Assembly: GCA_023544645.1 (NCBI GenBank)
Contig: JAMJFO010000029.1
Span: 1-37,982 of the forward strand
Length of the DNA: 37,982 nucleotides
Direction of reading: 5' to 3'
Origin: Desulfobulbaceae bacterium
GTDB lineage: Bacteria; Desulfobacterota; Desulfobulbia; Desulfobulbales; Desulfobulbaceae
The notes below the pieces were generated by a model. It was not told where the DNA came from. It saw only the letters and a program-made list of their open reading frames with translations, and ran no database searches. A program made the translations under genes and the position numbers. This document shows, one piece after another, positions 1 to 37,982 of the stretch (position 1 is the first letter of the stretch; each line of letters opens with the position of its first letter).

Positions 1-29
1 CCTTGCATTTGGGGCTTTTTGTTTATACT

Positions 30-47
30 CATGTTCATATGAACATG
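30..47. promoter_or_regulatory. Perfect 18-bp palindrome, possible operator
   Basis: CATGTTCATATGAACATG reads identically on both strands. It lies about 70 bp upstream of the promoter of the wHTH/nucleotidyltransferase pair and could serve that operon or a gene beyond the left edge. The half-site order (GTTC then GAAC) is opposite to the GAAC-N4-GTTC LexA box, so an SOS site is unlikely. The binding protein is unknown. Confidence 0.4.
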
Positions 48-115
48 GGTGCTTATCCATCACTCTTGATGACTTTTTGCGAATTCATTAATGAAGATAA
101 AATCTGAAACGGCAT

Positions 116-162
116 TTGACATTTTTTCAGATCATGCTATTCTATATTCTAGAATCTAGAAT
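116..162 (+). promoter_or_regulatory. Promoter with overlapping palindromic operator
   Basis: TTGACA at 116-121 is a perfect -35 box. TATTCT at 138-143 is a plausible -10 at 16-bp spacing. Directly downstream, 146-162 is a 17-bp palindrome, ATTCTAGA-A-TCTAGAAT, ending about 15 bp before the ATG at 178. A repressor bound there would block promoter clearance. The wHTH protein encoded by the first gene is the natural candidate for autoregulation, as in many toxin-antitoxin operons. The boxes and palindrome are visible; the binding protein is inferred. Confidence 0.55.
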
Positions 163-177
163 GAGGAACGTAAAGGC

Positions 178-720
178 ATGCTCAAATCTCAAGATATTCT
201 CATTATATTGAAACTGGTCGCGATCGGTAGTCGGTCTTGGGCATATGCACCCCTTGGGGTTGAAATGTCCATGAGCCCTTCGCAAGTGCATTCCGGGATA
301 AAACGAATTCTGGACTCGCGCCTTGCCGTACAACAAGGGGACACAATCGTGCCCAATATTCGAAATCTGAAGGAATTCCTTGTTCATGGCCTTAAATATG
401 TTTTTACCGTCGAACGAGGGGAACTGACGCGAGGCATTCCAACGGGATATGCCGCTCCCCCTCTCAATGAAATATTTATAGACAGCAGTAATGAGCCGCC
501 CCCGGTCTGGCCATTCCCGGAGGGGAATATTCGGGGGATTGCATTCGCTCCTCTGTGCAGACATGCTCCGAGCGCTGCCCAAACGGATAGTAACCTGTAT
601 GAACTTCTCGTCCTTGTCGATGCAATCAGAGGCGGCAGGGCACGCGAACAAAAAATTGCAATTGATGAGCTGGAAAAACGTTTGAGTCAGTATCATTATG
701 CCCAGGATATTGAATCCTAA
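178..720 (+). CDS. Winged-helix DNA-binding protein, putative antitoxin/regulator
   Basis: This 180-residue protein has an N-terminal wHTH-like region (about residues 5-50, including SPSQVHSGIKRIL as a likely recognition segment) followed by a domain I do not recognise. It overlaps the downstream nucleotidyltransferase gene by 23 bp, which indicates translational coupling. HTH protein plus AbiEii-like nucleotidyltransferase is a known toxin-antitoxin layout, so it probably neutralises or represses its partner and binds the palindrome at 146-162. GAGG at 163-166 is a ribosome site at rather long spacing; AAAGG at 172-176 is too close. The DNA-binding role is reasonably supported; the antitoxin role is inferred from context. 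Confidence 0.6.
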   Translation: MLKSQDILIILKLVAIGSRSWAYAPLGVEMSMSPSQVHSGIKRILDSRLAVQQGDTIVPNIRNLKEFLVHGLKYVFTVERGELTRGIPTGYAAPPLNEIFIDSSNEPPPVWPFPEGNIRGIAFAPLCRHAPSAAQTDSNLYELLVLVDAIRGGRAREQKIAIDELEKRLSQYHYAQDIES

Positions 721-1408
721 CCTCGATATACTGGAACGCACCGTTGTCCAACTTGGAGAACTTGCCGACAGGTTGGTTTTCCTTGGTGGCTGTGCTGTTG
801 GCCTGCTCCTGACAGATTTGGCTGCGCCGCCTGTCCGCCTTACACATGATGTTGATGTCATAACGGAAGCGGCAACATTAGCTGATTATTATCGTTTAGC
901 GGAACTGCTGCGCGAACATGGTTTCCATGAAGACTCCACCGAAGATGCCCCGATTTGTCGATGGAAAGCATCCAATATCATTTTAGACGTAATGCCGACG
1001 GAACCAGCCATCCTTGGTTTTGGTAGTCATTGGTATGCAGAGGCACTGGAAGCTGCTGCTTTTCATGAACTGCCATCGGGGAAACAGATCCGGATGATCA
1101 CCGCGCCATATTTTCTTGCCTGCAAATTTGCCGCCTTTGATGGTCGGGGGAATAATGATTTCATGATGAGTCACGATATAGAGGATATCGTGGCGATTTT
1201 GGATGGCAGGCCGGAAGTTGCAGCAGAGGTAGGGCAGGCGTCTCTCAAGTTAAGGATTCACCTCGCCCGGCGATTCCGGGAATTGTTGGAAAATCCCGAC
1301 TTCCGTGAGGCTCTACCGGGCAATATGCCGACAGATGCGGCAAGCCAGGCAAGGGTGCCGATAATTGTGCAACGTATGAGAGCAATAGCAACATTGGGAG
1401 AATCCTGA
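698..1408 (+). CDS. AbiEii-like nucleotidyltransferase, putative toxin
   Basis: This 236-residue protein carries a nucleotidyltransferase signature: GGCAVGLLL (residues 30-38) followed by DVD (51-53), the pattern of a pol-beta-type fold with two metal-binding aspartates. HDIEDIVAIL, about two thirds along, resembles the segment after the catalytic core in AbiEii/DUF6036-type proteins. Members of this group act as the toxic half of type IV or type II-like systems, some by adding nucleotides to tRNA 3' ends. The overlap with the upstream wHTH gene fits that pairing. The substrate cannot be told from sequence, and a housekeeping nucleotidyltransferase is a less likely alternative. Confidence 0.65.
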   Translation: MPRILNPNLDILERTVVQLGELADRLVFLGGCAVGLLLTDLAAPPVRLTHDVDVITEAATLADYYRLAELLREHGFHEDSTEDAPICRWKASNIILDVMPTEPAILGFGSHWYAEALEAAAFHELPSGKQIRMITAPYFLACKFAAFDGRGNNDFMMSHDIEDIVAILDGRPEVAAEVGQASLKLRIHLARRFRELLENPDFREALPGNMPTDAASQARVPIIVQRMRAIATLGES

Positions 1409-1477
1409 CCTCGGGAGGGGTCGGAAATAGTGTCAAATCATTATTCTTGACAACATTGCCCAACTCATTGTTTTAAA

Positions 1478-1606
1478 ATGAAATATCTGGACCAGGAAGA
1501 CGTGAGAATTATTGCAACAGCCACCGCGATGCCGGAAAGAATTTCGTCGGAAAAACAGTCCGGTTATCTGGTGAATCTGCTTAAACGGTCGAACTTGAGG
1601 GATTGA
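1478..1606 (+). CDS. Possible 42-residue protein or gene remnant
   Basis: A short frame starts MKYLDQEDVRII and ends LLKRSNLRD. Its composition is protein-like (mixed charged and hydrophobic, with helical periodicity). A TTGACA lies 26 bp upstream, but there is no convincing ribosome site: TTTTAAA precedes the ATG. It could be a small gene, or the surviving start of a larger one. I do not recognise the family. Confidence 0.2.
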   Translation: MKYLDQEDVRIIATATAMPERISSEKQSGYLVNLLKRSNLRD

Positions 1607-1686
1607 AGCTGTCGGACGGCTGAACAGATTCTGGAGATGCATCTAAATTGGCTTGGCGGATTGCAATTTTCGTCCTCAGGCAGCAT

Positions 1687-1715
1687 TGTATTTTATATGA
1701 ATACATCTGAATACA
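1687..1715. promoter_or_regulatory. Candidate operator of the RHH/ParE module
   Basis: Three related half-sites lie just upstream of the antitoxin gene: TGTATT (1687-1692), then TGAATACA at 1698-1705 and again at 1708-1715. The direct repeats are 10 bp apart, one helical turn. The first half-site is inverted relative to AATACA at 1700-1705. Ribbon-helix-helix antitoxins commonly bind short repeated half-sites of this kind next to their own promoter. The repeats are visible; binding is inferred. Confidence 0.45.
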
Positions 1716-1743
1716 AACGACTATCATGTCCGGAGGAAATGAT

Positions 1744-1983
1744 ATGAAGACCACAACCATTCGCATGGAAGACAAAACACTGGACCGTGTCGACACAATG
1801 GCCAAAAGCCTGAGCAGGTCCCGGACATGGGTTATCAATCAGGCGATTGAACGGTTTTTGAGCTATGAGGAATGGTTTATCCGCGAGGTTAACGCCGGTC
1901 TCGATGAAATGCGGGATGGCGACTTTGCTTCTCCCGAAGAGATCCGGGCAGGATTTCAAAAGTGGGGGGTGAATGCGGATTAG
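1744..1983 (+). CDS. Ribbon-helix-helix antitoxin (CopG/ParD type)
   Basis: This 79-residue protein begins MKTTTIRMEDKTLDRVD, a typical RHH beta-strand entering helix 1, followed by SRSRTWVINQAIERFL as helix 2. It would bind DNA as a dimer and neutralise the ParE-like toxin encoded immediately downstream. The acidic C-terminal half (DEMRDGDFASPEEIRAGF) is the likely toxin-wrapping region. I chose ATG 1744 over an in-frame ATG at 1726 because GGAGG at 1732-1736 sits seven bases before 1744. The stop lies inside the toxin gene (11-bp overlap). Confidence 0.88.
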   Translation: MKTTTIRMEDKTLDRVDTMAKSLSRSRTWVINQAIERFLSYEEWFIREVNAGLDEMRDGDFASPEEIRAGFQKWGVNAD

Positions 1984-2257
1984 GTGGGCCAGGAAGGCGC
2001 TGGTCAACCTGGAGGCTGCGGTAAAATATATTGCGGCGGCCAGCCCCGGCAGCGCCCGGGATGTCGCGCAAAAAATCAGGGACAGCATTCAACTCCTGAG
2101 CGGGCAACCCGGTATGGGAAGGCCAGAGCGGGTTGCCGGCACCAGAGAACTGGTGATTCCCGGCCTGCCATTCATCGTTCCCTATGCAGAGTATGGCGGC
2201 GAAATTGTTATATTACGCATCGTTCACCCTTCCATGAAATGGCCTGATTACTTCTAA
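1973..2257 (+). CDS. ParE/RelE-superfamily toxin
   Basis: This 94-residue protein begins MRIRWARKALVNLE and has AAASPGSARDVAQKI, GQPGMGRPERVAGTREL and IVILRIVHPSMKWP, the usual ParE/RelE order of two N-terminal helices and a C-terminal beta-sheet with a basic residue before the final strand. ParE toxins poison DNA gyrase and RelE toxins cleave mRNA on the ribosome; pairing with an RHH antitoxin and the GRPERVAGTREL motif favour ParE. The gene starts within the antitoxin coding region, as is typical for coupled expression. Length is normal, so it appears intact. Confidence 0.88.
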   Translation: MRIRWARKALVNLEAAVKYIAAASPGSARDVAQKIRDSIQLLSGQPGMGRPERVAGTRELVIPGLPFIVPYAEYGGEIVILRIVHPSMKWPDYF

Positions 2258-2275
2258 TCCGTAAAGTATTCCTGT

Positions 2276-3601
2276 CTAAGCTGTATCCGGCAGATGCAAA
2301 AGAAATCGCCAGGCCGGCAGAACATTAATCTGTCCGGCTGCCGCGGAAATCTTTTCTTCCTCGCTGCGGGTCACGATCGTGCCCTCTGTCAGTTTCAACT
2401 CGGACATGGCTTCGGAGAGGGCTCTGATTTCCCTTTTTCTGGTCTGCGGATCAGCCAGTGATTCACAGACCTGCACCGCCATGCGGGACCGTTTCCTTCC
2501 TTCATATAGTATATTCCGGACGATGAAATCCACTTCCCGGCCGGCCTTGCTCCTGAAGTAGAAAATATCCTGCGCGACCCTGCGCAGAGCAATGAACACC
2601 AGGTTTTCCAGCAAGTGTCCGCTGTTAACCAGAATGCCTGAACTGACCGAGGTCACCAGGGCATGATCGATGCAGTAGATTTTTTTCGGATTGGCATGAG
2701 CACGAGCCAAGGAGGCGTCGAAGATGCGAACGGTAAACAGGATATAGGCATCCTCGAACCAGGCCAGATAATCGGAAACGGCTGATTTGGGCGCCTTGTG
2801 CCCCAATGATTTCAGATAGCCGGTAAGTTTGTTGACAGTATACAGGGAACTCGTGTTGTCCACCAGGCGGTGCGCCAGGTCGGCGACAGCCCTGGGGTGA
2901 GATATGTCGTGGCGTTCGACAAGATCGCGAAACAGCATGGAGCCCCAGTATTCCTGGTGCGTTTTTATCCGCATCATCCGGTCGAGTCCGGCGACCTCGG
3001 GGAAGCCTCCGGTTTCCCAATAAGTGTTGAAAGCCTTCTGGATGTTCAGACGTTTTTTCGTCGACAGGGAGCCTCTGCTTTCGACCTTCTTGAAATCAAG
3101 AAATTCCCGGAAGGAGAAAGGAAATATTTCCCAGGTGACCGCCCGTCCGCTCATCTGGGTGGATATCTCTTTTGAAAGCATGTGCGCGGAAGATCCTGTG
3201 AGGTACACTTCGCATTTTTCCGTGCGCATCAGGCGGTCAATAAACGGCTCCCAACCTGGGACGACCTGTATCTCGTCGAAAAAACAGAAGACTTTCTCAG
3301 TATTCTTTTTTTCCGGATAGAGAGAGAAGTACGCTTCGAGTATGATGCCGAGACTGTCGTGCCGGAGATTGTGCAGGCGGTCGTCGAAAAAATTCAGATA
3401 CAGAATGTTCCGGCGATCAACCCCTTCTTCCAACAGCCTTTGCATGAGCTGGAACATGAAGGTCGATTTGCCGCTGCGGCGAACCCCGATGCATACTGTC
3501 GCCTTGCCGGGCAAGGAGGTGATATCAACTTGCCTGGGCACACCGAACGGTAAATCCACCTCTTGAAAATCAAGAATTATTTCCTTGAGTATATCCAGCA
3601 T
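2276..3601 (-). CDS. AAA family ATPase with DUF4143 domain
   Basis: This 441-residue protein has Walker A GVRRSGKS (residues 39-46), Walker B VFCFFDE (about 104-110) and a LTGSSAHML sensor-like segment, followed by a C-terminal DUF4143 region with the FRSKAGREVDFIV motif. The REVDFIV stretch resembles the D...E/DxK-like core of PD-(D/E)xK nucleases, which DUF4143 is thought to be related to. Such ATPases are common in accessory regions and their function is mostly unknown. It stands alone, convergent with the ParE gene (18-bp gap). Start MLDILKEIIL is the first ATG. Full length for the family. Confidence 0.85.
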   Translation of the reverse strand: MLDILKEIILDFQEVDLPFGVPRQVDITSLPGKATVCIGVRRSGKSTFMFQLMQRLLEEGVDRRNILYLNFFDDRLHNLRHDSLGIILEAYFSLYPEKKNTEKVFCFFDEIQVVPGWEPFIDRLMRTEKCEVYLTGSSAHMLSKEISTQMSGRAVTWEIFPFSFREFLDFKKVESRGSLSTKKRLNIQKAFNTYWETGGFPEVAGLDRMMRIKTHQEYWGSMLFRDLVERHDISHPRAVADLAHRLVDNTSSLYTVNKLTGYLKSLGHKAPKSAVSDYLAWFEDAYILFTVRIFDASLARAHANPKKIYCIDHALVTSVSSGILVNSGHLLENLVFIALRRVAQDIFYFRSKAGREVDFIVRNILYEGRKRSRMAVQVCESLADPQTRKREIRALSEAMSELKLTEGTIVTRSEEEKISAAAGQINVLPAWRFLLHLPDTA

Positions 3602-3970
3602 GGCAGAAGTTCCTGAGAATATTTTTTACCGATTAATATGTAAACTGGTAATAAATATAACCGATTTGGCAGATAAGTGAAAATTATTTTTACCGGATTA
3701 GATGGAATCCTCTTAAACCCTTCCTGCTCAGGAAATTCGTACCCTCCCATGTCAATCTGCGAGAGTCCGGCTGCAAAGGTTCGAGGGTTCGGGCGGGGCC
3801 AATCCGGCGTACTGAATTATCGATATAACAATTCAACAATCTTCTATTTTTCCCGTAGAATGCCTTAATCAGGGTCAAAATCAACGGTCTATGAATTTGC
3901 TGGCCGTTTTCCGGAAAACCTGATACGCCGCTCGAGAAATAAGAAAAAATGGGGACATCCAATTTCCACT
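3602..3970. other. Intergenic region with dispersed repeat copy A
   Basis: This 369-bp stretch between two minus-strand genes holds a copy of the dispersed repeat (3794-3929). Nearer the ATPase gene, TTACC (3626-3630) and GGTAA (3647-3651) form an inverted repeat, and the TTTTTACCG motif recurs near 3687. This AT-rich part is the likely ATPase promoter/operator area. No coding region is supported. Confidence 0.4.
3794..3929. repeat. Dispersed repeat, copy A
   Basis: One of four similar copies (others at 5947, 9025 and 9977), all in the same orientation. The shared core runs from TATCGATATAACAAT to GGTCAAAATCAACG and on to CTATGAATTT. This copy also shares the left part CGTACTGAATTAT and the right part up to ACGCC with copy D. 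CGTAGA (near 3855) can pair with TCTATG (near 3888), replacing the CTTAGA/TCTAAG pairing of copy C. It has a 2-bp deletion relative to the other copies. A perfect palindrome GTTTTCCGGAAAAC lies at 3906-3919. Confidence 0.7.
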
Positions 3971-5083
3971 CTATTCCCACTTCAGATCATAACTGGTGCT
4001 GCGGCCGCGGCCGGGATTCTGCCGGAGGATGCCCTTGGCAAGCAGGTCCGCAATTTCCCTGTAGGCGGTGGCACGGCTTACATGCGCGATACCGGCGAAT
4101 TTTCGTGTTGTGAGCCCACCCTCGAAACCGCCGGGGCCTGCATCAAGCAGTCTGTTGATCACCTTTCGCTGATGTTCGGATAATTGCAAATTCCCGGCCC
4201 TTTGCCAGAACCGTGCCTTTATGGCAACGTTCTCCAGTAGATTTTCCGAACGTTCGAGAGAACGTTGAAAGCAACCGAGAAACCAGCACAGCCATTTGGT
4301 GACATCCCCGCTGCCCTTCTGGGTTTGTTCAAGAATCGTGTAGTATTCGTCCCGCTCGTTCATGATCTGACCGGACAGGCTGTAGAAACGGTCGGCCAAT
4401 TTTTCATCCTGCGCCAGGGCCATGTCGGTAACAGCCCTGGCAATTCTGCCGTTTCCATCCTCGAAAGGATGAATGGTGACAAAATATAAATGGGCAAGAC
4501 CTGCCCGCAACAGTCCGTCAACTTGTAAAGACGATGCACCGAACCAGGAGCAGAAACGGTTCATTTCCGATTCAAGTCTTTCGGGCGGGGGAGCCGCAAA
4601 ATGCTCTTTTTCCTTTCCCAGCGGTCCGGATACAACCTGCAGTTCGCTTTTGCGCCAGTCTCCTACTATTATTTTTCTGAGGCCGGAATACCCGGTGGGA
4701 AAAAGAGCCGCCTGCCAGCGCTTGAGACGTTCAGGAGTAAGCGGTCGGTCAAATCTGAGAGTAGCGTCCAGAAGCAGGTCAACAAGGCTTTCGGTTTGCT
4801 GAGTCGCAGCCGGAAGCCCGGCTGTCGGCAGACCTAAACGTCTGGCAACCGATGACCGTACAGCACCCGTATCCAATTGGACTCCCTCTATGGCCGATGT
4901 CTGGACAGCTTCCGTTACCAGATATTGCTGCCGCACTTCATCGGTGGCGGTGAATCCAAGAGCGTGGATATTTCCAAGTAGTTTACCCTGCAGGAATCTG
5001 GCCCTGCCCAGTGATACCTCAAGCTCATGAGCCGACCAGGAAAACTCCGGCCAGTTTTTCAACTGCCAAATGTATTGAGACAT
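3971..5083 (-). CDS. Fic family protein (AMPylator-type) with C-terminal HTH
   Basis: This 370-residue protein has the canonical Fic motif HPFEDGNGRIAR (residues 205-216), whose His is catalytic and whose Asp and Asn/Arg residues bind Mg and ATP phosphates. TSAIEG (62-67) matches the [ST]xxxE[GN] inhibitory helix lying N-terminal to the Fic core (class II), so activity is probably autoinhibited. The C-terminus (LTTRKFAGIAHVSRATAYREI) is a winged-helix/HTH region, common in this DUF4172-like architecture. The likely reaction is transfer of AMP to a target hydroxyl; the target is unknown. No partner gene is adjacent. The key residues are all present. Confidence 0.9.
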   Translation of the reverse strand: MSQYIWQLKNWPEFSWSAHELEVSLGRARFLQGKLLGNIHALGFTATDEVRQQYLVTEAVQTSAIEGVQLDTGAVRSSVARRLGLPTAGLPAATQQTESLVDLLLDATLRFDRPLTPERLKRWQAALFPTGYSGLRKIIVGDWRKSELQVVSGPLGKEKEHFAAPPPERLESEMNRFCSWFGASSLQVDGLLRAGLAHLYFVTIHPFEDGNGRIARAVTDMALAQDEKLADRFYSLSGQIMNERDEYYTILEQTQKGSGDVTKWLCWFLGCFQRSLERSENLLENVAIKARFWQRAGNLQLSEHQRKVINRLLDAGPGGFEGGLTTRKFAGIAHVSRATAYREIADLLAKGILRQNPGRGRSTSYDLKWE

Positions 5084-5180
5084 AAAAACCCTTTATTCGC
5101 TTCACGATATGATTTGATTATACGGTGTAATCGCCTCACGGTCAAGGCAAAGGGTGAAGAAGTAGAGCACAAAGCGGGTT

Positions 5181-5226
5181 AGGAACGAGGAACGAGGAAC
5201 GAGGAACGAGGAACGAGGAACGAGGA
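5181..5226. repeat. Heptanucleotide tandem repeat (AGGAACG)6
   Basis: Six perfect copies of AGGAACG (5181-5222) are followed by a partial seventh (AGGA). It lies between the Fic gene start and the RelE gene end, upstream of the Fic gene on its template side. A perfect 7-bp array is prone to slippage and may vary in copy number. It is not in a coding frame, so any effect would be on spacing or transcription upstream of fic. Confidence 0.9.
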
Positions 5227-5256
5227 GAGTAATTCGAATACTGGCGTGAACTACAG

Positions 5257-5297
5257 AAAATTGGGGCAGAACTATTTATTCTTTACTACCGCACTCT
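5257..5297. repeat. Short 40-bp dispersed repeat, copy 1
   Basis: AAATTGGGGCAGAAC, TATTTATTC and ACCGCACTCT match 11347-11388 with few differences. Both copies abut the 3' end of a minus-strand reading frame (the RelE gene here). Shorter matches to TTTATTTATTC occur near 27364 and 34314. The look is that of REP-like or RAYT-associated debris; no transposase is present. Confidence 0.5.
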
Positions 5298-5301
5298 TTT
5301 T

Positions 5302-5577
5302 CTACAAAAGATGGCTGCCAAGGGTTTCGTATATATCGCGCCGGTGGCCGATAGCCCATACAATAATAATCTTTTCTTCAGGGTCGGCTTGGTACACAAT
5401 TCGATACCTTAAAAACCTGTAAGACCAAAAGCCGCTTAATTCGCGTTGAAGTTCCTTGCCGAGGTAAGGATTTTCAGCAAGCTCTCTTAAGGCTTCTCTG
5501 GCTGCTTTTTTTACTTCAGGGTTGAGTTTCTTGGCTTGGGAGTTGGCATAGGTCGTTATTTTGACTTGATATTTCAT
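5302..5577 (-). CDS. RelE/ParE-family toxin
   Basis: This 91-residue protein has MKYQVKITTYANSQAKKL, the spacing segment ENPYLGKELQRELSG, then SYRFLRYRIVYQADPEEK and VWAIGHRRDIYE. This is the typical RelE fold order, with the RxGxYRxxY-like strand and the conserved C-terminal GHRxxxY motif. In RelE-type mRNA interferases these basic and aromatic residues form the active site. Its start overlaps the upstream Phd-type antitoxin gene by 4 bp, the usual coupled arrangement. The toxin appears full length. Confidence 0.92.
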   Translation of the reverse strand: MKYQVKITTYANSQAKKLNPEVKKAAREALRELAENPYLGKELQRELSGFWSYRFLRYRIVYQADPEEKIIIVWAIGHRRDIYETLGSHLL

Positions 5578-5840
5578 TCAAGCGCCTTTTCAATATCAAT
5601 CAAGCGACCTGCCTTCACATCTTTAGCGGAGCCCTTAAGCTGTTTCATCATTTTTGGATCGGCCAGGATATCAATAGTCTCCAGCAATCCTTCAAATTTT
5701 TTCATGGACAGCATAACAGCTTCCGGTACCCCGTTTTTGGTTATAGCTATGGTGTCGTCCGTGTCGTGTAACTGACGAACCATATCTAAGAGCTTTGCCT
5801 TTGCCTTGGTTATCGGAATGAAAGACTCAATTGTTTGCAT
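5574..5840 (-). CDS. Phd/YefM-family antitoxin
   Basis: This 88-residue protein has the Phd/YefM N-terminal fold: IPITKAKAKLLDMVRQL, then DDTIAITKNGVPEAVMLSMKKFEGL. The C-terminal part (about 55-88) is the expected toxin-binding tail. It forms a module with the RelE toxin that follows with a 4-bp overlap, and would repress its own promoter as a dimer. AGGAG (5848-5852 on the other strand) sits seven bases before the ATG. The candidate operator is at 5876-5926. Confidence 0.9.
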   Translation of the reverse strand: MQTIESFIPITKAKAKLLDMVRQLHDTDDTIAITKNGVPEAVMLSMKKFEGLLETIDILADPKMMKQLKGSAKDVKAGRLIDIEKALE

Positions 5841-5875
5841 GATAGCACTCCTGTTAAGCTATGCTTTATAGTTAT

Positions 5876-5926
5876 AATAATGACCATTATGCAAAACCAC
5901 AAGAAAAATAGTTGCAATAATGACCA
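5876..5926 (-). promoter_or_regulatory. Promoter/operator of the Phd-RelE module
   Basis: ATAATG-AC-CATTAT (5877-5890) is a palindrome with a two-base centre. AATAATGACCA occurs at 5876-5886 and again exactly 40 bp away at 5916-5926. On the minus strand, TATTAT and TATAAA -10-like boxes overlap the palindrome region, with TTGTGG or TTGCAT as weak -35 candidates. A Phd-type dimer binding here would block the promoter. Sites separated by four helical turns would allow cooperative binding or looping. Confidence 0.5.
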
Positions 5927-5946
5927 GAATAGAGATCAATGAAGCT

Positions 5947-6033
5947 TATCGACACAACAATCCAATAATTTTCTATTTTTTGCCCTTAGAATGCTTTTTT
6001 TATGTCCAAAATCAGCGTGCTAAAGATTTTCGC
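5947..6033. repeat. Dispersed repeat, copy B
   Basis: It shares TTATCGA, ACAACAATCCAATAATTTTC, TTTTTTGCCCTTAGAATGC and CAAAATCAGCGT with the other copies. It keeps the 37-bp spacing seen in copies C and D. It has lost the CCCT/AGGG inner stem, and the outer stem is weakened (CTTAGAA opposite TGCTAAAG), so it looks like a decayed copy. Confidence 0.6.
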
Positions 6034-6216
6034 CGGCGTTGTCATCCGGCCGGTAATATTTCGGACACCTGCCTTTCAGTTCTTTTTTCACCTTGCCATC
6101 ATCTTTACACCTTTGCGATTCGGGAATTGCGCCGGATAAAGTGGCGTAATTGAAATAATTGCGCCAAAAAAGAATATTTATATGGCGCGATTTTGAAAAG
6201 GCATGGGGGTCAGGTT

Positions 6217-6259
6217 GAGGTTCCCCCCATTAAACTGTCCGTTTTATTGGGGGGACCTC
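6217..6259. repeat. Strong C6/G6 inverted repeat
   Basis: The left arm (6217-6234, GAGGTTCCCCCCATTAAA) pairs with the right arm (6242-6259, TTTTATTGGGGGGACCTC) apart from one bulged T and one or two mismatches, around the loop CTGTCCG. There is no T-run after either arm, so it is not an ordinary rho-independent terminator. It could be a mobile-element end, a MITE-like remnant or a structured RNA element. Confidence 0.7.
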
Positions 6260-6626
6260 AGAATACTTTTCGCTTTCCTGTCGCCAAAAAATTCAGTCCC
6301 CGGTGCAGGATAAACTCCAGGCCATTCGCATCGGAGCAGGATGTCACGGCACCTTTATTGATAAGTTCCAGATTTTTTCTTATAGCAAAACATGAACTGA
6401 TCATGCATACAGGAGGAGCGTTAACCTGGGGGGAATTCCGGAATACCTATCTTTCAGAACTAAAAACCCACCTGAACGGGCTTCGTCGGTGGTGCGGATT
6501 TCCCGAAAGATCAGATTACTTGTATCATCGGCTTCTATGGTATAATGGATAGCATATGAATGAGACTTCTCTTGAAAACCGCGAAAGCTGGGACCGCGAG
6601 CCGAACCGGCCGGGTGGATCTGTCTA

Positions 6627-7859
6627 ATGGAATTTTCATTTCAACCGCACGCCCTGGTTTACGTCGGTCTGCTTCTGCTCCTGAGTTACCTGGGGGGCGA
6701 GATTGCCAGCTATTGCAAGGCGCCCAGGGTGACCGGCTATCTGGTCATGGGGATGCTGGTGGGACATTCCGTGATCGGGTTGTTTCCCAGAAAAATGGTG
6801 GAGCAGGACCTTGTTCTGGTGACCCACATCGCCCTGAGCATAATCGCTTTTTCCATCGGCGGATCATTGAATCTGGGCAAGATGAAACGCCTTGGCCGCC
6901 AGATTCTCCTCATCGCAATCAATGAAGCAGGCGGGGCATTTGTTCTGGTCACCCTTGTTCTCTGCCTGGGCTTCTGGGTGATGCCCGGAGTGAAGGGAAA
7001 TTTTCTCACTGTATATTTTCCCCTGGCCCTGGTTGTCGGAGCGCTCAGCGCCGCAACGGCTCCAGCGGCGACGCTGGCCATCATCCATGAATACCGGGCC
7101 CGGGGTCCCATGACTACTATCGTTCTCGGCGTGGTTGCCCTGGACGATGCGCTGGCCATTTTCTTTTTTGCTTTTGCCGGTGCGATTGCCAGGAGCCTGG
7201 TGCAGGGTCAGGGCGTTTCCTGGCAGGCAGTTACGTTCATGCCGGTTTTTGCCCTGCTGGCTTCCCTTGCCATTGGCGCAATCCTGGGAGCGGCCCTGAG
7301 CAGGCTGATGCCCTTTGTCAAGCGCCGCGCCGCAATGCTGGGCGTAATTATCGGCGCGATCCTGCTGGCGAGCGGCCTGGCCCTCAGCCTTGGCGTCTCG
7401 CCGTTACTGGCCGATATGGCGCTGGGATTTGCTGTGACCAATTTCGTCGGCCGCCAGGAAGATATTTTCGCTGTCGTCGAAAGCATCGAAGAGCCGCTTT
7501 TCGGCATGTTCTTCGCACTGGCCGGAGCGCATCTTGATCTGGAAGTGATAGGCGCGGCCGCCGGTCTCGCCCTGCTCATTATCCTAGGCCGTTTTTCCGG
7601 CAAGCTTATCGGCTGCCGGATAGGTGCCTGGATGTCCGGGGCGCCGCGTGAAATCCGAACATACCTGGGCTTCTGTCTAATGCCCAAGGCCGGGGTGACG
7701 GTCGGTTTGATTCTGGTCGCCCGCGACATCTTCGGCTTGACTGCCGAGGCTGAATTGATGGTCAATGCAGTTCTGGGTTCGGTGATTATCAATGAACTGC
7801 TGGCTCCTTTCGGGGTCCGGTATGCTCTCTTCCGGACCGGGGAAGCCGGCGCAGGCTGA
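6627..7859 (+). CDS. Cation:proton antiporter (CPA2/Kef-like membrane domain)
   Basis: This 410-residue protein is almost entirely hydrophobic, with about 11-12 membrane segments and no C-terminal RCK/TrkA-N domain. Recognisable pieces are SYLGGEIASYCKAPRVTGYL, GMLVGHSVIGL and VVALDDALAIFFFAF. The ALDDALAI element matches the two-acidic (ND/DD) ion-translocation site of CPA antiporters. It should exchange Na+ or K+ for protons across the inner membrane. GGTGGA at 6613-6618 supports this ATG. The CBS-domain gene follows after 13 bp and may supply regulation normally given by an attached nucleotide-binding domain. The transported ion cannot be told. Confidence 0.85.
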   Translation: MEFSFQPHALVYVGLLLLLSYLGGEIASYCKAPRVTGYLVMGMLVGHSVIGLFPRKMVEQDLVLVTHIALSIIAFSIGGSLNLGKMKRLGRQILLIAINEAGGAFVLVTLVLCLGFWVMPGVKGNFLTVYFPLALVVGALSAATAPAATLAIIHEYRARGPMTTIVLGVVALDDALAIFFFAFAGAIARSLVQGQGVSWQAVTFMPVFALLASLAIGAILGAALSRLMPFVKRRAAMLGVIIGAILLASGLALSLGVSPLLADMALGFAVTNFVGRQEDIFAVVESIEEPLFGMFFALAGAHLDLEVIGAAAGLALLIILGRFSGKLIGCRIGAWMSGAPREIRTYLGFCLMPKAGVTVGLILVARDIFGLTAEAELMVNAVLGSVIINELLAPFGVRYALFRTGEAGAG

Positions 7860-7872
7860 AAAAGGAAAAATT

Positions 7873-8343
7873 ATGGTCGATGCCAGTGACAAAAAACCGC
7901 CAATGTCGGTGGCTGATCTGGTACAAAGAACAGAGGCACGTCCTCTGCCTGTGATTGCCGAGCAGTCAACGGTTGAAGAGATCATCGCGGCCTTTGCCAA
8001 CTCGGCGCACACCAGGCTGCTCTATGTCGTCGATGATGAGGGCTGCCTTGGCGGGGTTATTTCCCTCGGGCGCTTGGAACGGCACGTTCTGCATGCCTAT
8101 CACGAGCCGAAAATTCACGCCCGTCACCTGATGAACATGATTTCCTCTGAAACTGCCTCCCATCTCATGCAGAAAGAAACTGTCAGCGCCTCCATGGACG
8201 AGGATGTGAATACGGTACTGCAGCGCATGATCAGCAACAATGTCAAGGAGATCGCGGTGCTGGACCAGTCAAGAAGGGTGATAGCCGACCTGACCCTGGT
8301 CGATCTGCTCAAATACTGCAAAATTTATGAAGGAGGATGTTGA
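7873..8343 (+). CDS. CBS-domain pair protein
   Basis: This 156-residue protein consists of two CBS motifs: RPLPVIAEQSTVEEII...LLYVVDDEGCLGGVISL (about residues 23-75) and MQKETVSASMDEDVNTVL...EIAVLDQSRRVIADLTL (about 99-150). CBS pairs (Bateman modules) bind adenine nucleotides and regulate attached or associated proteins. Its position 13 bp after the antiporter suggests it senses nucleotide state for that transporter. The longest frame starts earlier, inside the antiporter gene, but AAAGGA at 7861-7866 six bases before ATG 7873 fixes the start. Function is inferred from context. Confidence 0.85.
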   Translation: MVDASDKKPPMSVADLVQRTEARPLPVIAEQSTVEEIIAAFANSAHTRLLYVVDDEGCLGGVISLGRLERHVLHAYHEPKIHARHLMNMISSETASHLMQKETVSASMDEDVNTVLQRMISNNVKEIAVLDQSRRVIADLTLVDLLKYCKIYEGGC

Positions 8344-8452
8344 AGGTTGTGCCCTGGCCAGGCCGGCTCTTTTCTTCTCGCCGGAATTTCAATCAAGAGT
8401 AGGGGTCGGGCCTGGGGTCTGCCCCCGAATACTATGATAAAAACCAATGGGC

Positions 8453-8484
8453 AAAAAAAAAGACCCCGCTGAAAGCGGGGTCTT
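8453..8484 (-). terminator. Rho-independent terminator of the cold-shock gene
   Basis: A 10-bp perfect stem, AGACCCCGCT/AGCGGGGTCT (8461-8470 and 8474-8483) with loop GAA, is followed on the minus strand by a run of eight or nine T (A-run 8453-8461 on the plus strand). It lies 21 bp past the csp stop codon. The T-run is on the minus-strand side only, so it mainly serves csp. Confidence 0.93.
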
Positions 8485-8504
8485 GGTAATGTCGTTATCA
8501 GTTC

Positions 8505-8705
8505 TTACTGCGGGACAACATTCTCTGCTGCCGGTCCCTTGGCACCGTCAACTACATCGAAGGTCACCCGGGCGCCTTCCTGCAGAGACTTGAAGCCCTG
8601 GGACTGGATTGCGGAATGGTGCACAAATACATCCTTACCGCCATCCTGCTCAATAAAACCAAAACCTTTCGAGTCGTTAAACCACTTTACTGTTCCTTCA
8701 GCCAT
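8505..8705 (-). CDS. Cold-shock protein (CspA family)
   Basis: This 66-residue protein is a single cold-shock domain with RNP1 KGFGFI (residues 13-18) and RNP2 VFVHH (26-30). It binds single-stranded RNA and DNA and acts as an RNA chaperone. AGGAG (CTCCT at 8715-8719 on the plus strand) precedes the ATG by about nine bases. The 5' leader contains a GC-rich hairpin (8728-8744), and the gene ends in a strong terminator, so it is a monocistronic unit. Cold induction cannot be judged, since many csp genes are constitutive. Confidence 0.96.
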
Positions 8706-8727
8706 TTTGTACTACTCCTTTGTACAG

Positions 8728-8744
8728 GGTTCCCATGGGGAACC
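8728..8744 (-). promoter_or_regulatory. 5'-leader hairpin of the cold-shock gene
   Basis: GGTTCCC (8728-8734) and GGGAACC (8738-8744) form a 7-bp stem with a three-base loop, about 22 bases upstream of the csp ATG and just before the ribosome site in the mRNA. Csp leaders often fold into temperature-sensitive structures. This hairpin could modulate access to the Shine-Dalgarno sequence, but that role is inferred. Confidence 0.45.
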
Positions 8745-8844
8745 TTTTGTTATAAAGCCAAATTATCACCTTGATATTTTGACTGTAAGCCTGGATGTCC
8801 AGACTAATTAAGTTATATATTTTCTTGAATTAACTGATCAGCAG

Positions 8845-8871
8845 AAACATCGACGGAAACGAACGATGTTT
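8845..8871. repeat. 8-bp inverted repeat upstream of csp
   Basis: AAACATCG (8845-8852) and CGATGTTT (8864-8871) form an 8-bp stem around an 11-base loop, 140-165 bp upstream of the csp start. Possible roles are a 5'-leader structure or a regulator site. Further upstream, ATTATA at 8954-8959 is a perfect TATAAT on the minus strand, but no good -35 accompanies it. Confidence 0.35.
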
Positions 8872-9556
8872 TGGAACAACGAGGTTAACGAGGACAACCG
8901 GAAGGGATGTGCTTCTATCTGATAAATATTATCATATAAATCAAATATACTCTATTATAGAAATAATGCAATGAAAATAATAAGCGAACCCGGGCCGGTC
9001 GTCCGTCCATTCGGGACCGGACCAGGCCAACATCCTGAAGTATCGATATAACAATACAATAATTTTCTGTTTTTTGCCCTTAGAATACCCTTTCCAGGGT
9101 CAAAATCAACGTTCTAAGACTATCCTGCGACCGAACAGGTTCTTCCAGAATGACTTCACCTGCTACAGGACATAGTGCCGGGCCTTACCCAGTTTTTTAG
9201 GGCTGAAACACGTGTCCAATCGTACCAATAAACCGTCAGGGATGACGTGATTTCTCTCGACGCAGCTCCCGGCGGACTGTCGCAAGATGGCGATTCGATC
9301 TGCGGGTATTTCCCGTATACAGACTCTCCCGTTAAAATGACTGATGACATATCGCCCCTGTGCGGTATGATGTGCAGGGCATGGCAGGTTCCTCCTGGCT
9401 CTGAGTTGGTCGCACTTGTCAATATACCAGAAGCCCTGCCGCGTCCTATTATTAAGTCATGTGGTGCACTTTGAAATTGAATCTACCGGGTTCCCCGGGT
9501 TGAAATTTTCGTGCGCTTCGTTCTGATGCTTAAATTTTACTCACGGGAGATTTTGC
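8872..9556. other. Gene-poor region with repeat copy C
   Basis: This 685-bp stretch is AT-rich next to csp, then holds dispersed repeat copy C (9025-9120). Overlapping short frames on both strands between 9156 and 9474 show no recognisable domain, ribosome site or codon pattern and are not called. GGGAG at 9544-9548 is the ribosome site of the broken CNNM gene that follows. Confidence 0.4.
9025..9120. repeat. Dispersed repeat, copy C (best-folded copy)
   Basis: The core 9041-9120 contains TATCGATATAACAAT, GCCCTTAGAAT, CCCTTTCCAGGG and GTCAAAATCAACGTTCTAAG. CTTAGAA (9079-9085) pairs with TTCTAAG (9112-9118). Nested inside, CCCT TTCC AGGG forms a second stem. The two-stem fold suggests a structured RNA or a protein-binding DNA element. 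The left part (GGCC...TGAAG) is shorter than in copies A and D. Confidence 0.7.
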
Positions 9557-9733
9557 TTGGACATTGCCATACTCATCGCACTGATTTTGCTTAACGGTGT
9601 TTTTGCCATGTCGGAGATAGCTTTGGTCACTGCTCGCAAGAGCCGCTTGGCAGCGACTGGTTGAAGACGGCGCTCGCTCGGCCGCCATTGCCATGCGTCT
9701 TGGCGAGGAGCCTGAGAGCACAGTTAGTTTGAT
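9557..9733 (+). pseudogene. 5' fragment of a CNNM/hemolysin-C family membrane gene, frameshifted
   Basis: A TTG start at 9557, eight bases after GGGAG, reads LDIAILIALILLNGVFAMSE then IALVTARKSRL. This is the family N-terminus: first membrane helix with the NGxFAxSEIALV signature. One extra base after CGCTTG then shifts the frame. In the +1 frame the homology continues as QRLVEDGARSAAIAMRLGEE before ending near 9733, well short of the usual 400 or more residues. The CBS and CorC-type domains are absent. Intact members export or sense Mg2+/Co2+. This copy cannot be functional. Confidence 0.8.
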
Positions 9734-9951
9734 CAAAATAGCTTTGTCATCGCATAATCGAGATTGTTTAGCGCAATTGAAGTATATTTGCCAACGTCAC
9801 CTGCACTATCCACATTAACTATTTGCCATCGTATTACAGAATCATTGGCCAACACATCTGATTCAAGCATGTTTATACCAATGAAAAACATAAAAGCAAA
9901 AAAGGCATTGGCAAGAATTGCAAACAAAATCCTGCTGTCTCTCGTTTCCAT
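9733..9951 (-). pseudogene. Truncated exported repeat protein (VDSxGDVG-type), 5' part only
   Basis: A 72-codon frame starts METRDSRILFAILANAF. It has one strong hydrophobic segment (signal peptide or anchor), then VIRWQIVNVDSAGDVGKYTS. The VDSxGDVGxYTSIAL phrase matches the first repeat of exported proteins that normally go on as IALDSxGxPHISYYD in many tandem units. Here it stops after NNLDYAMTKLF. No clear ribosome site precedes the ATG. The 3' truncation point lies opposite the truncation of the CNNM fragment, so one deletion probably removed both 3' ends. Repeat recognition is from memory of the family. Confidence 0.5.
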
Positions 9952-9976
9952 GTTCAAACTGTTTTGGCCAGAGGGG

Positions 9977-10121
9977 GGCCGGACAAATCCACCGTACTGA
10001 ATTATCAATATAACAATCCAAAAACCTTCTATTTTCTGCCCTTGATATTCCCTTTTCATGGTCAAAATCAACGTTCTGAGAATTTCCCCTGTCCGCTTCT
10101 TCGAAAAAACACAGAAACGCC
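9977..10121. repeat. Dispersed repeat, copy D (longest match to copy A)
   Basis: It shares GGCC, AAATCC, CGTACTGAATTATC, ATATAACAATCC and GGTCAAAATCAACGTTCTGA with copy A, and the right side through ACGCC. It fills most of the 322-bp space between the truncated gene (start 9951) and the 14-Cys gene (stop 10274). The outer stem is partly degraded (CTTGATA opposite TTCTGAG). The remaining bases to 10273 show nothing recognisable. Confidence 0.65.
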
Positions 10122-10273
10122 ATCCTTACGATTTTTTCGGAAACAGTCCCGGCAGCCAGCACAGGGCAAGCCTGGCCGCGAAGGCTGGAGTGAGCGGTGC
10201 ATGCGGGCTTGTGGATCTCCGGAGCGTACGAGTACGCCACATCTGCTGTGCCATTGTCGTGCGCCCAATGGAT

Positions 10274-10804
10274 TCAGTCTATGGGCAAGACATCCTCGGT
10301 AATACATCTGGAATACCAATAGTCAATACACCTTACATAGTTATTATCACAGGCTTCCGCCGAAAGCTGATCATATTCACCATTGATTGCATCCAACGTA
10401 CATTGATTCCCTTCCGTTTCACAGGTGGCATCACATAGATTTCGCTGGGCACTGCACTCGGAAAGCGGGGTTCCCTGACTCACGCAGTTGTCAAAAATTG
10501 TTTTGCACGAAGTGCCACAGGCCAGCTTTTCCTCGAAACATTCCTGCAGGTGGTACTGGATCTTTTCCTGCACACTCATCAGGCAATAGTCACGTTCCGA
10601 TTCGCAGAGCTCCTTGGCATTTTCACGACAGGCTACGGCTCTAGCTGATGCTACGGCTCTAGCTGATTGCGCCGCACTCTGCAGCGCCGAAATGTATAAC
10701 GCCCAGGGGGCCTCATACTCCCGGGCAAGAGCTCCACAGGGAACTGCAACCCACAACGCGGCTGCACAAAAAGACATTCTCAGGAAAAACGATGAAAGGG
10801 ACAT
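10274..10804 (-). CDS. Secreted 14-cysteine protein, paralog 1
   Basis: This 176-residue protein has an N-terminal signal peptide (hydrophobic residues about 10-25, likely cleavage after GALA) and a mature domain with 14 cysteines. The motifs LCESERDYCLMSVQEK, FEEKLACGTSC, QLSAEAC and CIDYWY recur almost unchanged in the gene at 32428-32937. Cysteine spacing is identical apart from one residue between the ninth and tenth, which suggests a disulfide-bonded or metal-binding helical domain in the periplasm or outside. AGGAG stands seven bases before the ATG. A duplicated SARAVA unit precedes the first Cys. I do not recognise the family; a function cannot be given. Confidence 0.75.
   Translation of the reverse strand: MSLSSFFLRMSFCAAALWVAVPCGALAREYEAPWALYISALQSAAQSARAVASARAVACRENAKELCESERDYCLMSVQEKIQYHLQECFEEKLACGTSCKTIFDNCVSQGTPLSECSAQRNLCDATCETEGNQCTLDAINGEYDQLSAEACDNNYVRCIDYWYSRCITEDVLPID
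10632..10667 (-). repeat. 18-bp in-frame tandem duplication
   Basis: GCTACGGCTCTAGCTGAT occurs twice in a row within the 14-Cys gene, encoding SARAVA-SARAVA just upstream of the first conserved cysteine. It is perfect at DNA level, so it is recent, and in frame, so the protein tolerates it in the linker. The paralog at 32428 lacks it. Confidence 0.9.
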
Positions 10805-11807
10805 GGGCTCTCCTGTTACCTACAAAATGTATATCTATAACAACCTGAATCGACCTTGCGGCGGGCGATCATAACATTCATCGTCTACTCCTGACGAACC
10901 GATACGAAAAGAAAGAAGCAAGGATCTGTTCACCTTTTTTTCCGAACATGCCGCATGGCAGGAATAGACATAGCTTAATGCAAAATATCGCGCCTCCAAA
11001 ATATTATACAATCCTGAAAAACAGGAAGTCAAACAAAAGTTGCTGCCTGAGGCATAGGAAAAGGGGTGAAAGAAATTGTGAATGAAGAATAAAAGGGCAG
11101 GAGGCGGGACTCCCGACTGCGCCGGGGCATCAAGACCGGACCATCCCCTCTCCACCCGGGGGAGAGATGAAGCCAGGTAAAGGGGGCGTATTTTCCCATT
11201 GGTCCTTGCCGAGCACCGAAGAAGATGTCCGGAATCACTGGAATGCGCACCGGATCGGCTGAACCTTGACGGGCCCGCCACCAAATATGGTGGTTTTCAT
11301 AACAAATAAGACGAAAAAGACAAAGTTTATCAGCTTACTTGTTCGAAAAAAATGGCGACAGGATTATTTATTCCTTTTACCGCACTCTGATGAATGCAAA
11401 TTGCAAGTGCACCACGCGCCTCGTTTCCGGATGAACACTATTTAGCCGCTTGACGGCTTGCCCGACATCTTCTTCCTTCACCTTCTTCAAATTGATTCCC
11501 AGGGAAAATATCCCCCGAGATCCCTTCCCTCTTCCGCATCGCCCAAAATTTGGGCAGAATGGCATATTCTGGCCCGAAATTTGCAATATTTATATAATCA
11601 GAGTATTATTATTTAACCATAAAGCAAATTCCGGCAAAACATCATTTACAGGAGAAATGAGCAGGAGGAGGGGGAACCGGGAACAAACGGATAAAGCGGC
11701 AGGTTGATCAGGAACAGAAAAAAATCAAGCCACCCCGGCCATCTGTTTAAAAATGCTCTATTCCGCCTTCTCGTAACGAAATAAACAGAACTATCAAGGT
11801 AGTCAGT
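10805..11807. other. 1-kb intergenic region before the signalling cluster
   Basis: Contents: the promoter area of the 14-Cys gene (AT-rich, no clear boxes); a hairpin CTCTCC/GGAGAG with loop ACCCGGG at 11148-11166; copy 2 of the 40-bp repeat at 11347-11388; and a 69-codon minus-strand frame (11377-11586) with protein-like GINLKKVKEEDVGQAVKRL but no recognised family, perhaps a remnant. Other frames (10835-11284 minus, 11450-11707 plus) are low-complexity and unsupported. AAGGTAG at 11796-11802 is the ribosome site of the next gene. Confidence 0.4.
11347..11388. repeat. Short 40-bp dispersed repeat, copy 2
   Basis: AAAAAATGGCGACAGGAT, TATTTATTCC and ACCGCACTCT match 5257-5297. As in that copy, it sits at the 3' end of a minus-strand frame. 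The GGCGACAG...TATTTATTC layout resembles short REP-like debris. Confidence 0.5.
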
Positions 11808-13811
11808 ATGTCGGACACAAACAGCGGAAATCAGCTCCGCCTTGCCAACATTGAATTGAAAAGGCAGTCTGCTCTGCTGGAAGAAGCTCTGCGGGAAAAA
11901 GAAGAGACACTGAAGGCGCTGCAGGATTCGGAGAAGCGCTACCGGCGCCTGTTTGAATCAGCGCGGGACGGTATCCTGATTCTCGATGCCTTTACCGGCA
12001 AAGTGGTGGATGTCAATCCTTTCCTGACGCAACTGCTCGGTTACTCCTACGACGACTTCTGGGGTAAATATATCTGGGAAATCGGCACATTCAGAGACAT
12101 TTCCTCTTCCAAGGAGGCTTTCAAGGATCTGCAAAAGAACGAATACATCCGCTACGAGGATTTGCCGCTGGAAACCGCTGACGGGCGGATCGTCGAGGTG
12201 GAGTTCGTCAGTAATGTGTACCTGGTGGACCACTCCAAGGTCATCCAATGCAACATCCGCGACATCACTGAACGCAAACACTCCGAGGCCCGGGCCAACG
12301 CCGAGCGCGAACGTCTTCTTTCGGCAATAGAGCAGACCGGGGAAATGATCGTCATCACCGATTCCGAAGGAATCATCCAGCATGTCAATCCCGCTTTTGA
12401 ACAGGTCACGGGCTATACCCGCAAGGAAGTGATCGGCCGGAACCCCCGCATGCTGAAGAGCGGCAAACAGAGCCATGCCTTTTACAAAAAAATGTGGGAA
12501 ACCATATCCGGCGGCAATACTTTTATCGGGCGCATGGTCAACAAGCGCAAGGACGGGACTTTCTTCACCGAAGATGCGACCATTTCCCCTGTTCGCGACG
12601 CTGCGGGGCGGATCGTCAACTATGTGGCGGTGAAACGCGACATAAGCGAGAACCTGCTGCTGGCAGCCCAGTTCCAGCAGATGCAGAAAATGGAATCCGT
12701 CGGCCGGCTGGCCGGCGGGGTGGCCCACGATTACAACAATATGCTCAGCGTCATCATCGGTTACACGGAAATGGCCATGGACAAGGCGAGCCCGCCTGAT
12801 CCGCTGCATTCCGATCTCCAGGAAATTCTCAAGGCAGCCACGCGTTCCGCCGAAATAACCCGACAATTGCTGGCCTTTGCCCGTAAGCAGACGATCAGCC
12901 CCAAAGTGCTCGACGTGAACTCGACCGTGGAAGGCATGCTCAAGATGCTCCGGCGCCTCATCGGCGAGGACATTGATCTGTCCTGGCAGGCGACATCGAG
13001 CCTGCGGCCGGTCAACATGGATCCTACCCAGTTCGGCCAGATCCTGGCCAATCTGTGCGTCAATGCCCGGGACGCCATTGCCGGCGTGGGCAAAGTTACC
13101 ATCGAGACCGGCATGGTGACCTTTGACGCCGAATATTGCGACGATCATGCCGGTTTTGTCCCCGGCGAGTTTGTTATGCTGGCGATCAGCGATGACGGCT
13201 GCGGCATGGACAGGGAAACCATCGACAATATTTTCGAACCGTTTTTCACCACCAAGGACGCGGCCCAGGGCACCGGCCTGGGGCTGGCGACGGTCTTCGG
13301 CATTGTCAAGCAGAACAACGGGTTCGTCAACGTCTACAGCGAACCAGGAAAAGGAACGACCTTTAAAATTTACCTGCCGAGCCATTTAGGCGAAGCTGAA
13401 GAAGCAAGGGCGGACATTGTTACCCAAGCCCCACAAGGACGGGGCGAAACAGTGCTCCTGGTGGAAGACGAACCGGCGATCATGGAGATGGCCAGGAGGA
13501 TGCTGGAAAAATTGGGCTACCGGGTCGTGGCCACAGACAAGACCAGCGAGGCCATACACCTTGCCGGAAATAACACGGGGGGAATTCACCTGCTCATCAC
13601 CGACGTGATCATGCCCGAAATGAACGGCCGCGATCTGGCGGACCAGCTGCACGGTGTTCACCCGGACATCAAAATCCTGTTCATGTCCGGCTACACTGCT
13701 GACGTGATCGCCCACAGGGGAGTGCTGGATGAAGGAGTCAATTTTATTCAAAAGCCTTTTTCCATGAGAGACCTGGGGATCAAGGTGCGCGAGGTGCTGG
13801 ATGAGCAATAA
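11808..13811 (+). CDS. PAS-PAS hybrid sensor histidine kinase with receiver
   Basis: This 667-residue protein has no membrane segment. Order: a coiled start (10-45), PAS (about 45-155), PAS (about 168-280), a dimerisation/phosphoacceptor domain with GGVAHDYNNML (His307), a HATPase with NARDAI (N419), DDGCGMD (462-468) and GTGLGLATV (488-495), then a receiver with LVEDE, phosphoacceptor Asp599 in LLITDVIMPEM and Lys649 in QKP. It should autophosphorylate on His307 and pass phosphate to its own Asp599 or to neighbouring receivers. It is first of the seven-gene cluster and overlaps the next gene by 11 bp. The signal is cytoplasmic and unknown. Confidence 0.93.
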   Translation: MSDTNSGNQLRLANIELKRQSALLEEALREKEETLKALQDSEKRYRRLFESARDGILILDAFTGKVVDVNPFLTQLLGYSYDDFWGKYIWEIGTFRDISSSKEAFKDLQKNEYIRYEDLPLETADGRIVEVEFVSNVYLVDHSKVIQCNIRDITERKHSEARANAERERLLSAIEQTGEMIVITDSEGIIQHVNPAFEQVTGYTRKEVIGRNPRMLKSGKQSHAFYKKMWETISGGNTFIGRMVNKRKDGTFFTEDATISPVRDAAGRIVNYVAVKRDISENLLLAAQFQQMQKMESVGRLAGGVAHDYNNMLSVIIGYTEMAMDKASPPDPLHSDLQEILKAATRSAEITRQLLAFARKQTISPKVLDVNSTVEGMLKMLRRLIGEDIDLSWQATSSLRPVNMDPTQFGQILANLCVNARDAIAGVGKVTIETGMVTFDAEYCDDHAGFVPGEFVMLAISDDGCGMDRETIDNIFEPFFTTKDAAQGTGLGLATVFGIVKQNNGFVNVYSEPGKGTTFKIYLPSHLGEAEEARADIVTQAPQGRGETVLLVEDEPAIMEMARRMLEKLGYRVVATDKTSEAIHLAGNNTGGIHLLITDVIMPEMNGRDLADQLHGVHPDIKILFMSGYTADVIAHRGVLDEGVNFIQKPFSMRDLGIKVREVLDEQ

Positions 13812-14790
13812 AACAAGCATACTTTTGATTGAAGATAATGTCGGACAGAGAAGAACCCTTTTCGATATCCTGAAAGCCAGGGGATTTGAAATGTTGGTGG
13901 CGGAGAATGGAGCGGAAGGGTTCGCCCTGCTGAAGGAAAAGCCTGTCAACCTGATTCTTACCGACCTCGGATTGCCGGACATATCCGGGATTGATATCCT
14001 CAGGGAAGTCAAAACCATATACCCTGCCATCCAGGTCATCATCCTCACCGGCAGCGCCACCTTTGATTCGGCTGTTGAAGCGACAAACCTGGGGGCCTTC
14101 TCGTATCTGCTGAAGCCCTATGATATCGACCAGCTGCTCATGCACATCCAGCGGGCGATCGAGAAACAGCGCGTTGATGAAGAACTGCGCATATCCAAGC
14201 AGATGCTCGATGATGTAACCCAGGGGATTACCGAAAGCATCTTCCTTATCTCAATGGATTACAAGATACTATGGGCCAACAGGACGGCCATTGATCAGGC
14301 CGGTCTCACCATGGAGCAGATCGTCGGGAATTCCTGTTATGTTGTCATCCATGACCGGGAATCCGCCTGTGAACCTCCGGCCGAGCCATGCCCGCTCAGG
14401 GAATTCCTTGCAACCGGCAATTCCAGAACCGTTCAACGCAGACATGACAAGGATGGCAACGAGACGGTGGTCGAAGTGAATATCTATCCCGCCAGGGACA
14501 AGGCAGGTGATATCACCGGGTTTATTCATGTTTCCAGGGATATCACGGAACGCGACAGGCTTGAGAGAGAAATCGCGGATAAGGTCGTGCAACTGGAGGC
14601 TTCCCTTGCCAGGGTGAGGCAGCTTGAGGGGATTCTGCCGATCTGCACGTACTGCAAGAAAATACGTGATGACAAGGATACATGGCGCCAGATGGAGGAA
14701 TTTATCTCCAGTCACTCGGAAGCGGACTTCAGCCATGGGATCTGCCCGGAATGCTTTAAAAAAGAAATTGGCGAAATTGATGAAGAATGA
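13801..14790 (+). CDS. REC-PAS protein with CxxC...CxxC C-terminal module
   Basis: This 329-residue protein has a receiver (ILLIEDN, Asp55 in LTDLGLPD, Lys105 in LLKPYD), a PAS domain (about 135-250) containing CEPPAEPCPL, a short coiled helix, and a tail with CTYC (282-285) and CPEC (315-318). The tail phrase ICTYCKKIRDDKDTW...HGICPEC is widespread at the ends of deltaproteobacterial sensor proteins. Four cysteines suggest metal binding or redox sensing, which is not established. There is no DNA-binding or enzymatic output. GAGGTG (13791-13796) inside the previous gene is its ribosome site. Its receiver resembles that of the GGDEF protein at 21424. Confidence 0.9.
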   Translation: MSNKTSILLIEDNVGQRRTLFDILKARGFEMLVAENGAEGFALLKEKPVNLILTDLGLPDISGIDILREVKTIYPAIQVIILTGSATFDSAVEATNLGAFSYLLKPYDIDQLLMHIQRAIEKQRVDEELRISKQMLDDVTQGITESIFLISMDYKILWANRTAIDQAGLTMEQIVGNSCYVVIHDRESACEPPAEPCPLREFLATGNSRTVQRRHDKDGNETVVEVNIYPARDKAGDITGFIHVSRDITERDRLEREIADKVVQLEASLARVRQLEGILPICTYCKKIRDDKDTWRQMEEFISSHSEADFSHGICPECFKKEIGEIDEE

Positions 14791-14896
14791 TTTTTCATGG
14801 CACGACCATGCGGGCAGATGATGCGCGGTTCAAGGTGGAGTGGTGTGACAGGATTCCCCATTCACGTTGGTGCGTCAGGTTGAAACGGCAGGCATC

Positions 14897-17503
14897 ATGA
14901 CAACCGACAGGAATCGATCCTCCGATGCCGGACACATAAGGCTCAAGATCTTCGCCTTGGCGCTGTGTACGCTTGCCGCCGGTGCGCTGTTTGCCTGGTT
15001 GATGGGTGCCCGAACCGACCGCGAGCTGCGCGCCAATCTGCTCCAGCAGACGCGCTTGGTGTCACAGGCCATGGATGTCGAGCAAGTCAAAACCCTTACC
15101 GGCACCAAAGCCGACCTCGAATCACCGAACTATCTGCGGCTCAAGGAGCGGCTCGCCGCCGTCAACTCTGCCAACCCGCAAAGCAGGTTCGTCTACCTCG
15201 TGGGCCGCAGGGATGACGGAGCGGTCTTCTTCTTTGTGGATAGCGAACCAGTCGGTTCAGAGGACGAATCCCCCGCCGGGCAGATCTATGAGGAGGTATC
15301 ACCAGAAATTCTACAGGCTTTCGACACCCAAACCGAAATAGTCGAAGGACCGGTCCGCGACCGATGGGGCGAGTGGGTTTCGGTCCTGGTTCCGCTGACC
15401 GACCCGAAAAACGGCAAGCTGGTCGCCCTGCTGGGTATGGATATCGACGCCCACTCATGGAAATGGGAAGTGGCCGCCAAAACCGGCCTGCCAGTGGGCT
15501 TGGTGCTGATGCTCATTGGATTGCTGGTCTCAATAATCATTTTGGCGCAGTCCCGTCGCCAGATTCTCGTCCAGAGAGAAAGGCTGCAGGAAAGCGAGGA
15601 GCGTTTCCGCAAATCTTTTCAGAACTCGGCCATCGGCATGGCGCTGGTAGGGATGGATGGAAGCTGGCTTAAAGTCAATGACGCGCTGTGCCGGACTGTC
15701 GGCTATTCGGAGCAGGAATTGCTGGGCAAGACCTTTCAGGACATCACCCATCCGGACGATCTGCAAACCGACGTGGATTATGTGGCACGACTGCTGGCAG
15801 GAGAAATTGACCACTACCAGATGGAAAAGCGCTATTTCCACAAGGACGGTCATGCCGTATGGATACGCCTGAGCGTTTCTCTGGTACGGGATGGGCAAGG
15901 CAACCCCGTCCATTTGGTTGCCCAGATAGAAGACATCACCAGGTCCAGGGAAATGGAACAGCGGCTGCAGGAAAGCGAAGAGCGTTTCCGCCATATCGCC
16001 GAGATAACAAGCGACTGTGTCTGGCAGACCGATGAACATGCCAATTACGTTTATATCAGTCCGAGGATCCGCGATACCCTGGGTTACGAACCGGAAGAAA
16101 TGCTGGGTAAATCTCCCTTTGATTTCATGCCTGGGGAAGAAGGGGAGCGTGTTGCCGAACTTTTCAAAGATATCACCGGCAGGCAGGAAGCCTTTTCTTT
16201 CATAGAAAATACCAACATCCATAAAGATGGCCATACGGTTGTCCTCGAATCGAGCGGTGTGCCCATTGTCGGCAATGACGGGACCTTTCACGGTTATTTC
16301 GGGGCTGACCGGGACATCACCGAGCGCAAGAAGGCGGAAAAGGAACTGCGGGCCAGTTTACTCAAAAACGAGTTGCTGTTCGAGAGTTCGCGTGATGCCC
16401 TGGTAATAGCAGAGCCGCCATCGTGGAAATTTGTCCGGGCAAACCAGGCAGCTCTGCAATTGTTCGGCGCATCAAGCCTTGACGAATTCACCGCGCTCGG
16501 GCCATGGAACATTTCGCCGGAACGGCAACCGGACGGGCGTCTCTCCAGTGAGAAGATCTCGGAATTAATCATGACCACCATGCGCGAAGGCTCCTACCAT
16601 TATGAATGGGAATTCCAGAGACTCAATGGCCGTCCGTTTGCCGCCGTTGTGCTGATGACCCGCATGGAGGTGGATGGAAAGGTGTTTTTCCTGGCCTCGG
16701 TGCGGGACATCAGCGAGCGCAAGAAGGCGGAAGAAGAAATCCGCAAGCTGAATGAAGGGCTGGAAGCCAGGGTGCAGGGACGGACGAGGCAATTGCTGAA
16801 GGCGCAGGACGAACTGCTGCGCAAGGAAAAACTGGCAATGCTGGGGCAGGTGGCCGGCACTGTCGGGCATGAGCTGCGCAACCCGCTGGGGGTGATGAGC
16901 AACGCGGTGTACTTTCTGCAAACCGTGCTTTCGGATGCGAATGAAACCACCAGGGAATATCTGGACATCATCAAGGACGAGATTGCGGTATCCGACCGAA
17001 TCGTGGCCGAATTGCTGGATTCCGTGCGATCCAAACCCCCGCAGCCGGAAGCTGTGGTGTTGAGTGAAGTGATCGACCATACTCTGCACCAGCTGACCAT
17101 ACCGGACTCCGTGTCCGTCAGCCTGGATATCCCTGAGGCGCTTCCACCTCTCCGGGTGGATGCCATGCAAATCAGCCAGGTATTCCGCAATCTCATGGGC
17201 AATGGGATGGATGCCATGCCTGACGGCGGCGCGCTGGAAATCCGCGCAATCGAAAACAGGGCGGATGGAACCATTACCGTCAGCGTCCGCGACAGCGGCA
17301 GCGGCATGACGCCGGAGCAACAGGCCAAGCTGTTTGAGCCGCTGTTCACCACCAAATCGCACGGCATCGGCCTGGGGCTGGTGATCGTGAAGAACTTGAC
17401 CGAGGCCAACGGCGGCACGATCAAAGTGCAGAGCGAAACGGGCAAGGGAACCGTGTTCACCGTCACGCTGCCTGGCATCACTTCACCCCCAGAGGATGCG
17501 TAA
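14897..17503 (+). CDS. Membrane sensor histidine kinase, periplasmic sensor and three PAS domains
   Basis: This 868-residue protein has TM1 (about 17-37), a periplasmic Cache-like sensor (38-197; FVYLVGRRDDG, GPVRDRWGEWVSVLVPL), TM2 (198-217), PAS1 (233-350), PAS2 (360-478), PAS3 (490-608), a coiled linker, HisKA with GHELRNPLGVM (His658) and a HATPase ending GIGLGLVIVKNLTEANGG. It is the first of three kinases sharing almost the same catalytic core. It has no receiver, so it likely phosphorylates REC proteins of the cluster. An in-frame TTG at 14867 lacks a ribosome site; ATG 14897 is preferred, with GGCAGG just upstream. Confidence 0.92.
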   Translation: MTTDRNRSSDAGHIRLKIFALALCTLAAGALFAWLMGARTDRELRANLLQQTRLVSQAMDVEQVKTLTGTKADLESPNYLRLKERLAAVNSANPQSRFVYLVGRRDDGAVFFFVDSEPVGSEDESPAGQIYEEVSPEILQAFDTQTEIVEGPVRDRWGEWVSVLVPLTDPKNGKLVALLGMDIDAHSWKWEVAAKTGLPVGLVLMLIGLLVSIIILAQSRRQILVQRERLQESEERFRKSFQNSAIGMALVGMDGSWLKVNDALCRTVGYSEQELLGKTFQDITHPDDLQTDVDYVARLLAGEIDHYQMEKRYFHKDGHAVWIRLSVSLVRDGQGNPVHLVAQIEDITRSREMEQRLQESEERFRHIAEITSDCVWQTDEHANYVYISPRIRDTLGYEPEEMLGKSPFDFMPGEEGERVAELFKDITGRQEAFSFIENTNIHKDGHTVVLESSGVPIVGNDGTFHGYFGADRDITERKKAEKELRASLLKNELLFESSRDALVIAEPPSWKFVRANQAALQLFGASSLDEFTALGPWNISPERQPDGRLSSEKISELIMTTMREGSYHYEWEFQRLNGRPFAAVVLMTRMEVDGKVFFLASVRDISERKKAEEEIRKLNEGLEARVQGRTRQLLKAQDELLRKEKLAMLGQVAGTVGHELRNPLGVMSNAVYFLQTVLSDANETTREYLDIIKDEIAVSDRIVAELLDSVRSKPPQPEAVVLSEVIDHTLHQLTIPDSVSVSLDIPEALPPLRVDAMQISQVFRNLMGNGMDAMPDGGALEIRAIENRADGTITVSVRDSGSGMTPEQQAKLFEPLFTTKSHGIGLGLVIVKNLTEANGGTIKVQSETGKGTVFTVTLPGITSPPEDA

Positions 17504-19291
17504 ATGCGTTTCGCCAGCAAAATAGGGTTGAGTACGGCTGCCGCGGCGCTGATCATCGGGCCGCTGCTCGGCGCGGCTTTGTTCTTCAAGGTGCGTTCCG
17601 TATTGCAGGAGCACATCACCCAGGATCAGGTGCAAAGCGCCTCCAGTGTCATGCGCGAAATCGATACCGCCATGTACCGCGCTTATCTTGACGTGAGCAT
17701 GATCGCGGCGGATGAACTGCTGCGGGAAGCAGTGGAGCACCCGCAAAATCCGGTGCAGGAGCAACTAGAGGAGGAAATGGAAGAACGGGAGCGTGTGACC
17801 GGGCCATGGAAGGTCTTGATGGTGTTCGATCAGGCTGGTCGTGCGCTGCTTGGCCCCAAGCCCATGGGCAGTGCCAAGCATATCTCCGCTTATCCGGCCA
17901 GTAAAATCGGCTTTGATCAAGCCATGAAGGGTGAAATCTACTATTCAGGGCAGCTTCTCTGCCCGAAAACCAACGAGCCGATCGTGATTTTTGCGTCGCC
18001 TGTTTACGCCGGCAAAAATAAAGATAAGGTAGTGGGAGTAGTGGTTGCCCACTACACCTGGAGCGCCGTGCAAAACATTCTCGATTATGTCGACCCTTCC
18101 GCGAAAGTACATCTGCTTAATCAGGAACGCGAGGTTATCGGCAGCCGCAGTAATGATGCGCATCCTTTGCTGCGCATCCCGCCACTTGCGCAACCGGACA
18201 TGCAAAACGGGCGGGCAGCCTATGGGGTTACTGCCAGTTCCTCCCACGACGAAGGCAAAGTGCTGGCAGTGGAGCTGCGGCAAAGCGGTATGAAGGATTA
18301 CCTTGGCAGCGGTTGGATTTTACTGATGGAACAGCCGCTCGATGTTATTTTTGCGCCTATCTCTGAAATAGCGCGGAATATGGCGTTAATCGTGTTTGTC
18401 ATCCTGCTGCTGCAGGCTGCGATGCTGGTGGTGTTGGGCCGATTCTTTTTACGACCGCTGGGAGCGCTGGTCAAGGGCGTGCGACAGGTGGAGCAGGGAC
18501 GCTTCGACCAGAAGGTGATTGTGCGGAGCAAGGACGAATTCCGCGAGCTGGCGGACACCTTCAACGCCATGATCGACAAATTGCGGGATACGCAGGTTGA
18601 ACTGGTGCGCAGGGAAAAACTGGCGGTATTGGGGCAGGTGGCGGGCAGCGTAGGGCATGAGCTGCGCAACCCGCTGGGGGTGATGAGCAATGCGGTGTAT
18701 TTTCTCCAAACCGTGCTGTCGGATACGGATGAAACCACCAGGGAATATCTGAACATCATCAAGGACGAGATCGCGATATCCAATCGCATCGTGTCCGACC
18801 TGCTGGATTCCGTGCGTTCCAAACCGCCGCAACCGGAAGCTGTGGGGGTGCGGGAAGTGATAGAGCGGAGTATGCGCCAGCTGCCGTTACCGGATTCCGT
18901 GTCCGTCATGCTGGAAATCCCCGAGGCGCTTCCGCCTCTCCGGGTGGATGCCATGCAAATCAGCCAGGTGTTCAGCAACCTCATCAGCAATGGGGTGGAA
19001 GCCATGCCTGGCGGCGGTGTGCTGGAAATCCGCGCAATGGAAAACAGGCAGGATGGAACCATTACCGTCAGCGTCCGCGACAACGGCAGCGGCATGACGC
19101 CGGAGCATCTGGCCAGGCTGTTCGAGCCGCTGTTCACCACCAAGGCGCGGGGCATCGGTTTGGGGCTGGTGGTGGTGAAGAACCTGACCGAGGCCAATGG
19201 CGGCACGGTAAACGTGGAGAGCGAGGCGGGCAGAGGAACCGTGTTTACCGTCACGCTGCCAGGCAACAGTTCAACTCCAGGAGCGGCTTAA
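17504..19291 (+). CDS. Membrane sensor histidine kinase, periplasmic sensor and HAMP
   Basis: This 595-residue protein has TM1 (10-29), a large periplasmic sensor (30-290) of dCache-like layout (WKVLMVFDQAGRALLG, IVIFASPVYAG, VVGVVVAHYTW), TM2 (293-312), HAMP (313-365), HisKA with His385 in GHELRNPLGVM, and a HATPase (DNGSGMTPE, GIGLGLVVVKNLTEANGG). The ATG follows the previous stop directly. From the linker onwards it is nearly the same as its upstream neighbour, while the sensor is unrelated. This implies duplication of the core with sensor swapping. Its phosphate probably goes to the REC-REC or REC-GGDEF proteins downstream. Confidence 0.93.
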   Translation: MRFASKIGLSTAAAALIIGPLLGAALFFKVRSVLQEHITQDQVQSASSVMREIDTAMYRAYLDVSMIAADELLREAVEHPQNPVQEQLEEEMEERERVTGPWKVLMVFDQAGRALLGPKPMGSAKHISAYPASKIGFDQAMKGEIYYSGQLLCPKTNEPIVIFASPVYAGKNKDKVVGVVVAHYTWSAVQNILDYVDPSAKVHLLNQEREVIGSRSNDAHPLLRIPPLAQPDMQNGRAAYGVTASSSHDEGKVLAVELRQSGMKDYLGSGWILLMEQPLDVIFAPISEIARNMALIVFVILLLQAAMLVVLGRFFLRPLGALVKGVRQVEQGRFDQKVIVRSKDEFRELADTFNAMIDKLRDTQVELVRREKLAVLGQVAGSVGHELRNPLGVMSNAVYFLQTVLSDTDETTREYLNIIKDEIAISNRIVSDLLDSVRSKPPQPEAVGVREVIERSMRQLPLPDSVSVMLEIPEALPPLRVDAMQISQVFSNLISNGVEAMPGGGVLEIRAMENRQDGTITVSVRDNGSGMTPEHLARLFEPLFTTKARGIGLGLVVVKNLTEANGGTVNVESEAGRGTVFTVTLPGNSSTPGAA

Positions 19292-20586
19292 TGGAAATAA
19301 ACAACCAGCCATTGCGGGAGCAGCCGGAGTTCAAGGGATCCCATTGGCGTTCCCCTGTTCGATTATTTTTTATCGTGGCGATTTCCATCATGGTTGCCGA
19401 AATAGCCATCATGTTCCTCTTAGAGCTGCTGCCGCAGGCACCGCCGCTGATAAAAAGTATATTGGATGGCGTACTGCTGACGGTTTTGCTTTTTCCCGTT
19501 CTTTTTTTTCTAGTGTTCAAACCCTTGCAAATACGCACGGCCGAGCTGCAACAGGCAGGAGAATTCCCTGGAAAACGGAACGGAGAACAGGAAGGAAGAA
19601 TAAAGGCCCAGGATCCCTTTTCCCGCTCTCCGGCGTTGAATTTGTTCATTGTGGCGATTTCGATCATGGTTGCCGAAATAACCATCATGTTCCTGTTTGA
19701 GCTGCTGCCGCCGTTGCCGTCACACGCAGGACATGTGGCCGATGGACTTTTACTTGCCGTTCTGATTTCTCCGGTTTTGTATTTGTTTTTGCTGCACCCT
19801 CTGAGATCGCATATCTCAGCGCTTGACCAGGCGGAAAAATCGCTCAGGCAGCAACATGAAGAACTCAAGGAAAAAAACCGGCAGCTGCTGGCGGCGCAGG
19901 ATGAACTGGTCCGCAGGGAAAAGCTGGCGCTCCTCGGCCGGGTGGCGGACACGATGGGGCACGAACTGCGCAACCCGCTGGGCGTGATGAACAATGCCGT
20001 GTACTTCCTCCAGGCCGTTCTGTCGGAGGCGGACGAGACCACCAGGGAATATCTCGGCATCATCAAGGAGGAGATCGCGGATGCCGAACGCATCATATCC
20101 GACCTGCAGGATGCGGTGCGCACCAAACCACCGCGCCCCGATGAAATCGATATGGCTGAGGTGATCGGCCAGACACTGCGCAAATACGACATTCCGGCTT
20201 CGATCACTGTCAAGCTGGACATCCCGAAAACGCTCTCCGCCTTACGCGCCGACCCGGTGCACATGCATCAGGTGTTCCGGAACCTGATCAGCAACGCGGT
20301 GGAAGCCATGCCTGAAGGCGGCACGCTGGATATCCGCGCCGACGAAACGCGGCACGCGCTGCGCATCAGCATCAGGGACAGCGGCGCCGGCATGACGCCG
20401 GAACAGCAGACCAGGCTGTTCGAGCCGCTGTTCACCACCAAGGCGCGCCACATCGGTCTGGGGCTGGCGGTAGTGAAGAATCTGACCCGGGCCAACAGCG
20501 GCAGCGTGGAGGCGGAAAGCGTGCCGGGCAGGGGCAGCACATTCACCGTTGTGCTGCCGAGCGGCAGCGATGTGCTTGAAATATAG
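19291..20586 (+). CDS. Membrane histidine kinase with duplicated two-helix sensor
   Basis: This 431-residue protein has four predicted membrane helices in two similar pairs (residues 25-89 and 117-181), each with VAISIMVAEI followed by IMFL and LELLP/FELLP and then a second hydrophobic helix. There is almost no periplasmic domain. A coiled linker leads to HisKA with His224 in GHELRNPLGVM and a HATPase (DSGAGMTPE, HIGLGLAVVKNLTRANSG). It is the most diverged of the three related kinases. Its ATG overlaps the preceding TAA by one base. Such a sensor probably reads membrane state or a partner protein. A structure-only role is unlikely, since all kinase motifs are intact. Confidence 0.9.
   Translation: MEINNQPLREQPEFKGSHWRSPVRLFFIVAISIMVAEIAIMFLLELLPQAPPLIKSILDGVLLTVLLFPVLFFLVFKPLQIRTAELQQAGEFPGKRNGEQEGRIKAQDPFSRSPALNLFIVAISIMVAEITIMFLFELLPPLPSHAGHVADGLLLAVLISPVLYLFLLHPLRSHISALDQAEKSLRQQHEELKEKNRQLLAAQDELVRREKLALLGRVADTMGHELRNPLGVMNNAVYFLQAVLSEADETTREYLGIIKEEIADAERIISDLQDAVRTKPPRPDEIDMAEVIGQTLRKYDIPASITVKLDIPKTLSALRADPVHMHQVFRNLISNAVEAMPEGGTLDIRADETRHALRISIRDSGAGMTPEQQTRLFEPLFTTKARHIGLGLAVVKNLTRANSGSVEAESVPGRGSTFTVVLPSGSDVLEI
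19363..19833 (+). repeat. Internal duplication of the two-helix membrane unit
   Basis: About 195 bp at 19363-19557 is repeated at 19639-19833. Long DNA identities remain (GTGGCGATTTC, ATCATGGTTGCCGAAATA, CCATCATGTTCCT, GAGCTGCTGCCGC), so the duplication is recent or kept alike by conversion. The units are joined by a 27-residue charged linker (residues 90-116). Confidence 0.8.
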
Positions 20587-20666
20587 GCGCGGACCATGCC
20601 GGATAACATCCGGGGATGGCCCGCGCCTGCAAATAGAGTTCTGATGAACGGCAACAGGAGGAGCCA

Positions 20667-21410
20667 ATGAAAATTCTGGTGGTGGACGACGACCGTCGTA
20701 TCGTCAAGACAACCTGCGACATCCTGAAAATCAAGGGACATGAGCCCATTGCCGCCTACTCGGGCGAGGAAGGCGTGGAAAAGGCCGGGAGCAATCCGCC
20801 GGACTGTGTGCTCATGGACATAAAAATGACCGGCATCAACGGCGTCGAGGCGATGAAACAGATGCAGCAAATCATCCCCGGTTTGCCCGTCGTCCTGGTC
20901 AGCGCTTACACGACCGATGAGATCATGGAAGAGGCGAAAGGCGCCGGGGCGTATGCCGTGCTGAACAAGCCACTCAACTTTCCGATGGTCCTTTCCTTTC
21001 TTTCCCTGCTGAAGAAGGAGGAAAGCATTCTGGTCGTGGACGATGATCCCAAATTCAGCAGGACCCTGAAGGATATTCTGACCCTGCGAGGTTTCAGTGT
21101 TCAAACCGAAAGTGAACCACGGAAAGTGCTGGACCATCTGGAGAAGGACTACAAGCTTGCCGTCGTCCTCGATCTCAAGCTGGGAGGGGTGAATGGCGTG
21201 GACGTGCTGAAGGATATCCACGCAAAATATCCGGCCAAGCCGGTGGTGCTGATGACCGGCTACCGCCAGGAAATGGGAAATTCGATTGAGCAGGGCCGCC
21301 AGATCGGCGCCTATACCTGTTTGTACAAGCCGTTTGAAACGGATGACCTGTTCCGGGTGCTCGAGGAAATCCGCATCGGGAAATTACAGAATGTGCTGGC
21401 TACGGCATGA
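20667..21410 (+). CDS. Dual-receiver response regulator (REC-REC)
   Basis: This 247-residue protein consists of two receivers. The first has LVVDDD, Asp51 in LMDIKM, SAYT and Lys101 in NKP. The second starts at ILVVDDDP (121-128) with Asp169 in VLDLKLGG, TGYR and YKPFE. Both have the acidic pocket, phosphoacceptor and Lys, so both may be phosphorylated. No output domain is present, so it is a phosphate-passing or scaffold protein between the cluster kinases and another partner. AGGAGG (20656-20661) stands five bases before the ATG. It lies 80 bp after the third kinase. Confidence 0.93.
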   Translation: MKILVVDDDRRIVKTTCDILKIKGHEPIAAYSGEEGVEKAGSNPPDCVLMDIKMTGINGVEAMKQMQQIIPGLPVVLVSAYTTDEIMEEAKGAGAYAVLNKPLNFPMVLSFLSLLKKEESILVVDDDPKFSRTLKDILTLRGFSVQTESEPRKVLDHLEKDYKLAVVLDLKLGGVNGVDVLKDIHAKYPAKPVVLMTGYRQEMGNSIEQGRQIGAYTCLYKPFETDDLFRVLEEIRIGKLQNVLATA

Positions 21411-21423
21411 TGGATTATTGGCG

Positions 21424-22662
21424 ATGAAACAGAAAATAAAAATCCTGATCGTTGACGACGACCTCAACCTCAGGAAGACGCTTGCCGACATCCTGAGGAT
21501 CAAGGGCTATGAACCGTTTGTCGCTGGACGCGGCGCGGAGGCTATTGCCGCGGCGGAGCATGAAAAATTCAGCCTGGCCCTGATCGACCTGATGCTGCCG
21601 GATATGCCCGGCCTGGATGTAATGGCCCGTATCAAGGAGATCTCGCCCCTGACCGAAACGATCATCCTGACCGGGAACGCTTCACTGGACAGCGCCATTG
21701 AGGCCACCGGACAGGGCGCGTTTTCCTACCTGCTCAAACCCTACCAGATGGATGATTTGCTGCTGAATATCCGGCATGGCGTCGAGCGCCAGCAGGCGCA
21801 GGAGGAGATACGCCGCCTGGCATCGTTCCCCCGTTTGACCCCGATCCCGGAGATCGAGGTCAATTCCTCGGGCGAGGTGACCTATGCCAACCCGGCAGCC
21901 GAAAAACTCTTTCCGGACCTGAACACGACATTTCTTAACTCAAGGGCATGGTCCCACCCGTTTTTAAACGGGTTGTCGGAATTTAACGAACTTTGGCAAG
22001 GCGAGAAGCAAACAGATATGATCAGCGAAGTCAAGATTGGAACCGAAAGCGGGGAGGCAACCTATGAGCTCCATACCCACTACATTCAGGAACTCGATCT
22101 CATCCGTGTCTATGCCCTGGATATTACCGATCGCAAGATGGCTGAAGAGCAAATCCACCTGCTCGCCACCACCGACAGTCTCACCGGCATCGCCAACCGC
22201 CGGGAGTTCACCGCAATGCTGGAGAGAGAAGTGGCCCGCGTAAAAAGATATGGCACACCCCTGTCGCTGGTGATGTTCGACCTCGACTACTTCAAACGGG
22301 TGAACGACACCTTTGGCCACGATGTGGGCGATTCAGTGCTCCTGGCTGTCACCGGGCTGGTGAAAAAAAGCATCCGCACCGCTGATGCCGTGGCGCGCTG
22401 GGGCGGCGAGGAGTTTATGGTGTTGATGCCGGAATCGAACATACAGGCCGCTGAAAAAGCGTCTGAAAAACTGCGGCTGGCCATCGCCGGGCATCAATTC
22501 GATACGGCCGGCAAGCTGACAGCCAGTTTCGGGGTCGCCGCGTTCGAGCCGCATGATGATGTGAATTCGCTGTTGAAAAGGGCCGATGACGCCCTCTACC
22601 GGGCGAAAGACAAGGGAAGAAACCGCGTCGAGACATTGACCGGGGAGATGACCGGCGATTAA
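21424..22662 (+). CDS. REC-PAS-GGDEF diguanylate cyclase response regulator
   Basis: This 412-residue protein has a receiver (ILIVDDD, Asp55 in LIDLMLPD, Lys105), a PAS-like region (about 130-240) and a GGDEF domain with TTDSLTGIANRREF, FDLDYFKRVND and active site GGEEF (327-331). RTAD (318-321) is the inhibitory I-site five residues before it. It should make c-di-GMP from two GTP when phosphorylated, with product inhibition. It is the only enzymatic output in the cluster. ATG 21424 is chosen because the receiver starts right after it; earlier in-frame codons lie inside the REC-REC gene. The ribosome site is weak, and translational coupling is likely. Confidence 0.93.
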   Translation: MKQKIKILIVDDDLNLRKTLADILRIKGYEPFVAGRGAEAIAAAEHEKFSLALIDLMLPDMPGLDVMARIKEISPLTETIILTGNASLDSAIEATGQGAFSYLLKPYQMDDLLLNIRHGVERQQAQEEIRRLASFPRLTPIPEIEVNSSGEVTYANPAAEKLFPDLNTTFLNSRAWSHPFLNGLSEFNELWQGEKQTDMISEVKIGTESGEATYELHTHYIQELDLIRVYALDITDRKMAEEQIHLLATTDSLTGIANRREFTAMLEREVARVKRYGTPLSLVMFDLDYFKRVNDTFGHDVGDSVLLAVTGLVKKSIRTADAVARWGGEEFMVLMPESNIQAAEKASEKLRLAIAGHQFDTAGKLTASFGVAAFEPHDDVNSLLKRADDALYRAKDKGRNRVETLTGEMTGD

Positions 22663-22686
22663 AGCCGATTCCACTGCCATGGATAT

Positions 22687-24114
22687 TTATTGCGGCGCAC
22701 TCACCGAGCCGTCGTAGAACACTTCGCACTCTCCGTCGGTGACGAGGTCCTTTGCCTTCATGAACACCTCACTAACCGGCCCGGTGAGGGTCTTGAGTAT
22801 ACTGGGATTCTCCACCACGGGTTCACGGAAGGCGCCATGCATTGTCTGCGTCACTTTCGGGCAGCCCCTGGCGTCGATCACCGCCACGACCAGATCATCG
22901 AAGCGCTCATTAACGAAATCGAGCCTCCCCCGAAGAGCGATCCGGTTCTCGTCCGTTGCCATGGCCGCATCCTGCGCCTGTGCCATGCCCCGCTCAACCT
23001 TCCAGTCGGAGACGAGTTCGCGGATTTCGGTGCTGCCACCCTCCCCTTGGAAAAGGCTCGCAAAGTTGTATCCCTTGGTGAGTGCCAGGCCCACAGGCCC
23101 GGCAAAGAAAAAGGCGCCCACATCCACGAGGTTGAAGTTCTGACTGGACTCATACCGGTTTAACTCTTCATCGAGGTTCCGGCCGATGAGCGTAAGATTT
23201 TCACCCTGCAGGGCGCCCTGCCCTTTCATGGACCGCTTTACCTCGTTCACTGTCTTTCCCCGCATTGACAGGTCCATGGAAAAATCCATCGTCCCTTCAA
23301 CGACCTGCTGCGGCGACAGTCTTTTAATGAACTCCTCGATGCGGAACTGCGGCAGCGAGTAACGGAGGTGATAAAGGGGTTCAGCGCCTGAAAAATCCGC
23401 CCGGATGCTCCCCGACCCCTGCGCGCCGAAAATACGCATCGTGACCGGCTTGAAGTCGAAGATCCCGTTCTTTCCCTCGGCGTCAATCTTCAGGTCGGAC
23501 GCGGCAAAGTCGTCAATCCGAATCTCTCCGCAGGTCAGGGCTCCGGTGAATGACAGGTTCTTCAGAGAGAAGGGGGCATTTCCGCGCGAAAAACGCAGAC
23601 CGCGCAGAAAAAGATCGCAATTTCCGGCCTCATACTCCTGCCCGGATTGCTTATCCGAGTAGAAAAAAGTTGCATCCGAGAGGGAAATCTTCGCGACCTT
23701 CAGGTCGGATGAGGCGGCTCCGGCCGCGTCCGGCTTCTCGAAGTTGAAATTGCCTTCCCGGTCGCGTTCGACAGAGATCATGGAGTGTTTCAGCGCGATA
23801 CTCCTGATCCTGACTTCCCTTCGGAGCAGAGGAATGAGAGCGATCTCCAACCTGGCCTCTTTGACCGAGGCAACCACAACACCACGGTCACGAATGTGCA
23901 CATCCCCCAGGGTGACATGCACACCCGGGAAGAAGCCGGTCTTCAGTCGTCCGTCAACGCTGACTTCCATATTCGAAATTTTCGAGGCCGTCTCTTCGAA
24001 GCGGGACCTGTAGGCATCGGTATCAACAAAAAGGTACAGGGACGCAGCAACAAGGACGTTGAGCGCAACAAACCCGCCGACCCCAAAAAGGATAATTTTA
24101 CGAAATCGTGACAT
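22687..24114 (-). CDS. AsmA family protein
   Basis: This 475-residue protein begins with one membrane anchor (IILFGVGGFVALNVLVAASLYLF), followed by DTDAYRSRFEETASKISNME and VDGRLKTGFFPGVHVTLGDV, the AsmA signature. EDREGNFNFEKP-like sequence (RDREGNFNFEKPD) and the long beta-rich remainder fit the periplasmic repeating-groove fold of AsmA/TamB-type proteins. These are linked to lipid transport and outer-membrane biogenesis. It is shorter than E. coli AsmA (about 617 residues) but ends with family-like DVVV/CPKVTQTMHG motifs. It is convergent with the GGDEF gene (24-bp gap, no visible terminator). Confidence 0.85.
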   Translation of the reverse strand: MSRFRKIILFGVGGFVALNVLVAASLYLFVDTDAYRSRFEETASKISNMEVSVDGRLKTGFFPGVHVTLGDVHIRDRGVVVASVKEARLEIALIPLLRREVRIRSIALKHSMISVERDREGNFNFEKPDAAGAASSDLKVAKISLSDATFFYSDKQSGQEYEAGNCDLFLRGLRFSRGNAPFSLKNLSFTGALTCGEIRIDDFAASDLKIDAEGKNGIFDFKPVTMRIFGAQGSGSIRADFSGAEPLYHLRYSLPQFRIEEFIKRLSPQQVVEGTMDFSMDLSMRGKTVNEVKRSMKGQGALQGENLTLIGRNLDEELNRYESSQNFNLVDVGAFFFAGPVGLALTKGYNFASLFQGEGGSTEIRELVSDWKVERGMAQAQDAAMATDENRIALRGRLDFVNERFDDLVVAVIDARGCPKVTQTMHGAFREPVVENPSILKTLTGPVSEVFMKAKDLVTDGECEVFYDGSVSAPQ

Positions 24115-24331
24115 GTGGTAAGTATAGCCAATCCGCGAGAATAGTGAAACAATGAATCATGGTCAAACAGGCTCTTGCGGCATGCAGACAGGCATTAAAA
24201 ATTTGGACTTCCCGCGCACCATGATTATCGTGACAAGCAAACCAAAAAAATCATAACCCCTCACACGGCTTGCAACTCAATGACATGATTACCCGGAAAA
24301 ATTGTAAATGATCACAGATGAAGGTGATACC

Positions 24332-25048
24332 ATGAGCACAAAGTCTGACATCCCTCCCCCGCCCGGGGAAAAGATTTCGACCGGCATCTACTCTTTTATG
24401 GATACGGTTGCCGGTGAGGCCGAGGAATATGCTGCCAATCACACCTCGCCCATGTCTTCCCTGCTCGAAGAGATTGAACGGTTCACCCTGAACAATACGC
24501 CCTACCCCAGCATGCTCACCGGCCGGGTCCAGGGCCGGTTCCTGCAACTGGTTGTTCAGTTGTCAGGGGCCCGGGACATCGTTGATGTCGGCACCTTTAC
24601 CGGCTACTCCGCCCTTGCCATGGCCGAAGCGCTCCCTCCCGGAGGCAGGATTCTCACCATCGAACACAACCCCGAGCATGCCGGGATCGCCCAGGATTTC
24701 TTCGACCGCAGCGCCGGCAGGGACAAGATCACCCTTTGCCGGGGCGAGGCCCTGGAAATTCTCAAGACCCTGCCGGACGGGCAGACCGATCTTGTCTTTA
24801 TCGATGCCGACAAACAAAACTATATTGCATATTATGAAGAATCCATGCGGATTGTGCGAGACGGCGGATTGATCCTCGCCGACAACGCCCTGTGGTACGG
24901 CAGAATATTCGATCCGCAGGACGATGAAAGCCGGGCAATTGCCGACTTTAATGAAAGGGTGAACACAGACGACCGGTCGGAGAAGCTGTTCCTGACCATT
25001 CGCGACGGCATTTATCTCATCAGGAAAACAGCTGTTCCGGATAAATGA
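24332..25048 (+). CDS. Class I SAM-dependent O-methyltransferase (CCoAOMT/COMT-like)
   Basis: This 238-residue protein has the family layout: an N-terminal helix ending TLNNTPYPSMLTGRVQGRFL, motif I VDVGTFTGYSALAMAEALP, IEHNPEHAGIAQDFF, the metal-site FIDADKQNY, and ILADNALWYG. Asp/Asn residues in the last two motifs bind a divalent cation, and the enzyme methylates catechol-like or other hydroxyls. The physiological substrate is unknown. AAGGTG (24321-24326) supports ATG 24332 over the upstream ATG at 24308. It is a single gene, divergent from the AsmA gene. Confidence 0.92.
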   Translation: MSTKSDIPPPPGEKISTGIYSFMDTVAGEAEEYAANHTSPMSSLLEEIERFTLNNTPYPSMLTGRVQGRFLQLVVQLSGARDIVDVGTFTGYSALAMAEALPPGGRILTIEHNPEHAGIAQDFFDRSAGRDKITLCRGEALEILKTLPDGQTDLVFIDADKQNYIAYYEESMRIVRDGGLILADNALWYGRIFDPQDDESRAIADFNERVNTDDRSEKLFLTIRDGIYLIRKTAVPDK

Positions 25049-25354
25049 GGCTGAGCAGGCCGCATTTTTTTATCCTGAATCCGTGACGGCTTCCGGGAGT
25101 CTTCTTTTGTAATTTCTTGTATTGTCGTTTTTATCATGATTCATATGTGTTTTGCGTACTTCACCCCACCGCCCTGCGGGGCGCACGAGAACGGCACAGC
25201 TGCTGTGTTGGCAACACGTTGATATCGCACCAGGATAATCAACATTGTTGCCGCCTTGTTTATGCCCTTCTCTTCAGGGTGCATCTGTACCGTTCTCACA
25301 CGCTCACGTATTCAGGTTTATGATTACCGCTGAAACGTATCAAGCCTTGGGAAA
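25049..25354. other. Intergenic region after the O-methyltransferase
   Basis: These 306 bp include T7 at 25067-25073 without a good upstream stem. A 68-codon Cys/His/Tyr-rich frame (25117-25323) looks like chance and is not called. No repeat or RNA gene was recognised. Confidence 0.4.
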
Positions 25355-25549
25355 ATGAAAAAGGAGGATCTCATTATATTTATCCTCGGACTTCTGCTGC
25401 TGATGGGCATGCTGTTGACAATATTCTTTGGCGGTGAAAAAAGCATGCACGGTGTCGGCAGTCTTCACGATATTCTTCCAGGGAATTCTCCGGGTATCAT
25501 ATCATGCAATTACATACCCTTTGACGAGGTACCATCAACCGGCGCATGA
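25355..25549 (+). CDS. Small single-pass membrane protein
   Basis: This 64-residue protein begins MKKEDLIIFILGLLLLMGML: two lysines and an acidic pair, then one strong hydrophobic helix (about 6-26). The polar tail ends FDEVPSTGA. The helix plus positive-inside charge argues for a real gene. The ribosome site is weak (GGGA before AAAATG). No family was recognised. The exported Gly-zipper protein follows after 180 bp. Confidence 0.5.
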   Translation: MKKEDLIIFILGLLLLMGMLLTIFFGGEKSMHGVGSLHDILPGNSPGIISCNYIPFDEVPSTGA

Positions 25550-25731
25550 CTCGGAAGAGGAAAACGCCGGCTTCCTTATTTTTCCACGCAATCGTAAAAA
25601 AAATCATTTCATTCTTTTTTCAGGTCGATATGGGGGGCGACATGACCCGATGTCGGGTATCCAAAGCAGTTTTCCGGCTTTATTCTGTAGGTAAAGAGAA
25701 AATTTATCAACCTTTACAAAGGAGCAAGGCC

Positions 25732-26142
25732 ATGACGAAATTAACTGCATTTGTTTTAGGATTTTTTATGGTACTGGCAAGCGTGAGCATTGCACAAGCG
25801 CGCCACAATTATGGACCTGGAGGATTGCTGATTGGAGGAGTCGGCGGCGCGGCCATAGGCCACGTCATTACCGGAACCCCGGAAGGAGTGATTGTCGGTT
25901 CTTTTGTCGGCGGCACCATCGGCATGCTCATTGATGCCCGAAAAGAGCGGGGCCGTGTAGTGGTCATACAAGACCGCCCCCGCCATTACCGGCAGTGGCC
26001 CGACCGTTCGTATAGAGGAAGCTGGTCCCATAGAGGCGACAGGCACTATTATGAAAAACGTGGGCATAACAAACGCTGGGATCGCCGCGGAGACCGCTGG
26101 GATAATCACCGGGACAGCTATAGAGGCCGTCATCTGCGCTAA
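25732..26142 (+). CDS. Exported glycine-zipper protein with Arg/His/Tyr-rich tail
   Basis: This 136-residue protein has a signal peptide (MTKLTAFVLGFFMVLASVSI, cut near AQA), a glycine-zipper membrane-like segment (GGLLIGGVGGAAIGHVITG ... GSFVGGTIGML, about 30-72), then a strongly basic tail rich in Arg, Trp, Tyr, His and Asp (YRGSWSHRGDRHYYEKRGH). Glycine-zipper proteins of this kind are usually outer-membrane-associated lipoprotein-like or stress proteins. The tail may bind metal, nucleic acid or polysaccharide. GGAG at 25721-25724 fixes ATG 25732; the frame is open much further upstream but without a start signal. Function unknown. Confidence 0.75.
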   Translation: MTKLTAFVLGFFMVLASVSIAQARHNYGPGGLLIGGVGGAAIGHVITGTPEGVIVGSFVGGTIGMLIDARKERGRVVVIQDRPRHYRQWPDRSYRGSWSHRGDRHYYEKRGHNKRWDRRGDRWDNHRDSYRGRHLR

Positions 26143-26171
26143 TGAAGAAAAAGTGTACTACCTGATAACGA

Positions 26172-27311
26172 TCATGCCGCACCGCCGGGATTTTTACGAT
26201 ACGCGGCGCTGGGGGAGCCGTCAACGTAGATGCCTTCCAGGTAGGAGAGTTTTCTTGGCAGCTGCTGCGCGGTGCCCCTGGCAATCAGGAATGTTGCTTT
26301 CCGGCCGACAGTAAGCCGGCCCAGCTTTTCCATGCCGAAAAATCGGGCGCCGATTTCCGATGCGCACCGGATGGTTTCCGCCAGCGGGCAGCCGGCCTTG
26401 ATGAACAATTTCATTTCCTCGACCATTGATTCGCCATGGAGTATGCCGACACTGCCGGCGCCGGTTCCCACAGCAGTTGTCACCCCCAATGCCTGGGCAA
26501 GCCGCAGTTGGGCGAGCTGTTCGGCGAGCATCTTTTTCCAGAAGGTTTCCGCGCCGGGGACCGGCTTGCCCGGCGCCACATAGCGCTGAGAGAAACGACA
26601 GCACACGTCCCCGCCGGTGCCCGCGCCGTCCAGACCATTTTTGGCCCGCACTACGCTTGGAATCCACAGCACACCCTTTTCCTCCATTTTTCTCAGATTG
26701 TCCTCGCCCATGCCGTATCCCTGTTCAATGGCATCGCATCCCGCCGCAAGCGCGTCGGCTACCTGCTGCGGGCCATTGGCCGCTACAACCGCTTTTTTCC
26801 CGCCTCTGAGCTGAAGGATGCGGCACAGGTCTTCATGGCTGAGCCGGGGATTTGGGGGTTCCTCGTCTTCGATATTGCCGGAATAATCGATCCTGAGAAA
26901 ATCGCTGCCCGATGTTCGAATGTCAATGATGTTTTTTTGTTTATAAGGTTCCATCAGGCCGGGTAGAGCATTGCTGTCGGCCACTCCCAGCACACCGTGC
27001 GCATGGCAGTAGCGGATATGCCGCTCAACCATGGCGGCCTTTTCCCCGGAGGTGGTTTTTTCGGAGGACAGCCGTACCCTGCTGTCCACGGACGGAGACC
27101 GCGACAGGGAGACGCTGCAGTCAACCAGGGCCGGCACAATGGTACAGTGGGAGAAGTCGTCGACTGCCGCCCGGTCATTGCCGGGAAGGTCTGATGCAGA
27201 GCCGATGGCGGTGATAATGGTGTCTTCCACGGCCAGAAAGATATTTCTGCGCGCATCGGCGCCGCTGCCGTCGATAAAGCTTCCCGCCACTATGAATCGT
27301 GTCTGGCTCAT
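26172..27311 (-). CDS. Amidohydrolase-fold protein lacking the metal ligands
   Basis: This 379-residue protein follows the imidazolonepropionase-like amidohydrolase layout: an N-terminal composite domain, VPALVDCSVSLS where PGLxDxHxHL is expected, AANGPQQVADALAAGCDAIE, then EQG where EHG is usual, TAVGTGAGS for GTDAGS, and the C-terminal LGRLTVGRKATFLI sandwich. All usual metal ligands are replaced (HxH by SxS, His by Asn in ANG, His by Gln in EQG, Asp by Gly in GTG). The frame is intact and the fold motifs are well kept, so it is probably an expressed pseudoenzyme rather than a decaying gene. Function unknown. It lies 128 bp downstream of the DUF349 gene. Confidence 0.8.
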   Translation of the reverse strand: MSQTRFIVAGSFIDGSGADARRNIFLAVEDTIITAIGSASDLPGNDRAAVDDFSHCTIVPALVDCSVSLSRSPSVDSRVRLSSEKTTSGEKAAMVERHIRYCHAHGVLGVADSNALPGLMEPYKQKNIIDIRTSGSDFLRIDYSGNIEDEEPPNPRLSHEDLCRILQLRGGKKAVVAANGPQQVADALAAGCDAIEQGYGMGEDNLRKMEEKGVLWIPSVVRAKNGLDGAGTGGDVCCRFSQRYVAPGKPVPGAETFWKKMLAEQLAQLRLAQALGVTTAVGTGAGSVGILHGESMVEEMKLFIKAGCPLAETIRCASEIGARFFGMEKLGRLTVGRKATFLIARGTAQQLPRKLSYLEGIYVDGSPSAAYRKNPGGAA

Positions 27312-27439
27312 GAATATGCTGTTTTCCTGTATATGCGGCCGTGTTTCCGAGGTAAGGGGTGGATTTATTTATTCTTCATGCCGGGCAGAATGCCTCCATT
27401 CCGATCTTTTTGTCCGCAGAGGGAAAGGAGAAAACAGCC

Positions 27440-30367
27440 TTATTTTTGCCGGCGGCTGGAATAATAGGCGTCCAGGGCTTTTTTGTAACGTCCCGTCAGC
27501 GGCCGTATCTGTTTTGGCGGTACCGGTCCGACCGTTTTCCACTCCTGCTCGATCCGCTTGACCTCCTCATCGATATCCTTTTTTTCATCCCGGCGACCGG
27601 CCAGCATGAAATTATCTTCCATGGCCAGTTTCAGCTCTTCGGCAAGCGACAGGGCCTTGCCTTGTTCCCGGTCTCCCGTTTTGTATGAGAGGTTAAGGAT
27701 ATTTTCCAGGCGCAGGCAGAGGCTTTCTTTTTTCTTCTGATTCTCCAGCTGCTCGGTTTTCAGATCAATGAAATATTGGCGACGTCCCTCAAAGAAGGCA
27801 TCGCAGAGCGCCTTGAAACGGCCATCCAGCTCTTTGTTGATCCCGCGGGGGGCCGGACCTGTCTCAAACCATTCTTTCTGCAACTCCTGCAGCTGCGCGG
27901 ACGTCTCCCTGTCTTTACCCCGGCCGGCCAGATCCTCCGCCCCGGCCAGGATTTCTTCCTTGCGGCCCTGGTTTAACCGCCGCTGCTCTTCTTCCTTTAC
28001 ATACTGCTCCTGTCTGGCCGCAAAGAACTGATCACATGGCGCCCGGAAGCGCTGCCAGACAGCTTCGCTCCGGTCGGGCGGCACAGGCCCTGTTTCCTTC
28101 CACTGCTGCTGCAATTCGGCCAGACGGGCGGCAATTTCCTGCTGATCGTCTGCCGCGGCTGCCTGGGCTGCAAGCTTTTCCGCCATAGCGCAGAGTTCTT
28201 CCTTGCGCTGCAGATTCTGCAGCTCTTCTGCTGCAAGCCATTGGAAATAAGCGTCACCTGCCGCCCTGAAACGCTTCCAGACCGCATCTGACTGCTGCCG
28301 GGGAACCGGGCCGATCTTCTTCCACGCGGACTGGAGGCGTTTGAATTCCCCGGGATATTCAATCCGGGGCGCTGCCGCCAACTGCTCCGCTTCTTCGCAA
28401 AGCTTTTCCTTTGCCGCAAGGTTCTGCTGCCGTTCCTCATCAAGGCGCTGGTAGTGCACCTGGCGGCGGGCAAAAAAATGATCGCAGGCCTGACGAAACT
28501 GCTGATAGAGTTTCTGTTCTTCGCGCCGCGATCCATGGGGGAGAGTTTTCCATTCCTCCTGGAATCCCTTGATGGCCCGGGCGGTATTCCGCCAGTCATC
28601 GGATTCCGCCAGTTCGGCGGCCAGAACACAGATCTCCCGGCGGCGGTTCATGGCTTCCACCCTGCGGGTTTTCTGTTCCTCAAGGTAGGGACCGGCCCGT
28701 TCGAAGTTACGGTTGCAGGCGCTTTGGAATTCATCCCATAATCTCTGGGATTCTTTGTGGGGAACCGGGCCGATTTCTTTCCATTCAGCCTGGGACTGCT
28801 TGATCACGTTGACCACGGTTTCCAGGTTTTCCTCAAGATCAAGCGCAACAACCCTTTCGGTCAATTTCTCCTTAAGGGTAAAATTGGCCCAGAGTTCCCA
28901 GTCTTTTTCGTGCTCAAGGGTTTTGAGTTTTTCGGTCAGTTCGGCAGCGATTTTCTCGAAACGCTGCTCAAGTTCTTTCCCTTGGGCATCGTCCAGTTTC
29001 GCCAGCTGCTGCCAGGCCTGGGTCAGCGTTTGCAGCCGTCTTTCCAGATGGCGGGGATTTTCGGCCCCGGCCAGATCCTCCAGCTTCTCACAGATTTTCT
29101 GCCGCCTGGACAGGTTCCGGGTGCGAACTGCTGTCTCAGCCCGGTTCAGTTCCAGGGAGGTGTCGGACACCAGTTTGTCGAGGAAGGTCCGGCTGAAGAA
29201 TTTGAACGCCGCCGGTTTCAGGTCCTTTTCTGCCGCCGCCAGCCGGGCCGCGGCTTTTTTCAGATCGTGGTTCGCAATCAGTTCCCGAATCCCGGAGAAT
29301 TGCTTTTCAATGGCCTCGACACGCCTTTTTTCAAGGTCGATCTGTTCCCGGTTGGCGTCAAAAGCGCGGCAGGCATCCACAAACCGTTTGGCAGTGGCTG
29401 CATCGGGCGCCATCCCGCCCCCGGCATCGTTAACCAGCGCTGCCCAGTCGGCCGCGGCCTGCTTCTTGACCGCTTCGGCATCATTTTCCGTGGAACAGGA
29501 CAGCCGCTCAATGGTGGCGCATATTTCTTCCAGCCGGGCCTGGAACCGCTGGAATCCGGCTGCCTGTTCAGCCTTGCGCTGATCCACTATTTTTTTATAT
29601 CCGGCATCGAAATCATTGCATATCCGGTTGAAATCCCCGTGGGCCGGATGGTTGTTTTCACTGTCCAGCTCCTGCCATTCCTGTTTGATGGATTCCAGTC
29701 TGAGCGCCGCTCCATCCATGTCCGGACTGTCGTTGAGTCGGGCGGCCTCCGCCATAAGGGCGTTTAATTTGCGGGCAACGATTTCCTGGTCGCTGACCGG
29801 ATTGTGCTGCTTTACCATTGCAGCAATCTTGTCCGCTGCCAGCCGCCGGGAGGTTTTGCTGGCCGCGTTTTCGCCGAGGTCAGCCAAGAGAGATTCATCA
29901 ATAATTTTCTCCAACGCCGCCATGGCCGGTTTTTTCCCGCAGTTCTGCTTGACGATTTCGGCCAGCAGAAATTGATCGTCTATCCTGTTGACGGCGGCCA
30001 GGCGAACATCCGGCTGCTCCCCATGGACGGCAAGTTCTGCCAGCAGGTCCGGGGAGGTGATCTGCTCCAGGTCTTCCCGCCACTCCTCAGCGGCCCGGCA
30101 GCCGGCTATCCGGTCGTAGAGCAGGGTTTCTTTCCGGGCGGCGATAACCGGAAGGTCTTCGGGGCCTGCGTCTTCCGCCAGCCGGGAAAGCGTTGCCAGA
30201 TCGGCCAGCCGGTTGATGGCGGCCAGACGCACCGCCCGGTCAGGATCTGTTCGGCCCAGCTCGGCAAGAAGCTCGGTTTCCCGGGGATCGATGGTTTCGA
30301 TGGATGCCAACCGCACCGCCGGATCCTTGTGGCGCCATTTCGGTTTTCTGAAATCAAATAAACCCAT
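27440..30367 (-). CDS. Large DUF349 repeat protein with HEAT-like N-terminus
   Basis: This 975-residue protein begins with HEAT-like helical repeats (DPAVRLASIETI, DRAVRLAAINRLADL, QPDVRLAAVNRI; residues about 15-170), then a long helical, charged region. At least six DUF349 units follow, each with EW/QWK...GPVP...LW.RF..ACD.FF (for example QAEWKEIGPVPHKESQRLWD and QQQWKETGPVPPDRSEAVWQ), with two degenerate units before them. DUF349 proteins occur in many bacteria and their function is poorly known. Composition predicts an almost all-alpha, coiled-coil cytoplasmic protein, with no signal peptide or membrane helix. Start MGLFDFRKPKW is the first ATG. Confidence 0.88.
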   Translation of the reverse strand: MGLFDFRKPKWRHKDPAVRLASIETIDPRETELLAELGRTDPDRAVRLAAINRLADLATLSRLAEDAGPEDLPVIAARKETLLYDRIAGCRAAEEWREDLEQITSPDLLAELAVHGEQPDVRLAAVNRIDDQFLLAEIVKQNCGKKPAMAALEKIIDESLLADLGENAASKTSRRLAADKIAAMVKQHNPVSDQEIVARKLNALMAEAARLNDSPDMDGAALRLESIKQEWQELDSENNHPAHGDFNRICNDFDAGYKKIVDQRKAEQAAGFQRFQARLEEICATIERLSCSTENDAEAVKKQAAADWAALVNDAGGGMAPDAATAKRFVDACRAFDANREQIDLEKRRVEAIEKQFSGIRELIANHDLKKAAARLAAAEKDLKPAAFKFFSRTFLDKLVSDTSLELNRAETAVRTRNLSRRQKICEKLEDLAGAENPRHLERRLQTLTQAWQQLAKLDDAQGKELEQRFEKIAAELTEKLKTLEHEKDWELWANFTLKEKLTERVVALDLEENLETVVNVIKQSQAEWKEIGPVPHKESQRLWDEFQSACNRNFERAGPYLEEQKTRRVEAMNRRREICVLAAELAESDDWRNTARAIKGFQEEWKTLPHGSRREEQKLYQQFRQACDHFFARRQVHYQRLDEERQQNLAAKEKLCEEAEQLAAAPRIEYPGEFKRLQSAWKKIGPVPRQQSDAVWKRFRAAGDAYFQWLAAEELQNLQRKEELCAMAEKLAAQAAAADDQQEIAARLAELQQQWKETGPVPPDRSEAVWQRFRAPCDQFFAARQEQYVKEEEQRRLNQGRKEEILAGAEDLAGRGKDRETSAQLQELQKEWFETGPAPRGINKELDGRFKALCDAFFEGRRQYFIDLKTEQLENQKKKESLCLRLENILNLSYKTGDREQGKALSLAEELKLAMEDNFMLAGRRDEKKDIDEEVKRIEQEWKTVGPVPPKQIRPLTGRYKKALDAYYSSRRQK

Positions 30368-30489
30368 TTCTAAAACATGCCTTATTCATCAGAATATTTC
30401 ATGGAAAATTTCCAGGGAGTCCGGGGTCAGCCCGTTTAAAAAGCATTTTTCAGGTCACACTCTCCTGGCCCAACAGATATCTCCTGCCT

Positions 30490-31482
30490 TCATGCGGTGA
30501 AAACAGCGTAAACAGCAGTCACCAGAATGATGACCGCTACCCGGGAAACCTGGCTGATCACGATAAGTTCGACGGCCAGTTTTGGTTTGAAAATCCCGAC
30601 GTAGTAGGGAAACTGGTGCCGGAGAGCCCGTACCGGGGTGGCCAGCACATTCCCGACCATAAGCGCCAGGACCACATCCCGGTAACTAATGCTGGTAGCA
30701 TCCAGCAGGGCCCCCGCCGCTGCCAGACCGGCGGTAAATTCAGCGCCTACATGCAGCGCCACGATCCCGAGCGTCTGCGGGTTGAGCCAGGACAGAAATG
30801 ATACATGGTCAGCAAGAAAATTCCGGGCATGATCAAACAGACCAAACCGGTTGAGAAAGAAAAACAGGACATAGGCGGGAACGGTGAATATCATTATATT
30901 TCCGATCCGCTTTTGAAAACGGGTCCAGCTTTTGGCCAGGGCCAGCCTCCAGGTCACGGGCTCATGCTCTCCTCCTGATTGCTCCTCCCGCGACGCGGGC
31001 AATGGGGGTTTGAACAGAAAATGACCGGCCAGCACAACCAGGCCGGTCTGCAGAACTGCAGCGGTCAAAGTCAATCCCACATAGATGACGGCGGCTCCTT
31101 TGATCAGCGGCGCGGTCAGAAAAAACACCGTGGGCAGATGGAGAAAAAAACGCGGCAGGCTGTTGAAAAGGTTGGCCAGGACCAGTTCCAGCTTGGACAT
31201 TTTACCCTGGTCGTACGCCTCGGCCAGCATGGTATTGGCAGCCACGCCGGAAAAAAAGGCCATGGAGAATCCGGCGCCGCTGAGGGGTGAAAGTCTGCCC
31301 AGTCTGGTGAGAGGCCTGGCAACTCGCGCAACCTGGCGCGTCCAGTTCAGGGCCTCGATAAAGTTGCCCACCATCACGCCCAGGGAAATAAAGAACATCA
31401 GGCGGAGCAGCGGCCAGAGCAGACCGTCCCATAAAACCAAAATTGTCAGATTTCCGTCGATCACGCTCTTTTTTCCGGCCAT
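30490..31482 (-). CDS. Gate/nucleoside-recognition domain membrane protein
   Basis: This 330-residue integral membrane protein has about eight hydrophobic segments in two related halves, the pattern of SpoVA/SpmA-SpmB-like Gate domains. Recognisable pieces are SPLSGAGFSMAFFSGVAANTM in the first half and TLGIVALHVGAEFTAGLAA and VLALMVGNVLATPVRAL in the second. Related domains occur in nucleoside transporters and FeoB. It may transport a small solute, but the substrate is unknown. It is upstream of the DUF349 gene on the same strand (122-bp gap) and may share transcription. Confidence 0.8.
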   Translation of the reverse strand: MAGKKSVIDGNLTILVLWDGLLWPLLRLMFFISLGVMVGNFIEALNWTRQVARVARPLTRLGRLSPLSGAGFSMAFFSGVAANTMLAEAYDQGKMSKLELVLANLFNSLPRFFLHLPTVFFLTAPLIKGAAVIYVGLTLTAAVLQTGLVVLAGHFLFKPPLPASREEQSGGEHEPVTWRLALAKSWTRFQKRIGNIMIFTVPAYVLFFFLNRFGLFDHARNFLADHVSFLSWLNPQTLGIVALHVGAEFTAGLAAAGALLDATSISYRDVVLALMVGNVLATPVRALRHQFPYYVGIFKPKLAVELIVISQVSRVAVIILVTAVYAVFTA

Positions 31483-31733
31483 TCCCCGGCAAAGGCGACT
31501 AATGCGCAGTTACATGCAGACAATAACCGCCTCGCCATGTTGAGACCTTACAGGAAATTTTGAATTTTGAAAAAAACGGGAAAAAGGGCTGATCAGGCCG
31601 GTGAACGATGATGGCGGGAACCCAGAGGCTGAAGGCATAGATCCCGATGACAGGCGCTGCCATGCGTTGCGGTTTCATACAAAAATGAAGACCTCCCGCC
31701 AGCCCCGGTCAGCCTGGAACAGCAATCACTCTG

Positions 31734-32264
31734 TCAGTATGAAAAAGTCAGACCGAGACCGACTCCGTAAACAAAGCGGCCACTCTCATAGATGTCCCTC
31801 ACATCAACTACATCGTTGATGTGAAACTGATATTCCAGCAGCCCATAGAGGAAGGTTGTCTGATTCATGAAATATTTAATACCGATTTCCGATCCGGCAA
31901 CAAAGCGGTCATCTTCCTCCGCGTCCTGGATATAGCCCATTGACAGCCCTACCAGAGGGACCCATGCGTCAGAACCGAAATAATAATTCGCAATCACCCT
32001 GGGGGAATCATTCCAGTCACGGCCATCCGGAATATTTATAAACGATCCGTCCTGCCTGACAACCTTTTCCAGGTTGAGAAACCGCTCGATACTCCAAGAA
32101 GATGCGAGCCCGGTACGGTCCAATTTCCCATTATTCAATCCGGTCCCGATAACAGTAAATTTCCGCTCACCAGGTTGAAAGCCTGATCCTGTTTGCGCAG
32201 CCGAAATCAGGGGAGTCAGCACCATTATAGCCGCAGCGACATATATTCCACTTTTCGACAACAT
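31734..32264 (-). CDS. Putative outer-membrane beta-barrel protein
   Basis: This 176-residue protein has a signal peptide (MLSKSGIYVAAAIMVLTPLI, cut after SAA or AAQ). Alternating hydrophobic/polar strands follow (RVIANYYFGSDAWVPLVGLS, RFVAGSEIGIKYFMNQTTFL, RFVYGVGLGLTFSY), and it ends in aromatic Tyr, as outer-membrane barrels do for BAM recognition. Size suggests an 8-strand barrel. GGTGAG just before ATG 32264 fits a start there; a longer in-frame start (32345) would add an odd N-terminus. The ligand is unknown. Confidence 0.72.
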   Translation of the reverse strand: MLSKSGIYVAAAIMVLTPLISAAQTGSGFQPGERKFTVIGTGLNNGKLDRTGLASSWSIERFLNLEKVVRQDGSFINIPDGRDWNDSPRVIANYYFGSDAWVPLVGLSMGYIQDAEEDDRFVAGSEIGIKYFMNQTTFLYGLLEYQFHINDVVDVRDIYESGRFVYGVGLGLTFSY

Positions 32265-32427
32265 GATTCTCACCCACGCCAAATGGATTAAGTAACTTTT
32301 CACAAAACAGAAACCTCTAAAGGAGTAATGCAAAAACGATACCAAAATTAATATTATTTGTGGCCGTTTCTACTCATGTCCACGAAAATTTCCCGCTGCC
32401 ATTTATCCCCAGACTGTTGACATGACA

Positions 32428-32937
32428 CTAGTAGTTTCCCTCAAAAGCACAATAACCATACCAATACTCTATGCACTTTCCGTAGTTGCCGCCACATGCT
32501 TCTGCCGAAAGCTGCTCATAAGTGCCATTTACTGCATCCAGCCGGCACCGATGACCTTCATCCACACACTTTATATTACTGCATATTTCCCTCTGGTCAC
32601 TGCATGTGGATTGCGGAGTTCCCGTGGCCGCGCAATCAGCAAAATCAGTGCTGCACGAAATATTACAGGCCCACTTTTCCTCCAAACATCTTCGCAGGTG
32701 GTACTGAACCTTCTCCTGCACACTCATCAGGCAATAGTCCCGTTCCAACTCACAGAGTTTTGTTGCATTATCAAGACAGGTGTTGATTTCTGCCGTATCC
32801 GCATCAGCCTGCAACACTGAAGCGTATGTCGGCCCGGGGTTGTCACCCCCACTGGCAGAATCAACGCAAATAGATGAAATAACGGACAAAAAAGCTACAC
32901 AAAACCACATCCGCATCGAATGCAAAAAAAGAAGCAT
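32428..32937 (-). CDS. Secreted 14-cysteine protein, paralog 2
   Basis: This 169-residue protein has a signal peptide (MLLFLHSMRMWFCVAFLSVI, cut near SASG) and a mature domain matching the gene at 10274-10804. All 14 mature cysteines are kept, with the same gaps except one extra residue between Cys9 and Cys10. LCELERDYCLMSVQEKVQYH and YEQLSAEACGGNYGKCIEYW are nearly identical. GGAGG five bases before ATG 32937 fixes the start; a longer frame from 33009 lacks such a site. It has its own promoter (32981-33009). The family is unrecognised and likely periplasmic or secreted with disulfides. Confidence 0.78.
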   Translation of the reverse strand: MLLFLHSMRMWFCVAFLSVISSICVDSASGGDNPGPTYASVLQADADTAEINTCLDNATKLCELERDYCLMSVQEKVQYHLRRCLEEKWACNISCSTDFADCAATGTPQSTCSDQREICSNIKCVDEGHRCRLDAVNGTYEQLSAEACGGNYGKCIEYWYGYCAFEGNY

Positions 32938-32978
32938 ACGTCCTCCGGTTGCCTCGCAAAGTATTTGTATCTTTGCTT

Positions 32979-33500
32979 CTATTGTATCATTTTGCCAAGG
33001 CATTCCCAAGAGTGACGCCTCTTTTTTGCGACAGTTGTAATTTTTTTCTTACAGAGAAAATGAGAGCACAGGACAATGTCGAATGCTTGGTCTTCAAAGG
33101 GCAGAGCCGGTAGACAACCGGGGCGGTATCTCCCTTCCTTTTTTCCACCTGAAAAATCCGCCAAGAACTTTTCCATGGTTTCCAGCCTTAGCTTGCCCAA
33201 GGCATCCGGTGGCGGGATCCTTGTCCAGACATAATCGTCGAGATTCTGGTCAAGTTGTTCCATTACCGTTGGATATACCGCATCGATCCGATCTCGAATC
33301 TCTTCGGCGTTGAACTGGTAGACGGGATCGACCAAAAACACCGTCCGCCCCGCAGCTCGCATTTCCGCATTGAATCCGGCCGGGCCGTCCGCACAGCTCA
33401 GGATGCGGGAGGCTAGATCCTGTGCCGACAGATCAAACATGGCAATATATTCATCCATGGATCTGCCCCATAGAATTACCTGATCAAGGGTGAATGGCAC
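32979..33500 (-). pseudogene. SAM-dependent methyltransferase, 3'-truncated
   Basis: It starts MPFTLDQVILWGRSMDEYIAM and continues RILSCADGPAGFNAEM (SAM motif I variant), VFLVDPVYQF and ALPFEDQAFDIVLCSHFL, all typical of one methyltransferase family of about 230 residues. After CSHFL the homology stops and 24 unrelated residues (CKKKITTVAKKRRHSW...) lead to a stop, so about 60 C-terminal residues are missing. The novel tail coincides with the promoter of the 14-Cys gene, suggesting an insertion or deletion joint there. The first 150 residues are intact, but activity is doubtful. It is 18 bp after PhzF in the same run. Confidence 0.75.
32981..33009 (-). promoter_or_regulatory. Sigma70-type promoter of 14-Cys paralog 2
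   Basis: On the minus strand, TTGGGA (TCCCAA at 33004-33009) and TACAAT (ATTGTA at 32981-32986) are separated by exactly 17 bp, about 44 bp upstream of the start codon. The -10 matches 5 of 6 and the -35 4 of 6 consensus bases. It overlaps the tail of the truncated methyltransferase gene. Confidence 0.65.
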
Positions 33501-33518
33501 GGTATTTCCGGTCCTCGT

Positions 33519-34301
33519 CTAAATGGTTATCATGCCTTGCAGGTAGATGACCGCCTTGCCTGAGATCGTCACCCGGCGGCCGCGATCCTTGCAAAACAAT
33601 TCGCCGCCCCGGGCCGAAACTTGTCGGGCGTGAAAGGTGCTTTTCCCCAGTTTGCTTTTCCAGTAAGGAATCAGAGCGCAGTGGGCCGAGCCGGTGACCG
33701 GATCTTCGTCGATCCCGAATTTGGGGGCAAAAAACCGGGAGACAAAATCGACCCGGTCGCCCTTGGCGGTGACAATGACGCCGCGTTTATCGAGATTGGA
33801 GAGCCTTTGCAGGTCGGGTCGTAACGCCGAAATTTCCGCCTCGCTTCCAAACACCGCCAGATAATCTTCAGCCTGCAAGACCTCCATAGGTTCGACCTCC
33901 AGTCCGGCAACCAGATCAGCCGGTGGCGCACATCCCTTTGGCGGTTGGGACGGGAAATCCATTTTCAGCAGATCGCCTTCCCGAAATACTGTAAGGTTGC
34001 CGCTTCTGGGAGAGAAAAACCTAACTTCGTCGCTTGCCGGATCAAGAAAATTGAAGATCACGAATGCCGAGGCCAGAGTGGCATGGCCGCAGAGATCTAT
34101 TTCCGTTATCGGGGTAAACCAGCGCAGTTCGTGATGACCAGCTTTCGGGATGAAAAAGGCGGTTTCCGAAAGATTGTTTTCCGCGGCAATCGCCTGCAGG
34201 GTAGCATCCGGCAGCCATTGTTCCAAAGGGCATACCGCCGCCGGGTTGCCGCTGAATACGACACTGGTGAAGGCGTCAACTTGATAAATGGGAATCTTCA
34301 T
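33519..34301 (-). CDS. PhzF-family isomerase
   Basis: This 260-residue protein starts IPIYQVDAFTSVVFSGNPAA, as PhzF/YddE proteins do. It has the catalytic Glu46 in NNLSETAFF, LCGHATLASAFV and the GIDEDPVTGSAHCALIPYW motif of the second half, which together form the two-domain diaminopimelate-epimerase-like fold. PhzF isomerises dihydro-hydroxyanthranilate in phenazine synthesis, but most homologues, like this stand-alone one, have unknown substrates. No other phenazine genes are present. Its start overlaps the upstream methyltransferase by 26 bp. Full length for the family. Confidence 0.93.
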   Translation of the reverse strand: MKIPIYQVDAFTSVVFSGNPAAVCPLEQWLPDATLQAIAAENNLSETAFFIPKAGHHELRWFTPITEIDLCGHATLASAFVIFNFLDPASDEVRFFSPRSGNLTVFREGDLLKMDFPSQPPKGCAPPADLVAGLEVEPMEVLQAEDYLAVFGSEAEISALRPDLQRLSNLDKRGVIVTAKGDRVDFVSRFFAPKFGIDEDPVTGSAHCALIPYWKSKLGKSTFHARQVSARGGELFCKDRGRRVTISGKAVIYLQGMITI

Positions 34302-35073
34302 GTAACGTGTCCCGTTTATTTATTCTTGAGGAAATATCCGGGTCAGGGGCCTGAATTTTTCGACCGCCGAACATGGAAAAAATCCCGAACTTAAGATAGC
34401 AGCCTACCTCTTGAAAACCAATTTCCTCCAAAACCTTTATTTGTGAGGAGAGAGTGTCCGGCAAGTTGTCAGGATTGTCTTTATACTGTTCAGGAATAGG
34501 AAGCAGCTGGTCAATTTTCTCGGGGTTGGAATGCTCTTTGATCCAATCGGCCCAGAGTGACAGATAACATTCTTCCAGGTTTGCGGTTGGCGACAACATC
34601 ACATCAAAATTGATAAAAAGTCCTCCAAGTCCGAGGCGATCGTATATGAAACTATAGAGCGCTGCCTTTTCTTCCGTATTCAGGTGATGAATGGCCAGAG
34701 AGGAAAAAATAAAATCAAACGCATTGGTGAGTGGATTATGGTCCAGTAACTCCTGAAAACTTGCCTTAATAAAATCTATTCTTGCCGTCCGGCTTGCCAA
34801 GCGTTGCCGAGCCGCTGTTAGCATCTCTGCCGAACCGTCAACCAGAACCGCGTGCGTCGGCCGGTGGTCATTCAACAGGGCGTCGATAAAAAAGCCATCG
34901 CCACAGCCCAGGTCGAGAACGGTCGTAAGTCCCTTTTGAGGGATGAAGAATTTGTATAATGATACCGCGGTTTCGATCATCCTGCTCCGAAAAGGGATGT
35001 AGGAGCCAGCCTCATCGCGATATGCCAGAGAAAAATCATGATCCGCCCAGCGAGAGTCAGTAAACTCAGACAT
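34276..35073 (-). CDS. Class I SAM-dependent methyltransferase
   Basis: This 265-residue protein has SAM motif I VLDLGCGDGFFIDAL, the acidic VLVDGSAEML, then FDFIFSSLAIHHL and GLGGLFINFDVML. This is the UbiE/tocopherol-type layout. The C-terminal half (SLWADWIKEHSNPEKIDQLL) probably shapes the substrate pocket. The substrate is unknown. The ATG overlaps the end of the cupin gene and the stop overlaps PhzF, so the three form a tightly coupled unit. The final residues (RDTLHEDSHLSS) lie in the overlap with phzF and may be a read-on tail. Confidence 0.88.
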   Translation of the reverse strand: MSEFTDSRWADHDFSLAYRDEAGSYIPFRSRMIETAVSLYKFFIPQKGLTTVLDLGCGDGFFIDALLNDHRPTHAVLVDGSAEMLTAARQRLASRTARIDFIKASFQELLDHNPLTNAFDFIFSSLAIHHLNTEEKAALYSFIYDRLGLGGLFINFDVMLSPTANLEECYLSLWADWIKEHSNPEKIDQLLPIPEQYKDNPDNLPDTLSSQIKVLEEIGFQEVGCYLKFGIFSMFGGRKIQAPDPDISSRINKRDTLHEDSHLSS

Positions 35074-35408
35074 TCCGGTATTTCTCCATCACCGGCGACC
35101 AGGCATCCACCGCCTTGGCCGGTTTTCCCCTGGTGAAGGCCCCGTGCTCCACATTGGCGGGGACTGCGATGACCTCGCCTTGCTCCACCTTGATCTCGCG
35201 GCCGTCAACCTTGAAAAAAAAACTCGCCCTCAAGGACCAGAGTTATCTGTTCATTCTCATGGCTGTGCATGGCAAACTCGCTGTTTGGCTCGATCTCGAA
35301 ATAGGTAAGCAGGGTATTTTCCAGGGCAACGCCCCACATCCTGGCGCCGTCGACAATGGGTTTCAGGTTAAGCTCTTCTTTGGGATAATAGTGTGCTTTT
35401 TCACTCAT
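35066..35408 (-). pseudogene. Single-domain cupin gene, frameshifted in an A9 tract
   Basis: The frame from ATG 35408 reads MSEKAHYYPKEELNLKPIVD, then EIEPNSEFAMHSHENEQITL and LEGEFFFQG, the first cupin motif with HSHENEQ metal-binding residues, then stops. Removing one base from the run of nine A (35214-35222 on the plus strand) continues as EFFFKVDGREIKVEQGEVIA and VPANVEHGAF, the second cupin motif, to a stop at 35066 that overlaps the next start. The full protein would be about 113 residues. A homopolymer slip by sequencing error, phase variation or transcriptional slippage is possible. GAGG stands before ATG 35408; a TTG at 35420 is less likely. Confidence 0.82.
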
Positions 35409-35429
35409 AATCTGCCTCAAATTATAGGA

Positions 35430-35921
35430 TCAGAGATTTTTTTGCATCCATACTGTATCAAATTCCCGGCCCTTTTTCCTGCCGACCTTCTTGAAACGGC
35501 CACATTCCACAAACCCGTTCTTCTGGTGGAATTTAATACTGTTGGGATTGAGGGACGATATATGGGCCAGGATATTTGTAACGCCTCTGGCACGGCCACC
35601 CTTTTCAAGAAAGGCCAGCAAAATTTTCCCCACTCCTTTTCCCGTGTGGTCCGGATGGATAAAATACATCACTTCGGCAGTGTGCGAAAACGTAGAGGTC
35701 GGGTTGTGGGCACGTAACATTCCGAAGCCGACTATTTTACCATTCTGATCTCTGATGCATCCTGTCGGCAAACCCTTCGACATTTGCAAAAACACATCGA
35801 ATGTCTGATAAGGGAGTTTGTTTTCAGGGTAGGCGGCAAAGGAGTTTTCCACGTAATAGTTGAATATGTCTATGATCGATTCGCGATCTTGGTCGGTTAT
35901 CGGAGTAATTGAATATTCCAT
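35430..35921 (-). CDS. GNAT N-acetyltransferase (phosphinothricin-acetyltransferase-like)
   Basis: This 163-residue protein has ITPITDQDRESIIDIFNYYV, IVGFGMLRAHNP, VMYFIHPDHTGKGVGKILL (acetyl-CoA pyrophosphate loop, Q/RxxGxG/A type), ISSLNPNSIKFHQKNGF and the closing GREFDTVWMQK. The order matches GNAT enzymes of the PAT/YncA group, which acetylate amino groups of amino-acid-like compounds. The substrate is not predictable. It is first in the GNAT-cupin-methyltransferase-PhzF run (21 bp before the cupin start). Confidence 0.9.
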   Translation of the reverse strand: MEYSITPITDQDRESIIDIFNYYVENSFAAYPENKLPYQTFDVFLQMSKGLPTGCIRDQNGKIVGFGMLRAHNPTSTFSHTAEVMYFIHPDHTGKGVGKILLAFLEKGGRARGVTNILAHISSLNPNSIKFHQKNGFVECGRFKKVGRKKGREFDTVWMQKNL

Positions 35922-35955
35922 GAGATATATCTCCTTGCCTCAACAGCGCCCACTG

Positions 35956-36138
35956 TTACCACCGACCCGGAGCATATCCGGGCTCCCTGCAATATGGCCG
36001 GCCGGTAGCGATGTAAGAACAAGGTTCCAGCATAGCCCCAAGGATGGTGGCATGCGGCCCGATAAAACCGTTTTCCCCAATATCAACCGGATGGTCCTTT
36101 ATCCGTTTGAGATACAATACGATATTATGCTCTCGCAA
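35956..36138 (-). pseudogene. Possible hexapeptide-acyltransferase fragment
   Basis: A 60-codon frame reads RIKDHPVDIGENGFIGPHAT then ILGAMLEPCSYIATG. The IGxNxFIGPxATILG pattern resembles one or two turns of a left-handed beta-helix, as in serine/galactoside acetyltransferases. The remainder (RPYCREPGYAPGRW) does not fit. It overlaps the 3' end of the racemase gene by 40 bp and has no ribosome site. I read it as a remnant; chance similarity is possible. Confidence 0.3.
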
Positions 36139-36572
36139 TGTATCTCCGAAGTGTTTAAAAAGGGAGTGTCATATTGGCTTTCCGTTAATATCAGCGGCAA
36201 TTCGGTGCATCCTAAAATTTTCAACCCCATTTCCTGGGCTTTGAGGCACGTTGCCTCGACTATGCTGACCAGCGGTACGGGTGATTTTGCTTTTATCTCC
36301 TCAAAAACGATGTGGGGCGTGTTGGAGGCGACGGCCGCGAATTGGGCGCCGGCCCGGTGAAGCGCGAAAATTTTTTCCAGCAGCCAATCGGCAAGCGCCG
36401 GCCAGCGCTTTGCCTCAACAAACCGCAGGAGTTCGTTAAGATTTACGCTGTAGACAATGATTTCCGGGTAGGCCAACTCGGCATAGCGGCTATTGAATGC
36501 CGAAATTATCGCTTTGTAATAATCTCCCGTCGATTCGGGGCCGATGCCGCCGATTATGCCGATGATTTTCAT
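36099..36572 (-). pseudogene. Aspartate/glutamate racemase family protein with internal deletion
   Basis: The 157-residue frame begins MKIIGIIGGIGPESTGDYYK (family N-terminus) and contains ASNTPHIVFEEI, where a catalytic Cys is usual but Ala is found, and the second-half GCTELPLIL with its Cys. Between KAQEMGLK and ILGCTEL about 55-65 residues of the usual 225-235 are missing in frame, removing much of the second lobe. The protein is unlikely to fold as a normal racemase. The start is set at ATG 36572, directly after the stop of the upstream gene; an upstream in-frame ATG at 36629 lies inside that gene. Confidence 0.75.
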
Positions 36573-36574
36573 TT

Positions 36575-36858
36575 TTATTTCCGCGTCAGGTCGAGATATT
36601 TGGTTTGTAAACTGGCTCCGATGAGCCATCCTCCCTGCTTCCTCGGAGGCAGGGACTTCTTCATTTCAGCCACGATTTCTTCCAGCTTGCCGGACCTGCG
36701 GCAGAAAAAGAGATCATGCCGCCGGAACGGTTGGCGAACGGCCAGCCCTTGTATCCATGTGCGTTGCAATTGCGCCAGTATGCGATATGTTCGGGAACAA
36801 TCCGTCCGATTTTTTCAGATTCATTTTTCATAAAATAAAAATACACATATTGTTTCAT
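36575..36858 (-). pseudogene. YCII-related protein, frameshifted
   Basis: The first frame (36858-36661) reads YVYFYFMKNESEKIGRIVPE, HIAYWRNC and GWPFANRSGGMISFSAAGP, the YCII-like start with the GPFAxRSGGxISF motif. It then stops in an unrelated tail. Restoring one base near 36691-36696 continues as GKLEEIVAEMKKSLPPRKQG to a stop at 36575, two bases before the racemase start, the spacing expected for coupled genes. This makes a frameshift likely. GGAG (CTCC at 36866-36869) precedes the ATG. YCII proteins are small putative enzymes or stress proteins of unclear role. Confidence 0.65.
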
Positions 36859-36885
36859 TGTGCATCTCCGTCATGGTGTTCTTCC

Positions 36886-37320
36886 TTAATCCTTGCCAAG
36901 AATCACATCGGCCATACTCTTCCGGTCCTGACAGAAGAGTTTTTTTACCCGCTTCCGGTACTCCTCAGGGGTCACATGTTCCTGGTGGGTGCCGATGATG
37001 AGCTTAATGTCGGGATATGCCTCGGTCAGCGCTTTTTCGTATTTTTTAAGAAAGGGGCAGAGGGCCTTCATGCAGTAAGTAAAATGGATGGCATTCAAAC
37101 GGAACGCCGTCAGCCCTTTGATTCTCTGCAATAACTTGTCAGCGCCGGTCAAGGTTGGACACCCCGGACAGTTGATGATTCCAACCAAAACAAGTTCTTC
37201 TTCCGCTGGATAGTCAGAAAATGTGCCCCGCCGTTTTCTGAAATCCGCCAGGCAACTGGCGGAACAACAGCCTAGATCCTGAGTGGCGTTGGAACAAGTG
37301 AGAATTCCGATACGTACCAT
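36886..37320 (-). CDS. CGGC-domain protein
   Basis: This 144-residue protein begins MVRIGILTCSNATQDLGCCS, with SCLADF, GIINCPGCPT, HFTYCMKALCPF and IGTHQEH, the conserved Cys pattern of CGGC-domain proteins (putative metal-binding, common in anaerobes). The role is unknown; redox or metal handling is often suggested. An in-frame start 126 bp upstream would add an N-terminal part without family similarity, so ATG 37320 is preferred although its ribosome site is weak. The YCII-like gene follows after 27 bp. Confidence 0.85.
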   Translation of the reverse strand: MVRIGILTCSNATQDLGCCSASCLADFRKRRGTFSDYPAEEELVLVGIINCPGCPTLTGADKLLQRIKGLTAFRLNAIHFTYCMKALCPFLKKYEKALTEAYPDIKLIIGTHQEHVTPEEYRKRVKKLFCQDRKSMADVILGKD

Positions 37321-37553
37321 AACTACTCTTAGTATTTCCCCTGGAGAAAGAATTTCAAGCCGACTGTAAACAACACAAAAAAGGTAATGCAAAAGTGGTT
37401 GCCATTTTATATCCTCTTCGAAACTAATAATCCGAAATTTTAGCAAATTGCAACTAGTTAGCGCATAAAATGCCTAAACAGTCGGAGCCATATTTTGGAA
37501 TTATGTCCAAGGGGTGATCAACGATTTTCAGAATAAAGCGCAGCAGTTAAAAA

Positions 37554-37982
37554 TTATGCCCCAGTCAAGCCCGCACCTCGAAAGGTACGCTGCACGGCAC
37601 GAAAAACTTCTTCAAAGTGAGGTAACTCGGCCATCTGATTTGCCAGCCGCATCTGCCACAACTTTTTCAAACGCGCTTCCTTCTTGCCGAATTCCTCGCC
37701 CATACCATCCAGCCCTCTTCCCCGGTATTCGAGCTTTGCCGTGATCTCCGGGATAAGGGCTGACAGGTCCATGTTCTCCAATTCCGTAAGATACCAGACA
37801 TCATAGAGATCGCGCGGTTCGTTTCGGGCTCGGTCAGCCAGGGCGACCACTTTCTCCGTTAGAATTTCTTCCAAGGAATAAACCAGAATAGTTGCGTCAT
37901 CCGGGAGGTCTTCATACTCCTCGTAGCCTTTCAAGACCGGCCTTTCCTTTAAGGGCAGCACAAGTCTTTCCTCGATGGTGAT
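37554..37982 (-). CDS. AbiEii/AbiGii-type nucleotidyltransferase, C-terminal part (cut by window edge)
   Basis: The frame is open to the right edge and begins ITIEERLVLPLKERPVLKGY. ILVYSLEEILTEKVVALADR followed by ARNEPRDLYDVWYL is the conserved C-terminal segment of AbiEii/AbiGii-toxin-family nucleotidyltransferases. The catalytic N-terminal half lies outside the window. It would act with an HTH-type antitoxin expected upstream, beyond position 37982. The ending (AVQRTFRGAGLTGA) is normal for a stop. Confidence 0.85.
   Translation of the reverse strand: MTIEERLVLPLKERPVLKGYEEYEDLPDDATILVYSLEEILTEKVVALADRARNEPRDLYDVWYLTELENMDLSALIPEITAKLEYRGRGLDGMGEEFGKKEARLKKLWQMRLANQMAELPHFEEVFRAVQRTFRGAGLTGA

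Follow-up and report, generated by a model that had tools for sequence, protein, structure and literature searches.

The window analyzed here, a stretch of 37,982 nucleotides from a Desulfobulbaceae bacterium (contig JAMJFO010000029.1), encodes two small cysteine-rich proteins, P1 and P2 (Table 1), and raises the question of what kind of structure is specified by their shared framework of 14 cysteines. A first-pass annotation had described them as secreted paralogues, and both open reading frames are indeed present as described, with all 14 framework cysteines aligned. The list of cysteine gaps that it gave (7,6,14,6,3,6,9,6,3/4,6,16,6,7) is exact, the sole difference lying between Cys9 and Cys10 (3 versus 4 residues). 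In our alignment, P1 and P2 share 51% identity overall and 59% in the core, and they detect each other within their own genome with an E-value of 1.3e-45. Given this degree of core identity, the excess of dS (1.17) over dN (0.30) in the core (dN/dS ~0.26) and the strong Shine-Dalgarno sites located 5-10 nt 5' of both ATG codons, P1 and P2 are, as judged from their sequences, real genes under purifying selection that code for exported-looking paralogues. The mechanically called frame of P2 begins at a TTG codon (33009), and its ATG start lies at 32937. Both N-termini contain, by eye, a hydrophobic, signal-peptide-like segment. A near-consensus sigma-70 site (11 of 12 positions), which is a pattern match only, is found ~200 nt upstream of P1. 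The GC3 values of the two genes (0.51 for P1, 0.49 for P2) are lower than those of most neighbors (0.56-0.71), which would be compatible with acquisition but is no proof of it.

Table 1. Positions of P1, P2 and their parts in the window.
Feature	Position	Strand	Basis or remark
P1, exported 14-Cys protein, 176 aa	10274..10804	-	predicted export
P1 putative Sec signal peptide (residues 1-27), AXA-type cleavage following ALA	10724..10804	-	by eye
P1 AGGAG Shine-Dalgarno site	10810..10814	-	
P1 hairpin arm 1, Cys1-Cys7, residues 59-107	10484..10630	-	Cys framework and AlphaFold2
P1 hairpin turn, residues 108-116, VSQGTPLSE	10457..10483	-	GTP kept in 4/4 members
P1 hairpin arm 2, Cys8-Cys14, residues 117-167	10304..10456	-	Cys framework and AlphaFold2
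P2, exported 14-Cys paralogue, 169 aa from ATG	32428..32937	-	predicted export
P2 GGAGG Shine-Dalgarno site	32942..32946	-	supports ATG start at 32937
P2 arm 1, Cys1-Cys7, residues 54-102	32632..32778	-	Cys framework
P2 arm 2, Cys8-Cys14, residues 112-163	32449..32604	-	Cys9-Cys10 gap longer by one residue

The impression that this pattern belongs to no known family held up in database searches. Pfam gave no match for P1 and P2 up to an E-value of 10 and none for the four family members described below up to an E-value of 1, and NCBIfam, PHROGs and PADLOC gave none either. Sequence searches of the PDB gave no convincing match, and a profile search returned three matches, none of them convincing. 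The best, to Cin1 of Venturia inaequalis (2lht, E 0.005), was judged to be compositional. Cin1 does contain a C-x9-C-x6-C element at a helix-loop-helix, and its repeats form three-helix bundles, but it is a fungal repeat effector, and the match is local, covering ~30 residues per repeat.

P1 and P2 are the sole members in their own 3.85 Mb, 99.9%-complete genome, where they lie ~22 kb apart on one contig. Among the 258 genomes of the order Desulfobulbales that we examined, which at the same time make up all those examined from its class, two others carry the protein. P3, from a metagenome-assembled genome of the same order (JAHIUA010000089.1), shows 56% identity over its full length and 58% in the core. 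P4, from Desulfofustis glycolicus DSM 9705 (Desulfobulbales by NCBI taxonomy), is only 25% identical; it retains all 14 cysteines and their symmetry, with changes in the loops and one further cysteine pair, and it bears out the earlier choice of the Desulfobacterota as the group to search for homologs. The motifs LMSVQEK, QLSAEAC and YWY, previously called invariant, are so between P1 and P2, but P3 keeps only LMSVQEK unchanged and P4 none of them. No member was present in any of the six other genomes examined from the genus of the window genome, and no relative was detected in the 395 phylum genomes, viral contigs, phages or plasmids searched. When 84,980 species genomes were scanned, by an approach that relies on two short motifs, only P3 and P4 were recovered. 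With so few carriers among the genomes scanned, the family appears to be sparse and patchy in its distribution. Weak matches at two other loci of the phylum (L019 and L020) read through stop codons or fit short stretches and were attributed to chance; the idea that selenocysteine replaces cysteine in L019, prompted by its TGA codons, was dropped, as this match lacks a supporting gene model.

The most informative property of the framework is its symmetry. In P1, the cysteine gaps (7,6,14,6,3,6,[9],6,3,6,16,6,7) read nearly alike in both directions, with a twin CX3C motif at the center whose two halves are 23 residues apart. The positions of Ci and C(15-i) add up to 226 for each of the three outer pairs and to 224 for each of the four inner pairs, a constancy that necessarily results when cysteines face each other across two antiparallel helices. 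The sums are likewise constant in P3 and P4, whereas P2 is off by one residue at its CX4C, a position at which a helix would call for CX3C and which thus counts against a hairpin. Permutation of the gap order yielded p ~1e-4 for P1 and P2 and values of 1e-4 to 9e-4 across the family members. In P4, every spacing within the arms is kept, and the altered gaps are the joint of the first arm (13 instead of 14 residues) and the turn (12 instead of 9). The P4 turn gains exactly two cysteines, as would be expected of an eighth disulfide. A GTP motif in the turn is invariant in all four members, and a layer formed by K93, also invariant, and E131 sits between the inner rungs.

AlphaFold2, supplied with these four sequences only, returned a model with a mean pLDDT of 84, rising to 93-96 in most of the core, and a pTM of 0.62. 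It comprises four helices (residues 7-48, 51-82, 87-114 and 122-145 of the mature chain), which carry Cys 1-3, 4-7, 8-11 and 12-14, respectively, and it places the conserved GTP at the central turn. Fold searches with both AlphaFold2 models retrieved coiled coils of a generic kind, the best with a Z of 9.3 across 71 residues; the matches to helices 2-3 were long coiled-coil hairpins, although for helices such matches are uninformative. These searches gave no significant full-length match, and Foldseek gave none with an E-value below 0.001. The recovery of coiled-coil hairpins without a significant full-length match gives a hint that the predicted hairpin may be extended and not packed into a compact bundle.

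Taken together, we consider it probable that P1 and P2 are exported antiparallel alpha-helical hairpins closed by seven nested disulfides, which may act as rigid extracytoplasmic structural or binding modules. Following export via the Sec pathway, the mature part would fold back on itself such that the outer rungs join helices 1 and 4 (C1-C14, C2-C13, C3-C12) and the inner rungs helices 2 and 3 (C4-C11, C5-C10, C6-C9, C7-C8). The cysteine pairs would be oxidized after export by DsbA, recharged by VKOR or DsbB, giving rise to a rigid rod that may resist proteases and denaturation. All three carrier genomes encode DsbA, in combination with VKOR in the window genome and in Desulfofustis and with DsbB in the third carrier. 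The first-pass annotation had offered seven disulfides or a metal cluster as plausible. The palindromic pairing of the cysteines, the paired extra cysteines of P4 and the Dsb/VKOR proteins favor the disulfides, and the metal persists as a minority reading. Nested disulfides are the simplest reading of export, an even and conserved cysteine number, paired gains, the placement of K93 opposite E131 and the presence of an oxidation pathway, with the disulfides, their pairing, the extended shape and the role all inferred. The palindrome, the predicted helical hairpin and the recurrence of the scaffold in other proteins (see below) had not been part of that annotation. By itself, the palindrome is no proof of disulfides, because any antiparallel helices faced with cysteines can give rise to such symmetry, as illustrated by the partly palindromic cysteines of Csp3 chains.

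These Csp proteins represent the most serious alternative, a thiol-based metal store in which reduced cysteines in the core of a four-helix bundle bind Cu(I) or other soft metals. Csp1-type proteins are exported four-helix bundles that bind 13 Cu(I) ions (PMC7558416), and Csp3 shares with P1 and P2 the CX6CX3C motif within a helix and the mirrored outer cysteines. Two of the three PDB profile matches were indeed Csp3-type chains (5arm and 6qyb), yet with insignificant E-values of 3.7 and 6.8. AlphaFold2 likewise predicts four helices, but Csp is absent among the fold matches listed for its models. On the other hand, the Csp repeat family (PF03860, DUF326) has no match in P1 or P2 and none above the cut-off in the carrier genomes. 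The cysteine spacing of Csp proteins is dense (3,2,3,2,3), whereas the in-register positions of those cysteines are occupied here by K93, I103, R121 and E131, and Csp3 contains eight Met/His residues in its core, as opposed to two to five in the P1/P2 family. Moreover, we saw no Tat motif, and the carriers encode the oxidizing Dsb/VKOR machinery. A metal store is thus unlikely, although it deserves to be kept in mind.

The other two alternatives draw on proteins that resemble the proposed hairpin itself. Small Tim proteins are helical hairpins with twin CX3C motifs and nested C1-C4 and C2-C3 disulfides (PMC3759932). Like these and the twin-CX9C CHCH proteins of the mitochondrial intermembrane space, which are oxidized after import, P1 and P2 would form an antiparallel helix pair with nested disulfides, and the cysteine framework and the AlphaFold2 helices do describe a helix-loop-helix with nested cysteine pairs, the disulfides themselves being predicted. 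By analogy, P1 and P2 could be periplasmic chaperones that oligomerize and use disulfide-necked hairpins to hold outer-membrane proteins, and the open reading frame that follows P2 in the same direction is weakly predicted to encode a beta-barrel. However, no beta-barrel neighbor was recognized at P1 or beside the relatives, and the sparse distribution speaks against a general chaperone. We regard this function as very improbable. Small Tim/CHCH proteins also differ in that they are eukaryotic, have two disulfides rather than the seven proposed here and show no sequence match, including none between their Pfam families and the P1/P2 family. A small secreted effector, inhibitor or antimicrobial, akin to the plant alpha-hairpinins, seems to us a long shot as well. 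In alpha-hairpinins (4C and 6C types), nested disulfides connect the two helices of a helix-loop-helix whose CX3C...CX3C spacing is palindromic (PMC11591084), and the sporadic distribution and the paralogues would fit a lineage-specific weapon or inhibitor. However, alpha-hairpinins are short peptides with two or three disulfides that lack the CX6C motif and the 14-residue spacer, and P1 and P2 are much larger, with a net charge of about -11 to -13. The 23-residue gap between the CX3C motifs of P1 and its ten further cysteines lie outside the published definition, CX3CX(4-20)CX3C plus at most two further cysteines (PMC11591084), and no immunity or processing gene was recognized next to them.

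The genomic context offers few clues to the function of the proposed hairpin. P1 is located between a cold-shock gene (named by eye) and PAS kinases, and P2 between the beta-barrel-like open reading frame and methyltransferase/PhzF genes; P3 is found near a collagen-like and P4 near a VWA-like protein (names again assigned by eye). Around P1, P2, P3 and P4 there is no conserved gene neighborhood or shared partner, and a rigid extracytoplasmic structural or binding/interaction module, which we take as the likeliest role, is a guess. The beta-barrel-like frame (31734-32345, minus strand; PF13505 below the cut-off) immediately follows P2, with which it shares the strand, and has a low GC3, as do P1 and P2. 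Furthermore, there is a CGGC-domain gene (36886-37446 of the window, minus strand) less than 5 kb away from P2, and a CGGC-like frame, identified by eye (L021:8500-8865, plus strand), ~1 kb from P3. Since none was recognized near P1 or P4, this proximity is probably a coincidence.

The same cysteine grammar recurs in other, seemingly unrelated exported proteins, which speaks in favor of the hairpin reading. We scanned genomes for TGY codons at the positions of CX6CX3CX6C-turn-CX6CX3CX6C and dropped repeat-derived frames after translation. All look-alikes were found via this central motif, and a reversed-pattern control also matched in some genomes. On translation, the matches in viral contigs all proved to be frames of CTG/TGC or Arg-Cys repeats, and many genome matches were repeats as well. 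An 86-aa lipoprotein with the lipobox LFAAGC, encoded by three genomes that belong to a single genus (L025, L026 and L027, minus strand), consists after maturation of hardly anything but CX6CX3CX6C-x9-CX6CX3CX6C. In L028 (plus strand) and L029 (minus strand), an 8-Cys hairpin, with two extra cysteines in the turn like P4, is inserted into exported proteins of ~350 aa with a C-terminal membrane segment. The scaffold is also present in an exported Desulfobulbales protein (L166). A further exported protein (L160, plus strand), encoded in a member of the Desulfofustis family, has very many cysteines in CX6C/CX3C repeats in its N-terminal part, followed by a longer, extracellular-looking region. 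Scans of five look-alikes against Pfam and NCBIfam gave no match near the cut-off. Finally, two predicted secreted proteins with 30 cysteines, L182 (~1342-2013, plus strand) and L183 (L204:358-1104, minus strand), come from different families of the phylum and are 32% identical, with nearly one cysteine framework. The first 20 cysteines of L183 form an exact palindrome (3,6,14,6,3,6,3,6,3 |8| 3,6,3,6,3,6,14,6,3), in which nine gaps are mirrored around a proline turn, STDPTPDI (permutation p ~1e-5).

P1 and L183 have the element C-x6-C-x14-C-x6-C-x3-C-x6-C exactly in common, including a 14-residue spacer that lay outside the search pattern. Common descent is nevertheless not established, because hhalign assigns the P1 family and these Cys-hendecad proteins (L182/L183) a probability of only 2.6% (E 0.018), and a pairwise BLASTP match (E 0.005) is driven by cysteines; judging from the sequences, the proteins may just as well have converged on one architecture. 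It is conceivable, at somewhat less than an even chance, that all these proteins make up a new architecture class of exported proteins in the Desulfobulbales and the wider phylum, ranging from the 8-Cys lipoprotein to the 30-Cys secreted proteins and consisting of antiparallel helical rods with little hydrophobic core and long disulfide ladders, in which the cysteine spacing, followed outward from the turn, is identical on both arms (6-3-6-14-6).

In the papers cited here, helical hairpins locked by disulfides contain two or three such bonds. If our interpretation is correct, a ladder of seven rungs, and perhaps ten in L183, in an anaerobe would constitute an unusually rigid natural rod. It would also provide a test case for how DsbA and VKOR order many nested disulfides, with the palindrome predicting every disulfide pair, and may serve as a scaffold for engineering.
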